Shown here one piece after another: positions 1 through 64,000 of a stretch of DNA of 64,000 nucleotides. The notes below the pieces were generated by a model. That model saw only the letters and a program-made list of their open reading frames with translations, ran no database searches and was not told where the DNA came from. The position numbers were made by a program, and so were the translations under genes. Numbering within the stretch: the first letter of the stretch is position 1; every line of letters begins with the position of its first letter. The stretch is taken from contig NZ_CP055157.1 in NCBI RefSeq assembly GCF_013367775.1, positions 2,683,001 through 2,747,000 of the forward strand, given 5' to 3'. Source of the DNA: Microbulbifer sp. YPW1. Its GTDB lineage: Bacteria; Pseudomonadota; Gammaproteobacteria; Pseudomonadales; Cellvibrionaceae.

Positions 1-1
1 T

Positions 2-553
2 ACCACCAACTGCCTGGCCCCTGTAGCCAAGGTTCTGAACGAAGCGATCGGTATCGAGCGCGGCTTCATGACCACCGTGCACGCCTACACCAATGACCAG
101 AACACCCAGGATGCTGTGCACAAGGACATCTACCGTGCCCGTGCCGCAGCTGACAACATGATCCCGACCAAAACCGGCGCTGCCGCGGCGGTGGGCCTGG
201 TTCTGCCTGAGCTGAAAGGCAAGCTGGATGGCATGGCCGTACGTGTACCGGTGAACAACGTTTCCCTGGTGGATTGCCAGTTTATCGCCAGCCGCGAAAC
301 CACCGTTGATGAAATCAACGCGATCATGCGCGATGCCGCAGGCACCATAAAAGGTGGTGTGCTGTCTTTCTGCGAGCAGCCGCTGGTTTCCGTAGACTTC
401 AACCACACCTCCGCTTCCAGCCACTTCGATGCCAACCACACCCGTGTAAATGGCAATCTGGTGAAAGTCATGGCGTGGTATGACAACGAGTGGGGCTTCT
501 CTCACCGTATGCTGGATACCAGTCTGGCGATGGCCAAAGCGCTCGAGCTGTAA
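2..553 (+). CDS. gap: Glyceraldehyde-3-phosphate dehydrogenase, type I (C-terminal part, 5' truncated by window)
   Basis: This glycolytic enzyme oxidises glyceraldehyde-3-phosphate to 1,3-bisphosphoglycerate with NAD. The reading frame is open from base 2 and ends at the TAA at 551-553, leaving 183 residues, roughly the last 55% of a usual 330-residue protein. The first visible residues are TTNCLAP, which directly follow the catalytic Ser-Cys in this family, so the nucleophilic cysteine lies just off the left edge. The catalytic His is in the VHAYTND segment at about residue 27 of the visible part. Other family motifs are [15 protein letters not shown], and the C-terminal [12 protein letters not shown]. 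The next gene is pyruvate kinase, 164 bases on, so this is a glycolytic gene pair. The visible part is intact. Confidence 0.96.
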
Positions 554-717
554 AGCCAGCGTTTAAAATAAGGCTGTAATAGCAGCCTGATAACGTGAAT
601 GTTATCGCACCGGTGCGGGTGCAATACCCGCTCCGGCTTTGCTTTTCTGCAGTCAGCGCCGACTGTCATAAAAACAATATTCGCCTCTCATCTAATCGAA
701 AAACGAATACCACCAAT

Positions 718-2154
718 ATGATTCGCCATACCAAAATTGTTGCAACACTCGGTCCGGGTACTGACAAGCCGCGTGTTATTGACGAGATTATCCGCGCAGG
801 CGTCAACGTTGTACGCCTCAACTTTTCTCACGGTAGTGCCGATGACCACCGCAAGCGTGTGGAAGAAGTGCGTCGTGCCGCGGCCGAGCAGAACAAGCTG
901 GTGGCTGTACTTGGCGACCTTCAGGGCCCGAAAATCCGTATTGCCCGTTTCGCCGAAGGCAGCATTTTTCTCGAAAACAACGCCGAGTTCACCCTCGATG
1001 CGGATTGCCCGAAAGAGGGCGGTAACCAGCAGCGTGTAGGTGTGGACTACCCGTCCCTGATTGCTGACTGCAAGCCCGGTAATATCCTGCTGCTGGACGA
1101 TGGCAAGATCCGCCTCGAAGTCACGGGCGGTACCAGTAGCAAGTTGTTCTGCCGTGTGTTGCAGGGCGGCAAGCTGTCCAATAACAAGGGGATCAACCTG
1201 TTGGGCGGTGGTCTTTCCGCTCCGGCACTGACGGAGAAAGATTACGAAGACATCAAGCTCGCCGCCGAGCTGGATGTGGATTTCCTCGCGGTGAGCTTCC
1301 CGCGCAGTGGCGAAGATTTGGAAATCGCACGCAAGGCCATGCGCGAAGCGGGTAGCAACGCTGCCATCGTCGCCAAGGTGGAGCGCGCGGAAGCAGTAAA
1401 TGATGACGAGCAGATGGACGGTATTATTCTCGCCTCTGATGTCATCATGGTTGCCCGCGGCGACCTGGGTGTAGAGATCGGTGATGCCGCACTGGTGGGT
1501 GTTCAGAAAAAGCTGATCAACCGCGCCAATGCCCTGAATCGCGGTGTGATCACCGCGACCCAGATGATGGAATCCATGATTACCAACCCGACACCGACAC
1601 GCGCCGAAGTAATGGATGTCGCGAATGCGGTGCTCGACGGCACCGATGCGGTGATGCTGTCTGCGGAAACCGCTGCTGGTGATTTCCCGGTTGCCGCGGT
1701 GGAGTCTATGGCGGAAGTCGTCGTGGGGGCTGAGCAGTACCTCGGTACCACCACCCGTCCTGCAGCAGACAGGTCGTCATCCGAAACCATTGATACCGTC
1801 ATTGCCCAGGCGGCGATCGAGGCTGCAGTCCGGGTTGAAAACCTGAGTGCGGTAGCGGCGCTCACCGAATCCGGTCGCACCCCTCGCATCATGTCCCGCG
1901 CGACGTCGCAGCTGCCGATCTACGCGCTGACTCGCCACCCGCGTGTTGCACGCCAGCTGGTATTGCTGCGCGGTGTCGAGCCCATCGAGTTTGATCCGGC
2001 CTCTGTTCCCCTGGGGCACCTCACCGATGCCATCATCGAGGTGCTGGGCTCCCGGGTAACCCTGGAGAAGGGCGAACGCATCCTGATCACCCAGGGCGAG
2101 CGCCTGAATATGGGCGGCGGCACCAGTTCGATGCGTATCAAGGAAATCGAATAA
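718..2154 (+). CDS. pyk: Pyruvate kinase
   Basis: The protein converts phosphoenolpyruvate and ADP to pyruvate and ATP, the last step of glycolysis. I start it at the ATG at 718 (MIRHTKIVATLGP), giving 478 residues, the normal length. The same frame is open upstream to a possible GTG at 595, but that extension has no family character. Visible motifs are NFSHG near residue 36, the active-site Lys at residue 220 in VAKVE (the same number as in E. coli PykF), the metal-binding MVARGDLGVEIG, and ATQMMESM. The C-terminal domain is complete and ends in GGGTSSMRIKEIE. It follows gap and is closed by the hairpin at 2196-2220. The roughly 160-base leader after gap could carry its own promoter, but I saw no clear one. 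Confidence 0.96.
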   Translation: MIRHTKIVATLGPGTDKPRVIDEIIRAGVNVVRLNFSHGSADDHRKRVEEVRRAAAEQNKLVAVLGDLQGPKIRIARFAEGSIFLENNAEFTLDADCPKEGGNQQRVGVDYPSLIADCKPGNILLLDDGKIRLEVTGGTSSKLFCRVLQGGKLSNNKGINLLGGGLSAPALTEKDYEDIKLAAELDVDFLAVSFPRSGEDLEIARKAMREAGSNAAIVAKVERAEAVNDDEQMDGIILASDVIMVARGDLGVEIGDAALVGVQKKLINRANALNRGVITATQMMESMITNPTPTRAEVMDVANAVLDGTDAVMLSAETAAGDFPVAAVESMAEVVVGAEQYLGTTTRPAADRSSSETIDTVIAQAAIEAAVRVENLSAVAALTESGRTPRIMSRATSQLPIYALTRHPRVARQLVLLRGVEPIEFDPASVPLGHLTDAIIEVLGSRVTLEKGERILITQGERLNMGGGTSSMRIKEIE

Positions 2155-2195
2155 CCGCGGGGCTTTCCGTTAGCGGTTCAATTCTTTAGATAGTG

Positions 2196-2222
2196 AAACT
2201 CCCGGCTCCGTCGGGAGTTTTG
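2196..2222 (+). terminator. Rho-independent terminator after pyk
   Basis: A perfect 9-bp stem (AAACTCCCG at 2196-2204 with CGGGAGTTT at 2212-2220) and a 7-nt loop ends in a short T run. It lies 42 bases after the pyk stop codon. Confidence 0.8.
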
Positions 2223-2421
2223 CTTCCGGCCCGCAGCTTTCTCTTCTGACATATGGGGCCTATCCAGTCATTTGTCCTGTGCATTTTTGTCCTGGTTTGC
2301 ACCCGGGCTTCGAGCAGCCCTATGCCAATTGTCATAACTGACAGGTTGCTGTTGCAAAATGCGACAAAAAAGCCGGATATTTCCCTTCTCGGCAGGTAGC
2401 TTTTTTATTTCATTCTGTGTA

Positions 2422-2452
2422 TTGTCAATCGTGAGAATGACAGCGCTATCAT
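2422..2452 (+). promoter_or_regulatory. Candidate sigma-70 promoter of the TonB-dependent receptor
   Basis: TTGTCA at 2422-2427 and TATCAT at 2447-2452 each match five of six consensus bases, but the 19-bp spacer is longer than ideal. The -10 element lies inside the first operator, and a start near 2459 would place the second operator at about +1 to +18. This is the arrangement expected for repression. It is inferred from sequence only. Confidence 0.45.
2435..2452 (+). promoter_or_regulatory. LacI-family-type operator, site 1
   Basis: The 18-base site GAATGACAGCGCTATCAT contains the near-palindrome TGACAGC/GCTATCA with a central CG, the layout of LacI/GalR-family operators. An identical 18-base copy starts 24 bases downstream. 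It overlaps the candidate -10 element. From memory, it closely resembles the NagR-type box reported for N-acetylglucosamine genes in Xanthomonas; I could not check this. Confidence 0.65.
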
Positions 2453-2458
2453 AAAAAT

Positions 2459-2476
2459 GAATGACAGCGCTATCAT
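2459..2476 (+). promoter_or_regulatory. LacI-family-type operator, site 2
   Basis: This is an exact 18-base repeat of site 1, with a centre-to-centre distance of 24 bp. It lies 70 bases before the receptor start codon. The two sites share the same helical face only approximately (about 2.3 turns), so cooperative binding is possible but not certain. No LacI-family regulator is encoded in the window. Confidence 0.65.
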
Positions 2477-2545
2477 TTCGAGGTACAAGGTGAATAAAAG
2501 TTTCTAACCAAACCTTTATATCTATAAAAAAGGAAGGGGAAATCG

Positions 2546-5194
2546 ATGCTTAAGCGCAACAAACTCGCTCTCTCGATCAGCGCAGCTGTACTGAGTGGTG
2601 GCCTGATGGCTCCGCTGGCAGTTGCCCAGGATGCTCTGGAAGAAATTACCGTTACCGGTATTCGCGGAGCTTTGCAAGATGCCGTAAACATTAAGCGTGA
2701 CTCGACCGATCTGGTCGACGCTGTGTCTGCGGAAGATGTTGGTAAGTTCCCGGACTCCGACGTAGGTGAAGCACTGGGTCGTATCCCGGGTATCACTGTT
2801 GGTCGCGCATTTGGTCAGGGTGCCTCTGTGTCCATTCGTGGTGCAGCTCCCTCCATGACTCTGACCCAGCTGAATGGTCAGAACGTTGCCTCCACAGGCT
2901 GGTTTGACCAGGTCCCTGTAGACCGCAGCTTCAACTACTCCCTGCTCCCTGCCGAGCTGATCGGTGGCATCGAAGTATATAAATCCTCCCGTGCAGACCT
3001 GAACGAAGGTGGTATCGGCGGTACCGTGATCGTCAACACCCGCAAGCCGCTGGATATGGAAGCCAACACCGCATGGGTTGGTACCACCGCTCGTGTCGGA
3101 ACCATCAGCGATGAACTCTCTCCGGAAGTTTCCGGCTTGTACAGCTGGAAGAACGATTCCGAGACTTTCGGTGTCCTGGTTGCTGCAGCTAAAGAAGACC
3201 GCGAATACGTTCGTCGCGGAACCGAGTCTGACTACCGTTGGTCTGGCGACGTTGCGCCGACCACCTTCCTGCAGGATCAAGAGCGCACTGCGCTGGACGT
3301 AACCCTGCAGTACGCGCCGACTGAAGAGCTGGCTTTCACTCTGCACGCCATGTCCCTGGATATGGAAGCAAACAACACCAACACCAGCCTCTACCTGTTC
3401 ACTCTGGCGGGTGACAATGTGACCTGTCACACCACCAACGCTGCAGGCCTGTGTACTTCCAGCACCACCACCAACTCTCAGTTTGGTGATCTGGAGCCGG
3501 GTTGGGCTGCCGGTGCGCCGGGTAACGAAACTTTCAACCAGACCTGGGGACGCCTGTCCTCCATGAGCTCTGACACTTTCGATTTCGGTACTGAATACGA
3601 AGGTGACGGTTTCCGCGTAAGCGGTAACATTGGTTCCACCAAGGCAGAAGGCGGCACCGACTTCACCACCAACTTCTCCCACTTCCCGAGCGTACGTGCT
3701 GGTGACACCATGTCTCTGTGGGAAGGCTCTATCGATGCGACTGGCAAAGAGATTGTCATCAATCCGACCATGGATCCGAGTCTGACACTGGATGACTACG
3801 GTTCTACCCTGTCTCCGGAAGGTTGGGCAGTAGGCAGCGGTCCTGCGAAAGATGAGGAGTCCTACGCGCAGGTGGACGTTGAGTTTGATCTGAATGTTGG
3901 CATCCTGACTTCATTTAAAACCGGTGCGCGCTGGACCGACCATGATGTCAATCGTCGCTCCTTTGCTGGTCAGCTCACTCCGGTAGAAGTCGCTGCGAGC
4001 GAGATCTACAACGGTACTTTCCAGGTGGGTCAGCAGGGCTTTACCGCTCCCAAGCCGAACCTGGGCGCAATGGTCGCCGCGACTCGCGACAGCCTGGACA
4101 GCTGGGTTGAGGAGCGTGCGGGTTATTCTGACCTGAATGAAGAAAACACCGCTCTTTACGGTATGTTCACTTTTGAGACTGGTGCTCTGACCGGTAACTT
4201 CGGTCTGCGTTACATCTCTAGCGACGTGAGCCGCACTCAGTACGACCTCGACGGTTCTGCGCTTCAGGAAGGCGATATTGCCGGCAACAACGGTTACAGC
4301 TACTCCCTGTCCACTTACGGCGCTGACTACAGCGACGTTCTGCCCAGCGCGACCGTACGTTACGAGCTTTCTGAAGACGTAGTGCTGCGCGCGTCTGCTG
4401 CCCAGACTATTTCTCGTCCGACCTACGACGACATGCTGGTCAGCTACAACGGCTATGACGATAGCAATGCCCTCAACCAGTCTGTGACTCAGGGTAGCGA
4501 AGGTCTTCTGCCGATGAAGGCGACCAGTGCAGATATCGCTCTGGAATACTACTACGGCGATGGCAACCTGGTTTCTGCCACTTACTTCGTCAAGTCCATT
4601 GACGACTTCGTAACCTCCAGTGTCGTTCTGGATCAGTCTATCGGCCTCGTAGATCCGGATGGTGGCGATAGCTGGAATATCGAGACACTCCAAAACTCCG
4701 GTGGTGCCGATATCCAGGGTCTGGAGCTGCAGATCCAGCACGCGTTTGACAACGGTTTCGGTGTAGCAGCTAACTACACCTATACCGATGGTGAAGTGCC
4801 GACTGATGCGTATATGGATCAGCTGGCGCTGTTCACTGAAGCTTCAGAGCACGCGTACAACCTGGTAGGTTACTGGGAGAACGACAACTTCTCTGCGCGT
4901 GCAGCATACAATTTCCGCTCCGAATACCTGATCCGTGAGGGTGGTTTCTGGTACGGTAACCGTATGCACGATGACTTCGGTTCTCTGGACCTGAGCTTCT
5001 ACTGGTATGCTACCGACAATCTGGATGTGACCTTCGAAGCGATCAATGTCCTCGAAGAAGACGACATCCAGTACGGTGCTGCCGATGCGTCCAGTACCGA
5101 GACCGGTATGAAGGGCCCACTTCTGGAAGGCTTCCCGGCCTGGTCTTTTGAAGGCGAAGCCGTGTACCAGTTGGGTGCAAGCTACAAGTTCTAA
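2546..5194 (+). CDS. TonB-dependent outer-membrane receptor (Xanthomonas/Caulobacter type)
   Basis: This is an 882-residue outer-membrane active transporter that would import a large or scarce substrate, powered by TonB. Residues 1-27 are a signal peptide ending AVA-Q. A TonB box (ITVTG) is at about residues 34-38. A plug domain follows (FPDSDVGEALGRIPGITVGR, then SIRGAAPS near residue 97), then a long beta-barrel ending in the aromatic LGASYKF. Both the length and the plug wording fit the TonB-Xanth-Caul group, many members of which take up oligosaccharides. The start is chosen by the strong purine-rich Shine-Dalgarno about 8 bases upstream. Two LacI-type operators precede it, and a terminator separates it from the halogenase. 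The substrate is unknown; chitin or another glycan is an inference from the operators and the neighbourhood. Confidence 0.93.
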   Translation: MLKRNKLALSISAAVLSGGLMAPLAVAQDALEEITVTGIRGALQDAVNIKRDSTDLVDAVSAEDVGKFPDSDVGEALGRIPGITVGRAFGQGASVSIRGAAPSMTLTQLNGQNVASTGWFDQVPVDRSFNYSLLPAELIGGIEVYKSSRADLNEGGIGGTVIVNTRKPLDMEANTAWVGTTARVGTISDELSPEVSGLYSWKNDSETFGVLVAAAKEDREYVRRGTESDYRWSGDVAPTTFLQDQERTALDVTLQYAPTEELAFTLHAMSLDMEANNTNTSLYLFTLAGDNVTCHTTNAAGLCTSSTTTNSQFGDLEPGWAAGAPGNETFNQTWGRLSSMSSDTFDFGTEYEGDGFRVSGNIGSTKAEGGTDFTTNFSHFPSVRAGDTMSLWEGSIDATGKEIVINPTMDPSLTLDDYGSTLSPEGWAVGSGPAKDEESYAQVDVEFDLNVGILTSFKTGARWTDHDVNRRSFAGQLTPVEVAASEIYNGTFQVGQQGFTAPKPNLGAMVAATRDSLDSWVEERAGYSDLNEENTALYGMFTFETGALTGNFGLRYISSDVSRTQYDLDGSALQEGDIAGNNGYSYSLSTYGADYSDVLPSATVRYELSEDVVLRASAAQTISRPTYDDMLVSYNGYDDSNALNQSVTQGSEGLLPMKATSADIALEYYYGDGNLVSATYFVKSIDDFVTSSVVLDQSIGLVDPDGGDSWNIETLQNSGGADIQGLELQIQHAFDNGFGVAANYTYTDGEVPTDAYMDQLALFTEASEHAYNLVGYWENDNFSARAAYNFRSEYLIREGGFWYGNRMHDDFGSLDLSFYWYATDNLDVTFEAINVLEEDDIQYGAADASSTETGMKGPLLEGFPAWSFEGEAVYQLGASYKF

Positions 5195-5214
5195 GAGCTT
5201 GATCGTTAGCTAGT

Positions 5215-5248
5215 AAAAAGGCCCGGCTTTTAGCTGGGCCTTTTTTTT
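5215..5248 (+). terminator. Rho-independent terminator after the TonB-dependent receptor
   Basis: A 13-bp stem (AAAAGGCCCGGCT with AGCTGGGCCTTTT, one G-U pair) is followed by eight Ts. It sits between the receptor stop and the halogenase start, 18 bases before the next gene, so downstream genes depend on readthrough or a separate start. Confidence 0.85.
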
Positions 5249-5265
5249 GTCTGAAAGTGATTGGT

Positions 5266-6795
5266 ATGAAGATAAAAAAGATTGCGATTGTTGGCGGCGG
5301 CACTGCTGGTTGGATGGCAGCCAACCACCTGGGTGTTGAGCTATCTGGTGACTCGCAAATTGAGATCACCCTGATCGAATCTCCGGATGTGCCGGTGATA
5401 GGTGTGGGCGAGGGCACCGTGCCCAGAATACGCGAGACGCTGCACAAATTCGGTATTTCCGAGCTGGATTTGTTGGTGAGCTGCGACACCACGTTCAAAA
5501 CGGGGATCAAGTTTTCCAACTGGATGACAAAGTCTCCAGAGCCCGGTGGCAACTATTACTACCATCCTTTCAGTTCGCCTTACCCCGAAGGCTACGATAT
5601 TACGGACTACTGGCTGGAGGGTAAGGGGAAAGAGGGATTTTCCCGTCTCGCCGATGCGTATTTTATCGCGGAACAGAATCGCTCCCCCAAACTCATGTCT
5701 TCGCCGCCGTATAGCGGTGTGGTTGATTATGCCTATCACTTTAACGCCGGAAAATTTTCCGAACTGATCGCCAGTAATGCTCAAAAACGCTTTGGTGTTA
5801 AATATAAATCTGAGACGGTCAGGGGTGCCCGGACCGGAGAGGATGGAAACCTGCGCTCGTTGATCTATGCCAGTGGAGAGGAAGAGCAGTTTGACTTCTA
5901 TATAGATTGTAGCGGTTTTGCATCCATTCTCATGGGGCAAGAGTTGCAGGTGCCGTTTGTGGATAAGTCCGCTCAAATCCTTACCGATACTGCGCTGGTT
6001 CTTCAGGAGCCCACGGCAGAAAATGATCCCATTCAGCCCTATACCTCCGCTACTGCTCACAAGGCGGGTTGGATCTGGGATATTCCTCTAACCAACCGCA
6101 GGGGATTGGGGTGCGTGTATTCCAGTGCCCACCTGACCGAGTCTGATGCGCTAGGTGAGTTTTCCAGCTATGTGGGGAGAGCTTTGGATATCGCCGATGT
6201 GCGAAAAATACCGATGAAGATCGGCTATCGCGGAGAGTTTTGGAAGAAAAACTGTGTAGCCCTGGGGCTGGCTCAGGGGTTCGTGGAGCCGCTGGAAGCT
6301 ACCTCCATTCTGGTGACTGATCTGTCTGCCAACCTGCTAGCAAAAAGTTTCCCCCGTTCGCTGGAAGATATTCCGTCACTATCGGGTTACTACAACAAGG
6401 CGGTGAAATACGCTTGGGAAAGAGTAATCGATTTTGTACAGATGCATTACTGCATTTCCGATCGGAGAGATACTGAATTCTGGGTCGACTGTACGGAAAA
6501 TTCCAAAAACTCTGACGAGCTGGCGGAGCGGTTGTCGCGATGGTTGGTGTCTACACCGAAGCGCTCTGACTTTTTCAGTACTTTTGATCTTTTTGGGGTG
6601 GAAAACTATCTGTTCGTACTTTATGGAATGGAATATCCGACGAAAGCCATCACTCTGGGGGAAAAAGAGCGTCGTGGCGCCGCGGATATCTATCGCGAGG
6701 CCTTGTTGCGTTTCGAGTCCCTCGCTGGTGATTTAATGTCGCACCGGGACTGGCTGACAGAGTTGCAGTGCCATCTGAATAGAAGTCGCACTTGA
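5266..6795 (+). CDS. Flavin-dependent 'tryptophan halogenase' family protein
   Basis: This FAD-dependent enzyme belongs to the PrnA/RebH family. It has 509 residues from the ATG at 5266, where GAAAG sits 8 bases upstream; an in-frame GTG at 5257 is the alternative. The FAD-binding GGGTAG is at residues 10-15, GVGEGTVP at about 47-53, the conserved lysine region FKTGIKFSNW at 77-86 (K78 is at the position of the catalytic Lys79 of PrnA), and the diagnostic WIWDIP at 269-274. All halogenase hallmarks are therefore present. It sits directly behind a TonB-dependent receptor and before DUF6445 and SapC genes, not in a biosynthetic cluster. Relatives in this setting (BrvH, Xanthomonas enzymes) have been reported to brominate indole in vitro, but their natural substrate is unknown. 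The role here is open. Confidence 0.88.
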   Translation: MKIKKIAIVGGGTAGWMAANHLGVELSGDSQIEITLIESPDVPVIGVGEGTVPRIRETLHKFGISELDLLVSCDTTFKTGIKFSNWMTKSPEPGGNYYYHPFSSPYPEGYDITDYWLEGKGKEGFSRLADAYFIAEQNRSPKLMSSPPYSGVVDYAYHFNAGKFSELIASNAQKRFGVKYKSETVRGARTGEDGNLRSLIYASGEEEQFDFYIDCSGFASILMGQELQVPFVDKSAQILTDTALVLQEPTAENDPIQPYTSATAHKAGWIWDIPLTNRRGLGCVYSSAHLTESDALGEFSSYVGRALDIADVRKIPMKIGYRGEFWKKNCVALGLAQGFVEPLEATSILVTDLSANLLAKSFPRSLEDIPSLSGYYNKAVKYAWERVIDFVQMHYCISDRRDTEFWVDCTENSKNSDELAERLSRWLVSTPKRSDFFSTFDLFGVENYLFVLYGMEYPTKAITLGEKERRGAADIYREALLRFESLAGDLMSHRDWLTELQCHLNRSRT

Positions 6796-6872
6796 TTCTG
6801 TTTTGAGGTTGAGCTGGTTGCAGTTTAGATTCAGAAATATTCGCATTGTGAGTGATCGTTGGTTTGTTTGAT

Positions 6873-7553
6873 ATGCAATTGATTGAAGTTGGGGAAGAGA
6901 AGAATACCGTCATAGTGATTGATGATTTTCTCGAAAACCCTGAAGAGCTGGTGGATTTCGCCAAGCGCGCCAGCTTTGCGCCGTGGCCGATGGCTGCTGA
7001 GGGGAAAGGCTATCCCGGTGTCCGTGCGGCGGCCCCCGAAAGTCATGCGTCACGGTTGATGGAGCGACTGGATGCGGTTGTGCGTGAGAAATTTAACATA
7101 GCAGCGGGAGCCGAGTTGAAGATTCAGCAAGAGACGCTGAATCTCATTACGGTTGCGGAGGATGAGCTGGGGCCTCTACAGCGCGCTCCTCATTTCGATA
7201 CCAGTGACCCCAGGCTTTACGCGATTTTGCTGTATCTGTGTGACGAGACCCATGGGGGAACCGGGTTTTACCGGCATAAAAGCACTGGCTATGAAGCCAT
7301 ACGCCCCGACCGGGTCGAGCACTACCTGGATTGTTGCTACGTTGAGTTCAACAAGTTTCGCCGTCCGCGGAAGTACTGTGGAGACTCTGACGATCTTTTC
7401 ACCAGGGTAGGATTTGTGCCGGCAAAATATAACCGGGCGGTGATCTACAAGGGAAATCTGCTGCACAGTGCGAATATACTGAGTGACAAAAGCATCAGCT
7501 TCTGTCCCGAGAAGGGGCGTTTGACCGCCAACCTGTTTGTCAGCTACGAATAG
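6873..7553 (+). CDS. DUF6445-like protein with 2OG-Fe(II)-oxygenase-type HxD...H motif
   Basis: The protein has 226 residues from the ATG at 6873. An in-frame GTG at 6852 would add seven residues, and neither start has a convincing Shine-Dalgarno. I recognise it as the DUF6445-like companion often seen with TonB-dependent receptors, halogenases and SapC proteins; that family name is from memory. The sequence shows PHFDTSDP with HFD at residues 107-109 and a second His at 198 in LLHSANI. This is the spacing of the facial triad in Fe(II)/2-oxoglutarate dioxygenases. GGTGFYRHK and the final TANLFVSYE also fit a double-stranded beta-helix fold. There is no signal peptide, so it is cytoplasmic. 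It lies 77 bases after the halogenase and is probably co-transcribed with it. Function is unproven. Confidence 0.75.
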   Translation: MQLIEVGEEKNTVIVIDDFLENPEELVDFAKRASFAPWPMAAEGKGYPGVRAAAPESHASRLMERLDAVVREKFNIAAGAELKIQQETLNLITVAEDELGPLQRAPHFDTSDPRLYAILLYLCDETHGGTGFYRHKSTGYEAIRPDRVEHYLDCCYVEFNKFRRPRKYCGDSDDLFTRVGFVPAKYNRAVIYKGNLLHSANILSDKSISFCPEKGRLTANLFVSYE

Positions 7554-7649
7554 ATGGGACTGAGCGGGAGTGGATATGGGAGGTGTAATCAATGCAGGAA
7601 GGGCTGGTAACTTCCTCCCCGCTGGTGTAACTTTTTGCTTCCCTTTTTG

Positions 7650-7666
7650 AGTATAAAAAATATACT
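7650..7666. promoter_or_regulatory. AT-rich inverted repeat upstream of the SapC gene
   Basis: AGTATA and TATACT flank a run of five As 45 bases before the SapC start. The right arm TATACT could serve as a -10 element, but no good -35 lies at normal distance. It may be part of a separate promoter for the SapC gene. Confidence 0.3.
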
Positions 7667-7710
7667 GTCTGGGTTTTATAGAATAACTTCAAATTTCATT
7701 AAGGTGTTGT

Positions 7711-8427
7711 ATGGCCACTGTAGAAGCCCCAAAAATCGTTCCTCTGCGCAGTGACGCTCACGGTAAGCTGAAAGTTCGTGAGTTGGGGACCTTCGAGCAC
7801 GTTGCAAAAGCACACATGGTGCCGGTAACTGCTCATGAATTCGCCCGTCTCGGTGCTGAATACCCTATCGTTTTCGTCAAGAACTCCGATACCGACCAGT
7901 TCCAGTCTGTTGCACTGCTGAGCCTGAAAGTAGGCGAGAACTTGTTCGTCGACGGTGATAAGTGGAAAGGCGTTTTCGTTCCGGGCGCAGTCCGCAACCA
8001 TCCTTTCGTTCTGGCCCCGGCTGGTGAGAACAAAGAACAGCTCATGGTAGGCCTGATTGAAAACAGCCCGGTTGTCGGTGAGGAAGAGGGCAATGCCCTG
8101 TTCACCGAGTCTGGTGAAGAAAGCGAATACCTGAAGGCCAAGAAAGAGTCTCTGGTGGGCTACCTCGAGAGCGACCAGATGACCAAGGCGTTCATTACCA
8201 TTCTGGCCGAGAAAGACCTGCTGACCACTCAGAACGTTGCAGTCAACGCTGGTGGTGAGAAGATCAACCTGACCGGTATCTACATGGTTGATGAGAAGAA
8301 GCTGGGCGAGCTTAGCGAAGAAGACTTCGCTGATTTCCGCAAGCGTGGTTTCCTGCCGCCGCTGTTCGCGCAGCTTGGCTCCATGCATCAGTTCTCCCGT
8401 TTGGCGAAGATGCAGGCAGAAGCCTGA
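7711..8427 (+). CDS. SapC-family protein
   Basis: The protein has 238 residues with no signal peptide and no membrane segment. It matches the SapC family (named after a Campylobacter gene next to S-layer protein genes) through the N-terminal HAKVPV-like segment, here AKAHMVPVTAHEFARLGAEYPIVF, the central FVPGAVRNHPFVLAP, and the C-terminal MVDEKKLGELSEEDFADFRKRGFL followed by LFAQLGSMHQFSRL. The biochemical role of the family is unknown. In marine and plant-associated proteobacteria these genes sit beside TonB-dependent receptors and halogenase-like genes. It starts 157 bases after the DUF6445-like gene, with AAGGTG before the ATG, and is closed by a terminator. It is the last gene of the cassette. 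Confidence 0.88.
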   Translation: MATVEAPKIVPLRSDAHGKLKVRELGTFEHVAKAHMVPVTAHEFARLGAEYPIVFVKNSDTDQFQSVALLSLKVGENLFVDGDKWKGVFVPGAVRNHPFVLAPAGENKEQLMVGLIENSPVVGEEEGNALFTESGEESEYLKAKKESLVGYLESDQMTKAFITILAEKDLLTTQNVAVNAGGEKINLTGIYMVDEKKLGELSEEDFADFRKRGFLPPLFAQLGSMHQFSRLAKMQAEA

Positions 8428-8436
8428 TATCTGCTT

Positions 8437-8463
8437 TCAGGGGGCGCTCTGCTCCCTGATTTT
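8437..8463 (+). terminator. Rho-independent terminator after the SapC gene
   Basis: A 9-bp stem (TCAGGGGGC with GCTCCCTGA, one G-U pair) and a 5-nt loop is followed by TTTT. It closes the receptor/halogenase/SapC cassette. Confidence 0.75.
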
Positions 8464-8487
8464 CCGGTCTCGAGTAGTCGAGGCCGG
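8464..8487. other. Second hairpin directly after the terminator
   Basis: CCGGTCTCGA and TCGAGGCCGG form a 10-bp stem (one G-U pair) with loop GTAG, but no T run follows. It lies 25 bases before the start of the permease gene and may act as an mRNA 5' end or reverse-strand structure. Confidence 0.45.
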
Positions 8488-8512
8488 GACATATTCCCCG
8501 GTTAATCCCGCC

Positions 8513-9556
8513 ATGCTCGTATCCCGCTATTCCGCCTGGTTTTTATTCCTGTCAGCTTTTTACTGTCTCTGGGCACTGTTTGTATCCAGCCAGAACCTCT
8601 GGGGCGTGGTCACTGAACACTGGCCCATGGCGCTTTCCATGGCGATCGGTTCCTACGCGGCGGGTTCTACCCCCATGGGCGGCGGCACAGTCGGGTTTCC
8701 CGTGCTGGTGTTGCTGTTCGATATGCCGGCCAGTCTCGGTCGGGATTTCAGTTTTGCGGTGCAGTCCATTGGTATGGTCAGTGCCAGTATCTTTATTTTC
8801 TGTCGACGCCAGTTGCTGGCCTGGTCTATGTTGCGCGGCGCGTTGCTGGGCAGCCTGTTGGCGACGCCGCTGGGTATTCTCTATTTTGCGCCCCTTGTTC
8901 CCGAGCTGTGGGTAAAGCTGTCGTTTGCGGTGATCTGGGGCAGCTTCGGGATTTTGCACCTGTATCGCCTGCGGGAGATTACCGGTCACGATCACGCCGG
9001 GGACCCGCGCTGTCCCAAGGACTTTCGTGTGGGGCTGATGCTGGGGGCTGTATCCGGCTTTGCCGCGGTGTCGGTTACCGGGGTCGGTATCGATATGGTG
9101 ATATACGCGGCGCTGGTATTGCTCAGCCGCGTGGATCTCAAGGTGGCCATTCCGACATCCGTGGTGATCATGGCGTTCTCATCCGTGGTGGGCGTTGTGG
9201 TTAAGAGTGTTGCCGGCGACTGGCAGCCGGGGGTGCTGGGTAACTGGCTAGCGGCGGCGCCGGTGGTGGCTCTGGGAGCGCCTCTTGGGGTATTCGTGGT
9301 CGGTTTGATTGGTCGCAAGCCCACGCTTCTCGCAGTGGCACTATTGTGTATTGTGCAGCTTGTATGGACCTGTATTTCTGAAAGGGCGACCCTGGGGCTT
9401 GTCGGAACGGCGATCGCGCTGGTTGCGGTAGTGGTGTGCCTCGCGGGCTTTGAGGCGCTGCGCCTGCTGGGGTTGCGTCGCGAGCGCAATCGCACGGGAT
9501 TGGCTGACGCCGTTGATGCGGATATTTCGTTGAGCCAGCTGGCGCCCGGATCCTAG
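8513..9556 (+). CDS. Sulfite exporter TauE/SafE-family membrane permease
   Basis: This is a polytopic inner-membrane protein of 347 residues from the ATG at 8513. It has about nine to ten hydrophobic segments and the TauE/SafE (formerly DUF81) signature of two related halves, with AAGSTPMGGGTVGFPVLVLLF in the first half and GAVSGFAAVSVTGVGIDMVIYA in the second. Family members are thought to export sulfite, sulfoacetate or related sulfur anions, but substrates are mostly unproven. The frame is open further upstream into the SapC gene, but that part is not hydrophobic and is the wrong frame of SapC, so it was excluded. It stands alone between two terminators. The soluble C-terminal tail after residue 320 is unremarkable. 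Confidence 0.85.
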   Translation: MLVSRYSAWFLFLSAFYCLWALFVSSQNLWGVVTEHWPMALSMAIGSYAAGSTPMGGGTVGFPVLVLLFDMPASLGRDFSFAVQSIGMVSASIFIFCRRQLLAWSMLRGALLGSLLATPLGILYFAPLVPELWVKLSFAVIWGSFGILHLYRLREITGHDHAGDPRCPKDFRVGLMLGAVSGFAAVSVTGVGIDMVIYAALVLLSRVDLKVAIPTSVVIMAFSSVVGVVVKSVAGDWQPGVLGNWLAAAPVVALGAPLGVFVVGLIGRKPTLLAVALLCIVQLVWTCISERATLGLVGTAIALVAVVVCLAGFEALRLLGLRRERNRTGLADAVDADISLSQLAPGS

Positions 9557-9631
9557 ATGTTTTCAGCTATCCAATAGCTATGCAGTAGCTCCGGTCTTCG
9601 CACTTGTGTGTTTGCGTCCGGGGCGGATAAT

Positions 9632-9664
9632 AAAAAGGCGATCTCTTGCGAGATCGCCTTTTTT
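9632..9664. terminator. Bidirectional terminator between the permease and the tRNA genes
   Basis: AAAAAGGCGATCTC (9632-9645) and its perfect complement (9650-9663) flank a TTGC loop, with T runs on both strands. It serves the plus-strand permease and the minus-strand tRNA-Gln that converge on it. Confidence 0.88.
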
Positions 9665-9669
9665 AAATA

Positions 9670-9744
9670 TGGCTGGGGTGGAAGGATTCGAACCTTCGCA
9701 TGACGGGATCAAAACCCGCTGCCTTACCGCTTGGCTACACCCCA
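9670..9744 (-). tRNA. tRNA-Gln (anticodon TTG), copy 1
   Basis: The 75-nt minus-strand sequence folds as a cloverleaf with acceptor TGGGGTG/CACCCCA, an anticodon loop reading TTTTGAT (anticodon TTG), a T arm with GGTTCGAATCC, and an encoded CCA end. It is identical to the copy at 14893-14967. It lies 37 bases downstream of tRNA-Met on the same strand and shares the terminator at 9632-9664. Confidence 0.97.
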
Positions 9745-9781
9745 GTAAAGGTGCTGTGAGGCTGGTACTCACAGAGAAAAA

Positions 9782-9858
<77 letters not shown>

Positions 9859-9974
9859 ACAACCAATCTCGTCTAACCGAGGGCGCGCATTATCGGGCTA
9901 CCTTGGGGGTCTGTCAACACTTTTTTAGTAAATTAATCAGTAGCTTAGCGTGTAATCCGCTTTTCGCCCGGGGT

Positions 9975-10889
9975 TCAGCGTCCGCGGCCGATGGCGGCGA
10001 GCAGGGATCCCAGTACAACGGTTATTGCGCCAACCCAGCTGATCCAGTTCAGCGGCTCCACTTCGATGTATTGTGGCCACAGGCTGCCGATGATGGCGCT
10101 GAGCCCCAGGGTCATCAGCGGCACCAGGGCGAGGGTGGCGCTGACCCGGGATGCTTCCCAGGCGCCCATGGCCTTGGCGAAGGCGCCGTAGGCGATCAGT
10201 GTGTTGGCGGTCAGGAAAATCAGCAGGCCCCAGCCGAGTGCGTCCAGCTGGAGGGCGCTGGATGGCTGTGAGACCGGCAGGAAGCACAGGGTGCCGGAAA
10301 TATAGATCAGTATCAGCAGGTTCTGTGGGCGCGACTGGGCGACGATCTTCTTCTGGAACAGGCCGTAGATGGCCCATGTCACTGCCGCGATCACCACCAG
10401 GCCGACACCGACCAGATACTCGCGATCTTCCCCTTCCACCAGCTCCTGAATACGAAGGTTGAAGAACAGCGGCAACCCGATACATACGAGGCCCACGCCC
10501 ATCCACTGGCTTGCAGAGAAGCGCTCGCCGAGGAAGATCACACTGAAAATAAGGAGCAGCAGCGGTGCCAGCTGGATCAGCACCTGCAGGGCGCCGGGAG
10601 TGATGTAGTTGAGGCCGGTGGCGTAGGAAATATAGTTGCCCAGCAGTCCGCCAACGGCAAGCACGGTGTACGGCAGCAGTTTGCCGCGCAGCAGGGCGCC
10701 GAGCTGAAGGTCGCGGCGGGACGCATACCACGCACCGGCAAACAGGGCTGCGCCAAAGAAGCGAAACCAGGTCACGGTAGTGGAATCCATGTCGCTGATC
10801 AGGCCTTTCATGGCGATGGGCAGCAGGGCCCACAGGAAAGCGGTGGTCAGGGCCAGCGGCAGGCCGACTCTCCAGTTGGATTGGTACAT
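9975..10889 (-). CDS. EamA/DMT-superfamily transporter
   Basis: This is an inner-membrane protein of 304 residues with about ten hydrophobic helices in two EamA repeats of roughly 140 residues (first repeat from WRVGLPLALTTAFLWALLPIAMK, second from VGVGLVVIAAVTWAIYGLFQKK). It ends in a short basic tail (AIGRGR). The drug/metabolite transporter superfamily exports amino acids, nucleosides or other small metabolites; the substrate cannot be read from sequence. Internal proline and glycine positions match the family. It stands between the tRNA pair and ychF, where Pseudomonas has the tRNA next to ychF, so it looks like a local insertion. It lies 123 bases downstream of ychF on the same strand. 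Confidence 0.9.
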   Translation of the reverse strand: MYQSNWRVGLPLALTTAFLWALLPIAMKGLISDMDSTTVTWFRFFGAALFAGAWYASRRDLQLGALLRGKLLPYTVLAVGGLLGNYISYATGLNYITPGALQVLIQLAPLLLLIFSVIFLGERFSASQWMGVGLVCIGLPLFFNLRIQELVEGEDREYLVGVGLVVIAAVTWAIYGLFQKKIVAQSRPQNLLILIYISGTLCFLPVSQPSSALQLDALGWGLLIFLTANTLIAYGAFAKAMGAWEASRVSATLALVPLMTLGLSAIIGSLWPQYIEVEPLNWISWVGAITVVLGSLLAAIGRGR

Positions 10890-11012
10890 GGCAACCTACG
10901 GTGATGGTGCGAGGTCAGGTGCGGGGTTGCACCCGAGAGGTGTACTGCGGAGCCTTTGTGGGGCCCCGCAGTCCGGGACTGCTTCAGTCGCTATCGGGAA
11001 GGGGCGGGTGTT

Positions 11013-12104
11013 TTAGACGTTAAAGCGGAAGTGGATAACATCGCCGTCTGCGACAACGTAATCCTTGCCTTCCAGGCGCCATTTACCCGCTTCCTTGGCG
11101 CCGGCTTCACCCTTGTTATCCACAAAGTCGGTATAGCCCACCACTTCAGCGCGGATAAAGCCTTTCTCGAAATCGGTGTGGATCTTGCCCGCAGCCTGCG
11201 GCGCAGTCGCTTGCAGGGGGATGGTCCAGGCGCGTACTTCTTTCACGCCGGCAGTGAAGTAGGTGTGCAGGTTCAGCAGGTTGTAGCCTGCGCGGATCAC
11301 GCGGTTCAGGCCCGGTTCTTCCATGCCCAGCTCTTCCAGGAACTCCTGCTTTTCATCGTCATCGAGTTCGGCAATTTCCGCTTCCAGCTTGTTGCAGATG
11401 GGAACCAGAACGGCATTCTCTTCTGCGGCGATGGCAGAGACTGCATCCAGGTGCGGGTTGTTTTCGAAGCCGTCTTCATCGACGTTGGCGATGTACATGG
11501 TGGGCTTGACGGTGAGCAGGCTCAGTTCGCGCAGGTCCGCGAGCTCGTCATCATTCAGGCCGAATGAGCGCAGCGGCTTGGCTTCGTCCAGGTGCGGCTG
11601 GATCTTTTCCAGCAGCGCCTTCATCTTGATGGCGTGCTTGTCCTGACCCTTGGCGGCGCGGGTGTAGCGCTGCAATGCTTTTTCTACGGTATCCAGGTCG
11701 GCAAGCGCCAGTTCGGTGTTGATGACCTCGATGTCGGCGACCGGGTGCACCTTATTCGCCACGTGAATCACGTTGTCGTCTTCGAAGCAGCGAACCACAT
11801 GGGCGATGGCATCGGTCTCGCGGATATTGGCGAGGAACTTGTTGCCCAGGCCTTCACCCTTGGAGGCGCCGGCGACCAGGCCCGCGATATCGGTGAACTC
11901 CATGGTGGTGGGGATCACTTTCTGCGGCTTGACGATTTCCGCCAGCTTGTCGAGGCGGGGATCCGGTACGGGCACCACGCCGGCGTTGGGCTCAATGGTG
12001 CAGAAAGGGAAGTTCTCCGCGTCGATGCCCGCCTTGGTGAGGGCATTGAACAGAGTAGATTTGCCCACGTTGGGCAGGCCGACGATGCCGCAAGTAAAAC
12101 CCAT
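11013..12104 (-). CDS. ychF: Redox-regulated ATPase YchF (Obg-like)
   Basis: This universally conserved P-loop protein of the Obg family prefers ATP and associates with ribosomes. It has 363 residues, the standard length. GLPNVGKST (the P loop) is at about residues 9-17, [19 protein letters not shown] is the switch-II region near 69, and NKLEAE is the altered G4 motif that explains ATP preference. The C-terminal TGS domain runs from about residue 280 ([14 protein letters not shown]) to [11 protein letters not shown]. It lies 53 bases downstream of pth on the minus strand, in the conserved order ychF-pth-rplY-prs. Confidence 0.97.
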
Positions 12105-12157
12105 GGTCTGAATCCTGTAGGTGTTCGGTGAATAGAGCGCGCGCAGGCGGCTCTTAC

Positions 12158-12757
12158 CTATTTTGCTTTGGTGTGCAGTGTTTTCATGGCCCCGCTCCAG
12201 TCGCCCGAGGCGGCGGTGGGGAGTACATCCACGGCGCGGTCGATAGCTTCCGCCAGCTGGTCCTGCTCGACCCGCGGGGCGCGCTGCAGAACGTAGTTGA
12301 CGACATCGCGGGCATTACCCGGGTGGCCAACGCCGAGGCGAAGACGCATAAAATCGCGATTGTTTCCCAGTGCCGAGATGATGTCGCGCAGACCGTTGTG
12401 ACCTCCGTGACCGCCACCGCCTTTCAGGCGTGCGGTGCCGCTGGGCAGGTCCAGCTCATCGTGGGCGACCAGAATGGCCTCGACGGGAATCTTGAAGAAG
12501 TTCGCCAGTGGGCCTACTGCCTGGCCACTGCGATTCATATAGGTGGTGGGAATCAGCAGGCGGATATCCTGCCCGCCGATCCGCACACGGCCGGTGAGGC
12601 CGTGATATTTGCTGTCTGGCGCGAGCTGGGCGCCGTGGATACGGGCCAGCTCGGAGACAAAGTCGGCTCCCGCGTTGTGACGCGTCCGGTCGTACTCGGG
12701 GCCTGGGTTACCCAGGCCGACGATCAACTGAATGGGCGTGTCGGGAGCCTTGCTCAA
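12158..12757 (-). CDS. pth: Peptidyl-tRNA hydrolase
   Basis: Pth cleaves peptidyl-tRNA that drops off the ribosome, recycling tRNA. It has 199 residues, the normal size. The family signature [20 protein letters not shown] is at about residues 14-33 and contains Asn17 and the catalytic His27. Later motifs are [10 protein letters not shown] and the basic [15 protein letters not shown] segment. The gene lies 39 bases downstream of rplY on the minus strand, the same pairing as in Pseudomonas, so the two are probably one transcript. The protein is cytosolic and nothing is unusual. Confidence 0.97.
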
Positions 12758-12796
12758 GGTGCTTTACCTTATCGGGAGACCTGAACGTCTGCCGGC

Positions 12797-13429
12797 TTAT
12801 GCTTCGCCGGACTCTTCGCCTTCACCTTCTTCGGCGTCAGCTTCGATGGCGCCACGCGGCTTGTGCACGGAGGCAACAACCAGGTCGTGGTCTTCACCGT
12901 GGGCCAGGTCCACAGACTCAACGCCTTCCGGCAGTTTGATGTCGGAGATGTGAACGGTGGCGTCCAGTTCCAGGTCAGCCAGGTCTACTTCGATGAACTC
13001 AGGCAGCTTGGAAGCCGGTGCGTTGATGTCCAGCTCGGTCAGGGTGTGAGACACGATACCGCCAGCTTTAACGCCTTTGCAGGACTCTTCGTTCAGGAAG
13101 TGCAGGGGTACTTTAACGTGTACTTTGGTGTTCGCAGATACGCGCTGGAAGTCAGCGTGCAGCAGGATCGCCTTGGCCGGGTGACGCTGCAGGTCGCGCA
13201 GGATCACGGTCTCTTCCTTGCCGTCGACGTTCAGGGTCAGAACGGAGGAGTAAACGGCTTCGCTTTCCAGAGCCTTGAACATATCTTTCTGCAGCAGGGC
13301 AATGGATTGCGGCTCGGCTTCGCCACCGTAGATGATGGCTGGAACTTTCGCTTCCAGGCGACGCAGGCGGCGGCTCGCACCTTTCCCTTCGTCGCTACGG
13401 ACGCTGGCATTCAGTTTGAAATCAGACAT
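12797..13429 (-). CDS. rplY: 50S ribosomal protein L25, long (TL5/Ctc) form
   Basis: L25 binds 5S rRNA. The 210-residue protein has the N-terminal L25 domain (MSDFKLNASVRSDEGKGASRR, then AIIYGG near residue 34) and the extra C-terminal beta domain of the Ctc/TL5 type. It ends in an acidic tail of Glu, Asp and Ala. The start at 13429 has GAGG 8 bases upstream. The frame continues upstream for 46 more residues without family similarity and was rejected as coding. It is followed by pth, and the gap to prs carries a likely prs terminator. Confidence 0.95.
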   Translation of the reverse strand: MSDFKLNASVRSDEGKGASRRLRRLEAKVPAIIYGGEAEPQSIALLQKDMFKALESEAVYSSVLTLNVDGKEETVILRDLQRHPAKAILLHADFQRVSANTKVHVKVPLHFLNEESCKGVKAGGIVSHTLTELDINAPASKLPEFIEVDLADLELDATVHISDIKLPEGVESVDLAHGEDHDLVVASVHKPRGAIEADAEEGEGEESGEA

Positions 13430-13528
13430 GGGGTAAACCTCAGGTTGTCTGTCCAGAAGGACCTGCGACCGGAACCTTCTGGCGTTGCTATAAAATGGGC
13501 GAAATCTATTGAAACACCCAATAGTAAA

Positions 13529-13547
13529 CGCCCGGCGGTACCGGGCG
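13529..13547 (-). terminator. Probable terminator downstream of prs
   Basis: On the minus strand CGCCCGG and CCGGGCG form a 7-bp stem with a 5-nt loop, followed by TTTACT. It lies about 108 bases after the prs stop and about 100 bases before the rplY start. The short T run makes it a modest candidate. Confidence 0.5.
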
Positions 13548-13654
13548 GGCGCGTATTCTAAGGGCAAGCGCAGGGGATTGCCAGTGTAATCGTGGTTTGC
13601 TTACGACTACCTGGCGGGTGCTTTTCCGTTGCTGGATAGGGCTGTGAAGCGGCC

Positions 13655-14599
13655 TTATGAACGGAACATTGCCGAAAGTGATTCTTCGTTGCTGATGCGG
13701 CGCATGGACTCGGCCAGCATCGCAGACAGGGTGAGCTGACGGATTTTCGATGACTGCGCCATCTTGTCGCCCAGCGGGATGGAGTCGGTGACTACCAGTT
13801 CATCCAGAACCGAATTGTTCAGGTTCTCGATCGCCTTGCCGGAGAGTACCGGGTGGGTACAGTAGGCAACGACTTTCTTGGCGCCATGTTCTTTCAGGGC
13901 GTTGGCCGCGTTGCACAGGGTGCCCGCGGTATCCACCATATCGTCTACCAGCAGGCAGGTGCGGCCGTTGATCTCACCGATGATGTTCATCACTTCGGCA
14001 ACATTGGCTGCGGGGCGGCGTTTGTCGATGATGGCCAGGTCGCAGTCGAGGCTCTTGGCAACGGCGCGGGCGCGCACAACGCCGCCGATATCCGGGGACA
14101 CGACAACCAGGTCTTCATATTTCTGACGTTCGATATCGTCCAGCAGCACGGAAGAACCGTAAACGTTGTCTACCGGCACGTCGAAGAAGCCCTGGATCTG
14201 CTCGGCGTGCAGGTCTACGGTCAGTACGCGGTCGATGCCCACGCTCACCATCATGTCTGCCACGACCTTGGCGGAAATCGGCACCCGCTGTGAACGCACC
14301 CGGCGATCCTGACGCGCATAGCCGAAGTAGGGGACTACCGCGGTAATGCGGCCGGCTGATGCGCGACGCAGGGCGTCAACCAGCAGGATCAGCTCCATGA
14401 TGTTGCGGTTGGTGGGCTGGCAGGTGGACTGCACCACAAATACATCGCGGCCGCGCACGTTGTCGGTGATCTCAACCGCGATCTCCCCATCGGAGAAGCG
14501 CTTGACCACCGCCTCTCCCAGCGGTATCGCCATATGCTCAACAACCTTTTGTGCCAGTTCCGGGTTTGCGTTGCCGGTGAAGACCATTAAGTCAGCCAC
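13655..14599 (-). CDS. prs: Ribose-phosphate pyrophosphokinase
   Basis: The enzyme makes PRPP from ribose-5-phosphate and ATP, for nucleotide, His and Trp synthesis. It has 314 residues. It shows [13 protein letters not shown] at the N-terminus, the ATP-site [12 protein letters not shown] (about 128-139), the flexible-loop [14 protein letters not shown], and the PRPP-binding [12 protein letters not shown] (about 215-226). The order rplY-prs-tRNA-Gln-ispE on one strand is the arrangement I know from Pseudomonas. A hairpin-rich spacer (14771-14883) separates it from the tRNA-Gln gene upstream, so prs probably has its own promoter within 14600-14770. I could not assign it. Confidence 0.97.
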
Positions 14600-14770
14600 T
14601 GCGAGTACCTTTTTCGTTGGGAGTAGATGATAGTAGTGAAATTCAGGGGGTTTTCGGAGCGCGAACTGCTTGCAGGTTAGTGTGATGCCGTGTCATTGGG
14701 CGACCATTGGTGCAAGTGTAGAGGGTGGCCCTGATTGGCCGCTTGTCGGGGTTGGGCCCGAAGCTCCAAA

Positions 14771-14883
14771 GCGAGCCATGGATGGCTCGCCCGCAAACCA
14801 GTTCAACTGGTTTGGCGGGAGCTAAGTGCGGACATGCGCCGCGCTTAGCGTTTTTCAGGAATTCATGGATGAATTCCTGAAAA
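14771..14883. repeat. Array of four consecutive hairpins (dispersed structured element)
   Basis: Hairpin 1 is GCGAGCCAT/ATGGCTCGC (14771-14790, perfect 9 bp). Hairpin 2 is CCCGC-AAACCAGTT with AACTGGTTT-G-GCGGG (14790-14819, 14 bp with one bulged base). Hairpin 3 is GCTAAGTGCG/CGCGCTTAGC (14821-14849, 10 bp with one G-U pair). Hairpin 4 is TTTTCAGGAATTCAT with its perfect complement (14852-14883, 15 bp). Hairpins 1 and 4 share the central octamer CATGGATG. The array fills the spacer between tRNA-Gln and prs; the rest of the 14600-14892 gap (14600-14770) shows no gene. Confidence 0.7.
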
Positions 14884-14892
14884 CTAAGAAAG

Positions 14893-14967
14893 TGGCTGGG
14901 GTGGAAGGATTCGAACCTTCGCATGACGGGATCAAAACCCGCTGCCTTACCGCTTGGCTACACCCCA
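14893..14967 (-). tRNA. tRNA-Gln (anticodon TTG), copy 2
   Basis: This is identical over all 75 bases to the copy at 9670-9744, including the encoded CCA, and has anticodon TTG. It lies 21 bases after the ispE stop on the same strand, as in the Pseudomonas ispE-tRNA-Gln-prs arrangement, so it may be processed from the ispE transcript. Confidence 0.97.
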
Positions 14968-14988
14968 GCAATGTTGCAGCTAATCAAT

Positions 14989-15873
14989 TTAGACCGTTGC
15001 TGCAAGTTTCGCGAGCTGCCTGTGGGTCGGAGAATCATCGACGCCTTTGGCAACAAAACCCTGCCACCTTTCAGGCCGTTCAGCGAACACTTTTTGCGCC
15101 GCTTGTTCTGACGCGAATCCGGCAAAAACACATGCGCCGGTTCCTGTCAGGTAGGCCTGTCCGTAGTGCGCAAGCCATGATCGGGCTGCATGCACCTCGG
15201 GGTAGAGGCTCTCAACCAGCGGCTGGAAATCGTTACCGGCATATTGGTTCAGCCAGTGTGTGTTCAGCCGCCTGTCGCGAAGGGCCGCTAATGTAATTGC
15301 GGCAGAATCTCTTGTCAAACGCGGATCGGAAAAAAGCGCTGCAGTGCTGACATGGCAGGCAGGTGTCAGCACCAGGTACCACTGGGGAGCAATGGATACC
15401 GGGGTCAGGCGTTCGCCCACTCCTTCGGCAAATGCGGAATGACCGCGTACAAATACCGGCACATCGGCGCCGAGTTGAGCGCCCAGTTCCGCGAGCTTGT
15501 CCAGATCCAGGCCGCACTGCCACAGATGATTCAGGCCCAGTAGCGCGGTGGCGGCATCGCTGCTGCCGCCACCAATTCCGCCTCCGGCGGGAAGAATCTT
15601 GTCCACCTTAATCCTTGCGCCCTGTTCTCTGTCGCCACAGTGTTGCCGGAGCAATTGGGCCGCGCGATAAATCAGGTTCTGTTGTGGCGGCACGTCAACA
15701 CCGGGGCACTGCAGCTGGATATGTCCGTCGGTGGTGGCTTCAAAAGTCAGGGTGTCGCCAAAATCCAGTAGCTGAAAAACCGTCTGCAGTTCATGGTAGC
15801 CATCCGCTCGGCGACCGAGAATCCGCAGCATGAGGTTCAGTTTGGCAGGGGCTGGGAGGGAAAATGCATTCAT
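14989..15873 (-). CDS. ispE: 4-diphosphocytidyl-2-C-methyl-D-erythritol kinase
   Basis: This GHMP-family kinase of the non-mevalonate isoprenoid pathway phosphorylates CDP-methylerythritol. It has 294 residues. The N-terminal PAPAKLNLMLRILGRRADGYHEL carries the substrate-binding Lys and Asp region, and PAGGGIGGGSSDAA near residue 91-104 is the glycine-rich ATP loop. The C-terminal GTGACVFAGF segment is also typical. It lies 64 bases downstream of lolB on the minus strand, a conserved gene pair in gammaproteobacteria. Length and motifs are normal. Confidence 0.96.
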   Translation of the reverse strand: MNAFSLPAPAKLNLMLRILGRRADGYHELQTVFQLLDFGDTLTFEATTDGHIQLQCPGVDVPPQQNLIYRAAQLLRQHCGDREQGARIKVDKILPAGGGIGGGSSDAATALLGLNHLWQCGLDLDKLAELGAQLGADVPVFVRGHSAFAEGVGERLTPVSIAPQWYLVLTPACHVSTAALFSDPRLTRDSAAITLAALRDRRLNTHWLNQYAGNDFQPLVESLYPEVHAARSWLAHYGQAYLTGTGACVFAGFASEQAAQKVFAERPERWQGFVAKGVDDSPTHRQLAKLAATV

Positions 15874-15937
15874 GGAATGGGGTGGTTACAAAGTCTGGCG
15901 GCCAGTTTAGCAGTCGCCAGACTTTTGCTGTAGCAGC

Positions 15938-16618
15938 TTATTTGGGCTGCCAGTCCTTGATCACCACAGTGACACTCACTGGCCCGGCCGCCTGGTTGGT
16001 GGCCGCTTTGATGCGGGTGGGGAGCTGGTAGGGGCCGACATTCTGGTACCCCCCAAAACTCAATTGCCAGCCAGCTTGCTGCAGGCTTTGCAGCAGGCCC
16101 TGGGAGTTTTTCTGCTGAGCGGCAACCGCACCCGGTGCAGGCAGTCCGCGCACCCAGTAAAACATCTCCGACACAGGCAGGGGCCAGCCCATGATCTGCT
16201 CGGTAAGCTGTGCGGGACTGGAGGCAAACACGGCGGGTTCGCTGCCGCTCTGTAAGCTGACGCCGGCAGGAGAGCCACTGATCACTGTAGCGCCAGCGCC
16301 CAACGGGCCGCTGAGATGGATGCGGTAGTTACCGCTGGCCTGTTGCCAGGTAAGGTTGGCGCTGCCGTTTTCCTTGGGGGATCGTACCCCCAGTTTTCCG
16401 GTGGCTTCCCAGCGTTGCAGTGCGGCGGCAGATTGCGGTTGTGCAGTTTGCGCTGGTGGCTGGGACGGTTGTGGTTTCTGCGAGCTGCACGCGGCGACTG
16501 CGACAAGTAGCACCGCGGTAATCAGCTGCCGGGTGCGGGCAGCGAGGCGCCCGCACAGGTTTTTATCGATCGGGAGTGAAAGTCGGGACACAGAGAGAAC
16601 TTCAGCTTTCCGTAACAT
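15938..16618 (-). CDS. lolB: Outer-membrane lipoprotein LolB
   Basis: LolB receives lipoproteins from LolA and inserts them in the outer membrane. I start it at the ATG at 16618 (226 residues); the frame is open further upstream but inside the TPR gene. The start overlaps the end of the TPR gene by 17 bases, suggesting translational coupling. The hydrophobic segment LITAVLLVAVAAC ends in a lipobox with Cys at about residue 44, so the n-region is unusually long and the true start may be an internal GTG. After it come a Pro/Gln-rich linker, WEATGKLGVRSPKENGSANLTW and YRIHLSGPLGAG, which fit the LolB fold. It is located directly upstream of ispE, as in other gammaproteobacteria. Confidence 0.9.
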   Translation of the reverse strand: MLRKAEVLSVSRLSLPIDKNLCGRLAARTRQLITAVLLVAVAACSSQKPQPSQPPAQTAQPQSAAALQRWEATGKLGVRSPKENGSANLTWQQASGNYRIHLSGPLGAGATVISGSPAGVSLQSGSEPAVFASSPAQLTEQIMGWPLPVSEMFYWVRGLPAPGAVAAQQKNSQGLLQSLQQAGWQLSFGGYQNVGPYQLPTRIKAATNQAAGPVSVTVVIKDWQPK

Positions 16619-18593
16619 GCTGTTCCAGTCTTTGTTGATCCTGTAGCCGCTGCATGGCCTCGGGGATAAGTTTACTTTCCGGGTTGTTCTGCAATCCCTG
16701 CTCCCAAACCTGCATGGCCTGTTGGCGCTGTCCCAGTGCCCACAGCGCCTCACCCAGATGCGCGGCAATTTCGTGATCCTTGAGCAGCTCGTGGGCCTTT
16801 TGCAGGTATTTCACTGCCTCGGCGTGATTACCCAAGCGGTGATGTGCCCATCCCATGCTGTCGATAATGGCGGGGTCATCCGGGCTCAGCTCCAGAGCCT
16901 TGCTGATCAGCACCAGTGCCTCGTTGAGGCGGTCGTCATAGGAAAGCAGTTTGTAACCCAATGTGTTCAGCAGGTTCGCATTATCCGGATCGCGGGACAA
17001 CAATTTGCGCAAACTCAGTTCAAAGTTTTCCATATCACCCAGCTGTTCACTGGTCATGGCATAGGCATAAATCAGGCGTTTGCTGTCATTGTTGGCCTTT
17101 AGTGCGCCGGAAAGAAGCGTCTGCGCTTCTTTGAGATGCCCGTACTTGGTGAGGAGTTCCGTTTGCAGTAAATAGAACTGTTCTTCCTGTCCCGGGTGCC
17201 GCGCGCGCAATTCTTCAAACCAATCCTGCGCTTCGCTGGTGTTGCCGTTGGCAGCGAGCAGGTTAGTGCCGCGGGTAATCGCCTGAACGTAGTCACTGCC
17301 CGGGCGCACCATGCGATAGTGGGTAACGGCTTCCTTTACCCTGTCTTCTTTCTCGGCAATCCCGGCGAGATAGAAGTGTGCCGCGGATTCGTGTTCCTCG
17401 AGTTGCAGCAGTTTTTCCAGTAGTGGCTTGGCGTTTTCGAGCTGCCCGGTTTCGTACTGGATCAGTGCCAGGGAAAGGATCAGGTTGGCATCGTTGGGGC
17501 GCTGTTTTACCAGCTCCACAAACTGATGTTGCGCCAGTTCAATATCTTCACGGATCAGCAGCCGCGCGTACTGCAGGCGCAGGCGGCTCTCTTTGGGGTA
17601 GAGGGATACCAGGTTTTCCAGCAGCTGGCGCGCCTCTTTATTGCGTCCCATATCAATCAGGATGTGGGATTGCAGCAGCGGTGCATCGAGTAGCGCCGGG
17701 TCTCGCTCCTGCACCTGGAGGGTCAGGTTCAGGGCTTCCTGGGGATTGTTGTTGGCTCGCAGCAGCATGGCGAGCGCCAGGGCGGCCTCGTTGTTAGTTG
17801 GGTATTTCTGCGACAGTCTACGGAATTCCGGAAGTATCTTCTTCGCCAGCTCTTCATTGTCTACTGCGGTGGCGGCCACGGATTGCAGTGGCGCATCGCC
17901 GCCCAGGCTGAGTGCCAGTTCTGCGTGATGCATGGCGGCGTCCAGTTCTCCGGCGAGCGTCAGCTCGGCGGTCGCAGCCAGCTGCGCCTCGGGGCTTTCC
18001 GGCTCCAGTTCAACCCACAGCTGGGCAGAGCGCAGTGCCGCACGGCGCGCGTTCAGATACCGTGCGATCCGGGTAGCGCGGGCAGCGATTCCGGCATCTT
18101 TGGTGCGCTCGGCCTGAAAGTAATAGTTCGCCAGTGCCAGGTCGTACTGCTGGCGATTGCCCGCAACTTCCGCCACGAGCAGTGTGTAAAAGGTTTCAAT
18201 GGGAAAGGGTTTGGTTTTGTCGCTTTTTTCCTTTTTGTTCGCCGGTATCCCTCGTTTCGCCAGCGTCGCGTCGTCGTTCTCGGCCACTTTTTCTGCGCCC
18301 TCTGCGCCCTCTGCGCCGCCGGCAATGGGTTGCGCGGCCGTGGATACCTCAGGAGCCGCAGTGGCAGTAGCTGCCATCGGTGCATTGGCGGGGTTGGTCT
18401 GATGGGCTTGTTGGCTGCAGGCGCACAGGATCGCCACCGATATCGCGGTTGCGAGTACACGTGTCGGATGTCGTCGGGTGCCACCCTGCGGCGCGCGACC
18501 ATCGGGCACCTGTACGGAGGAGGCGATGGCCTTCCGGCTCAACAGGGGCGGGGCGAAAAAGGTGGCAAGGATCGGGGATGAAAAAAGCTGCAT
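16602..18593 (-). CDS. Tetratricopeptide-repeat lipoprotein
   Basis: This is a 663-residue protein if started at 18593; no Shine-Dalgarno supports this start, and a GTG near residue 29 is possible. RRHPTRVLATAISVAILCAC looks like a lipoprotein signal with the acylated Cys at about residue 59. An Ala/Glu-rich linker follows, including GAEGAEGAE encoded by a 9-base triplet repeat. From about residue 130 to the end there are many TPR units (for example SPDDPAIIDSMGWAHHRLGNHAEAVKYLQKAHEL split over two helices), giving an all-helical scaffold. It is in the position of the Pseudomonas TPR gene next to lolB and hemA. The partner is unknown; a role in envelope assembly is inferred from lolB linkage. 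Confidence 0.85.
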   Translation of the reverse strand: MQLFSSPILATFFAPPLLSRKAIASSVQVPDGRAPQGGTRRHPTRVLATAISVAILCACSQQAHQTNPANAPMAATATAAPEVSTAAQPIAGGAEGAEGAEKVAENDDATLAKRGIPANKKEKSDKTKPFPIETFYTLLVAEVAGNRQQYDLALANYYFQAERTKDAGIAARATRIARYLNARRAALRSAQLWVELEPESPEAQLAATAELTLAGELDAAMHHAELALSLGGDAPLQSVAATAVDNEELAKKILPEFRRLSQKYPTNNEAALALAMLLRANNNPQEALNLTLQVQERDPALLDAPLLQSHILIDMGRNKEARQLLENLVSLYPKESRLRLQYARLLIREDIELAQHQFVELVKQRPNDANLILSLALIQYETGQLENAKPLLEKLLQLEEHESAAHFYLAGIAEKEDRVKEAVTHYRMVRPGSDYVQAITRGTNLLAANGNTSEAQDWFEELRARHPGQEEQFYLLQTELLTKYGHLKEAQTLLSGALKANNDSKRLIYAYAMTSEQLGDMENFELSLRKLLSRDPDNANLLNTLGYKLLSYDDRLNEALVLISKALELSPDDPAIIDSMGWAHHRLGNHAEAVKYLQKAHELLKDHEIAAHLGEALWALGQRQQAMQVWEQGLQNNPESKLIPEAMQRLQDQQRLEQHVTES

Positions 18594-19011
18594 AAAAACG
18601 TGTCCGTACGTTCGCGCCGGTCACCGGCCAGCCGTGGTCCTGGGCTGAGCCGTGGCACCTCCTATGCATTTGCGTGCAGTGAGGTGGGGCCGATCTGTGT
18701 GGTGGGGCGTCTGTTGGCGTATTTTTCCGGGTTATCGCCGTATAATTCTAGTTCTGAATTCCACGTGCTGTGGTCGCGGTCGGGGTTTCGGCGCGAAGTC
18801 AGCATCTATTTAAACCGGGGTATGCAAGCCGCGGCCGGCGGCCATACTGCTTGTGACTGGTTGGACACATACTGCACACTATCACACAGATAGCCTGATA
18901 GCGCTTGCACGGTGCGCGGCGGCCCCGGACAATGTGCGGCCTTTTTACCGACCCTAGTACCATTATTCGGGACGGGCACACTGAGGTGCCCGAACGAGAC
19001 GACGAGAACCT
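18594..19011. other. Divergent intergenic region between the TPR gene and hemA
   Basis: This 418-base gap must hold promoters for both directions. A perfect TATAAT is at 18741-18746; the best -35-like match (TTGGCG, 18714-18719) is 21 bases upstream, which is too far, so the hemA promoter call is weak. The hairpin CGGGCAC/GTGCCCG with loop ACTGAG (18973-18992) ends 19 bases before the hemA ATG and would lie in its leader. I see no gene. Confidence 0.5.
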
Positions 19012-20316
19012 ATGCCGATCCTTGCCCTGGGAATCAACCACGATAGTGCGCCCGTTGCTGTACGCGAGCGAGTGGCATTCGCCCCCGAGGTAATGCCCAG
19101 TGCGCTGGCAGAGGCCCGCGCGGCCCTGGATTGTCGGGAGCTGGCGATTCTTTCCACCTGCAATCGCACCGAAATCTACGGCGAGGTAGCGCCGGAGGCG
19201 GTCCTGGCGTGGATCTCCAAGTACCACAGTGTTCCCCTGGAACAGCTGACTGGCTGTCACTACCAGTTCACCGATGAAACTGCGGTGCGCCATATGATGC
19301 GCGTGGCCTGCGGGCTGGATTCGCTGGTGCTTGGGGAGCCGCAGATCCTTGGCCAGATGAAATCCGCTTATGCGGTGGCGCGGGAGTCCGGCAGCGTGGG
19401 TTCTACGCTGCACAATGTGTTCCAGCAGGTGTTTTCGGTTGCCAAGCGCGTGCGCACCGAAACCGCCATTGGCGAAAATCCGGTCTCTGTGGCCTTTGCC
19501 GCAGTGTCTCTGGGATCGCGTATCTTCACCGATCTCGCTGAGCAGACCGCGTTGTTGATCGGCGCGGGGGAAACCATCGAGCTGGTGGCCCGGCATTTGC
19601 TGGACAAAGGGGTGAAGAAGCTGATCGTTGCCAACCGCACGCTGCACCGGGCGCAATTGCTGGCACAGGATTTCGGCGCCGAGGCGATCCTGCTGGCAGA
19701 TATCCCCGAGCACTTGCCGCGCGCCGACATCGTGATCAGTTCCACCGCCAGCCAGCTGCCGATTCTGGGCAAGGGCGCGGTTGAGACCGCGCTCAAGCAG
19801 CGCCGTCATCGCCCGATGTTTATGGTGGATATCGCGGTGCCGCGGGATATTGAGCCGCAAGTAGGCAATCTGGATGACGTCTATCTGTATACCGTGGACG
19901 ACCTGCGCGGGGTGATTGATGAGGGCAAACGGTTGCGCGAGAAGGCGGCTGAGGCCGCCGACCTGATTGTCGATTCCGCGGCCCAGGACTTTATGCGCGA
20001 GCACCGCAGCCTGCGCGCGGTGGACTCCATCCGCAGTTACCGCCAGCAGGCCCAGGGAATCAGCAAGGATGAACTGGAAAAGACACTGGTCCAGTTGCGT
20101 ACCGGCGCAGACCCGGAGCAGTTGCTGGAGCAGCTGGCCCGCTCGCTCACCAATAAACTGATCCATGCGCCCACGGTTGCACTGCGCAAGGCGACCGCCG
20201 ACGGTGATATGGAACGGCTGCGCATTGCGCGGGAAATAATAGGCCTGGCACCGGAAGACTGCGACCAGGAATCAGATGTATCGGCCACTGCGCCTGAGAA
20301 AAAGAAACTCAAGTAA
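19012..20316 (+). CDS. hemA: Glutamyl-tRNA reductase
   Basis: The enzyme reduces glutamyl-tRNA(Glu) to glutamate-1-semialdehyde with NADPH, the first committed step of tetrapyrrole synthesis. It has 434 residues. The catalytic Cys is residue 50 in [26 protein letters not shown] is at about 103-119, and the NADPH-binding [15 protein letters not shown] is near 183-197. The C-terminal dimerisation helices end in a charged tail. It begins a tight operon; its stop overlaps the prfA start by one base (TAATG). This hemA-prfA-prmC order is conserved in gammaproteobacteria. Confidence 0.97.
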
Positions 20317-21401
20317 TGAAAGCTTCTGTACAACAGAAACTCGACAACCTGGTGGAGCGCCACGAGGAAGTGTCCGCGCTGCTGGGTGACGCAGAAATCA
20401 TCAGCGACCAGGACAAGTTCCGCGACCTCTCGCGAGAGTTTTCCGAACTGGAAGACGTGGTCAAATGCTACAGCCGCTACAAGACCCTGCAGGACGATAT
20501 GGCCACCGCGCGCGAAATGCTCGATGAGAGCGACGATGAAATGCGGGAAATGGCCCAGGAAGAGCTGCGCGAAGCGGAAGCCGAGCTCGAGCCGCTGGAA
20601 AAAGAACTGCAGACCCTGCTGTTGCCGCGCGACCCCAACGACCGCAAAAACGTTTACCTCGAGATCCGTGCCGGAACCGGCGGGGACGAGGCTGCGATCT
20701 TCTCCGGTGACCTGTTCCGCATGTACTCCCGCTACGCTGAAAAGCAGGGCTGGCGCATCGAAGTGATCAGCGAAAATCCGGGTGAGCACGGTGGCTACAA
20801 AGAGATCATCACCCGTGTTGCCGGTGAAGATGTCTATGCGCGGCTGAAGTTCGAGTCGGGCGCACACCGGGTGCAGCGGGTGCCGGAGACCGAGTCCCAG
20901 GGGCGTATCCATACCTCCGCCTGTACCGTGGCGGTGATGCCGGAGCCGGACGAGCGCGATGCCATCGAGATCAACAAGGCGGACCTGCGCGTCGATACCT
21001 ACCGCGCTTCCGGCGCCGGTGGTCAGCACGTCAACAAAACCGATTCCGCGGTGCGCCTCACCCATATTCCCACGGGAATTGTGGTGGAGTGTCAGGACGA
21101 ACGTTCCCAGCACAAGAACCGCGCCAAGGCGATGGCGTTGTTGCAGGCCAAACTGAACAGCGCGCAGGAATCTGCTGCCGCCCAGGAAATTTCCGACGCG
21201 CGCAGAAACCTTGTCGGCAGTGGCGATCGCTCCGAGCGGATCCGCACCTATAACTTTCCACAGGGGCGGGTTACCGATCACCGTATCGGACTGACCCTGT
21301 ACAAGCTGGACGAGGTCATGCAGGGCGCAGTGGACGAGGTTATCGGCCCGTTGCGCACCGAATACCAAGCGGATCAACTCGCCGCCCTGGGACAGCACTG
21401 A
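20316..21401 (+). CDS. prfA: Peptide chain release factor 1
   Basis: RF1 ends translation at UAA and UAG. It has 361 residues. The GGQ motif is at residues 235-237 in [16 protein letters not shown]; Gln237 is the residue methylated by PrmC, encoded next. A long N-terminal coiled-coil-like acidic region and the C-terminal [16 protein letters not shown] are typical. The start codon overlaps the hemA stop, so translation is likely coupled, and prmC follows after 5 bases. Confidence 0.97.
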
Positions 21402-21406
21402 TCCCC

Positions 21407-22249
21407 ATGGCCACGGTGAAGGAAAACCTGCAGCGCGCGGTAGAACTCAAGCACAGTGACAGCCCGCGGCTGGACCTGGAGGTGCTGCTCTGCCACCTGC
21501 TGGGGAGGTCCCGCGCCTGGCTTTACACCTGGCCCGAACACCCGCTGGACGATGAGCAGCAGTTACAGTTCGAGCGGCTGCTGGAGCGCCGTATTGCCGG
21601 CGAGCCGGTGGCGCACCTCACTGGTAGCCGGGAATTCTGGTCCCTTCCCCTAAAGGTCAACCGCACCACCCTGATCCCGCGTCCGGATACCGAAGTACTG
21701 GTGGAAACGGTGCTAGAGCTGTGCCCGCAAGAGCGGCTCTCGGTTCTGGACCTGGGTACCGGCACCGGTGCGATCGCCCTGGCGCTGGCGAGTGAGCGCC
21801 CCCGCTGGCAGGTGACGGCTGTGGACAGAATGCCGGCGGCGGTCGCGCTGGCGGAAGAAAACCGACAGCGACTGGGCTTCGACAACGTTGCGGTACTGCA
21901 GAGCGACTGGTTTGCCGCGGTGCCGCAACAGCGCTTTGATCTGATTGTCAGCAATCCGCCCTATATTGATACCCAGGACCCGCACCTGCGCGAAGGCGAT
22001 GTGCGCTTCGAGCCGCTATCGGCGCTGGTGGCGGAAGAGCATGGGCTGGCGGATATCCGCCGCATTGGTGAGGACGCGCTGGATTTCCTTAGCGATGGCG
22101 CATTGCTTGCGGTCGAGCACGGCTGGGAGCAGGGCAAGGCGGTACGCAGGATTTTTACCGAAGCGGGTTACGCCGAGGTGGAAACCCGGCTTGACTATGC
22201 CGGGCGGGAACGTATCACGCTGGGTCGCAACAAAAGCACTCCCCCGTAG
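21407..22249 (+). CDS. prmC: Release-factor glutamine methyltransferase PrmC
   Basis: PrmC methylates the GGQ glutamine of RF1 and RF2 using S-adenosylmethionine. It has 280 residues. The N-terminal helical domain comes first; then PRPDTEVLVE at about residue 90, the SAM-binding LDLGTGTGAIALALA (about 112-126), and the catalytic NPPY at 183-186 in SNPPYID. It starts 5 bases after prfA, so enzyme and substrate are made from the same transcript. Its TAG stop (22247-22249) lies inside the left arm of a REP-like inverted pair. Confidence 0.96.
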   Translation: MATVKENLQRAVELKHSDSPRLDLEVLLCHLLGRSRAWLYTWPEHPLDDEQQLQFERLLERRIAGEPVAHLTGSREFWSLPLKVNRTTLIPRPDTEVLVETVLELCPQERLSVLDLGTGTGAIALALASERPRWQVTAVDRMPAAVALAEENRQRLGFDNVAVLQSDWFAAVPQQRFDLIVSNPPYIDTQDPHLREGDVRFEPLSALVAEEHGLADIRRIGEDALDFLSDGALLAVEHGWEQGKAVRRIFTEAGYAEVETRLDYAGRERITLGRNKSTPP

Positions 22250-22311
22250 GGGCCTCCTGCGCAGGCGAACAGACCACACCTGGGACAACTCGCCGCGAGC
22301 CAGGCTCCTGC
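22246..22311. repeat. REP-like inverted pair (BIME-like)
   Basis: The plus strand from 22246 reads GTAGGGGCC and continues with the palindrome CCTGCGCAGG and GCGA. The minus strand from 22311 reads GCAGGAGCC and continues with a GAGCC-T-GGCTC hairpin and GCGA. The two outer 10-base arms (22246-22255 and 22302-22311) can pair fully as RNA with two G-U pairs. The short leader tetranucleotide, the hairpin and the head-to-head layout resemble Pseudomonas REP doublets. It lies between prmC and the CDF gene. Confidence 0.5.
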
Positions 22312-22338
22312 AAAAACGCAACCGGCAGGAAGGAGTCT

Positions 22339-23247
22339 ATGCACGAGCACGCCCATCACCACAGTCACGGCAACCATCTGAAACCCCTGGTCTGGGGGCT
22401 GATCATCACGCTCGCGTTTGCCGTGGTGGAAGCCATCGGCGGCTGGGTTTCCGGCTCCCTCGCACTGCTCGGCGACGCCGGGCACATGATCACCGATTCC
22501 TTTTCCCTGGCACTTGGCGCGGTAGCGGCAATGCTCGCGCGCAAGCCGGCGAGCCGCGAGATGTCGTTTGGCTGGGGGCGCGCGGAAGTGCTGGCGGCCA
22601 TCGTCAATGCCGTACTGATGTTGTTGATTGTGGTGGGTATCACCATCGCCGCGTTTGATCGCCTGCGCGCGCCACAGCCGGTGCAGGGCGGTATGGTGAT
22701 GTTGATTGCGAGTATCGGACTGCTGGTGAATATTGCGGTGGCGTGGGTGCTGCACCGGGGTGAGCAGACACTCAATATTCGCGGTGCGCTGCTACATGTG
22801 ATCGGGGATCTGCTCGGCTCGGTGGCGGCACTGGTGGCGGGCGCGGTGATTTATTTCACCGGCTGGACACCGATCGACCCGTTGCTGTCGGTTCTGATCT
22901 GCGTGCTGATCCTGTTTTCCAGCCTGAAGTTGCTGCGCGATGCGGTGGATGTGCTGATGGAGCGGGTGCCGAGAGAGTTGAGCCTGCCGCTGGTGGGGGA
23001 AACCATGGCTGCGGTGGAGGGCGTGCGCTCGGTACATGACCTGCATATCTGGCGACTGGACAGCAGCATGATTTCCCTGTCCGCGCATATCGTGGTGGAC
23101 GATCTGGCCTCCTGGCCGAAAGTGCTGGCGATACTGCGCGAGACACTGATCGAGCGCTTTGCCATCAGTCATATCACGCTGCAGCCGGAGCCGCTGCATG
23201 TGGATAAAACCCCGATCATTGATCGGGTGAGCGGGCCGCAACCTTAA
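22339..23247 (+). CDS. Cation diffusion facilitator (Zn/Co/Cd efflux, CzcD-like)
   Basis: This is an inner-membrane divalent-metal/proton antiporter of 302 residues. The N-terminus is His-rich (MHEHAHHHSHGNH), a typical metal-collecting tail. About six membrane helices follow, with the transport-site GDAGHMITD (Asp46, His49 and Asp53) in helix 2 and LLHVIGD in helix 5. The C-terminal cytoplasmic domain has VHDLHIWRLDSSMISLSAHI. AAGGAGT stands 5 bases before the ATG. CzcD-type zinc or cadmium specificity is likely from the HxxxD pattern but not proven. It converges with the next gene, 33 bases away, with no clear terminator. Confidence 0.92.
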   Translation: MHEHAHHHSHGNHLKPLVWGLIITLAFAVVEAIGGWVSGSLALLGDAGHMITDSFSLALGAVAAMLARKPASREMSFGWGRAEVLAAIVNAVLMLLIVVGITIAAFDRLRAPQPVQGGMVMLIASIGLLVNIAVAWVLHRGEQTLNIRGALLHVIGDLLGSVAALVAGAVIYFTGWTPIDPLLSVLICVLILFSSLKLLRDAVDVLMERVPRELSLPLVGETMAAVEGVRSVHDLHIWRLDSSMISLSAHIVVDDLASWPKVLAILRETLIERFAISHITLQPEPLHVDKTPIIDRVSGPQP

Positions 23248-23280
23248 AAAGGTTATTGGCCCGTCTGTCTGGTTACGCGC

Positions 23281-24843
23281 TCAATCTTCCTCACTCTGCT
23301 CATCGTGATCCACGGTGGGCGCGTCTTCGTCCGGGGTGTCTGAAGCCGGCTCCGGTGATGTCACCGGTGTTTCTTCCTGTTGCCCGGCGGACTCCGTTTG
23401 CGTGCTCTGCTCGGTGGCGGCGGGCGCTTCTTCGGCTGTTACGTCTTCCGGTGCCGGGATCTGTTCTTCCGGCGCCTGAATACCAATGTGGTAGGCAGCA
23501 AAGCCCGGTTGTACCACCTGATTCATGGCCATTCCGAGGATGCGACCGTTGTGCTGCGAGCGGATCTCCTTGCGCACATTGGTGATCGGGTTGGTCACGG
23601 TGCCCAGCAGGTCGCCCTTGCTGACAAACTCGCCCAGCTGAACCTTGCTGAAAATGATCCCGCCGGTGGTGGCGCGCTGCCAGGTGGAGTTGTAGTAGAC
23701 CGGTTCGGGGTCTCCCCACAGGCGGAATTTGTTCACCATGCCGAGCTGGTTGAGCAGGGTGCGGATACCTTTCACGCTGTGGCTCACCGAGGTTTCGTCC
23801 AGCACCATGGGGGCGCCGGCTTCCAGGGTGACCGTTGGGATGCCTGCCTCCACGGCGGCGCGGCGCAGGGTGCCCTTGGCGCCGTCACTGTGCAGCACCA
23901 CGGTGGAGCCGAAGCCCTTGGTGAGTTTCACCACCTTGGGGTTTTTCAGGTCGCCGCGCAGCTGGGGCAGGTTGGTGCGATAAAAAGATCCGGTGTGCAG
24001 GTCAACAATGGCGTTGCAGTGCGCCACCACCTCGTCAAAAAACGAGCGCGCAATACGCGAGGCGGAGGAGCCATTTTTGTCGCCGGGGAAATGGCGGTTG
24101 AGGTCGCGCCGGTCGGTCAGGTAGCGGGATCCGCGATGGAATCCCTGCAGGTTGACGATGGGCACACCGATCACCGCGCCTTTCAGGGTTTGCGGGTTCA
24201 GGTTGTACATCACCCGGCGCACGGTTTCGATGCCGTTCAGCTCGTCGCCGTGCAGGGCGGCGGTCAGACACAGGGTGGGGCCGGTCTCCGCGCCGTTGAC
24301 CACCAGTACCGGGGTGGCGCTGTAGACGCCTTCAAAGTGCTGGCTGGGGGACCAGGCCAGGCGGGTGGACGTGGCCGGTGGGACTTCTGAACCCAGCAGC
24401 TGCAGTGGCTTGCCGACAGGGGCTTCCGGCTCGGCCTGCGGCGCGGGGGCTGCGGGCTCCGCCGCCGCGTCGGCTGCCTGCTGCTCGGAAGCTTCCGCCT
24501 GTGGCGGGGCTACCAGCTCCTTTTCGCTTACCGGTTTATCGAGTTCGATACTCTTTGCCTTCGGCATCGGCTTTTCGGGCTGGTCAGATGCATCGGCATT
24601 GCTGCCGGTAGCGGCGCGCTCGTTGCTCTGAGGCTCCTGTGGGGGTTGTTCCGTTGCCTCGCCGGCAGAGGATTCTGCGGCTGGGGATTCCGGGTCCTGT
24701 TGCTCTGCCGCGTCCGTTTGCGTGTTCACGACAGAGGTAGTTTCTACCGGTTCGCCATTTTCATCGGACTCCTCCGCTGGCAGGTAGGCGGCGTAGCAGA
24801 CGAGGGCAATGATGACGGGAAGGCTCAAACGGCGGCGGGGCAT
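23281..24843 (-). CDS. Secreted succinylglutamate desuccinylase/aspartoacylase-family metalloprotein
   Basis: The protein has 520 residues from the ATG at 24843, chosen because GGAG lies 6 bases upstream. Residues 1-25 look like a signal peptide (MPRRRLSLPVIIALVCYAAY). A long low-complexity Glu/Ala/Pro/Gln linker follows to about residue 160. The M14-like AstE/AspA domain has the zinc motif H198-G-D-E201 in ALHGDELNGIE and a third ligand in VDLHTGSFYR. PTVTLEAGAP and a beta-barrel-like C-terminal part (FSKVQLGEFVSKGDLLGTV) follow. The last 60 residues are again Glu/Pro/Thr-rich. Relatives act on N-acyl amino acids, but a secreted form may act on peptidoglycan fragments or peptides; this is unproven. 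The double acidic extensions are unusual. Confidence 0.82.
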   Translation of the reverse strand: MPRRRLSLPVIIALVCYAAYLPAEESDENGEPVETTSVVNTQTDAAEQQDPESPAAESSAGEATEQPPQEPQSNERAATGSNADASDQPEKPMPKAKSIELDKPVSEKELVAPPQAEASEQQAADAAAEPAAPAPQAEPEAPVGKPLQLLGSEVPPATSTRLAWSPSQHFEGVYSATPVLVVNGAETGPTLCLTAALHGDELNGIETVRRVMYNLNPQTLKGAVIGVPIVNLQGFHRGSRYLTDRRDLNRHFPGDKNGSSASRIARSFFDEVVAHCNAIVDLHTGSFYRTNLPQLRGDLKNPKVVKLTKGFGSTVVLHSDGAKGTLRRAAVEAGIPTVTLEAGAPMVLDETSVSHSVKGIRTLLNQLGMVNKFRLWGDPEPVYYNSTWQRATTGGIIFSKVQLGEFVSKGDLLGTVTNPITNVRKEIRSQHNGRILGMAMNQVVQPGFAAYHIGIQAPEEQIPAPEDVTAEEAPAATEQSTQTESAGQQEETPVTSPEPASDTPDEDAPTVDHDEQSEED

Positions 24844-24990
24844 GAAAAACTCCATTACGGAAACTGCGCAGGGAAATACAAAGTTGAAAACAGACAATTG
24901 AAAACGGGGAATCGGGTGTCAGCTTGCTGAGAGCGCGAGTATAGCCAATCGGTTCCCGACAATTTGCGCGGTAATTGGCGAATCCGGCGA

Positions 24991-26343
24991 TCAGTGTGCG
25001 ATCAGCGCCTTGCCGCTGGTATGTCGCAACCGCACAAGCAGCAGGACGGCGGCGGTGCCAAGGCCGACACAGATACCCACCCAGTAGCCGTAAACGCCCC
25101 AGTAGTGTTCGCCGAGCCAGTAGGCTGCCGCCAGCCCCACCAGCCAGTAGGAAAACAGCTGCATGTACATGGGAACCCGGGTGTCCTTGTAGCCGCGCAG
25201 GGCGCCCCAGGCCATGGCCTGGGCAACATCCACCAGCTGAAAGGCCGCCGCGAGCAGCAGCAGATTGCTGGCAATGGCAATGATGTCGGGATTGCCGGTG
25301 TAAGCGAGCACCAGCACATTGCGCAAACCGATCAGCACCACACCGGTCAGCAGCGCATACACCAGCCCGCTACCGACCCCCACGATGCTGATAAAGCGTG
25401 CCCGTTTGGGGCGCCCCTGTCCCAGCACCTGCGCGGTGCGGATGCTGACTGCCTGGGCCAGTGCCAGCGCCACCAGGTAGAAGGTGGAACCGATACTGAG
25501 ACCGATCTGGTGGGCGGCAACAATGGTGGCACCGTAGGATGCGAGCAGCAGTGTCAGGCTGGCAAAAAATGTCACTTCACTGGCTGCGCCGATACAGATC
25601 GGCATGCCCACTGCCAGCAGGTGCTTCAGGGTGGGCCAGTGGGGGCGCGGCGGCAGGAGTTTCAGGCGCAGCGCGCGATACGCGGGATCCTGCCCCGCGT
25701 GCCAGTACAGGGCAATGGCGATACTCCAGCACACCAGGCTGGTGGCCCAGCCACAGCCGGCGCCGCCCATGGCGGGAATCGGGCCCCAGCCGAACACGAA
25801 CAGGATATCCAGGGGGATATTCAGTGCCGCGGCGGCGAGGTAGATACGCATAACCGGGCGAACCTGTGCCATGCCCTCGCAGTAGCCGCGCAGGGCACTG
25901 CCAAACGCGAATGGCAGGGTGCCGGTGGCCAGGGCCAGCAGGTACAGCACCATGACCTTGCGCACCGGTTCCTCTGTCTGGATCCACTGGCTCCACAGGG
26001 GCGAAGCCAGCAGCGCCAGCGCCACCAGCAGGCCGCCCACCAGCGCGATCCACACCGATTGGCTCATCTGTCGCGCGCAGCCCTCTTCGTCGCGTCCACC
26101 GCGCAGGCTGGCGACCACCGGTGATACCGCAGCCAGCATGCCCATCAGCACAACCGCACACACGGCCCAGATACTGGAGCCCAGCGCCAGTCCGGCGAGA
26201 TTCACTTCACCGGACTGGCCGGCAACGATGGTATCGGTAACCCCCATGCTGACGACCGCCAGGTTGCTGACAACCAGCGGGCCGCCAAGGTTGGCGAGAT
26301 TGCGCAGCTCGGTGGCGGTGGCGCGTTTGTAGAGTCTTGGCAT
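24991..26343 (-). CDS. MATE-family multidrug/metabolite efflux transporter
   Basis: This is an inner-membrane antiporter of 450 residues with twelve predicted helices in two MatE repeats. The N-terminal part reads GGPLVVSNLAVVSMGVTDTIVAGQ, the classical MatE helix-1 pattern. The second half begins near LLAVGMPICIGAASEVTFFASLTLLL. Such proteins exchange sodium or protons for cationic drugs, and NorM is the closest described type. The substrate is not evident. The gene is alone on the minus strand, with 147 bases to the AstE-like gene and a divergent DoxX gene 119 bases away. Length and composition are normal. Confidence 0.93.
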   Translation of the reverse strand: MPRLYKRATATELRNLANLGGPLVVSNLAVVSMGVTDTIVAGQSGEVNLAGLALGSSIWAVCAVVLMGMLAAVSPVVASLRGGRDEEGCARQMSQSVWIALVGGLLVALALLASPLWSQWIQTEEPVRKVMVLYLLALATGTLPFAFGSALRGYCEGMAQVRPVMRIYLAAAALNIPLDILFVFGWGPIPAMGGAGCGWATSLVCWSIAIALYWHAGQDPAYRALRLKLLPPRPHWPTLKHLLAVGMPICIGAASEVTFFASLTLLLASYGATIVAAHQIGLSIGSTFYLVALALAQAVSIRTAQVLGQGRPKRARFISIVGVGSGLVYALLTGVVLIGLRNVLVLAYTGNPDIIAIASNLLLLAAAFQLVDVAQAMAWGALRGYKDTRVPMYMQLFSYWLVGLAAAYWLGEHYWGVYGYWVGICVGLGTAAVLLLVRLRHTSGKALIAH

Positions 26344-26462
26344 GGAGTGGGTACAGGATGGCTAAACTGTTCGGAGCCCGGGCAGGTGCGGGCGCAGTGT
26401 AAGAATCTTGCGCCCCGTCCGACCAGTTCAATATGGCATTCACGGTAAATCGGGAGCGAATT

Positions 26463-27089
26463 ATGGATGGCGCCAGCAACGGGTTCAATCGGATTTACGC
26501 CTGTTTCCTGAACATACTGCGGCCCCTGGATGGATTGGGGCCGCTGCTGCTGCGCCTGTTCCTCGGGCCCATCTTTATCCTGGCGGGCTGGAACAAGCTC
26601 ACCGGAATCGATGATGTCGCCGCCTGGTTTGGCAATCCGGACTGGGGCCTGGGCCTGCCTGCGCCGGTGCTGATGGCCTGGCTGGCTGCACTGACCGAGT
26701 TTTGCGGGGGCATAGCCCTGGTACTGGGGGTGGGGGTGCGCATCGCAGTAATTCCGCTGATGTTCACCATGGCGGTGGCGGCAGTGACCGCTCACTGGCA
26801 ATACGGCTGGCATGCGCTGCCGGAGCAAACACTCACCATGCCCTGGGAGTGGCGCGAGGACCTCATCGAGGAGGCGGTGGTGCGCAAGGAAAAGGCGGTA
26901 GCGCTGCTGAAGGCTCACGGTAACTACAGCTGGCTGACCGAGGCGGGCAGTTTCACCGTGCTCAAGAACGGTATCGAGTTCGCTGCGACCTATTTTGTGA
27001 TGCTGCTGGCGCTTCTGTTTAGTGGGGGTGGACGGTATGTGAGTATTGACTACTGGATCGCGCGTTACCGCGGTTTCCCGGTGCCCTGA
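26463..27089 (+). CDS. DoxX-family membrane protein
   Basis: The protein has 208 residues from the ATG at 26463, where GGGAG is 6 bases upstream; an in-frame ATG at 26433 would add ten residues. It carries the DoxX pattern LLLRLFLGPIFILAGWNKL at about residues 30-48, then PAPVLMAWLAALTEFCGGIALVLGVGVRI and a third and fourth membrane segment. A soluble insert of about 65 residues (HWQYGWHALPEQTLTMPWEW to NYSWLTEAG) lies between helices three and four, larger than in most DoxX proteins. The family is linked to thiosulfate-quinone oxidoreductases and redox stress but is mostly uncharacterised. It is a single gene. Confidence 0.87.
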   Translation: MDGASNGFNRIYACFLNILRPLDGLGPLLLRLFLGPIFILAGWNKLTGIDDVAAWFGNPDWGLGLPAPVLMAWLAALTEFCGGIALVLGVGVRIAVIPLMFTMAVAAVTAHWQYGWHALPEQTLTMPWEWREDLIEEAVVRKEKAVALLKAHGNYSWLTEAGSFTVLKNGIEFAATYFVMLLALLFSGGGRYVSIDYWIARYRGFPVP

Positions 27090-27261
27090 GGCGCCCCCGG
27101 ACGTGTGTCCGGGCAGTAACTCGCGCGCGCGGGATAAATGATATACTCGCCGATTATTTAACCCATCGCCGCCTGTGGCGGGCCCTCTGTCAGCAGTGGG
27201 GCGTCCGCGGCGCGCAGGCACCGGTCCTGGCCGGCCTGTGAACAATTGAGCGAGCAATCCT

Positions 27262-28770
27262 TTGATAGGTAAGTTTTTCCGTCGGTCGTCAGACAAGTCC
27301 CAGAGTGCCCCCGAAGGGCAGAAAGCTTCCGGATCCCAGCCAGAAAAGAGCGCTTCTTCCGCGCCGCAATCGGAGCGCAAGTCCGAGGGTGGCCGCCAGC
27401 GCAACCGGCGTCGCGGTGGTGGCGGTGGCAAGGGCGGTGACAAGGCTCGCAAGCAACCACCGCAGAAGCCTTGGAGCCTGGACGAGTTCCCGGTGCCGGA
27501 AGCAGAGGGCAAGGTGCGCTTCCACGATCTGGACCTGCCGCTGCCGCTGATGCACGCCATCGCCGACCTGGGCTTCCAGTACGCCTCTCCTATCCAGGGG
27601 CAATCCCTGCCGCATACCCTGAACGGACACGACCTGGTGGGCAAGGCCCAGACCGGTACCGGCAAGACCGCGGCCTTCCTGATCACCGTGATCGACGACC
27701 TGCTCAAGAACCCCTTTGAAGGCCAGCGCTACGCTGGTGAGGCGCGCGCGCTGATCATAGCGCCGACCCGCGAACTGGTGATGCAGATTGCCGACGACGC
27801 CAAGGGTCTGTGCAAGTACACCGACCTGGAAATCCACACCCTGGTGGGCGGCATGGATTACCAGAAGCAGCAGAAGGCGCTGAACGAGCGTTTGGTAGAT
27901 ATTCTGGTAGCCACCCCGGGTCGCCTGCTGGACTTCGTCAGCAAACGGGATTGCTTTCTCGACCAGACGGAAATCCTGGTGATCGATGAAGCGGACCGTA
28001 TGCTGGATATGGGTTTTATCCCGGATGTGCGTCGCATTGTCCGTCAGACCCCGCGCAAGACCCACCGCCAGACCATGTTCTTCTCCGCCACCTTCACGCC
28101 GGAAGTGGACGATCTGGTAGAGCAGTGGACTTCTGAGCCGGTAATTGTCGAAATCCAGCCCGAGCGTGTGGCGACCGACACGGTTACCCAGCACGTGTAC
28201 CTGGTTTCCGGAGATGAAAAGTATCCGCTGCTGTTCAATATCGTGCAGCAGGACGATGTGGAAAGCCTGATCGTGTTTGCCAACCGTCGCGACCAGTGCC
28301 GCCGCCTGCACGAGAACCTGCTGGCTCACGGCATCAATGCGGGTCTACTGTCCGGTGAAGTGGCGCAGAACAAGCGCGTGCGCACGCTGGAAGATTTCAA
28401 GACCGGTAAATCCAAGGTGCTGGTGGCTACCGATGTTGCCGGCCGTGGTATCCACATCGACGGTATCAGCCATGTGGTGAATTACACCCTGCCGGAAGAG
28501 CCGGAGGACTACGTTCACCGCATCGGCCGTACCGGGCGCGCGGGCAAGAGCGGCACTTCCATCAGCTTTGCCTGTGAAGATGACGCGATGCGTCTGGAGC
28601 CGATTGAGGCGCTGCTGGGCAGCAAGCTCAAGTGTGAAGTACCGCCGGAAGAGCTGCTGGTTGCGCCGCCCAAGGTACACGTGAAGCGCAGCAGTGGTGG
28701 CGACCGCAATGATCGCGGTGGCAATCGCGGTGGTGGACGTCGCGGTGGCGGTGGCCGTCCACGCCGTTAA
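27262..28770 (+). CDS. rhlB: DEAD-box ATP-dependent RNA helicase, RhlB-like
   Basis: The helicase unwinds RNA; RhlB works with RNase E in the degradosome. It has 502 residues from a TTG at 27262, weakly supported by an upstream GAG; no better start exists before the core. Residues 1-75 are basic and Gly/Arg-rich, including [11 protein letters not shown]. The core has Q-motif residues SPIQGQSLP, motif I AQTGTGKT (about 129-136), PTREL, DEAD at 242-245, SATF, and [10 protein letters not shown]. The C-terminal tail is again Gly/Arg-rich ([17 protein letters not shown]). The upstream gap (27090-27261) has TATACT at 27142-27147 as a possible -10. The symbol rests on overall resemblance to the Pseudomonas form; another DEAD-box paralogue is possible. 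Confidence 0.88.
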
Positions 28771-28800
28771 CTCTGGAGGTCTCGGAGGGACTCCCGTGGC

Positions 28801-28912
28801 GGCCAAGCACCGGGTGTCGACTTTCAGAACCGCTGTGAATACTTCCCTGTACGCTGCGTCGGCGACGTCCTTGTCGCCGACGCTTCTGAAAACCGACACC
28901 CGGCTCTTGGCC
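28801..28912. repeat. Structured dispersed element, copy A
   Basis: This long imperfect hairpin is built from nested stems: GGCCAAG/CTTGGCC (28801-28807 with 28906-28912), CCGGGTGTCG/CGACACCCGG (28810-28819 with 28894-28903), TTTCAGAA/TTCTGAAA (28822-28829 with 28884-28891), and an inner 11-bp hairpin (28856-28866 with 28873-28883). A one-sided 26-nt bulge (28830-28855) ends in TCCCTGTACGCT. Copy B at 45824-45929 has the same architecture with different arms. It fills the convergent gap between rhlB and cysZ. Confidence 0.75.
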
Positions 28913-28937
28913 TTCACAGCCAGTTTTGCACTTCGTT

Positions 28938-28979
28938 AGACATAAAAAACGCGGGCCGATGCCCGCGTTTTTTATGTCT
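28938..28979. terminator. Bidirectional terminator between rhlB and cysZ
   Basis: A perfect 19-bp inverted repeat (28938-28956 with 28961-28979) with loop CGAT has a GC-rich core and six-base A and T runs, so it works in both directions. It lies 3 bases from the cysZ stop codon. Confidence 0.92.
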
Positions 28980-28981
28980 GT

Positions 28982-29887
28982 CTATTTCTTGCCTTTCGGG
29001 CCTTCAATGCCCTTTGGCCACGTTTTACTTTTCGTAATCGGTGGCTGTTCAACAGGGAACCCCTTGCCGTTTGGGCCTTTTCCCGGATCGCCTTCCGTCC
29101 AGATTCTTTCCACCCACAATGCGGTGCCGCCGGCGACTGCTGCGGGCATCACGAAGATATTCAGAATCGGTACCATCTTCGCCAGCATCACCGAACCGCC
29201 AAATCCGAGGGTGGTGAATTTCTTGCGCATCAGTACGCTTTTCAGCTCGCTGAAGGAGCGCTGGTGGTTATCCAGCGGATAGTCCACATACTGAATCGCC
29301 ATGCACCAGGCGCCCCACAGGGCGGTGAGAATGGCGGGGATGAAGACGGTCCAGCTGGTGAGCAAAGCGATAATAAAAATCACGATACCCCAGCCGATAA
29401 AGTACATGAGCTTGCGCAGTTCGCGACCGAGGGTGCGGAAAATCATGCTGCTGATGGACTCCGGGGGCGGCGGATGGCCGGTGAGGAGCTCTTCGACTTT
29501 TTCTGCCAGCAGGCCGTTAAAGGGGGCGGCAATGATGTTGGTGATGATCCCGAACAGGTAGCCGTATACGAGAAAGAACAGCAGTACCACGGCGATGGCA
29601 ATCAGCCAGGCTAGCCACTGGAAGACACTCGCGGCCCAGTCTGCGCCCTTGGCGAGAATTGCTCGCCACCAGGACATGTTGGAGGTGTCTACCGGGGTGT
29701 CGGACAGCAGGCTGCCGATATAGCGGCCGAGGTCGTCGAACTGGCTGACCATCATTGCACCCAGCGCGATGAACAGCACCAGGTTGATGAGCAGGGGAAT
29801 GATGATAAACGGGCGCAACTCTTTACGGGTAAGCAGTTGCGCCCCCCGGATCAGTGCGTTGACGCCATGTGCCGGGTTGGAGGTCAT
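28982..29887 (-). CDS. cysZ: CysZ-type sulfate transporter (EI24 family membrane protein)
   Basis: This inner-membrane protein of 301 residues has four to six hydrophobic segments. The N-terminus reads NALIRGAQLLTRKELRPFIIIPLLINLVLF, the CysZ pattern. The middle has NIIAAPFNGLLAEKVE and the late part has DYPLDNHQRSF, both typical of the EI24/CysZ family. E. coli CysZ allows sulfate uptake for cysteine synthesis. The C-terminal tail of about 50 residues is Lys/Pro/Gly-rich. The gene lies 3 bases after the PA4642-family gene on the minus strand, so both are probably co-transcribed. Confidence 0.9.
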   Translation of the reverse strand: MTSNPAHGVNALIRGAQLLTRKELRPFIIIPLLINLVLFIALGAMMVSQFDDLGRYIGSLLSDTPVDTSNMSWWRAILAKGADWAASVFQWLAWLIAIAVVLLFFLVYGYLFGIITNIIAAPFNGLLAEKVEELLTGHPPPPESISSMIFRTLGRELRKLMYFIGWGIVIFIIALLTSWTVFIPAILTALWGAWCMAIQYVDYPLDNHQRSFSELKSVLMRKKFTTLGFGGSVMLAKMVPILNIFVMPAAVAGGTALWVERIWTEGDPGKGPNGKGFPVEQPPITKSKTWPKGIEGPKGKK

Positions 29888-29890
29888 GAC

Positions 29891-30187
29891 TTATTTTGCT
29901 CCGGCTGCACGCAGGATTTCTGCGTAATCGTCACCCTGAGCGTGTTCGCTGATACGTGCCAGCAGCGTCTGGCCCTCGGGGCTCTGGCTGTCCAGATCCA
30001 GCCCCTGTTCCTTGAACATGCGCACGAAAGTTTCAAAGTTCTCCGCTTTCATGCCGCGGTAGGCACGCTCCAGCAGGTAGAAATCCCGATTGAATCCTTC
30101 CGGGGCTTCGCCCACCAGAAAGCCGGCGATGCGCTCATCATCGAATACTTCGCCGAGGATTTTTTGCTTGTCTTTTTTCAGGCTCAT
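29891..30187 (-). CDS. PA4642-family small protein
   Basis: This is a small soluble protein of 98 residues (MSLKKDKQKILGEVFDDERI...). I recognise it as the PA4642 family, conserved in pseudomonads and relatives and named after a Pseudomonas aeruginosa gene; its function is unknown. It is rich in charged residues and mostly helical, with a central LLERAYRGMKAENFETFV segment. It has no signal peptide and no metal motif. It lies 3 bases upstream of cysZ and 15 bases downstream of the secreted amidase gene, so these three may form one minus-strand transcript. Confidence 0.85.
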   Translation of the reverse strand: MSLKKDKQKILGEVFDDERIAGFLVGEAPEGFNRDFYLLERAYRGMKAENFETFVRMFKEQGLDLDSQSPEGQTLLARISEHAQGDDYAEILRAAGAK

Positions 30188-30202
30188 TGTTACTTCCTTC
30201 TG

Positions 30203-31759
30203 TCAATTGGTGCCGGAAATGTAAGGGGCGGGGTCGCCATTCAGAAACCGCGGGGCGCGACGTTGCTTGCTGGCCTGCTCGTAATTGTAAGCGGCGGCGA
30301 TCAGCCTGTCTTCCTGATTGGCGCTGGCAAAAAACGAAAGTCCCACGGGCAGGTGTTGTACAAACCCCATGGGTACGGTGATGTGTGGATAACCGGCGAC
30401 GGCTGCCGGGGTGGTGGCAGAACCGGTAAAGTGGTCACCGTTAATATGGTCGATTTTCCACGCCGGGCTGACCGTGGGAGCAATCAGTATATCGACGTTG
30501 TGCTTTGCCATGGTGGCATCAATGCCCTGTGCGCGGGCGAGCTGGCGGAGCTCTTCGATTTTGTGTGCAAAGCTCTCTTCTTTACGCCCCCGGGAGCCCT
30601 GCGCCATCTCAAAGATTTCCTGGCCAAAGAACGGCATTTCCGTTTCCCGCGCATTTTGGTTCGCGGCGATCAGGGCTTCGAGAGATTTGTACTGGGAAGG
30701 TGAGTTTGCGAGGTATTCATTCAGGGCGTCCTTGAACTCCCACGCCAGCAGTTCGAATTCCAGGCCGTGGATTTTCTCAAGGGTTTCGATGTTTGCGTTG
30801 TCGACGATTGTCGCGCCCTGTTCCTGCAATACGGTCAGTGCCAGCTCAAAGACAGCGTCGGTCTGCGGGCTGTATCCCATCAGGTTGCGCACGACACCGA
30901 TACGTTTTCCTTTTAATCCCTCCGGATTTAGGGCATCGGCGTATTGTCCGCTCGGTGCCAGGCTGTCGCTGTCCCCGGAGTCCTGCCCAACCATCGCGTC
31001 CAGCATCAGGGTGGCGCCGGTGACCGTGGCGGCCATGGGGCCGGCAGTGTCCTGGTAGGCGGAAATGGGAATGATACCCGAGCGGCTGATCAGACCCAGT
31101 GTTGGCTTGATGCCCACAATGCCACTGACCGCAGCGGGGCAGGTAATGGAACCGTCGGTCTCTGTGCCCACCGCCAGAGGGATCATGCCGGCGGAAACCG
31201 CAATGGCGGAGCCGGCGCTGGAACCGCAGGGACTGCGGGAGAGGTCGAAAGGGTTGCGCGCCTGGCCGCCGGTACCACTCCAGCCGCTGGAGGAATTGGT
31301 AGAGCGAAAGTTGGCCCATTCACTGAGATTGGCCTTGCCGAGTATGATGGCGCCGCGCTTTTTCAGCTGTTGAACCAGAAAGGCATCGTCTGCGGGAATG
31401 TTGTCACTGAGCAGTATCGAGCCAGCGGTATTTGCCAGGCCGTCGCCCGTATCAATATTGTCCTTTACCAGCACCGGGATACCGTGCAACGGGCCCAGAA
31501 TCTGGCCCTCTCTTCTCAATCTGTCGAGGCGTCGCGCCTCTTCCATAGCCAAGGGGCTTAGCTGTGTGACGGCATGCAGTTTGTCGTTGAGCTGGTTGAT
31601 CTGTTTGAGATAACGACTGACGAGGAGTTCTGAAGTGATGGTGCCACTATCCAGGGCGGCGCGGATTTCTGAGGTGGTGGCGAAGTTACCCTGAGCCTGC
31701 GCAATACAGGCCACGGTGAAAATGACGAGTCCGCACAGCAGTTTGTTTATTATTTTCAT
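30203..31759 (-). CDS. Secreted amidase (amidase-signature family)
   Basis: This is a 518-residue hydrolase with a signal peptide (KLLCGLVIFTVACIAQAQ, cleavage near residue 23), so it is periplasmic or extracellular. The amidase-signature triad is visible: Lys99 in LVKDNID, cis-Ser180 in PCGSSAGSA, and nucleophile Ser204 in TDGSITCPA; the 24-residue spacing between the serines equals that of GatA. It is not a GatA paralogue in function, because it is exported and lacks tRNA-linked partners. Substrates could be peptide or aryl amides or glutamine-like compounds; sequence does not decide. It lies 180 bases downstream of gatB on the same strand, beyond a hairpin, and before the PA4642-cysZ pair. 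Confidence 0.9.
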   Translation of the reverse strand: MKIINKLLCGLVIFTVACIAQAQGNFATTSEIRAALDSGTITSELLVSRYLKQINQLNDKLHAVTQLSPLAMEEARRLDRLRREGQILGPLHGIPVLVKDNIDTGDGLANTAGSILLSDNIPADDAFLVQQLKKRGAIILGKANLSEWANFRSTNSSSGWSGTGGQARNPFDLSRSPCGSSAGSAIAVSAGMIPLAVGTETDGSITCPAAVSGIVGIKPTLGLISRSGIIPISAYQDTAGPMAATVTGATLMLDAMVGQDSGDSDSLAPSGQYADALNPEGLKGKRIGVVRNLMGYSPQTDAVFELALTVLQEQGATIVDNANIETLEKIHGLEFELLAWEFKDALNEYLANSPSQYKSLEALIAANQNARETEMPFFGQEIFEMAQGSRGRKEESFAHKIEELRQLARAQGIDATMAKHNVDILIAPTVSPAWKIDHINGDHFTGSATTPAAVAGYPHITVPMGFVQHLPVGLSFFASANQEDRLIAAAYNYEQASKQRRAPRFLNGDPAPYISGTN

Positions 31760-31879
31760 TGCCTGTTCACTCCCGATTGATTTCTGGACGTTACCTTATG
31801 ATGCGTGATTTCCCCTGCGCTTGTCCGCTTCCCGGAAGGGTATCCTGCCGGGGATGCGTGGGAGAAATTGACGCAGGGA

Positions 31880-31919
31880 GCCTGCAAGGGCTGGGCCAAC
31901 ACCCCTGTCCCTTGCAGGC
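31880..31919. other. Hairpin in the gatB-amidase spacer
   Basis: GCCTGCAAGGG (31880-31890) and CCCTTGCAGGC (31909-31919) form a perfect 11-bp stem with an 18-nt loop, 20 bases after the gatB stop. No T run follows on the minus strand, so it is a weak terminator or an mRNA-protecting structure. Nothing else is evident in 31760-31939. Confidence 0.55.
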
Positions 31920-31939
31920 ACGTCCTGAAGGACTGCGGG

Positions 31940-33391
31940 TTACAGCAACGCGTCCAGCTTGTCTTTCAGAATTTTGTTGATCATCTGCGGGTTCGCCTGC
32001 CCCTTGGACGCTTTCATAATCTGGCCAACAAAGTAGCCCATCATTTTCGGGCGTTTGTCCGGGTCGGCGTTGCGGTAGTTTTCCACCTGGGCGCCACTTG
32101 CGGCGATTACATCGTCCACCATTTTTTCGATGGCGCCGGTGTCGGACACCTGCTTCAGGCCCTTGGCCTCAATCACCGCGTCCGCATCCCCGTCACCATT
32201 GGCCATCGCTTCGAATACCTGCTTGGCGATTTTTGAAGAAATGGTGTTGTCCTTGATTCGCGCGATCAGCCCGGCGAGGTGCTCGGCGGATACCGGGGAA
32301 TCGGCGATGGATTTTTCCTCGCGATTCAACAGTGCGGCCAGTTCACCCATTACCCAGTTCGCTGCCAGTTTCGGTTCACCGGACTTGGCTGCAACCTGTT
32401 CAAAGTAATCCGCAGTTGCGCGTTCCTGGGTCAGCTGATCCGCGTCGTAAGCGGAAAGACCATAGTCTTTCTCAAAACGCGCGCACTTCGCATCCGGCAG
32501 TTCCGGCAGTTCACCGCGGATAATCTCCACGTATTCGTCGGTCAGCACTACCGGCAACAGGTCCGGGCAGGGGAAGTAGCGGTAATCGTTGGCCACTTCC
32601 TTGCTGCGCATGGAGCGGGTTTCGTTCTTGTCGGAATCGTACAGGCGGGTTTCCTGCACCACCTTGCCGCCGTCCTCGATCAGGTCGATCTGGCGCTGTG
32701 CTTCCACTTTGATCGCTTTCTCGATAAAACGGAAAGAGTTCAGGTTCTTGATTTCCGCACGGGTGCCCAGCTCTTCCTCGCCTTTGAGACGCACGGAAAC
32801 GTTCGCGTCACAGCGCAGGGAACCCTGGGACATGTCGCCGTCGGAAATGCCCAGATAGGTCACAATGCTGTGAATTTTCTTCAGGTAGGCCACGGCCTCG
32901 GCGGCACTGCGCATATCCGGCTCGGATACGATTTCGATCAGTGGAGTGCCGGCGCGGTTGAGGTCGATCCCGGACATACCGTGGAAATCTTCATGTAACG
33001 ATTTACCCGCGTCCTCTTCCAGGTGCGCATGGTGCAGGCGCACGGTCTTGCTGCTGCCGTCTTCCAGGTGAATTTCGACCTGACCCGCGCCCACGATCGG
33101 CTTTTCCAGCTGGGTAGTCTGGTAGCCCTTGGGCAGGTCGGGATAGAAATAGTTCTTACGTTCGAACACAGAGCGCTTGCCGATTTCCGCGTTCATCGCC
33201 AGGCCAAACATCACCGCGTAGCGGAAGGCCTCTTCATTGGGTACCGGTAAAGTGCCCGGCATGGCCAGGTCAATCGCGCAGGCCTGGGTGTTCGGCTCGG
33301 CACCAAATGCGGTGCTGGCGCCAGAGAAAATTTTTGATTGGGTGGAGAGTTGAACGTGTACTTCCAACCCGATGACGACTTCCCATTCCAC
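31940..33391 (-). CDS. gatB: Asp/Glu-tRNA amidotransferase subunit B
   Basis: GatB binds and activates Glu-tRNA(Gln) or Asp-tRNA(Asn) by phosphorylation, inside the GatCAB complex. It has 483 residues. The N-terminal [21 protein letters not shown], then [16 protein letters not shown] and [23 protein letters not shown] [17 protein letters not shown], are signature stretches. The C-terminal YqeY/tail domain ([15 protein letters not shown] type) ends the protein. The gene lies 11 bases downstream of gatA. Because the bacterium carries two tRNA-Gln genes nearby, whether GatCAB makes Gln-tRNA, Asn-tRNA or both depends on the presence of GlnRS and AsnRS elsewhere. Confidence 0.97.
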
Positions 33392-33402
33392 GTCGCGTCT
33401 CC

Positions 33403-34857
33403 TTATTCTGCTACTGGGGCGGCTTTGGTGTGCCAGTCACTGGCCTGCTGGAACTGGTGCGCCACATTGAGCATGCGCGCTTCGTCCAGATAATTGCCGG
33501 TGATCTGCAGCCCTACGGGCAGGTTGTGGGCAAATCCGCAGGGAAGGGACATGCCCGGCAGGCCAGCCAGGTTGGTGGCGATGGTGTAGATGTCTTCCAG
33601 GTACATGGCCACCGGATCGGCGTTTTTCTCGCCGAGCTTGAATGCGGGGTTCGGTGCGGTGGGGCCCATGATGACATCCACTTTCTGGAAAGCGTCGACA
33701 AAGTCCTGCTTGATCAGGCGGCGCACCTGCTGTGCCTTGTTGTAGTAAGCGTCGTAGTAGCCAGCGGAGAGGGCGTAGCTGCCTACCAGAATCCGGCGTT
33801 TCACTTCCTCACCGAAGCCTTCGCCGCGGGAGCGCATGTACAGGTCGCGCAGGTCCGCGGGGTTTTCGCAGCGGTAGCCGTAGCGCACGCCGTCGAAGCG
33901 GGACAGGTTGGCAGAAGCCTCTGCCGGGGCGATCACGTAGTAGGCGGGCACCGCAAGCTCGCTGTGGGGCAGGCTGATTTCTACCAGCTCCGCACCGAGT
34001 TTCTCATAAGCTTGCAGGGCTTCCTGGATACGCGCGCCGATTTCGCTGTCGAGGCCCTCGCCGAAATACTCCTTGGGGACACCGATTTTCAGTCCCTGAA
34101 TACTGTCGTTCAGGTTGGCGGTGTAATCCTGCGGCGGGCGATCCAGGCAGGTGGAGTCTTTTTTGTCTGAGCTCGCCATCACCGACAGCATCAGCGCGGC
34201 ATCTTCGGCGGTGCGCGCAATGGGCCCGCCCTGGTCGAGGCTGGAAGCGAACGCAATCATGCCCCAGCGGGAAACGCGCCCGTAGGTGGGCTTGAGGCCG
34301 GTGGTACCGGTGAGTGCTGCCGGCTGGCGGATGGAGCCACCGGTGTCGCTGGCGGTAGTCCCCGGTACCAGTTGCGCCGCCACTGCTGCGGCGGAGCCGC
34401 CGGAGGAACCGCCCGGTACGCGCTCCAGGTCCCAGGGGTTTTTCACCGCGCCGTAGAAGCTGGACTCGTTGGACGAACCCATGGCGAATTCGTCCATATT
34501 GGTTTTACCCAGGCTCACGGCGCCAGCCTGCAGGAAGTTATCCACAACCGTGGCATCGTAGGGGGGCACGAAGTTGTCGAGCATTTTTGAGCCGCAACTG
34601 GTGCGTACGCCGTTGGTGCAGAAGATGTCCTTGTGTGCGATGGGGACACCACAGAGTGCCGGGGCATTGCCTTCTGCCAGGCGGGCGTCGGCGGCGGCGG
34701 CTTCGCACAGGGCCTGCTCGCCGGTGACGGTGATAAAACTGTTGTACTGGCCATCCAGCTGCTGGATGCGTTCCAGCAGGTGACTGGTGATCTCGACACT
34801 GGAGAACTGCTTCTCCCGCAGGCCGCGGATGATCTCGGCGATGGTCAACTGATGCAT
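33403..34857 (-). CDS. gatA: Asp/Glu-tRNA amidotransferase subunit A
   Basis: GatA hydrolyses glutamine to supply ammonia to GatB. It has 484 residues. The amidase triad is Lys76 in IAHKDIF, cis-Ser151 in PGGSSGGSA, and Ser175 in TGGSIRQPA. The C-terminal part has [13 protein letters not shown] and [14 protein letters not shown], both typical. It lies between gatC (72 bases upstream) and gatB on the minus strand. No signal peptide is present, unlike the amidase at 30203-31759. Confidence 0.97.
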
Positions 34858-34929
34858 GGGAAATCCGGTTTCTTGTCTATTCTCTGTCTGTTAAGCAGGT
34901 GCGCTCGGCTGGTCAGTCGATGAGCAGGT

Positions 34930-35217
34930 TTAATCGATGACTTTGGGCACCAGGTAGAGGCCCGCTTCGGTCTGGGGGGCCAGGGCGAGGAACTCTTCGC
35001 GGCGGTTTGGCTCGGTGACCTCGTCCTTGCGCAGCACCTGCACTGCGTCCAGGGGGTGCGCCATGGGCTCTACGCCGTCGGTATTGACGGCCTGCAGCTG
35101 GTCCACCAGTTGCAGAACGTCGCCCAGGCGGTTGCTGACTTCGTCTATGGTTTCTTCGGAAATGGCGATTCGGGCCAATTCGGCCAGTTTTTCAACAGTT
35201 TGCGCGTCGACGGCCAT
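34930..35217 (-). CDS. gatC: Asp/Glu-tRNA amidotransferase subunit C
   Basis: GatC stabilises the GatA-GatB complex. It has 95 residues, typical size, with the helical N-terminus VEKLAELARIAISEETI, a central LQLVDQLQAVNTDGVEPMAHPL, and the end PQTEAGLYLVPKVID, which matches GatC proteins. It is the first gene of the gatCAB operon and is transcribed away from mreB, so its promoter lies in the 35218-35589 gap. Confidence 0.95.
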   Translation of the reverse strand: MAVDAQTVEKLAELARIAISEETIDEVSNRLGDVLQLVDQLQAVNTDGVEPMAHPLDAVQVLRKDEVTEPNRREEFLALAPQTEAGLYLVPKVID

Positions 35218-36641
<1,424 letters not shown>

Positions 36642-36682
36642 CAGTGGCGGTACTCAGGGACTGTTCTGTTCGATCTGTGAAT

Positions 36683-36710
36683 AGATTAAGCAGATTAAAC
36701 AGATTTAAAG
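36683..36710 (+). repeat. Three tandem AGATTAA-type 9-mers
   Basis: AGATTAAGC, AGATTAAAC and AGATTTAAAG follow each other directly in the mreB-mreC spacer. This is an AT-rich patch in otherwise GC-rich DNA. The function is unknown. Confidence 0.4.
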
Positions 36711-36792
36711 AGTACCGCCGATTCACCTGCGTATGGATGCGCACCGAAGCCAATAACAACATCATTGCCGAACTGGTCAATGGGGGCCGCCC

Positions 36793-37665
36793 ATTAAACC
36801 GCTATTTACCCGAGGCCCGTCGCCAGAATCCCGCATTGTCGTGCTGGGGCTGGTGGCAACTGCGCTGATCCTGATCAATCTCTACACCGATTGGCTGGAC
36901 CCCGCGCGCGAGCGCCTCTCCAGCCTCGCCGCACCTTTCTACTGGATTACCGACACTCCCTCGCGCGTGGGCGGTTGGGCCGGCGAGCAGCTGCGCACCC
37001 GCGAAGAGCTGCTGGAAGAAAACAGCCGACTGCAGCATCAGGTGATGCTGCTGGAGCAACAGGCCCAGCTGCTCGCTGCGGTACGCGCGGAAAATACCCA
37101 GCTCAAGGAATTGATGAACTCCGCCGAGAGCGTGGACCAGCGCGTGCTGGTCGCTCAGGTCATCGGGGTATCTCCGGATCCGCTCGAACACGTGTTGATT
37201 ATCGATAAGGGCCGTAGCGATGGGGTGCAACAGGGCGCGGCGATCATGGACGCCAGCGGCCTGCTGGGACAGGTGATCGAAGCGGGTGACATCTCCAGCC
37301 GCGTAGTGCTGATTACAGACGCCAACCACGCGCTGCCGGTACAGGTTCTGCGCAACAGTGTGCGCGCGGTGGCGGAAGGCACCGGCGACCTGTACCGACT
37401 CAAACTGCGCCACCTGGCCAACACCAGTGATATTCGCGAGGGTGACCTGCTGCTGAGCTCCGGCCTCGGTGGCCGATTCCCGGCGGGCTATCCGGTGGGC
37501 GAGGTCACCTCGGTCAGCCGCGATCCCGGTCGCGCCTTTGCCGATGTGGAGGTACAGCCGCGCGGACGCATGAATCGCAGCCGTTTTGTGCTGGCGGTGA
37601 TCGACGTGGAGCCGCCGGTGGAGAATGGCCTCGAGGGCAGTGCCGATCCCGCGGCTCAGGATTGA
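36793..37665 (+). CDS. mreC: Rod-shape-determining protein MreC, probably with an ATT start
   Basis: MreC is a bitopic membrane protein that links MreB to the periplasmic elongation machinery. The conserved cytoplasmic N-terminus xKPLFTRGPSPESR is encoded in frame from 36793, but the codon at the usual Met position is ATT, and no ATG, GTG or TTG lies between the in-frame stop (36754-36756) and this point. A GGGGG run 6 bases upstream can act as Shine-Dalgarno. A start at the GTG at 36841 would remove the conserved segment. From ATT the protein has 290 residues, with a membrane helix (VVLGLVATALILINLY), a coiled coil (about residues 70-105) and the beta-barrel MreC core ending near 275. It is followed by mreD after 4 bases. 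Confidence 0.9.
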   Translation: MKPLFTRGPSPESRIVVLGLVATALILINLYTDWLDPARERLSSLAAPFYWITDTPSRVGGWAGEQLRTREELLEENSRLQHQVMLLEQQAQLLAAVRAENTQLKELMNSAESVDQRVLVAQVIGVSPDPLEHVLIIDKGRSDGVQQGAAIMDASGLLGQVIEAGDISSRVVLITDANHALPVQVLRNSVRAVAEGTGDLYRLKLRHLANTSDIREGDLLLSSGLGGRFPAGYPVGEVTSVSRDPGRAFADVEVQPRGRMNRSRFVLAVIDVEPPVENGLEGSADPAAQD

Positions 37666-37669
37666 GGCC

Positions 37670-38149
37670 ATGGAAACGCACAACCGCTGGTTTATCCTGT
37701 TTACGATATTTATCGCCCTGTTGCTGGCGGTCATGCCCCTGCCTACACACTGGCTGTGGTTCCGTCCCGCGTTCTGCGCGCTGCTGGTGATCTTCTGGAC
37801 AACCCGTATGCCACAGGAACTGGGCGTCGGCTTCGCCTGGATGGTGGGGTTGGTGGAGGACCTGGTGACCGGTTCAACCCTCGGTGCTCACGCACTGGCG
37901 CTGGCGGTACTGGCATACTTCAGCTTGCTGACGTACCGACGCACCCGGGCATTCAACCCGGGGCAGCAACTGATGTGGGTGTTCGTGCTGGTGGGTATCA
38001 ATCAGTTGCTGGGCAACTGGGTACACAGCCTGGCGGGCAAGCCGGTACCCGGATTGACCTTCTTGTGGCCGGCGTTAACCACCGCACTGCTGTGGCCACT
38101 GGTGACGCCCTGGCTGCACCGTATGGCCTCCCGCCTGCAGATTCGCTAG
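37670..38149 (+). CDS. mreD: Rod-shape-determining protein MreD
   Basis: This is a small polytopic inner-membrane protein of 159 residues from the ATG at 37670; the frame extends upstream into mreC but without sense. It has about five hydrophobic helices (starting WFILFTIFIALLLAVMPLP) and the family pattern FAWMVGLVEDLVTGSTLGAHALAL. MreD completes the MreBCD complex. It lies 4 bases after mreC. A 154-base gap separates it from maf, with no obvious terminator. Confidence 0.95.
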   Translation: METHNRWFILFTIFIALLLAVMPLPTHWLWFRPAFCALLVIFWTTRMPQELGVGFAWMVGLVEDLVTGSTLGAHALALAVLAYFSLLTYRRTRAFNPGQQLMWVFVLVGINQLLGNWVHSLAGKPVPGLTFLWPALTTALLWPLVTPWLHRMASRLQIR

Positions 38150-38303
38150 GCGGCAGGTTCCTTGTGGCGGCGGCATCCCGCGGCCGGGCAACGCAAATTA
38201 GTGTTAAGTCACGCGCAGATTGCGGTTATTTTTCGAGCGCTGGCGCTATAATCAGGCGTTCAGTCGATCACCTGACCACCAAAGATATAACGATAACTGA
38301 ACC

Positions 38304-38930
38304 GTGCCACACTCCACTCCAGAACAGCGTTTGATTCTCGCCTCCGCCTCCCCGCGCAGGGCGGAACTGCTGATGCAGATCGGCGTGCAGTTTTCCTCTG
38401 CGGCGACATCCGTCGAAGAGCGCCGCCACCCCGAAGAGTCGCCGCACGCGTATGTGCTGCGACTGGCCGAGGAAAAGTCCCGCGCCGGTCTGGCGTTGCA
38501 GGACAGGGACAACGTCTGGTCCCTCGGCGCTGACACGCTTGGCGTGATCGACGGTGAGATTCTCGAAAAACCCCGCGATTTCACCGATTTTGCCCGCATG
38601 ATGCGGCTGATGTCCGGCCGCGAGCACTCGGTGCTCACCGCTATCTGCCTCTCCGGCAGCGAGTCGGCATTCAGTGAGGTTGTGGAAACCAGGGTGCGCT
38701 TCCGCGCCCTGGACCGTCGCCTGATCGAGGGTTACTGGAACACCGGAGAGCCTGCTGACAAAGCGGGTGGCTACGGTATTCAGGGAATGGGCGCGCTGCT
38801 GGTGGAGTCCATCCATGGCAGTTACAGCAATGTCGTGGGGCTGCCCCTGGAGACCCTGGGAGGGTTTCTGGAACAGGCGGGTATTCCCTACTGGCAGTTC
38901 GACAAGCGCGCCGGCGCAGGGATGATCTAG
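38304..38930 (+). CDS. maf: Maf-family nucleoside triphosphate pyrophosphatase
   Basis: Maf proteins hydrolyse non-canonical or pyrimidine nucleoside triphosphates and are also linked to septum arrest. The protein has 208 residues from a GTG at 38304. The signature [14 protein letters not shown] is at about residues 10-23, [13 protein letters not shown] carries the catalytic Asp, and [16 protein letters not shown] is the conserved dTTP/UTP-type motif. It precedes rng by 12 bases, as in the conserved mre-maf-rng-yhdP order. The symbol yhdE is also used for this subgroup. Confidence 0.94.
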
Positions 38931-38942
38931 GAGTTACGTCCA

Positions 38943-40430
38943 GTGAGCGAAGAGTTACTCATCAATGTGGCACCAATGGAAACCCGCGTAGCGCTGGTGG
39001 AAAACGGTGTGCTGCAGGAAGTCTATCTGGAGCGCAGTGCCAGTCGCGGCATTGTCGGCAATATCTACAAGGGCAAGGTGGTGCGCGTGCTGCCGGGCAT
39101 GCAGGCGGCGTTTGTGGATATCGGCCTGGAGCGGGCGGGGTTTATCCACGCCTCGGATATTGCGCCACTGGATGAAGACGGGATGGAGTCCCGCGAGGGT
39201 GAGGTGGCGGATATCCGCGCACTGGTGCGGGAGGGGCAGTCCCTGGTGGTGCAGGTGGTGAAAGACCCCATCTCCAGCAAGGGCGCGCGCCTGACTACCC
39301 ATCTGTCGGTGTCTGCCCGCTACCTGGTGTATATGCCGCAGACCCGTCATATCGGCATCTCCAACCGTATCGAGGACGAATCCGAGCGCGACCGCCTGCG
39401 CGATCTGGTGGATCTGGCATCCGCCAAGCTGGCCGAGGAAGGTCACAGTGGTGACGGCGGCTTTATTCTGCGCACCGTGGCCGAAGGGGTGAGCGAAGAG
39501 GAGCTGCTGCGGGATATCCCGTTCCTGTACAAGTTGTGGATCGAGCTGGAGCAGCGCATCAAGACTGCGAAAGAGCCGGCGATCATCTACGAAGACTTGC
39601 CGTTGTTCATGCGCGCACTGCGCGACCTGGCGCGCCCCCATACCGAGAAAATCCGGATCGACTCCCGCGAGGCCCACGGCCGCGCCGCCAAGTTCACCAG
39701 CAAGTACGCCCCGGAAATCGCGCCCCGGATAGAGCACTATCCGGGCGAAAGACCGCTGTTCGACCTGTACGGCGTCGAGGAGGAGATCCGCAAGGCGCTG
39801 CAGAACAAGGTAACGCTGAAATCCGGTGGCTACCTAATAGTCGAGCAGACCGAGGCCATGAGCACCATCGATGTGAACACCGGTGCGTTTGTCGGCCATC
39901 GCAACCTCGAGGAAACCATCTTCAAGACCAACCTGGAGGCGGCCACTGCGATTGCGCGCCAGCTGCGCCTGCGCAACCTGGGTGGCATCATCATCATCGA
40001 TTTTATCGATATGCAGGACACGGAACACCAGCGTCAGGTGTTGCGTACCCTGGAGAAGGCGCTGGAGCGGGATCACGCCAAGAGCAGTATCACTGGGGTG
40101 TCCGAGCTGGGGCTTGTGGAAATGACGCGCAAGCGTACCCGCGAATCCCTCGGCCAGATGCTGTGCGAGCCCTGTTCGGTATGCGCCGGTCGCGGCACCC
40201 TGAAAACCGCAGAGACGGTGTGCTATGAAATCTTCAGGGAGATTATCCGCGAGGCCCGCGCCTACGACAGCGAGAAGATCATGGTACTGGCCAGCCAGGT
40301 GGTGATCGACCTGCTGTTGGACGAGGAGTCCGCCAATGTGGCGGACCTCGAAGAATTTATCGCGCGCCCGATCCAGTTCCAGGTCGAGCCCATCTACAAC
40401 CAGGAGCAGTACGACATTGTACTGGTGTGA
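38943..40430 (+). CDS. rng: Ribonuclease G
   Basis: RNase G is an endoribonuclease for 5' ends of 16S rRNA and some mRNAs. It has 495 residues from a GTG at 38943, with AGGAGT about 9 bases upstream. The S1 domain begins near residue 35 (NIYKGKVVRVLPGMQAAFVDIG). The catalytic region has IDVNTGAFVGHRN and IIIIDFIDM with the metal-binding Asp residues. A zinc-link Cys pair is in CEPCSVCAGRG near residue 408. It lacks the long C-terminal scaffold of RNase E, so RNase G is the better call. It lies in the mre-maf-rng-yhdP block. Confidence 0.96.
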   Translation: MSEELLINVAPMETRVALVENGVLQEVYLERSASRGIVGNIYKGKVVRVLPGMQAAFVDIGLERAGFIHASDIAPLDEDGMESREGEVADIRALVREGQSLVVQVVKDPISSKGARLTTHLSVSARYLVYMPQTRHIGISNRIEDESERDRLRDLVDLASAKLAEEGHSGDGGFILRTVAEGVSEEELLRDIPFLYKLWIELEQRIKTAKEPAIIYEDLPLFMRALRDLARPHTEKIRIDSREAHGRAAKFTSKYAPEIAPRIEHYPGERPLFDLYGVEEEIRKALQNKVTLKSGGYLIVEQTEAMSTIDVNTGAFVGHRNLEETIFKTNLEAATAIARQLRLRNLGGIIIIDFIDMQDTEHQRQVLRTLEKALERDHAKSSITGVSELGLVEMTRKRTRESLGQMLCEPCSVCAGRGTLKTAETVCYEIFREIIREARAYDSEKIMVLASQVVIDLLLDEESANVADLEEFIARPIQFQVEPIYNQEQYDIVLV

Positions 40431-40496
40431 GTTCACCACAGTTGCCGCGAGCGGCGACCATAGCCTGTGCTGTCACGGCCCCGGGAGGTTCTCCTG

Positions 40497-43400
40497 ATGC
40501 TGTGGTTGCGCTGGTTTGCCCGCAAGTTCTGGCTGCTGGTTGTGGTGCTGGTGATCTCTCTGGCCATCGTGGTCCAGACCGGACGTATCCTGTCTCCCCA
40601 GGTGGGCAAATACAGCCCGGAAATCGGCGCCTGGCTCTCCGAGCGCCTGGGCGCACCGGTGCGTCTGGAACATATCTCTTTGCGCTGGCAGGCGCTGGAA
40701 GTGGCACTGCAGATCGACGGCCTGAAAATCGGCGGCGAAGGGCAGGTACGCCTGCAGCGTGGCCTGTTTCACCTGGATCTGCTGTCGAGTATCTGGAATC
40801 GCGAGCTGATCTGGAAAAACCTGGAAGTCGACGGTTTTTCCGCGCAACTGGAGCAGCGCGCAGAGGGGGGCTGGCAGGTACAGGGCTTCCCGCTGGTGTC
40901 CGGGGCGGTGGAGAAACACCCGCAGACCGGTGAGGTGGGGCCGCGCCTGGGCGATCCCGCCCGCATTTTCCAACTGGGTCCGAAGGTGCTGGTGCGTGAT
41001 GCCAGTATCGGCCTGACCCTGACCGACGGGCAGTCTGCCAACGTCGACCTGCGCGAGATCCAGCTGGAGAACAGCGGTGACTTCCATCGCCTGGTTGCCC
41101 GCGCCTTTGTCACCGGTGCCATGGAGAGCCTGCACAGCGGTGAGGAGAGCCTGCACCTGGTGCTTGAGGGCCGCGGCAACCCTCGCGACAGTGAAGAATT
41201 CACCCTCAAGGGCTACGTGCAGCTGAACGAGCTGCTGGTCGATGCGGACCTCGTTGGCCTGTTGTACCAGTTGTCGCCGCTGCCGGAAAAACTCTACTGG
41301 CCGGGGCGCAAGCTTGCCGGTGGGCGACTGTGGCTGAGCTCGGATGCGCAGACCGGCTACAGCCTGCGCGGCGACCTGAGTCTTGCGCAGATGACGGCGA
41401 CCGAGCTGGAGCAGGAGCCGCAGGCGCCGAAAAAAGGTGCCCTGGAAACCCTCAATGCCCTGTCCAGCAATATTTCCGGGCGCTGGCGCCCCGGGGACTC
41501 CTGGGAGCTGGTGCTGCAGGAGTTGGGGCTCAACTGGCAGCAACTCGAGGTGCCCGATGTCAATCTGCAGGCCAGTGGCGACCAGCACGGCGACCTGCAG
41601 CTCGCGGTAGACCAGATAGAACTGCAGGCCTGGCACCGCGTGCTGCGGGTGCTGGAGCTGATGCCGGATAAAGCCGACGAGTGGCTCAGGGCGCTGGAGC
41701 CAACCGGTGAGTTGCAGAACGTGCGCCTGGCGCGTATCGATGGCGAGGTGTCCGTTGCCGCCAACCTGCACAATGTGGATGCAGGTGCACACCGCGGTGC
41801 GCCGGCAGTTACCGGGGTGAATGGCTACCTGTCGCTGAATGGTCGCGGCGGACGAGTTGAGCTCGCCAGCGATGCCGGTTTCAGCGCGCATTTCCCGCTG
41901 CTCTACGATGCACCGTTTTCCTTCGGTGCCGCGCGCGGCACCGTCGCCTGGGATATTGATCGCGATCACAACACGGTTTCCATCTATTCGGGGCCGCTGC
42001 TACTGGACGCAGTAGCGGAATCCGCAAGCAAAGCCATTCCCGCGGCCGGCGACTTCCGCGGCCAGTTCCTGTTACAGATTCCGCTCTCACCACACACGCG
42101 TGCAGCAGATTTCACGCTCGCGCTGGGATTGCGCAATGTGGCAGTGGAGGAGCAGCGCAATCTGGTGCCGACGGTGGTGGGCGACGACCTGCGCGACTGG
42201 TTGAACCAGAGTGTCGGCAAGCGCAATAACGGCAAGATTCCCACCGCTGGCTTTATTTACCGCGGATACAGCTATCGCGAGGGTGATGACGCGGCCCTGT
42301 TGGCGCTGGGGCAGCACGACAACCGCCAAACGGTGCAGTTACAGGCGGATATCCGCGATGGCAGCCTCAAATACGCACCGGACTGGCCGGCGGCCGAGCA
42401 TGTCGATGGGCACCTCAGTGTCAACGATCGCGATGTGCTGGTGATGGCCCCCAAGGCAAGGCTGTGGAATGTGGATGGGGCAAATGTGTCGGTGCACCTA
42501 TCTCCCGAGACTACCGGTTCCCGCCTGGATGTGCGCGCCCAGCTCGCGGGCCCGGCAGCGGATGGCCTGAAAATCCTGCGTGAATCCCCGCTGCGCGACC
42601 GCCTCGGCAATGCCTTTGACAGCTGGGCATTGGACGGAGCCATGCAGGGCAAGCTGCAACTGAGTCAGCCCCTGGGCGGCGCGGATTTTGAACCCAGCCA
42701 GCAGATCGACCTGGCCCTCTCTGGTGCCAGCCTGTCGCTGCAGAACCTAAAACTGGATATCGAACAGCTCAATGGCAATGTGCGCTACCACAGTCGCGAT
42801 GGCCTCAAAGGCTCCAGATTCCGTGGACAGCTGTGGGGCAAACCCTTACGGGCGTCCATCCAGCATCTGGGTGAAGGAGATGCGCGGGATACCCAGGTAG
42901 TGATTCACGGCGAGGCGGTGACCGAGAGTATCGGCGAGTGGAGTGGACGCCCGGAATTGCAGTGGCTGGACGGCAGTCTGGACTACACCGCCCGGGTCAC
43001 CATTCCCGCACCATCCAAGGAAAAGCCCTATGCGGCGGTGCTGGAGTTGTCTTCGGACCTGCAGCAGGTGGCCGTAAACCTGCCGGCGCCACTGGCGAAG
43101 CCCGCGGGCGAGAAATCCCGTTTCGTGTTGCGGGTCCCTATCGGCGAACAGGGCAATCTGTACCACCTCAGCTACGGGGAGCATCTGCAGGGCCAATTAT
43201 GGCAGGTCGATGGCCAGCTGGAACGCGCCTCGATTGCCCTGAATGCCGGGGCCAGACTGCCGGATGCACCGGGAATCTCCGTGATCGGCGACCTGTCTCG
43301 GGTGGAACTGCAGCCGTGGAAAGATGCGCTGGCAATCTATACCGGGGACACCTCCGCACAGGGGCAGGTGGCGCAGGATGTTGTCGACAGCGCGCGGGAA

Positions 43401-44804
43401 GAGGCATCGCCGCTGCCGATTACCCTGGATCTCAGTACCGATCTGTTACAGGTATCCGAAGCCACCAGCATCGAGAATATTCACGTGCGCGGACGCGGCC
43501 TGGGGGCCGACTGGCAGCTGGATTTCGACAGCGAGACCGCGGCGGGCGAACTCGCCGGCACGCTCAACGCGGCGACACCGCTGCAGCTGAAACTTGCCCA
43601 CCTGCGCCTGCCTGCGCTGAAGGGGAAAGACCAGGGGGGACAGGAAGAAGCTGCCGGTGAAGAGGCTGGTGAGGGTGCGGATACACTGACCGCCGAACTT
43701 CAGGATCGCTGGAAGGGATTTGATTTTGCCAGCTTGCCGAGTGTGGATTTCAGCACCGAAGCGCTGTGGCTGGGGGAAGAGCGCATGGGGCCCTGGTCCT
43801 TCCAGTTGCGCCCCTCGGAGCAGCGCCTGGTAGTGAGTGAAATCAAGGGAACACTGCGCGGAATCCAGATCGATAGCCGCGGGGAAGGGGAGAATCGTCT
43901 CGGCGCACAATTGATGTGGATGCGCGACAGCGACGGTCGGGAGTCCTCCCAGTTTATCGGTCGCCTGCGCGGCGATAACCTCGGCAAGGTGCTGCAGGCC
44001 TGGGGGCAGGAAGCCGCCATCGAAAGCAGCAGTGCGGTGTTTGATACTGCTCTGCGCTGGCAGGGGTCTCCCGCCATGGTCAGCCCCAACAGCCTCAACG
44101 GCGAGATTCGCATCGATATCCGTAACGGCCGCTTTATGCGTGCCAGCGACAACGCGGGCACCTCCCTGCTGCGTTTGCTGTCCCTGTTCAACTTCGACAC
44201 CTGGGCACGCCGTCTGCGTCTGGATTTCTCCGATCTGGTGCAAAGTGGCCTGACCTTCGACCGGGTGCACGGGGAAGTGTATTTCGAGGGGGATGGGGAG
44301 TTGCTGATTGCCGTGCCGATTCAGGTGGAAGGCCCAACCAGTGAGCTGCAGATGGCCGGCCGGGTGAATCTCCAGCGCGAAGACCTCAATCTCACCCTGG
44401 TGGCTACCTTGCCTGTGGGCAACAACCTGGCATTTGTAGCGGCTCTGGCCGGTGGCCTGCCCGCTGCTGCCGGGGTGTACCTGATCAGTAAGGTGTTCAA
44501 GAAGCAGGTGGATCGGGTGGCGAGCGTCAGTTATCGCATCGATGGCGAGTGGACGGATCCGAAAGTGCGCTTCGACAAGCTGTTTGACGACGGCGCTGCC
44601 GGTCGCGAGGGGCAGAGTGCGGTGGCGCAGAGAGAGCAGGAAAAGGCGGCAGAGGCGGTACGTCAGGCGGCGCAGGCAGGAGAACTGTCGGAATCCAACG
44701 GCGCTGAGATGCCGCCAGAGGGGGATTCCCAGCTTTCCGACGAGCTTCCCGCGGCACAATCCCGTTCCACCACGCCGGTTCCCCTGCCGCTGGGTACCGG
44801 CTGA
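40497..44804 (+). CDS. yhdP: YhdP-family AsmA-like envelope protein
   Basis: This very large protein has 1435 residues from the ATG at 40497, with GGAGG 8 bases upstream. One N-terminal membrane helix (FWLLVVVLVISLAIVV) is followed by a long, repetitive beta-rich periplasmic region of the AsmA-like/DUF3971 type, expected to form a bridge-like groove. YhdP, TamB and YdbH carry phospholipid from inner to outer membrane in E. coli. A Glu/Gly-rich acidic insert is near residue 1045-1060. The last 60 residues are low-complexity, rich in Glu, Ala, Gln, Pro and Ser. It follows rng by 66 bases, the canonical position. The next Pseudomonas gene in this block, tldD, is missing here. Confidence 0.93.
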   Translation: MLWLRWFARKFWLLVVVLVISLAIVVQTGRILSPQVGKYSPEIGAWLSERLGAPVRLEHISLRWQALEVALQIDGLKIGGEGQVRLQRGLFHLDLLSSIWNRELIWKNLEVDGFSAQLEQRAEGGWQVQGFPLVSGAVEKHPQTGEVGPRLGDPARIFQLGPKVLVRDASIGLTLTDGQSANVDLREIQLENSGDFHRLVARAFVTGAMESLHSGEESLHLVLEGRGNPRDSEEFTLKGYVQLNELLVDADLVGLLYQLSPLPEKLYWPGRKLAGGRLWLSSDAQTGYSLRGDLSLAQMTATELEQEPQAPKKGALETLNALSSNISGRWRPGDSWELVLQELGLNWQQLEVPDVNLQASGDQHGDLQLAVDQIELQAWHRVLRVLELMPDKADEWLRALEPTGELQNVRLARIDGEVSVAANLHNVDAGAHRGAPAVTGVNGYLSLNGRGGRVELASDAGFSAHFPLLYDAPFSFGAARGTVAWDIDRDHNTVSIYSGPLLLDAVAESASKAIPAAGDFRGQFLLQIPLSPHTRAADFTLALGLRNVAVEEQRNLVPTVVGDDLRDWLNQSVGKRNNGKIPTAGFIYRGYSYREGDDAALLALGQHDNRQTVQLQADIRDGSLKYAPDWPAAEHVDGHLSVNDRDVLVMAPKARLWNVDGANVSVHLSPETTGSRLDVRAQLAGPAADGLKILRESPLRDRLGNAFDSWALDGAMQGKLQLSQPLGGADFEPSQQIDLALSGASLSLQNLKLDIEQLNGNVRYHSRDGLKGSRFRGQLWGKPLRASIQHLGEGDARDTQVVIHGEAVTESIGEWSGRPELQWLDGSLDYTARVTIPAPSKEKPYAAVLELSSDLQQVAVNLPAPLAKPAGEKSRFVLRVPIGEQGNLYHLSYGEHLQGQLWQVDGQLERASIALNAGARLPDAPGISVIGDLSRVELQPWKDALAIYTGDTSAQGQVAQDVVDSAREEASPLPITLDLSTDLLQVSEATSIENIHVRGRGLGADWQLDFDSETAAGELAGTLNAATPLQLKLAHLRLPALKGKDQGGQEEAAGEEAGEGADTLTAELQDRWKGFDFASLPSVDFSTEALWLGEERMGPWSFQLRPSEQRLVVSEIKGTLRGIQIDSRGEGENRLGAQLMWMRDSDGRESSQFIGRLRGDNLGKVLQAWGQEAAIESSSAVFDTALRWQGSPAMVSPNSLNGEIRIDIRNGRFMRASDNAGTSLLRLLSLFNFDTWARRLRLDFSDLVQSGLTFDRVHGEVYFEGDGELLIAVPIQVEGPTSELQMAGRVNLQREDLNLTLVATLPVGNNLAFVAALAGGLPAAAGVYLISKVFKKQVDRVASVSYRIDGEWTDPKVRFDKLFDDGAAGREGQSAVAQREQEKAAEAVRQAAQAGELSESNGAEMPPEGDSQLSDELPAAQSRSTTPVPLPLGTG

Positions 44805-44911
44805 TTCGTGTTCAAGGTTGCAAAAACCGAATAATTATTCGATATTGGCGTATCTCACGTTTGATAATAGCAGCAACCGAAAAATAATCACGCTAACTGG
44901 GGGCGTCGCCA

Positions 44912-45751
44912 ATGTCTGAGGTGGTTTCTTTGGCCGGAATACCGTTTAACCGATATACGCTGTTCAAGATCTTCAAGTACACCGTCTACTGCCTGCTCAC
45001 ATACAACGTCTACGCGTTTTTCATGGAAAACCAGGCGGCGGCGGGCACGGTGTTCGCCGATGGCGTCAGCTTCGGCAAAATCATCGAAGCCTACAACGAC
45101 TCCATCGATACCCTGGCCTGGGTGCTGTTACTGCTGGTGTTCGAGCTGGAAACCTGGGTGCTGTCCGATGAAAAGATCAAGGGCAGTACCAAATGGGTGC
45201 TGAACGCGGTATCCGCTTTCTGTTACGTCTTTATCGTCTACTCGTTTTACGGCTACGTCTCGGAGATGGTCTCTCTGACCCATCTGTTGCCGGTAGCCGG
45301 TTCTGCCTGTGACCTCGCCAACAGCGGTGGCTGGTCGATGGTGCTGGAGCAGGACGACTATGTGGCACTGACCGCGGCGAACTGCGGCTCACTGGCGGAT
45401 ACCCATTTGCTGCGCCTGGCCGATGCCCAGGTACTCGGTGATGCGGCGGTGTGGCGTGAAATTCAGTGGCTGGCGTGGGTGGATGTGATCAATGCTGGTG
45501 CCTGGCTGCTGGTGGTCGCGATCCTGGCATTCGATGTATGGCTGCAGCTGCGCCATCAGCTGTCCGATTCCATCATGCGTTATTCCCAGGTCATCAAGGG
45601 CCTGCTGTACTTCACCCTGCTACTGTGCGCCGTTTACTGGGGTATCAATGGCAGCTTCCTGGATTTCTGGGACGCTTTCCTGTGGCTCGTTGCCTTCTTC
45701 TTTATCGAGCTGAACCTGTTCGAGTGGCAGGCTGAGACCAGCGCAGAGTGA
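44912..45751 (+). CDS. Unrecognised polytopic membrane protein
   Basis: I do not recognise this 279-residue protein. It shows hydrophobic helices near residues 20-40 (ending in YNVYAFF), 66-80 (DTLAWVLLLLVFELETWVL), 95-115 (NAVSAFCYVFIVYSFYGYV), 190-210 (GAWLLVVAILAFDVWLQL), 230-245 and 250-270 (LDFWDAFLWLVAFFFIELNLFEW). An extracytoplasmic loop (residues about 125-175) carries two Cys, in GSACDL and AANCGSL, that could form a disulfide. Helix 2 ends in LETWVL and helix 6 in LNLFEW, suggesting an internal repeat. It follows yhdP by 107 bases. A perfect palindrome CGAATAATTATTCG (44828-44841) is in that gap. Homologues may exist as uncharacterised proteins; the function is unknown. Confidence 0.8.
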   Translation: MSEVVSLAGIPFNRYTLFKIFKYTVYCLLTYNVYAFFMENQAAAGTVFADGVSFGKIIEAYNDSIDTLAWVLLLLVFELETWVLSDEKIKGSTKWVLNAVSAFCYVFIVYSFYGYVSEMVSLTHLLPVAGSACDLANSGGWSMVLEQDDYVALTAANCGSLADTHLLRLADAQVLGDAAVWREIQWLAWVDVINAGAWLLVVAILAFDVWLQLRHQLSDSIMRYSQVIKGLLYFTLLLCAVYWGINGSFLDFWDAFLWLVAFFFIELNLFEWQAETSAE

Positions 45752-45823
45752 ACTAAAGTAGTGGCTCCCTGATCCAGGTCTGGGAGCCCTGTCTGGGAGC
45801 CCTGTAAGGTACCTCGGTGGCGC

Positions 45824-45929
45824 CAAGGTGCTGGTGCAAGTATTTCGAATCGTTGTGCATACATCCCTGTACGCTCCGGCGCCGCCATCCATGGCGACGA
45901 CGGTTCGAAATACTTGCCCTAGCACCTTG
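45824..45929. repeat. Structured dispersed element, copy B
   Basis: Nested stems are CAAGGTGCT/AGCACCTTG (45824-45832 with 45921-45929), a perfect 13-bp CAAGTATTTCGAA stem (45837-45849 with 45904-45916), and an inner hairpin (45876-45888 with 45891-45903, two mismatches). A one-sided 26-nt bulge (45850-45875) ends in TCCCTGTACGCT and matches the bulge of copy A at 22 of 26 positions, while the arms do not match copy A. It lies in the convergent gap between the membrane protein and ppiC. Confidence 0.75.
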
Positions 45930-45983
45930 TATTAGCTTCTACCTACCTCACCTTATTCGACGGGAATTTGTGGGGCAGCTTCA

Positions 45984-46265
45984 TCAATCCTTCCGGCTGG
46001 TCACTTCCAGCAGGTGATAACCAAACTGGGTTTTTACCGGGCCGTGTACCTTGTTCAACTCATCGTTGAATACCACTTTATCGAATTCCGGCACCATCTG
46101 ACCCTGGCTGAACTCACCCAGATCGCCGCCGTTGCGGCCGGAGGGGCACTTGGAATATTGCTGGGCAATCTTTCCGAAATCTGCGCCGTCTTCAATCTGC
46201 TTTTTCAGATCCTGACACTGGGCTTCGCTTTCTACGAGAATGTGGCGGGCTGTTGCTTTTGGCAC
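45984..46265 (-). CDS. ppiC: Parvulin-type peptidyl-prolyl isomerase (PpiC)
   Basis: This is a small rotamase of 93 residues from a GTG at 46265, with GGAG 6 bases upstream; the frame is open upstream but without similarity. It begins VPKATARHILVESEAQC, then QYSKCPSGRNGGDLGEFSQGQMVPEFDKVVF and ends in VHGPVKTQFGYHLLEVTSR. These are the conserved parvulin active-site stretches (His in ARHIL, Cys/Ser-Gly-rich loop, TQFGYH). Length equals E. coli PpiC. It has no signal peptide and is cytoplasmic. It lies 162 bases after the YpfJ gene on the minus strand. Confidence 0.94.
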   Translation of the reverse strand: MPKATARHILVESEAQCQDLKKQIEDGADFGKIAQQYSKCPSGRNGGDLGEFSQGQMVPEFDKVVFNDELNKVHGPVKTQFGYHLLEVTSRKD

Positions 46266-46427
46266 GGGAGTCTCCCTGAACTTTTGTTGAGTAAGTTTGT
46301 GAGCGGCAAGCTTAGTGGGTTCTGATCCGGCGAGCCAGTTCACGATGGTGTTTAAGTCACATTGCCTAATGCGAAGACCCCGGTAGCGGTGTCGCCACGG
46401 TAACTGTTTCAGAGCAATCACTAGAGG

Positions 46428-47333
46428 CTATTGTCCGGACAGTGCTGCAAACGTATTGCACTTGTTGACATCGCCGCTGGTGAAACCTTGCTTGAACCAG
46501 TAGGCGCGCTGTTCGGCGCTGCCGTGGGTGAAAGCATCCGGGGATACTGCGCGGCCGGCGCGGCGTTGCAGATGGTCGTCGCCGACCGCTGCGGCAGCGC
46601 GCAGCCCTTCCTCGATATCACCGGGCTCCAGCATGTTGCGGTCGCGGTGCGCGTAAAAAGCCCACACGCCCGCGTAACAGTCCGCCTGTAATTCCAGCAT
46701 CACCGAGAGCCGGTTTGACGTCACCTTGTCCGCGCGCATCCGCGCCTGCTGCACTTTTTCCGATGTTCCCATCAGGTTCTGCACATGGTGCCCGACCTCA
46801 TGGGCGATCACATAGGCAAATGCAAAGTCGCCGGGCGCGCCGAGCTTTTTCAGCTCATTCATAAAGCTCAGGTCCAGATACACCTTCTGGTCTCCGGGAC
46901 AGTAGAAGGGGCCTACCGCCGCCGAGCTCAGGCCACAGGCCGAGCGCACCGCATCGGTATACAGCACCAGCTTCGGTGTCAGGTACTGGGAGCCAGCCTG
47001 TTGGAAAAGGTTTCCCCAGGTGTCCTCCGTATCTGCCAGAACCACGGAAACGAATTGCGCCACCTCATCGTCCGGGGCTACCCCTGGCGCCGTCTGGGCA
47101 TCCGGGCCCAGGCTGGGGGACTCGGTGCTCTGCATACCGCTGAACAGGTTGCCGCCAAAATAGTAAAGCGCCCCCAGTGCCAGCAGAATCAGCCAGCCTT
47201 TTTTGCTGCGCAACAGCAGGGGAGCCAGGGCCAGCAGATTGCCCAATCCCCCCATACCGCCGCCGCCGCCGGGAGATCTTTCCCCACGACGATCTTCCAC
47301 ATTCGAACTTCTGCGACCCTGACGCCAGCGCAT
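46428..47333 (-). CDS. ypfJ: YpfJ-family neutral zinc metallopeptidase
   Basis: This predicted membrane-anchored zincin has 301 residues from the ATG at 47333, chosen by GAGGT 6 bases upstream. The N-terminus is basic, then Gly-rich (SPGGGGGMGGLGN), followed by a hydrophobic helix (GWLILLALGALYYFGG). The catalytic HEVGHH is near residue 178 in AYVIAHEVGHHVQN, with the later ligand region ELQADCYAGVWA. PFYCPGDQKVYLDLSF is typical of this family (putative neutral zinc metallopeptidase). The substrate is unknown. It is divergent from the LON-domain gene. Confidence 0.93.
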   Translation of the reverse strand: MRWRQGRRSSNVEDRRGERSPGGGGGMGGLGNLLALAPLLLRSKKGWLILLALGALYYFGGNLFSGMQSTESPSLGPDAQTAPGVAPDDEVAQFVSVVLADTEDTWGNLFQQAGSQYLTPKLVLYTDAVRSACGLSSAAVGPFYCPGDQKVYLDLSFMNELKKLGAPGDFAFAYVIAHEVGHHVQNLMGTSEKVQQARMRADKVTSNRLSVMLELQADCYAGVWAFYAHRDRNMLEPGDIEEGLRAAAAVGDDHLQRRAGRAVSPDAFTHGSAEQRAYWFKQGFTSGDVNKCNTFAALSGQ

Positions 47334-47515
47334 GGGAGTACCTCTCGATTCGCATTCGCGTATTGCTTTGAGCATAGAACAGCTGGCGCAATTTTTTGTT
47401 TTATGTGCGGGAGATTATCCTTGTGGCAGGAATACCAGTGGTATCTTTGTTTCCTTCCGCTGGGTGGCGCCCCGCGCCGCCCAGAATCCTCTAGAGCAGC
47501 AAGCGAGCCAAAATT

Positions 47516-48091
47516 TTGTCGTTGATTCCCCTGTTCCCGCTCAATATGGCCCTGTTTCCCGGGGTGACGTTGCCGCTGCGTATCTTCGAGCAGCGCTACC
47601 TGCGGCTGGTGACCGAATCCCTGAAGACCGATACCGGTTTCGGCGTCGTGTTGATCCGCAACGGCCGCGAGGTGGGTCCGGCGGAAGTGTGGCCGCTGGG
47701 GTTGTATGTGCGCATTGTCGACTGGAGCCAGGGGGAAGAGGGGCTGCTGCATATCGATGTGGCCGGGGAGTCGCGCTTCCGGGTACTGGAGACCTTTGCC
47801 GAGGAGGACGGACTGCTGATGGCCGATGTGGAGTGGCTGCCGGACGAGGAGTCCCACCCGGTGCCGGAAAGCTGTGACGGCCTGCTGGCGGTGCTGAACG
47901 AATTGAAACAGCACGCCGCCACCCTGGCGCTCAAATTCGCACCGGTGGAAAGCGCCGAGGCGTTGTCCTGGCAGCTGGCGCAGCTGTTGCCGCTGGACGA
48001 TGCCGCGCGGGTGGAGCTGCTGGCCAGCCACGATCCGCTGGAACGGCTGGCCAGTATTGCCGCCAACCTGGATCGCTGGGCAAAACAATAA
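47516..48091 (+). CDS. LON peptidase substrate-binding-domain protein
   Basis: The protein has 191 residues from a TTG at 47516, the only reasonable start before the domain. It consists only of the N-terminal substrate-binding domain of Lon (PUA-like), beginning IPLFPLNMALFPGVTLPLRIFEQRYL, without the ATPase or protease parts. This is a stand-alone family, sometimes called YcaQ-like or Lon N-domain protein, with unproven function. The helical C-terminal half ends in LASIAANLDRW. The divergent spacer (47334-47515) contains a 13-base palindrome ATACCA-G-TGGTAT at 47432-47444. Confidence 0.92.
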   Translation: MSLIPLFPLNMALFPGVTLPLRIFEQRYLRLVTESLKTDTGFGVVLIRNGREVGPAEVWPLGLYVRIVDWSQGEEGLLHIDVAGESRFRVLETFAEEDGLLMADVEWLPDEESHPVPESCDGLLAVLNELKQHAATLALKFAPVESAEALSWQLAQLLPLDDAARVELLASHDPLERLASIAANLDRWAKQ

Positions 48092-48167
48092 CCGGGCGGC
48101 GCGGAATAGGCGTCCCCTGGTAAACAAGAATAAACAGCAAAAACAATAAATCGCTTTCTGGAGAGTT

Positions 48168-50882
48168 ATGGATAACTTTGTGTTGCTCGGTGTGCTGTTG
48201 ATCCTCACCGTGGTGGTCGGCGCATTCATGGGGATATTTGCATTCGCCGAGGTCAAAAGCCTGCGCGGGGAAGTGCGTCGTCTGCGCGCGATGTTGGAAG
48301 AATTGCGCGATGCGCCTCGCACCACCATTGCGCGAGAGCCTGCCAGCAAGACGCCTCCTGCCGGCATCCCCGATGTGCCCGCTTCACCCACCGATAACGC
48401 CAGTGACGTTCCGGGGCCGGGTTCCTCTGCAGACAGCCAGGCTGCGGAACAGCGCACTCCCCCGGTAGCCGCCAGGTACGCGTCCCGTCCCGTGCAGCAG
48501 GCTCGCGTCGCGCATTCGCCAACGCCGAGCCCCCGGGGTGGCAGCCCGGAAGTGGCCGCGGCGCGGGCACAGTTGTGGAGCCGCATACAGCAAAACTGGA
48601 TGGTGTGGCTGGGCGGAACCTGTGTCGCCCTGTCGGGTATTTTTCTCGCCCGCTACGGGATCGAGCAGGGGTTGCTCGGGCCGCGGGTGCGCGTGGCCAT
48701 GGGACTGATTACCGCCGGCGCACTGTACATTGCTTCCGAAGTGCTGCGGCGCAGGACCGGTGGCAGTCACCCGGTGTTCGCTGCACTTGCCGGAGGCGGC
48801 GCCATTACCGCATTCGCCGCGGTACTGTCCGCTCTGCACCTCTACCACTTTATGGAGCCGGGGCTGGCATTTGGGCTACTCGCGGTGGTGGCGATGATCA
48901 CCATGTGGCTGGCCCGTCTGCACGGGCCGGTGCTGGCGGCGATCGGCATGCTCGGCGCCTACTCGGTGCCAGCGCTGGTATCCACTGGCGGTGGCAATGT
49001 TCTGGGCGCCATGATTTACGCCCTGATTATTTCGGTGTCGGTACTGTTCCTGCTCCGCTATGTGTTCCGCAGCTGGCTGTGGCTGGGCATGCTGGCCGGC
49101 GCCCTGGCCTGGTGGCTGCTTTCCCTGCTCGGACATCAGGCCGACCACTGGCGCGGTGTCTATCTGGCGTTGCTGGCCTACGCGCTGCTGGCGGTGGTCC
49201 CCGGAAACTGGTTGCTGTGGAAAACCCCGGCAGAGACAGAGCAGGAGACTGGAGAGAAGGCTGGAGAGAAGCCCGTGGCAAGAATCTCTGCCCTGATCCT
49301 GCCCAGCCTGCTGGTGCTGGCCGCCGCCCAGTGTCTGTCGATCCTGCGTGAAGGATTCCACCCCGGGGCGATCTGGGCGTGGAGTCCGCTGGCACTGGTG
49401 GTACTGGTTGCCGCCCGCCAGCGCGCCAGTCTCGCGCTGGTGCCCTGGGCTCTGATGCTCGGGCAACTGGTGGCCTGGCTGGGCGCGCGACTTGACCAGT
49501 GGGGTGGGTCACCCGTTGCCCTGTCGCCACTGCCGGCGGAGCAGCAGGGCGGCTTCCTGCTCTACTTGCTGGCGACGGCGGCGCTGTTCGGCGGTCTTGC
49601 GCTATATAACTATCGCCAGGGACTGGCCCGCTACTGGTGGGCGTCGCTGTCAGTGATGGCGCCGCTGCTGTCCCTGCTTACCGGCTATGTGCTCGCCGGT
49701 GATTATCTGCCGGTGTACTGGTGGTGCCTGTACGCGGCAGTGTTTGGTGCCGCGTTCATGTATCTGGGGAGCCGCGGGGCCCTGCATCAGTGGCACAGGG
49801 GGATGGTGGTGTGGCTGTTTATCGCCGCGCACTTTGCCTACAGCCTCGCCGTGTGCCTGTGGCTGGAGCAGGCGAGCCTTACCCTGGCGCTGGCGCTGCA
49901 GGCCGTCTCCCTGGCGTGGGTGATCCGGCGCTTTGAGGTGCCGGCGCTCGGCTGGTTGTTGAAAGCGGTGTTGCTGCTGGTGGTTGCGCGTCTCACCCTG
50001 AATCCCTGGCTGCTCACCTATGGCGACGATACCCACTGGTCCCTGTGGACCTATGGCGGCTCCGCCCTGTGTGCTTGGCTGGCCACACTGATCCTGAGGC
50101 GGAACCAGCAGTCCCTCGCCGCCTGGGCGGAGGCCGCAGCGCTGCACCTGCTGGTACTCGCGCTCTGGGCCGAGTGCCGCTACTGGCTCTACGGCGGTAA
50201 TGCGTTTGCCGCGGAATTCAGCTTTACCGAGGCGGTGGTCAATATGTGGCTGTTTACCGGGCTGGGCCTGATCTACTACCGCAAGGCACGGGTGGCGGGC
50301 AGCTTCGCGCGCTGGTACGACGGTTATGGGCGCCTGCTGGTGCTGGCGGGTCTGGTCAACTACCTGGCAATCCTGTTTTCCGTGGCCACGAGCGAGCCCT
50401 GGGTATGGCACGCCATCGGCGGGCGGCCGCTGTGGAATATGCTGCTGCCTGCTTTCGCCGGCGCCGCGCTGCTCGCCCTGCTGGTGGGTCGGTTCTATCT
50501 GCCGGGTGTGCGTCGCCTTGCGACCCTGGTGGCCGCGGTGGCCGGATTTGTGTGGGTGTCACTGGAAGTGCGTCATCTGTGGCAGGGCACCATCCGCCTG
50601 GATGTACCAACGCCTACCGGAGAGTTGTACACCTACTCTGCGGTGTGGCTGTTGCTGGCGGTAGCCGGGATCCTGTTTGGCAGCTGGCGCGGATCGCGCA
50701 GCTGCTATCAGGGCGGAATGGCCGTGCTGGCGCTGGTGATCGTGAAGCTGTTCCTGGTGGATATGTCCGGGCTTGAAGGGCTGCTGCGTGTGGCGTCGTT
50801 TATGGGCATGGGTCTGGCGCTGCTGGGAATCGCCTATCTTCATCAGAAGCTGGGTGGGAAACAGGGGGTTGCCAGGGAATAA
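48168..50882 (+). CDS. DUF2339 giant membrane protein
   Basis: This is a 904-residue protein with one N-terminal helix (NFVLLGVLLILTVVVGAFMGI), a coiled-coil (EVKSLRGEVRRLRAMLEELRD, residues about 27-47), and a Pro/Ser/Ala-rich linker to about residue 135. More than twenty hydrophobic helices follow, starting at the conserved WSRIQQNWMVWLGGTCVALSGIFLARYGIEQGLL. This matches the DUF2339 family of large proteobacterial membrane proteins of unknown function. The segment EQETGEKAGEKP near 360 is a charged loop. It follows the LON-domain gene by 76 bases. No enzymatic motif is visible. Confidence 0.88.
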   Translation: MDNFVLLGVLLILTVVVGAFMGIFAFAEVKSLRGEVRRLRAMLEELRDAPRTTIAREPASKTPPAGIPDVPASPTDNASDVPGPGSSADSQAAEQRTPPVAARYASRPVQQARVAHSPTPSPRGGSPEVAAARAQLWSRIQQNWMVWLGGTCVALSGIFLARYGIEQGLLGPRVRVAMGLITAGALYIASEVLRRRTGGSHPVFAALAGGGAITAFAAVLSALHLYHFMEPGLAFGLLAVVAMITMWLARLHGPVLAAIGMLGAYSVPALVSTGGGNVLGAMIYALIISVSVLFLLRYVFRSWLWLGMLAGALAWWLLSLLGHQADHWRGVYLALLAYALLAVVPGNWLLWKTPAETEQETGEKAGEKPVARISALILPSLLVLAAAQCLSILREGFHPGAIWAWSPLALVVLVAARQRASLALVPWALMLGQLVAWLGARLDQWGGSPVALSPLPAEQQGGFLLYLLATAALFGGLALYNYRQGLARYWWASLSVMAPLLSLLTGYVLAGDYLPVYWWCLYAAVFGAAFMYLGSRGALHQWHRGMVVWLFIAAHFAYSLAVCLWLEQASLTLALALQAVSLAWVIRRFEVPALGWLLKAVLLLVVARLTLNPWLLTYGDDTHWSLWTYGGSALCAWLATLILRRNQQSLAAWAEAAALHLLVLALWAECRYWLYGGNAFAAEFSFTEAVVNMWLFTGLGLIYYRKARVAGSFARWYDGYGRLLVLAGLVNYLAILFSVATSEPWVWHAIGGRPLWNMLLPAFAGAALLALLVGRFYLPGVRRLATLVAAVAGFVWVSLEVRHLWQGTIRLDVPTPTGELYTYSAVWLLLAVAGILFGSWRGSRSCYQGGMAVLALVIVKLFLVDMSGLEGLLRVASFMGMGLALLGIAYLHQKLGGKQGVARE

Positions 50883-50979
50883 CCGGTACTGTCGGCTTTT
50901 CCGGGCCCGGTTGCGGTATACTGCGCGGCCATTTTGAGGGGGTGCCCCGGATTTTGCGTGAAATGCATGGAGGATTGCA

Positions 50980-52269
50980 GTGAATAGTGTCAGTGCCACC
51001 GAGGTCGAACAGGACTCTACCGAAGCGAAAATGCAGGCCATGGGCCGCGCCGCGCGCGCTGCTGCCCGCCTGATGGCGCGAGCAGACACCGGCACCAAAA
51101 ACGACGCTCTCAAGGCCATTGCCGCCGAGCTGGACGCCCAGCGACCGCAGCTGGCGGCGGCCAACGCAATCGACATGCAGAACGGCCGTGACAACGGTCT
51201 CGACGCCGCGCTACTGGACCGCCTGGAGCTGACCGAAGCGCGTATCGACGGCATGATCGAGGGCCTGAACCAGATTGCAGAATTGCCGGACCCGGTGGGT
51301 GAAATCTCGGACCTCAAGTACCGCCCGAGTGGAATCCAGGTGGGCAAAATGCGCGTGCCCCTGGGCGTGGTGGGGATCATTTACGAATCCCGCCCCAATG
51401 TGACCATCGACGCCGCCAGCCTGTGCCTGAAATCCGGCAACGCCACCATTCTGCGCGGCGGCAGTGAAGCGCTGCACTCCAACGGCGCCATTGCCGCCTG
51501 CATTTCCGCGGGCCTGAAAAAGGCAGGTCTGCCGGAAACGGCGGTGCAGGTGGTGGGTACCACCGACCGCGCGGCGGTAGGTGCACTGATCTCCATGCCG
51601 GAATATGTGGACGTGATCGTGCCCCGCGGCGGCAAGGGGCTGATCGAACGCATCAGCCGCGAAGCGCGGGTGCCGGTGATCAAGCATCTGGACGGTATCT
51701 GCCATGTTTACCTGGACGACCGCGCAGATCCTGAAAAGGCATTCAATATTGCGCTCAACGCGAAAACCCACCGCTACGGTGTGTGCAACGCCATGGAAAC
51801 CCTGCTGGTGGCGGAAGCCGTGGCTGCGGAATTCCTGCCCCGGCTGGCAGAAGCCTATGCTGAGAAGGGCGTAGAACTGCGCGGTTGCGACAGGACCTGC
51901 GAGATTCTGCCTGCGGCTCTGCCCGCCACAGACGAAGACTGGGCTACCGAATACCTGGCGCCGGTGCTGGCGATTCGCGTGGTCGCGGATATGGATGCGG
52001 CCATGGATCACATTGCCCGCTACAGCTCGGGGCATACCGAGTCCATCGTCACCGAGAATTACACCCGCGCGCGGCGCTTTATGGCCGAAGTGGATTCCAG
52101 CTCGGTAATGGTCAATGCCTCCACCCGTTTTGCAGACGGATTCGAGTACGGTCTGGGCGCGGAAATCGGTATCAGCACCGACAAAATCCACGCGCGCGGC
52201 CCGGTAGGGCTCGAGGGATTGACCTCGCAGAAGTGGATTGTGTTCGGGGACGGACATATTCGCGGATGA
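50980..52269 (+). CDS. proA: Gamma-glutamyl phosphate reductase
   Basis: ProA reduces glutamyl-5-phosphate to glutamate semialdehyde in proline synthesis. It has 429 residues from a GTG at 50980, with GGAGG 6-7 bases upstream. The catalytic Cys269 is in [38 protein letters not shown] is the ProA signature near residue 208-233. TATACT at 50917-50922 may be the -10 element. Its stop overlaps the nadD start (ATGA), so both are translationally coupled. proB is not in the window. Confidence 0.96.
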
Positions 52270-52910
52270 AAACCATCGCCCTGTTCGGCGGCACCTTTAA
52301 CCCGGTGCATTTTGGCCACCTGCGCATGGCGCTGGAGCTGAAGGAAGTACTGGGCTTTGAGGAAATGCGCCTGCTGCCGTCGCATCAGCCGGTGCACCGG
52401 GCGGCGCCCGGAGTTACCGCAGAAGCCCGGCGCGACATGCTGGCGCTCGCGTTGGCAGATTGCCCGGCATTGCAGCTCGACCAGCGCGAACTGTTGCGCG
52501 CCGGGCCCACCTATACCGTGGATACCCTCGAAGAGCTCCGTGCGGAGCTGGGCGAGGGGGTTTCCATCAGCTTTTGCATGGGACTGGATTCCCTGCTGGG
52601 GCTTCCCGGCTGGCACCGTTGGGAGCGCCTGATTGAACTGGCGCACCTTGTGGTGGTTGCCCGCCCGGGCTGGCAGTTTCCCGCGCAGGGGGAGGTGGCT
52701 GAGCTGCTGGCGAACCATCGTGGCGATATCGGTGACCTGCAACAACGGGCCGCCGGTCGCATACTGGTAAGGGAACAGACTCTGCTGCCGATATCCGCTA
52801 CGGGTATTCGCAGCCTGATCGAAAGTGGCCGTTCGCCGCAGTATTTACTGCCGCAGCGGGTGCTGGAATATATTCAAACTCATCAGCTCTACAAGAGCGG
52901 AAATCAATAG
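52266..52910 (+). CDS. nadD: Nicotinate-nucleotide adenylyltransferase
   Basis: NadD makes nicotinic-acid adenine dinucleotide in NAD synthesis. It has 214 residues from the ATG at 52266, four bases before the proA stop ends. The nucleotidyltransferase motif [15 protein letters not shown] is at about residues 9-23 and the ATP-phosphate motif [15 protein letters not shown] is near 178-192. The same frame is open back into proA but that part is not protein-like. The proA-nadD-rsfS-rlmH-mrdA-rodA order is conserved in pseudomonads and relatives. Confidence 0.96.
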
Positions 52911-52936
52911 GAGCCAAGGCTCCAGATACAGGTGTT

Positions 52937-53299
52937 ATGACTGATATCAAATCAATTGCCGTAAACGCACTGGAAGACCTCAAGGGTAAGGACATCGTCT
53001 CGCTGGATGTGTCAGAACTCAGCGACGTGATGGATACCCTGATCATCTGCACGGGTACCTCCAGCCGCCAGGTTAAATCTCTTGCCGAAAATGTGGTGGA
53101 TGACGGTAAAAAAGCCGGTATTCGCCCCATCGGCGTCGAAGGTACGGAGCAGGGCGAGTGGGTGCTGGTGGACTATGGCGATGTCGTGGTGCACGTGATG
53201 CAGGCGGAGACCCGCGGTTTCTATGACCTCGAAAAGCTCTGGTCGATGACCCCCAACACCCGCGACAACGCCGACGGCAGTGATCCCCACGAAAGCTGA
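52937..53299 (+). CDS. rsfS: Ribosomal silencing factor RsfS
   Basis: RsfS binds ribosomal protein L14 and blocks subunit joining in stationary phase or starvation. It has 120 residues and the family pattern DVMDTLIICTGTSSRQVKSLAENV, then GTEQGEWVLVDYGDVVVHVM and FYDLEKLW. It starts 26 bases after nadD and precedes rlmH by 41 bases in a block of conserved order. The C-terminal tail after the core is short and acidic. Confidence 0.96.
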   Translation: MTDIKSIAVNALEDLKGKDIVSLDVSELSDVMDTLIICTGTSSRQVKSLAENVVDDGKKAGIRPIGVEGTEQGEWVLVDYGDVVVHVMQAETRGFYDLEKLWSMTPNTRDNADGSDPHES

Positions 53300-53340
53300 G
53301 GGCGAACTGTGCGTAGGCTCCGGTTAGTGACGTCCCGTTC

Positions 53341-53817
53341 ATGAAGATCCGAATCATCGCCGCAGGCGGAAAGATGCCCGCGTGGGTACAGGACGGCTAC
53401 AACGAGTATGCCAAGCGCCTGCCGCGGGAACTGACGCTGGAAATGGTCGAGGTGCCCCTGGGTAATCGCGGCCAGAAGAATTCCGCGGCTCTGGTGGAAA
53501 AGGCCCGTCAGAAAGAGGGCGAGGCGATGCTCGCTGCCATCAATCCGCGGGAACACGTGGTTGCACTGGAGGTGAAGGGCAAGTCCTGGAGTACCGAGCA
53601 GCTGTCGCGGGAACTGGCGGACTGGCAGATGTCTGGCGACAACGTCTGCCTGCTGATCGGCGGTCCCGATGGCCTGTCCCCGGATTGCGTGGCGCGGGCC
53701 AACCAGAAATGGTCCCTGTCGGCGCTGACCCTGCCGCACCCGCTCGTGCGGGTTTTGTTGGCTGAGCAGCTGTACCGGGCGTGGACCCTGTTGGCGGGAC
53801 ACCCATACCACAAATAG
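53341..53817 (+). CDS. rlmH: 23S rRNA pseudouridine-1915 N3-methyltransferase RlmH
   Basis: RlmH methylates pseudouridine 1915 of 23S rRNA in mature 70S ribosomes. It has 158 residues, close to the usual 155. This SPOUT enzyme shows [26 protein letters not shown] at the start, the SAM-binding knot [12 protein letters not shown], and the C-terminal [20 protein letters not shown]. The gap to mrdA (53818-54054, 237 bases) contains only short GC-rich inverted repeats and a TACACT at 54006-54011 that could be a -10 element. Confidence 0.96.
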
Positions 53818-54054
53818 CGCCGGGTCATCCGGGGCGGCCTCCCAACGGGGGTATTGATCACCTGCCATCCCGACTGAACTTGCCCGCCAATTCCCTGTCT
53901 GAGGGGGATTGGCGTTCAATTCTTTTTGATTGCAGCCGGCCTGTTGTTCGGCGGGCCCGGGTGCTATCCGGGTATCGAAAGCTCCGCAGGGGCGGCAAAC
54001 TTGTGTACACTTCGTGGTCATTTTCGCGCCACCGAATAATCCGTTTCGACCACC

Positions 54055-55962
54055 ATGTCTGAAAACCTGCGTTTCAAAGACCACCACACCGAACAGCGGC
54101 TGTTTCGCAACCGTATGCTGGTGGCGATCTGTGGCGTTGTGGTTCTGCTGGGGGTGCTGGTGGCGCGCTTCTACAACCTGCAGGTGGTCAACTTTGAGGA
54201 CTACCGCACCCAGTCTGACCAGAACCGGATCCAGGTCCGCCCCGTCCCCCCTACCCGCGGATTGATCTACGATCGCAACGGCGAAATGCTGGCGGACAAC
54301 CGTCCCAGTTATACCCTTTCTATCGTGCGTGAGCGGGTCAAGGATCTGGATGCCACCCTGGAGCTGCTCGGCCACCTGGTGGAACTGGACGATAGCGACG
54401 TTGAGAAATTCAATCGCCGCCTGCAGCGCCGCCGACCGTTTGAGCCTGTCCCCCTGCGTTACCGCCTGAGCGAGGATGAAATCGCCCGTATCAGCGTCAA
54501 TGAATTCCACCTGCCGGGGGTATCCGTGGAGGCGGAACTGGTCCGCTATTACCCGCAGAGCAAGCTGTTTGCCCACAGCGTCGGTTACGTGGGGCGGATC
54601 AACGACCGCGAGCTTTCCGGCTTTACCGAGGAAGATGTGCGCCGTTACCGGGGTACCCAGAGTATCGGCAAGGTGGGGCTGGAGCGTTCCTACGAAGATT
54701 TGCTGCTGGGTGAGGTCGGATATGAAAACGTGGAGACCAATGCCCGCGGCCGTGTGTTACGGGTGCTGGAGCGCCATGACCCCAAGCCCGGTTCCGAGTT
54801 GACCCTGCATCTGGACACCCGCCTGCAACAGGTGGCTACCGAAGCACTGGGTGACAACCGCGGCGCGGTGGTGGCCATCGATGTCAAAACCGGCGGGGTA
54901 CTGGCGTTTGTCAGCCAGCCTTCGTTTGATCCGAACCTGTTTGTTACCGGCATCAGCTTCAAGGATTACAGTGCGCTGCGGGACTCCCTGGATGTGCCAC
55001 TGTTCAACCGTGTGGTGCAGGGGCAGTACCCGCCAGGATCGACCCTGAAGCCGATGATGGGCCTCGGTGGCCTCGCCGCGGGCATCATTACTGCTGAAAC
55101 CGAAGTGGCAGATCCCGGCTACTACAAGCTGCCCAATGACAAGCGCATCTACCGCGACTGGAAGCGCTGGGGGCACGGCAAGCATGTCGACCTGATCCAG
55201 GGGCTCGCCCAGAGCTGTGACGTTTACTTCTGGGATATGGCTGCGCGCTGGGACATCGACAGCATGCACGATGTTGCCACGCGTTTTGGACTGGGCGAGA
55301 AAACCGGTATCGACCTGCCGCGGGAGTACCCGGGGCTGTTCCCTTCGCGCGCCTGGAAACGCGGCGCCCGCGGTGTGCCCTGGTTCCCCGGTGACAGCCT
55401 GAATGCGGTGCTAGGGCAGGGTTTTGTACTGGCGACACCGCTGCAGCTGGCGGTGATGACTGCAACCATCGCCAATCGCGGTACCCATTATCGCCCGCAG
55501 ATGGTGATGGCCGTCGACGGCGTGGAGCAGCCGCCGGAGATACTGCATCACGTGGATGCGCGGCCGGAGCACTGGGATCTGGTATTCGAAGGTATGGAAG
55601 CTGTGGTTTACAGCCTCCACGGTACCGGTAAAAGAGCCGGCGCCGGGTTGGATTTCAAGGTCGCGGGTAAATCCGGCACCGCACAGGTGGTGGGGATCGC
55701 CCAGGGCGAAAGGTACGATTCCGAGGCGCTCAAGGAGCGACACCGGGACCACGCTCTGTTTGTGGCATTTGCGCCGGTGGACGATCCGCAGATTGCGGTG
55801 TCGGTGCTGGTAGAAAACGGTGAGGGCGGTGGACTCGTGGCGGCGCCGGTAGCGCGGGAAGTGTTCTTCGACTGGATGTCCCGCCCGCTGGAGGACACGG
55901 CCAGTCTGCAGTCCTGGCGCCCGCCGATGATGATTACTCAGGAGGCGCACATCCGTGGCTAG
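54055..55962 (+). CDS. mrdA: Penicillin-binding protein 2, elongation transpeptidase
   Basis: PBP2 crosslinks peptidoglycan during cell elongation, together with RodA and MreBCD. It has 635 residues. An N-terminal membrane anchor (MLVAICGVVVLLGVLVARFYNLQV) precedes the dimerisation domain with TRGLIYDRNGEMLADN. The transpeptidase domain shows Ser329 and Lys332 in GSTLKP, SCD near residue 386 and Lys539-Ser-Gly-Thr. The C-terminus overlaps the rodA start by 8 bases, which suggests coupled translation. Confidence 0.97.
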   Translation: MSENLRFKDHHTEQRLFRNRMLVAICGVVVLLGVLVARFYNLQVVNFEDYRTQSDQNRIQVRPVPPTRGLIYDRNGEMLADNRPSYTLSIVRERVKDLDATLELLGHLVELDDSDVEKFNRRLQRRRPFEPVPLRYRLSEDEIARISVNEFHLPGVSVEAELVRYYPQSKLFAHSVGYVGRINDRELSGFTEEDVRRYRGTQSIGKVGLERSYEDLLLGEVGYENVETNARGRVLRVLERHDPKPGSELTLHLDTRLQQVATEALGDNRGAVVAIDVKTGGVLAFVSQPSFDPNLFVTGISFKDYSALRDSLDVPLFNRVVQGQYPPGSTLKPMMGLGGLAAGIITAETEVADPGYYKLPNDKRIYRDWKRWGHGKHVDLIQGLAQSCDVYFWDMAARWDIDSMHDVATRFGLGEKTGIDLPREYPGLFPSRAWKRGARGVPWFPGDSLNAVLGQGFVLATPLQLAVMTATIANRGTHYRPQMVMAVDGVEQPPEILHHVDARPEHWDLVFEGMEAVVYSLHGTGKRAGAGLDFKVAGKSGTAQVVGIAQGERYDSEALKERHRDHALFVAFAPVDDPQIAVSVLVENGEGGGLVAAPVAREVFFDWMSRPLEDTASLQSWRPPMMITQEAHIRG

Positions 55963-57100
55963 TCGCGATTATATGCACCGCCTGCCGGATGCCGGCAGCA
56001 GCCTGCGGCGGCCGGAAAGCTTCTCCCGCCGTTGGCATATTGATGTTCCCCTGTTGCTGTTGCTGATGGTGCTGGCTGGCGTTGGCCTGGTGGTGCTGTA
56101 CAGCGCGTCCGGGGAAGAGATCCATTACGTCAAGCGACAGGCGGTTTTCATGGGGCTCGCGTTTGTGGGCATGGCGATCGCCGCGCAGATCCCGCTGGAA
56201 TTCTACCGGCGCTGGTCCCCCTGGTTTTATCTTGCCGGCTGTTGCCTGTTGGTGGCGGTGCTGTTTTTCGGTGTGGGCGCAAAAGGGGCCCAGCGCTGGT
56301 TGCAGATTGGCGGGTTTCGCTTCCAGCCCTCGGAAGCGTTGAAGCTCGCGGTACCTATTGCGGTAGCGGCCTACTTGCACAAGCGCAGCTTGCCGCCTTC
56401 GTTCCTCACGGTCGCCGGGACCCTCATTATCATCGGTATTCCGGCGGCGCTGATCGTGCGGCAGCCGGATCTGGGAACCTCGATCCTGATCGCAGCATCG
56501 GGCATTTTTGCGCTCTACCTGGCTGGCTTGAGCTGGAGAATGATCGGCGGTGCCGCGGTCATGGGCGCGATGGCCGCCTGGCCCATGTGGATGTGGGGCC
56601 TGCGGGAATACCAGAAACAGCGCATTCTGACCCTGTTCAACCCGGATGCGGACCGCCTGGGTGCCGGCTGGAACATCTTCCAGTCGAAGGCCGCCATTGG
56701 TTCCGGTGGATGGGCTGGCAAGGGGTACATGCAGGGCACCCAGTCGCAGCTGGATTTCCTGCCGGAAAGCCACACGGATTTCATTATCGCGGTACTGGCC
56801 GAGGAGTGGGGAATGCGCGGAGCGCTTATCCTGCTCACCCTGTATCTGTTGATCATTGCCCGGGGCATCTATATTAGTTTTATGGCCCAGCATGTATTCG
56901 GACGTCTGTTGGCGGGTAGTATCACGCTGACATTTTTCGTTTATGTGTTTGTGAACATCGGTATGGTGACGGGCCTGTTGCCGGTGGTGGGGGTGCCCCT
57001 GCCGCTGGTAAGTCACGGCGGCACCTCGGTGATTACCCTGATGGCCGGTTTCGGCATTCTGATGGCGATCAGTACGGAAAGACGCAGAGTACTTTTTTAA
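55955..57100 (+). CDS. rodA: Peptidoglycan glycosyltransferase RodA
   Basis: RodA is the SEDS-family polymerase that builds glycan strands with PBP2. It has 381 residues from the GTG at 55955, with AGGAGG upstream; an ATG at 55973 is possible. It is polytopic, with about ten helices beginning VPLLLLLMVLAGVGLVVLYSASG. GAKGAQRWLQIGGFRFQPSE is the conserved SEDS loop, and LPESHTDFIIAVLAEEWG with VGVPLPLVSHGGTS gives the catalytic and C-terminal signatures. The next gene, mltB, is 140 bases on. Confidence 0.97.
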   Translation: MASRDYMHRLPDAGSSLRRPESFSRRWHIDVPLLLLLMVLAGVGLVVLYSASGEEIHYVKRQAVFMGLAFVGMAIAAQIPLEFYRRWSPWFYLAGCCLLVAVLFFGVGAKGAQRWLQIGGFRFQPSEALKLAVPIAVAAYLHKRSLPPSFLTVAGTLIIIGIPAALIVRQPDLGTSILIAASGIFALYLAGLSWRMIGGAAVMGAMAAWPMWMWGLREYQKQRILTLFNPDADRLGAGWNIFQSKAAIGSGGWAGKGYMQGTQSQLDFLPESHTDFIIAVLAEEWGMRGALILLTLYLLIIARGIYISFMAQHVFGRLLAGSITLTFFVYVFVNIGMVTGLLPVVGVPLPLVSHGGTSVITLMAGFGILMAISTERRRVLF

Positions 57101-57240
57101 TGGCTTGATACTTGGTGGCTCAATGTGAGCCCGTTCAGCCAAACTTCACTTTTTCCCGTGTATCGTGCCACTTTTTGGCGCGTTTGCAGTCACAACAGCG
57201 TATCGATGTTAATAACTGAAAAAGTAGTTGGAAGTACTCT

Positions 57241-58251
57241 ATGAACACAGGAGCGGTTGTTTTGAAGTGGACCACAGGATTGTTGGCGGGTTTGGGACTG
57301 GTTCTCAGCGCCTGTGCGCAAGAGCAGGGGCACGAGGAAAATGCCCAGGCCCAGGCCTTTGTGGATTACATGGTGGCCGAGCACAACTTCAACCGCGATG
57401 AACTGCAGCTGCTGATGAAAGATGCCAAGCGCAAGGACTCGATCCTCAAGGCGATCAAGCGTCCGGCGGAAAAAGCCAAGCCCTGGCACGAGTACCGCAA
57501 AATCTTCATCACCAATACGCGTATTGCCGGCGGAGTGGAATTCTGGGACAAGAATGCGGATGCGCTGAAGGCTGCGGAGGAAAAGTACGGTGTGCCGCCG
57601 GAAATGATCGTGGCGATCATCGGCGTGGAAACCCGTTACGGTGGCAATATGGGCAGCTACCGGGTCCTGGATGCGCTCTCCACCCTGGCGTTCAACTATC
57701 CCCGCCGTTCCAAGTTCTTTACCAAGGAACTGGAAAACTACCTGCTGCTCACCCGCGATGAAAAAATCGATCCGACCACGTTGAAAGGTTCCTACGCCGG
57801 CGCCATGGGCTTCGGTCAATTTATGCCCTCGAGCTACCGTCACTACGCGGTGGATTTCAACGGCGATGGCCGCGTGGATATCTGGACCGATACCGAAGAT
57901 GCCATCGGCAGCGTGGCCAACTATTTTGTCGAGCACGGTTGGAAAGCCGGTGAACCGATCACCGTCATTACCCAGCCGCTGCCTAATGCGGATATGACCA
58001 TCGTCAATGACGACCTGAAGCCCAAATGGACAGTGGGTGAACTTGAAGCCAAGGGTTTCCCCACCACGGCGCAGGTTACCAAGGATATGCCTGCCAACGT
58101 ATTCTCCCTGGATGCGGAAAATGGGGAACAGTTCTGGATTGGTCTGAACAATTTCTACACCATCACCCGCTATAACCACAGCCGTTTGTACGCCATGGCG
58201 GTATACGAGCTTGGCCAGGAAATTATCAAAGCGCGGGGTGGTCGCTCCTGA
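57241..58251 (+). CDS. mltB: Lytic murein transglycosylase B, lipoprotein
   Basis: MltB cleaves peptidoglycan glycan strands to 1,6-anhydro ends. It has 336 residues. The lipoprotein signal ends LSAC near residue 24. The catalytic Glu130 is in GVETRYGGNMGSYRVLDALSTLAF. GSYAGAMGFGQFMPSSYRHYAVDFNGDG and EDAIGSVANYF fit the SLT-2/MltB domain. It lies between rodA and rlpA, so synthetic and lytic enzymes of the elongation complex are clustered, and it is closed by a terminator. Confidence 0.96.
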   Translation: MNTGAVVLKWTTGLLAGLGLVLSACAQEQGHEENAQAQAFVDYMVAEHNFNRDELQLLMKDAKRKDSILKAIKRPAEKAKPWHEYRKIFITNTRIAGGVEFWDKNADALKAAEEKYGVPPEMIVAIIGVETRYGGNMGSYRVLDALSTLAFNYPRRSKFFTKELENYLLLTRDEKIDPTTLKGSYAGAMGFGQFMPSSYRHYAVDFNGDGRVDIWTDTEDAIGSVANYFVEHGWKAGEPITVITQPLPNADMTIVNDDLKPKWTVGELEAKGFPTTAQVTKDMPANVFSLDAENGEQFWIGLNNFYTITRYNHSRLYAMAVYELGQEIIKARGGRS

Positions 58252-58290
58252 GGTTTCGGGGGTCGCTAAACCAATAAGCAGATTTTCTGT

Positions 58291-58321
58291 GCCGGATATC
58301 AGCGGTATATCCGGCCTTTTT
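58291..58321 (+). terminator. Rho-independent terminator after mltB
   Basis: A perfect 9-bp stem (GCCGGATAT at 58291-58299 with ATATCCGGC at 58307-58315), a 7-nt loop and a following CTTTTTA tract lie 40 bases after the mltB stop. Confidence 0.85.
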
Positions 58322-58384
58322 ACGCATAGCAATTACGATAAATCGCGGTAGCGGGCGCTGTTTGACCTGCTCCGGGGGGAAGGC

Positions 58385-59299
58385 ATGAAAATCAGAAAAA
58401 TTGCGGCTAAAGCCGCGGGCTTTGCCCGTTTCGGGGCTGGTCTCACGCTGGCGTTACTCGGCGCCTGCAGCACTGTACCTCTACAGGATTCGGGTAAGGC
58501 CAAAGTGGAACCGAAAGATGTGCCCTTCGATCAGGTCCGCGATAGCGGCCCGGATGTCCCGGTCGATATGCTCGCCACACCGGAAGTTACCCCGGTGCGG
58601 GAACCAATCGGAGTTGCCGGCAACAAATCTCCCTATGTGGTTAATGGCGTTAAATACCGGGTATTGAAAGGTGTAAAGGGCTATAGCGAGCGCGGGCATG
58701 CCTCCTGGTACGGCACCAAATTCCACGGGCGTAAAACGGCCAATGGCGAGGTCTACAATATGTACGCCCTGTCCGCGGCACACAAAACGTTGCCACTGCC
58801 CAGTTACGCTAAAGTCACCAACCTGGACAACGGTCGCAGTATCATCGTCCGCGTCAACGATCGCGGCCCCTTTGTGCCGGGGCGCATTATTGATCTCAGC
58901 TATACCGCGGCGCAGAAACTCGGGTATATCGACAAAGGCGTTGCGCGGGTAGAAGTGGTGGCTCTGGACCCCGAATCCCTGCCCAGTGCGACAGAAAGCC
59001 TGGCAGTGGAAAAAGACGCCGCAGCGCGTAAAGGTCTGCCGCAAGACGCCAGTTTCAAACTGCCGGAAAATACGTTTTTGCAGGTGGGCGCTTACAGTTC
59101 ATCGTCCCAGGCAGAAGAGATTCGTGGACAACTGGCCGCTGCATTCGGCTATCCTGTATCCGTCAGCCCGATAAACCGTGACGGAAAAATGCTTTACCGG
59201 GTGCGTATCGGACCCATTGCCCAGCAGCGGGCACTGGCCGCATTGCGGGAATCTGTAGAGCAGGAGAATTTCGGCCAACCCCAGGTGGTGGTTGACTGA
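58385..59299 (+). CDS. rlpA: RlpA-family septal lytic transglycosylase (SPOR-domain lipoprotein)
   Basis: RlpA of Pseudomonas cleaves naked glycan strands at the septum. The protein has 304 residues with a lipobox LLGAC (Cys28). The double-psi beta-barrel domain runs from about residue 105 (RGHASWYGTKFHGRKTANGE) to about 190, and has the conserved VRVNDRGPFVPGRIIDLS with the catalytic Asp region. A SPOR domain at about 225-300 (FLQVGAYSSSSQAEEI to RVRIGPI) targets denuded septal glycan. It starts 133 bases after mltB, beyond that gene's terminator, and is itself closed by a terminator. Confidence 0.96.
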   Translation: MKIRKIAAKAAGFARFGAGLTLALLGACSTVPLQDSGKAKVEPKDVPFDQVRDSGPDVPVDMLATPEVTPVREPIGVAGNKSPYVVNGVKYRVLKGVKGYSERGHASWYGTKFHGRKTANGEVYNMYALSAAHKTLPLPSYAKVTNLDNGRSIIVRVNDRGPFVPGRIIDLSYTAAQKLGYIDKGVARVEVVALDPESLPSATESLAVEKDAAARKGLPQDASFKLPENTFLQVGAYSSSSQAEEIRGQLAAAFGYPVSVSPINRDGKMLYRVRIGPIAQQRALAALRESVEQENFGQPQVVVD

Positions 59300-59321
59300 T
59301 TGGCTGCCCGGCAGCGTATTC

Positions 59322-59342
59322 CCCGGCCGGCGCCGGGTTTTT
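59322..59342 (+). terminator. Rho-independent terminator after rlpA
   Basis: CCCGGC and GCCGGG (6 bp, loop CGGC) are followed by TTTTT. The stem lies 22 bases after the rlpA stop and 36 bases before dacA, so dacA needs its own promoter or readthrough. Confidence 0.7.
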
Positions 59343-59377
59343 GACACTTTTCGAACGCAAGGAATAAAGAGATACCC

Positions 59378-60526
59378 ATGTTCAAACGCTTATTTGCCTG
59401 TCTGCTCCTGTTAGTCAGCACCAGTGTGGCCCAGGCCGATAAACCGCTGATACCAGCGCCGCCGCAGCTTGCAGCCTCCGCCTATTTACTGATTGACGCC
59501 CATACCGGCCAGGTACTGGTTGAGCACGATGCGGACAAGCAGATTCCGCCGGCCAGCCTGACCAAGATGATGACCAGCTACATCGTCTCCGAAGAGCTGG
59601 ATAAAGGCGCCATCAAAGAGCAGGACATGGTGAATATTTCGGAGAAGGCCTGGCGCAAGGGCGGCTCCAAGATGTTCGTTAAGGTCGGCGACAAGGTGCC
59701 GGTGATCGACCTGCTGCGTGGCGTTATCGTGCAGTCCGGCAACGATGCCAGTATTGCCCTGGCAGAGTATGTTTCCGGCAGTGAAGAAGTCTTTGCCGAG
59801 GTAATGAACCAGCAGGCACAACTGCTGGGTATGCAGGATACCCATTTCGTCAACGCCACTGGCTGGCCGGCGGAAGGGCATGTCACCACCGCGCGCGATC
59901 TGGGTAAGCTGGCGCGCGCACTGATCCAGGATCACCCGGATCACTATGCCCTGTATTCAGAGAAGTACTTTCGCTTTAATGGCATCAATCAGCCCAACCG
60001 CAACCGCCTGCTGTGGCGCGACCCGGCGGTAGATGGCATCAAGACAGGTCACACCGAAGAGGCGGGTTACTGCCTGGTGGCTTCCGCAGTGAAGCGCGGC
60101 ATGCGCCTGATTTCCGTGGTGGTCGGTACCGACAGCGATGAAAAACGTGCGGCGGAAACCCAAAAGCTCCTGGCCTACGGTTTCCGCTACTACCAGACTC
60201 ACAAAGTGTACGGCAGCAACGATGTGCTGCAGACCGAGCGAGTGTGGGCGGGCAAAACGGATACCGTGGGTATCGCGGTGAAAAACGACGTATTTGTCAC
60301 TATCCCCCGCGGCGGCGAAGAGAGCATCAAGGCCGACCTGATTATCGACGGAGAGCTCAAGGCACCCCTGGCCAAGGGGCAACAGGTGGGCAAGGTTGTT
60401 GTGACCCTGGATGGAGAAACCGTCGCTGACGTGCCTGCGGTGGTGGCGGAAGACGTGGAGGAAGCCGGCTTCTTCAAGCGTATCTGGGACGCGGTCAAGC
60501 GCTTTGTCATGGGCTTTTTCGAGTAA
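59378..60526 (+). CDS. dacA: D-alanyl-D-alanine carboxypeptidase (PBP5/6 type)
   Basis: DacA trims the terminal D-Ala from peptidoglycan stem peptides. It has 382 residues. The signal peptide (LFACLLLLVSTSVAQA) ends near residue 20. The active site shows Ser60-Leu-Thr-Lys63, Ser120-Gly-Asn122 and Lys222-Thr-Gly. The C-terminal PBP5-type domain and the amphipathic tail (FFKRIWDAVKRFVMGFFE) anchor it to the inner membrane. It follows rlpA, an order seen in other gammaproteobacteria, and precedes the ybeD-lipB-lipA genes. Confidence 0.97.
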   Translation: MFKRLFACLLLLVSTSVAQADKPLIPAPPQLAASAYLLIDAHTGQVLVEHDADKQIPPASLTKMMTSYIVSEELDKGAIKEQDMVNISEKAWRKGGSKMFVKVGDKVPVIDLLRGVIVQSGNDASIALAEYVSGSEEVFAEVMNQQAQLLGMQDTHFVNATGWPAEGHVTTARDLGKLARALIQDHPDHYALYSEKYFRFNGINQPNRNRLLWRDPAVDGIKTGHTEEAGYCLVASAVKRGMRLISVVVGTDSDEKRAAETQKLLAYGFRYYQTHKVYGSNDVLQTERVWAGKTDTVGIAVKNDVFVTIPRGGEESIKADLIIDGELKAPLAKGQQVGKVVVTLDGETVADVPAVVAEDVEEAGFFKRIWDAVKRFVMGFFE

Positions 60527-60549
60527 TTCGAGCCGAAAATACCCCAATC

Positions 60550-60575
60550 AGCCCGGTGGCGTGGTCCACCGGGCT
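60550..60575 (+). terminator. Possible terminator after dacA
   Basis: AGCCCGGTGG and CCACCGGGCT form a perfect 10-bp stem with a 6-nt loop, 23 bases after the dacA stop. No T run follows, so termination strength is uncertain. Confidence 0.5.
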
Positions 60576-60621
60576 ATGATTCTCTCTCCCTAAAGCAGTT
60601 TCTTCTGCAATCTTTCCTCGC

Positions 60622-60650
60622 TGTCCACTCCACTGTCGGCACTGTATAAT
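60622..60650 (+). promoter_or_regulatory. Candidate promoter of ybeD-lipB-lipA
   Basis: A perfect -10 element TATAAT (60645-60650) stands 17 bases after a weak -35 TGTCCA (60622-60627, three of six consensus bases). It lies 77 bases before ybeD. Confidence 0.5.
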
Positions 60651-60726
60651 CGCCGCCCGGCCGCAACTCCCGCTGGGATTGGTCCCTGCGCCTCCATTAT
60701 CTGTCCTGCGGCCCAGTGAGTGTGGT

Positions 60727-61008
60727 ATGACCCAGGATACAGAGCAGCAGCCTCCAAAAATTGAGTTTCCCTGTGAAGACTACATGGTCAAAGTGGTGCG
60801 AGACACCGATGATCAGGTCCACGAATTCGTCATGGAGGTGATGCGCCGCCATGCACCGGAGTTGGATGAAGAGCGCTTGCGGCACAAGCCGAGCCGCAAT
60901 GGCAAGTTCACCTCGGTGACCTTCTTCATTCTGGCCACCGGCGAGCCCCAGTTGAAGGCACTGTTCGAAGAACTCAAAGCCCATCCGGGCGTGTACATGG
61001 TGCTGTGA
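60727..61008 (+). CDS. ybeD: DUF493-family protein YbeD
   Basis: This is a small ACT-like protein of 93 residues from the ATG at 60727; the frame extends upstream without family character. It shows [34 protein letters not shown] and ends in [14 protein letters not shown], which match YbeD. A regulatory role linked to lipoate genes is inferred from conserved position upstream of lipB. Its TGA overlaps the lipB ATG by one base (TGATG). Confidence 0.94.
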
Positions 61009-61745
61009 TGGCCGCCCCAAAACCGGTCATCTATAACCTTGGCCGGCGCGACTACGAAACCGTATGGCGTGCCATGGCCCACTACACTGACAACCGCGGC
61101 AACGACGCCGGGGATCAGATCTGGTGTGTTGAACATCCCCCCGTATTTACCCAGGGCCAGGCCGGCAAGGCGGAACATCTGCTCAATACCGGGGATATCC
61201 CCGTGGTACAGGTGGATCGCGGCGGCCAGGTGACCTATCACGGTCCCGGTCAGCTGGTGGTCTATCCACTGCTGGACCTGCGCCGCAGCAAAATCGGCGT
61301 GCGCGATCTGGTTACTGCGCTGGAAGAGGCCACCGTTGCCATGCTGGCGGAATTCGGAATCCCCGCCGCGCCGCGTCCCGATGCACCCGGGGTATATCTG
61401 ACTGAAGGGCCGCGTGCCGGCAACAAGATCGCTTCCATTGGCCTGCGGGTGCGTCGAGGCTGTAGCTTTCACGGTATTGCCATCAATATCGATATGGATC
61501 TCGGTCCTTTCCTGCGTATCAACCCCTGTGGCTACGCGGGCATGCAGATGGTGCAGATGGCGGAGATTGTCCAGCCCACCCCCGCGTGGGAAGCAGTGGC
61601 AAAAAGCTTTGTCGCGGCCCTGCAGCAAAAGCTGCAATTGCCGGAGGCCAGTTGGCAGCCGGTGGACGAACAGTTATTTGACGAAAAGTTATTTGCGGTA
61701 CCCGGCACAGCGCAGGGTACCGAACCAGGAACGAGCAATGTCTGA
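61008..61745 (+). CDS. lipB: Lipoyl(octanoyl) transferase LipB
   Basis: LipB moves octanoate from acyl carrier protein to lipoate-dependent apoenzymes. I start it at the ATG at 61008 (245 residues); a GTG at 61005 is also in frame. [20 protein letters not shown] is the substrate loop. The catalytic pair is Cys174 in [13 protein letters not shown] and Lys140 in [14 protein letters not shown]. The C-terminal part is unusual in being slightly longer, with repetitive [10 protein letters not shown]. The last 8 bases overlap the lipA start. Confidence 0.96.
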
Positions 61746-62790
61746 ACGATTTGACGCCGACCAGTCCGAAATCAAAGCGACCACCGTCGAGCCGGGTGAG
61801 GCTGCCAAGCCGGAAATCACCCCGGTAAAGCGCACTCGTCGTCTGCAACAGGGCGAAAAACTGCGCGATGGCGACAAGGTAGAGCGTATCCCGGTGAAGG
61901 TGATCGCGAGTGACCAGACGCTGCGCAAGCCGGACTGGATTCGGGTGAAAGTACCGTCGGTGAAGGCATCCAAGGAAGTGGAGCGGATCAAGAGCATCCT
62001 GCGTTCGCAGAAGCTCGCTACCGTGTGTGAAGAAGCCAGTTGCCCGAACCTGGGGGAATGCTTCAGTGGTGGTACCGCCACCTTCATGATCATGGGTGAG
62101 ATCTGTACCCGTCGCTGCCCCTTCTGCGATGTGGGCCACGGCAAGCCCAATCCGCTGGATCCGAATGAGCCTCAGCAACTGGCCGAAGCCATTGCGGCAA
62201 TGAGTCTGCGCTACGTGGTCATCACCTCTGTGGACCGCGATGACCTGCGTGACGGCGGTGCCCAGCACTTCGCCGAGTGCATCAAGCAATCTCGTGAACT
62301 GTCGCCCAATCTGCAGGTGGAAATCCTGACCCCGGACTTCCGCGGCCGTATGGACATCGCTCTGGATATTCTCGAGGCCGAAGCCCCGGATGTGTTCAAC
62401 CACAACCTGGAAACCGTGCCGCGTCTGTACCGCGAATCCCGTCCTGGTGCCAACTACAAGTGGTCCCTGAAACTGCTGCAGGAATACAAAAAACGCCGTC
62501 CGGATGTGCTGACGAAGTCCGGCCTGATGGTGGGCCTCGGTGAGACCAAGGAAGAAATTTTCGAGGTGCTGGACGATATGCGTGCGCACGATATCGACAT
62601 GCTCACCATCGGTCAGTACCTGCAGCCGAGCAAGGAGCACCTGCCGGTGCAGCGCTATGTACACCCGGATGAGTTTGAAGAGTACCGCCGCTACGCCGAG
62701 CAGATCGGCTTTACCCACGCGGCCTGTGGGCCGATGGTGCGCTCGTCTTACCACGCCGACAAGCAGGCGCACGGCGAAAAGGTCAGCTGA
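61738..62790 (+). CDS. lipA: Lipoyl synthase
   Basis: LipA is the radical-SAM enzyme that inserts two sulfurs into the octanoyl chain. It has 350 residues. The auxiliary cluster motif CX4CX5C is Cys97, Cys102 and Cys108, and the radical-SAM CX3CX2C is Cys123, Cys127 and Cys130 in CTRRCPFC. An acidic, poorly conserved N-terminus of about 40 residues precedes the core. SSYHAD near the C-terminus carries the conserved RSSYHA serine. It is translationally coupled to lipB and is followed by a terminator. Confidence 0.97.
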
Positions 62791-62807
62791 TAATCTGGTT
62801 TGACTTT

Positions 62808-62840
62808 GCGGCTCGGTAAACTTCGGCCGGGCCGCTTTCT
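62808..62840 (+). terminator. Terminator after lipA
   Basis: A 9-bp stem (GCGGCTCGG at 62808-62816 with CCGGGCCGC at 62827-62835, one G-U pair), a 10-nt loop and TTTCT lie 18 bases after the lipA stop. Confidence 0.7.
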
Positions 62841-63255
62841 CCCTCCCCGCTTTACGTCCCCTATCATTTACTTCCCGATTGGCCCTATTCCCGGGTATCA
62901 GTGCCCTTGGTGTGATTCCTCACCGACTTTCCTCTGGCTGTTTTCTTCAATTCTGCAGCCGTATAACAGCAAAACTCCCTTTGCAGTGTGCATATTTCTC
63001 ATGTGACGAGTGCGTCTCATTTTTTGCATCTGAATTCACATCTTTTTTTCTTTCTGCATTTCCAACGCCGCAATTTTGAAAATTTGGCTCGAAAGTCATC
63101 TTTTTGTGGGTCTGTTTTGAATTTCAGGCACGTTGCAACTACACCGGTGTCGCGCGTGGCGCTACCCAAAGTCATCATATTTTCTGATTGTCATGGAGAT
63201 GGGGTTGGAATATTTCATCAGTTTTCATCGTCAGTGCCGGTATTATTTTTACCGA
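62841..63255. other. AT-rich intergenic region after lipA
   Basis: This 415-base region shows no convincing gene. From about 62990 the base composition drops to roughly 40-45% GC, with T-rich stretches (for example 63045-63100), unlike the rest of the window. Several small frames exist (one at 62988-63383) but they have odd composition, rich in Phe, Cys and His, and no family character. It probably holds the promoter of the following gene. Confidence 0.6.
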
Positions 63256-64000
63256 ATGATTGTGTGCGCTGTATTTTTTTCTATGACTCTTTCCGCGTTC
63301 GCACAGGAAGTTGTATTCAGTGCGAAGGTGATGGGGCCGGTATCGAATATTTATTCATATTCTGCCGATGCGATTGGTGGTAGTGGCGCAAATATAAAAC
63401 TGAAAAAAATTACCGAGAATATTCGTTGGCGGGATATCGATGCCGATATTTCGTCGCAGGGCTTGGTGGTATTTTCCTCCAATCGTGATGGTGATGAAAA
63501 TATCGATATTTCCAAAAACGATGAAGCGTTTGACCTCTATTTATATAGGGGGAACCAGGGTTCTTTGACGCCGCTCACCAGAACACCTGAAAACGAAATC
63601 TCCCCCAAATTTAGTCCGGACGGACATCGCGTGGCATTTATACGCGCGCGCAAAAATCTGGTGGTGCTGGCACTTGGGTCGGGGGAAACGCGTGTGCAGC
63701 TAGAAGTTGAGGAGATTCTGGATTTTGACTGGTCTCCGGATGGGAAGAGTCTCGCCATCGCAGCGCGCGATTCCAGCGGCGGAAAGATTCTGCTTGCGGA
63801 ATGTGCCCTAGATTGTGTGCAACAGACTGCATCCATCAGTGAGTTGGCAAGTTTTCTGCGGCAGTCGAGTGCGCACGACGCATCTAATGGGCACCGTCGT
63901 TGTAAAGCCTGCGGTAGCGTGGTGGCGCTGGCATGGTCGCCCACGGGTGATCGCTTGGCCTTTGTGTTTCATCCGGATACGCCGGCAGCCCGCAGTCTCT
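63256..64000 (+). CDS. Secreted beta-propeller (PD40/TolB-like) protein, 3' cut by window edge
   Basis: The frame is open from the ATG at 63256 to the end of the window (248 residues visible); an in-frame ATG at 63193 would add 21 residues. Neither has a clear Shine-Dalgarno. MIVCAVFFSMTLSAFAQ looks like a signal peptide. Then repeated propeller motifs appear: SPKFSPDGHRVAFI (about 119-132), FDWSPDGKSLAIA (about 158-170) and LAWSPTGDRLAFV (about 227-239), as in TolB-type/PD40 sheets. Two Cys pairs (CALDC and CKAC) in the third unit may form disulfides. The first 120 codons are AT-richer and use rarer codons, then composition returns to the window average. The full protein could be a propeller-peptidase or propeller-amidohydrolase; the visible part does not decide. 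Confidence 0.75.
   Translation, partial: MIVCAVFFSMTLSAFAQEVVFSAKVMGPVSNIYSYSADAIGGSGANIKLKKITENIRWRDIDADISSQGLVVFSSNRDGDENIDISKNDEAFDLYLYRGNQGSLTPLTRTPENEISPKFSPDGHRVAFIRARKNLVVLALGSGETRVQLEVEEILDFDWSPDGKSLAIAARDSSGGKILLAECALDCVQQTASISELASFLRQSSAHDASNGHRRCKACGSVVALAWSPTGDRLAFVFHPDTPAARSL

Follow-up and report, generated by a model that had tools for sequence, protein, structure and literature searches.

The two structured copies found in the analysed stretch of Microbulbifer sp. YPW1 DNA (64,000 nucleotides, hereafter the window) belong to a dispersed multi-copy family that shows presence and absence at orthologous sites, a strand-specific fold with compensatory change, and conserved loops at a conserved spacing. 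The best reading of the element is a YPAL/RU-2-type family extending across the class, with a putative CsrA/RsmA-type loop pair. On balance, we consider it probable that the element is a mobile intergenic repeat of the YPAL type whose minus-strand RNA binds CsrA/RsmA, where the binding is predicted from the sequence. The two copies and their parts, with 5' and 3' given in the sense of the RNA strand, are:

28801-28912, minus strand: copy A, whole element; match to covariance model (CM) R1 with 91.6 bits, E = 1.9e-22; folding energy -71.8 kcal/mol
28884-28912, minus strand: copy A, 5' arm of the outer clamp helix
28856-28883, minus strand: copy A, inner hairpin with an 11-bp stem and the hexaloop AAGGAC (ANGGAN)
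28832-28854, minus strand: copy A, core hairpin GUAC-AGGGAA-GUAU with a lower GC/GC stem and a one-sided 5-nt bulge
28801-28830, minus strand: copy A, 3' arm of the outer clamp helix
45821-45932, minus strand: copy B, whole element; R1 match with 81.9 bits, E = 8.3e-20
45903-45929, minus strand: copy B, 5' arm of the clamp helix
45876-45902, minus strand: copy B, inner hairpin with the hexaloop AUGGAU
45852-45874, minus strand: copy B, core hairpin GUAC-AGGGAU-GUAU, containing GUACAGGGAUGU, an exact match to RUACARGGAUGU
45824-45850, minus strand: copy B, 3' arm of the clamp helix

The strong folding of both copies, claimed in the original prediction, was evident on either strand, with z-scores against shuffled sequences of -11.6 (copy A) and -9.8 (copy B) for the strand as given and of -10.1 and -9.8, respectively, for the opposite strand. 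Likewise, the 26-nt cores at 28830-28855 and 45850-45875 carry the same letter at 22 of 26 positions, as had been counted. The core pattern occurs at two places in the window, compared to none expected, and the R1 matches at E values up to 0.01 in the window were copies A and B and no others. Both copies are located between convergent genes, copy A between the genes for a DEAD-box helicase and CysZ and copy B between a gene without a Pfam match and a gene for a PPIC-type isomerase, and in both cases the RNA strand is the sense of the minus-strand neighbour gene. The separate perfect inverted repeat reported beside copy A is indeed present: it is a 19-bp inverted repeat with A/T-rich ends at 28938-28979, between copy A and the CysZ gene, and is likely a bidirectional terminator. 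In a search of the whole window against Rfam at gathering score, three tRNAs and nothing else were detected.

The same core was found far beyond the window. With up to one mismatch, it occurs 33 times in the YPW1 genome and not once in the reversed control, and R1 matched at least 118 places in this genome at E values up to 0.01, a lower bound as 150 of 1488 candidates were scored. Across 13 congeneric genomes, YPW1 being the first, the R1 counts were 118, 145, 106, 1, 1, 136, 80, 0, 72, 3, 7, 2 and 50; these and all other CM counts are lower bounds, with 150 candidates scored per genome, or nine per genome in a search of 398 genomes of the phylum. In the latter search, under strict filters, R1 matches were obtained in 28 of the 398 genomes (YPW1 included), and all 28 belong to the same class, the 398 being tabulated without a breakdown by class. 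Twelve named genomes reached via matching loci, and thus picked because each of them carries a copy, contain 10 to 109 R1 copies each. A relaxed core pattern, in which the upper stem was left free and the loop was fixed, matched in 47 of 369 genomes of the class, with up to 369 places in one genome, compared to five single matches in the reversed control. Hence the covariance-model search proposed at the outset yielded copies both in the genome and in its relatives (0-145 in the 12 congeners), and the impression of similar cores in other marine gammaproteobacteria proved right, with CM and pattern matches across the class.

Several comparisons indicate that the copies move. Relative to YPW1, orthologous sites are filled in one genome and empty in the other at the Microbulbifer loci L045 and L095, and the second copy of a doublet is present in one genome and absent from the other at L110 and also at L148 and L154; a sixth comparison of this kind (L061) aligned poorly. 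Of the neighbouring copies in YPW1, 23 pairs are less than 700 bp apart; all 23 are inverted and the RNA strands of 20 are divergent. Three inverted pairs in YPW1 (586421-586989, 1681686-1682376 and 1765475-1766192) surround single small predicted genes of 66, 119 and 126 aa, an arrangement that resembles a composite element. The first 3 Mb of the 4.58-Mb YPW1 chromosome are densely populated with copies, and the remainder sparsely. A tandem array was observed at locus L296 in genome G573, with at least six copies at a period of about 227 bp, all on one strand; its units also carry a GTAGGAGCGGCTTCAGCCGCGAT-type REP, and the last unit has a CCC/GGG-type core. With regard to mobile replicons, BLAST searches with copy A against plasmids and phages, and with the copy of genome G067 against plasmids, gave no match, and the search with the WN033 copy gave one Halomonas record and no Pseudomonas plasmid. 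The Pectobacterium copy matched 16 plasmids of Klebsiella, Citrobacter, Escherichia and Shigella (identity about 81%, query coverage 40-77%), 14 of the 16 being typed as conjugative, and it matched in 5 of 5426 E. coli genomes. At the one plasmid site that was inspected, the copy adjoins transposase remnants and metabolic genes and is therefore probably a passenger.

Within their own subfamily, the arms of the YPW1 copies alternate between conserved and hypervariable blocks. Copies A and B share one plan, as had been predicted; their arms, which had been taken as unrelated, are those of divergent members of a single subfamily. Covariation among copies, which together with the existence of further copies had been named beforehand as the test of the prediction, was present in three alignments. 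The covariation score was 0.626 for 83 chosen copies (0.176 when shuffled, at most 0.211 when slid), 0.904 for 40 CM-found copies from 27 other genomes (0.188 and at most 0.159) and 0.792 for 115 YPW1 copies (0.203 and at most 0.163), where the sizes of the scores are indicative, as shuffles ignore relatedness and a CM leans towards its own fold. The first of these alignments derives from 161 copies picked by a 17-base core, of which 118 (26 from YPW1 and 92 others) passed a filter for paired arms and 8 from YPW1 plus 75 others were used; since the copies were filtered in this way, its covariation is partly selected, and its 35 of 41 pairs with double changes were no better than shuffles (34.1). 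The 40 copies were hand-picked from the matches listed for the 27 genomes, and both the 40- and the 115-copy sets owe their detection and alignment to a CM, a procedure biased towards the fold. Among the 115 YPW1 copies, all 26 arm pairs of copy A show changes on both sides. Compensatory change could be followed more cleanly at a single orthologous site, which in three low-copy congeners is flanked by genes for a TldD-like and a DUF4159 protein. In the two sequences compared there, 28 of 28 arm pairs are kept, with six pairs changed on both sides, two changed on one side and none broken, and one of the three congeners carries the element in inverted orientation with respect to its flanks.

The mismatches left in the arms differ between the two strands. 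When the arms were extended by Watson-Crick pairs only, in a sample of 30 YPW1 and 131 other copies from which weak-arm copies had been excluded, the leftover mismatches in the given orientation were A-C in 64 and G-T in 9 cases for the YPW1 copies, and A-C in 134 and G-T in 40 cases for the copies of other genomes. In the CM alignments, which lean towards standard pairs, the ratio of G-U to A-C on the complement strand was 164:19 for YPW1, or 121:19 without one fixed column, and 52:14 for other genomes. Because the arm mismatches on the complement are mostly G-U and rarely A-C, this is the strand with the conserved single-strand fold. The predicted covariation of the arms around a conserved core held; the core itself, however, is paired, and the fold that is conserved belongs to the opposite strand.

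On the complement strand, the core reads AGCG UACAGGGAUGUA UUCAC AGCG, and what had been described as an unpaired bulge of 26 nt is a small hairpin with a compensatory stem, of the form GUAC-AGGGAU-GUAU with an ANGGAN hexaloop. Both free pairs of the upper stem were complementary in 135 of 150 places among the matches listed (chance, 1 in 16), with five stem types, the loop having been part of the search pattern. Among the YPW1 copies, the free pairs of the core stem are C-G in 63 and U-A in 43 copies and C-G in 65 and A-U in 45 copies, respectively. In the lower stem, the third pair was scored wherever the adjacent GC was the expected one (147 of 161 copies) and was G-A in 126, G-C in 14, C-G in 5, G-U in 1 and U-A in 1. 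The length of the core had been given as fixed, but 3 of 30 YPW1 copies have about 14 extra nucleotides. These copies (L002, L003 and L029) have the extra core block in common (AGCTAGGCGCCCC...), and in this sub-lineage the lower stem of the core hairpin has apparently been lost.

The inner hairpin, the loop of which lies outside of the selecting core pattern, displays ANGGA in 138 of 161 copies, with N being G in 79, U in 49, A in 6 and C in 4. Hairpins with an ANGGAN hexaloop were counted on the RNA strand of each copy: among the 115 YPW1 copies, 74 have two, 2 have three, 37 have one and 2 have none, and among the 40 copies of other genomes, 36 have two, 3 have three and 1 has one. At least one such hairpin is therefore present in 113 of 115 and 40 of 40 copies, respectively, compared to 1 of 155 copies on the complement of the RNA strand and 6% of mononucleotide shuffles. 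Where a copy has exactly two such hairpins, their starts are separated by 23 or 24 nt (106 of 110 copies).

CsrA dimers span pairs of binding sites spaced about as far apart as these. According to our model, the functional single strand would be RNA, and the minus-strand transcript of the element would fold into a long clamp helix presenting two ANGGAN-loop hairpins 23-24 nt apart, placed such that one CsrA dimer could hold both. The CsrA/RsmA consensus is given as RUACARGGAUGU in the loops of short hairpins (PMC7937890), and binding of CsrA/RsmA would account most economically for the two conserved ANGGA hexaloops and their fixed spacing. Such binding might protect or tether transcripts that contain the element or, alternatively, titrate CsrA when many copies are transcribed. 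We tentatively entertain a broader version, in which a selfish repeat would have spread through Gammaproteobacteria by means of a portable CsrA/RsmA docking module, new copies would put transcripts under the control of CsrA, and copy-rich genomes (at least 100 copies, mostly with two sites each) would hold a dispersed sponge that competes with or replaces sRNAs of the CsrB/RsmY type. According to the same study, each of the three Rsm proteins of P. putida (RsmA, RsmE and RsmI) pulls down intergenic stretches adjacent to ISPpu8 and a long palindromic region (PMC7937890); as candidate family members, these Rsm-bound palindromic regions are a lead for the CsrA reading.

The distribution of csrA was compared to that of the repeat. 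In a set of 40 genomes, selected because they carry the repeat or are related, TIGR00202 (csrA) scored above cut-off in 38, and in the other two (YPW1 and G376) the expected place is masked. As csrA (PF02599) is found in 312 of 369 genomes of the class, its co-occurrence with the repeat says little. Matches to PF02599 were present in 42 of 47 relaxed-core genomes and in 31 of 34 genomes of another listing. The five relaxed-core genomes without a match are YPW1, G343 (85% complete, 36 places), G069 (88%, 22 places), G196 (98%, 6 places) and G008 (75%, 2 places). The absence from YPW1 was rejected as a refutation, the expected place being masked there, and the genomes with copies but without a csrA match led us to lower our confidence in CsrA binding slightly. 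In a separate observation on the congeners G369-G380, csrA and repeat numbers seem to run in opposite directions, on few genomes and uncorrected for kinship: those in which 9-24 csrA matches were counted (at E values up to 10, and so including weak matches) have 1, 1, 3 and 7 repeats, with one exception of 80, those with a single csrA have 50-145 repeats, with one exception of 2, and G375 (80% complete) has up to four csrA matches and no repeat.

We also considered the genomic context of the copies, with gene positions taken from a hexamer gene finder and not from an annotation. The YPW1 copies form 95 clusters, of which 89 could be placed in gaps between genes (69 tandem, 15 convergent and 5 divergent); five overlap predicted genes, three of these being small genes between the copies of a pair, and one was left out. 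Among the cases in tandem gaps, 35 have the RNA strand in sense and 24 in antisense orientation in YPW1, compared to 34 and 23, respectively, elsewhere (n = 57). The pooled orientation of 69:47 (p = 0.05) is nearly random, and so slight a bias speaks against strict cis-regulation at every site. The near-random orientation, the one inverted orthologous copy, the copy-bearing genomes without a csrA match and the copies with one loop (37/115) or no loop (2/115) all count against the CsrA reading.

The main rival is a single-stranded DNA intermediate of transposition. Accordingly, the element would be a non-autonomous, REPIN-like hairpin transposon of which the folded strand is mobilised, and the ANGGA loops would be contacts of a Y1/HUH or other transposase and not of CsrA. 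We consider this rather unlikely, although several observations fit it: the close pairs are all inverted and mostly divergent, the copy number ranges from 0 to 145 within one genus, orthologous sites differ in presence and absence, the fold is strand-specific with little orientation bias, and some copy-bearing genomes lack a csrA match. In addition, G-T pairs in single-stranded DNA could likewise favour one strand. On the other hand, Y1_Tnp genes do not track the copies, as genome G380 has 50 copies and no Y1_Tnp match and genome G375 (80% complete) has no copy and five Y1_Tnp matches. The three Y1_Tnp genes of YPW1 have no copy within 1.5 kb, or within 10 kb among the at least 118 copies listed, and contact with a transposase alone would not account for two loops at a fixed spacing that agree with the CsrA consensus and leave its N free. 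The link to a RAYT-type transposase that had been proposed thus found no support, and mobilisation of the RAYT/REPIN kind was rejected, as the Y1_Tnp count does not follow copy number across the congeners.

A second alternative, which we disfavour as improbable, is that the complementarity of the arms arose from template-switch correction of palindromes during DNA replication, with no selection on a fold. It would agree with near-perfect pairing despite rapid divergence and, at the TldD-like/DUF4159 site, both with the 28 of 28 pairs kept, six of them double-changed, and with the inversion between the arms. Correction of this kind should, however, be strand-symmetric, in contrast to the G-U to A-C ratios of 121:19, 52:14 and 134:40, and it does not account for the conserved loops; template switching may nevertheless contribute to the similarity of the arms. 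That the element is an ordinary terminator or an mRNA-stabilising 3' hairpin with incidental loops is very improbable. Its intergenic location and the proportion of convergent (15/89) and divergent (5/89) clusters, compared to 35/281 and 40/281 of the gene pairs in the same regions, would suit such a role, but no T-run directly follows the helix, a separate terminator-like repeat with a T-run lies beside copy A at 28938-28979, and a stabiliser has no need for a conserved pair of ANGGA loops at fixed spacing.

If CsrA binds the element, a global post-transcriptional regulator would have a large, mobile and species-specific set of sites that is invisible to gene annotation, YPAL would gain a molecular function, and a transposable repeat would be rewiring a regulon. 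Such binding could also explain the palindromic intergenic regions in the Rsm pull-down, and the congeners with 0 to 145 copies would represent a natural experiment. Even without CsrA, the copies constitute a class-wide family of structured repeats of which, in the available parts of the literature searched, the Yersinia/Erwinia branch alone is described. Nothing in these parts joins CsrA to YPAL-type repeats, CsrA is not mentioned in the accessible text of the YPAL papers searched, and a literature search with sequence fragments of the element returned an unrelated match only.

Among known systems, the REP/REPIN-BIME repeats with their RAYTs are mobile palindromes with inverted doublets and variable copy number, and palindromes of the REPIN/RAYT system end in a conserved tetranucleotide. 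The element resembles them as a mobile intergenic palindrome with inverted doublets and a copy number that varies within the genus, but differs in showing no RAYT association and in having about 110 nt, three helices, hypervariable paired arms and CsrA-type loops. CsrB/CsrC and RsmX/Y/Z are single-locus sRNA genes, with which the element has in common that a single RNA bears several A(N)GGA hairpin loops; here, by contrast, the repeat is dispersed and mobile and the two sites are located inside a long clamp helix. At least two A(N)GGA hairpin loops are present in 39 of 40 copies from other genomes and in 76 of 115 YPW1 copies, including A and B. The TwoAYGGAY RNA motif of Rfam has, by its name, two AYGGAY loops, and it matched neither in the window at gathering score nor in eight loci at E values up to 10. 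A(N)GGA motifs are described as generally occurring in pairs (PMC4383904).

No Rfam name had been known for the element; a relative exists in Ysr224 (RF02770), yet YPW1 copy A (27.0 bits) and the YPW1 copy at locus L001 (26.5 bits) stay below its gathering cut-off of 70 bits. Compared to the eight loci, Ysr224 exceeded the cut-off with the Pectobacterium copy alone (73.3 vs 70 bits), and five further copies in four of the eight loci matched weakly (E = 0.019 to 9.9). The Ysr224 model represents the complement of the strand favoured here. The closest system is YPAL/RU-2, described by Delihas 2007 and by De Gregorio 2006, the latter as cited in PMC2229807, PMC2759123, PMC2267715 and PMC2847712. 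It is presented as a 168-bp mobile palindrome of Yersinia and Erwinia that is 'co-translated' with upstream genes, with target duplications of 3-26 bp and targets at dyad symmetry (PMC2229807), and with 37 to 144 copies in ten Yersinia species and two in Y. ruckeri (PMC2847712). Like YPAL/RU-2, our element is an intergenic, multi-copy palindrome, and its copies differ in presence and absence between orthologous sites. Furthermore, the RU-2 letters published in PMC2759123 contain CCGCGCC-AAGGAU-GGCGCGG and UAC-AUGGAU-GUA at a spacing of 24 on one strand only, that is, the same inner and core hairpins on the same strand, the spacing here being 23-24. The two differ in that the arm sequences here are other ones, the copies occur class-wide, and the conserved part is read as a putative CsrA-type hairpin pair.
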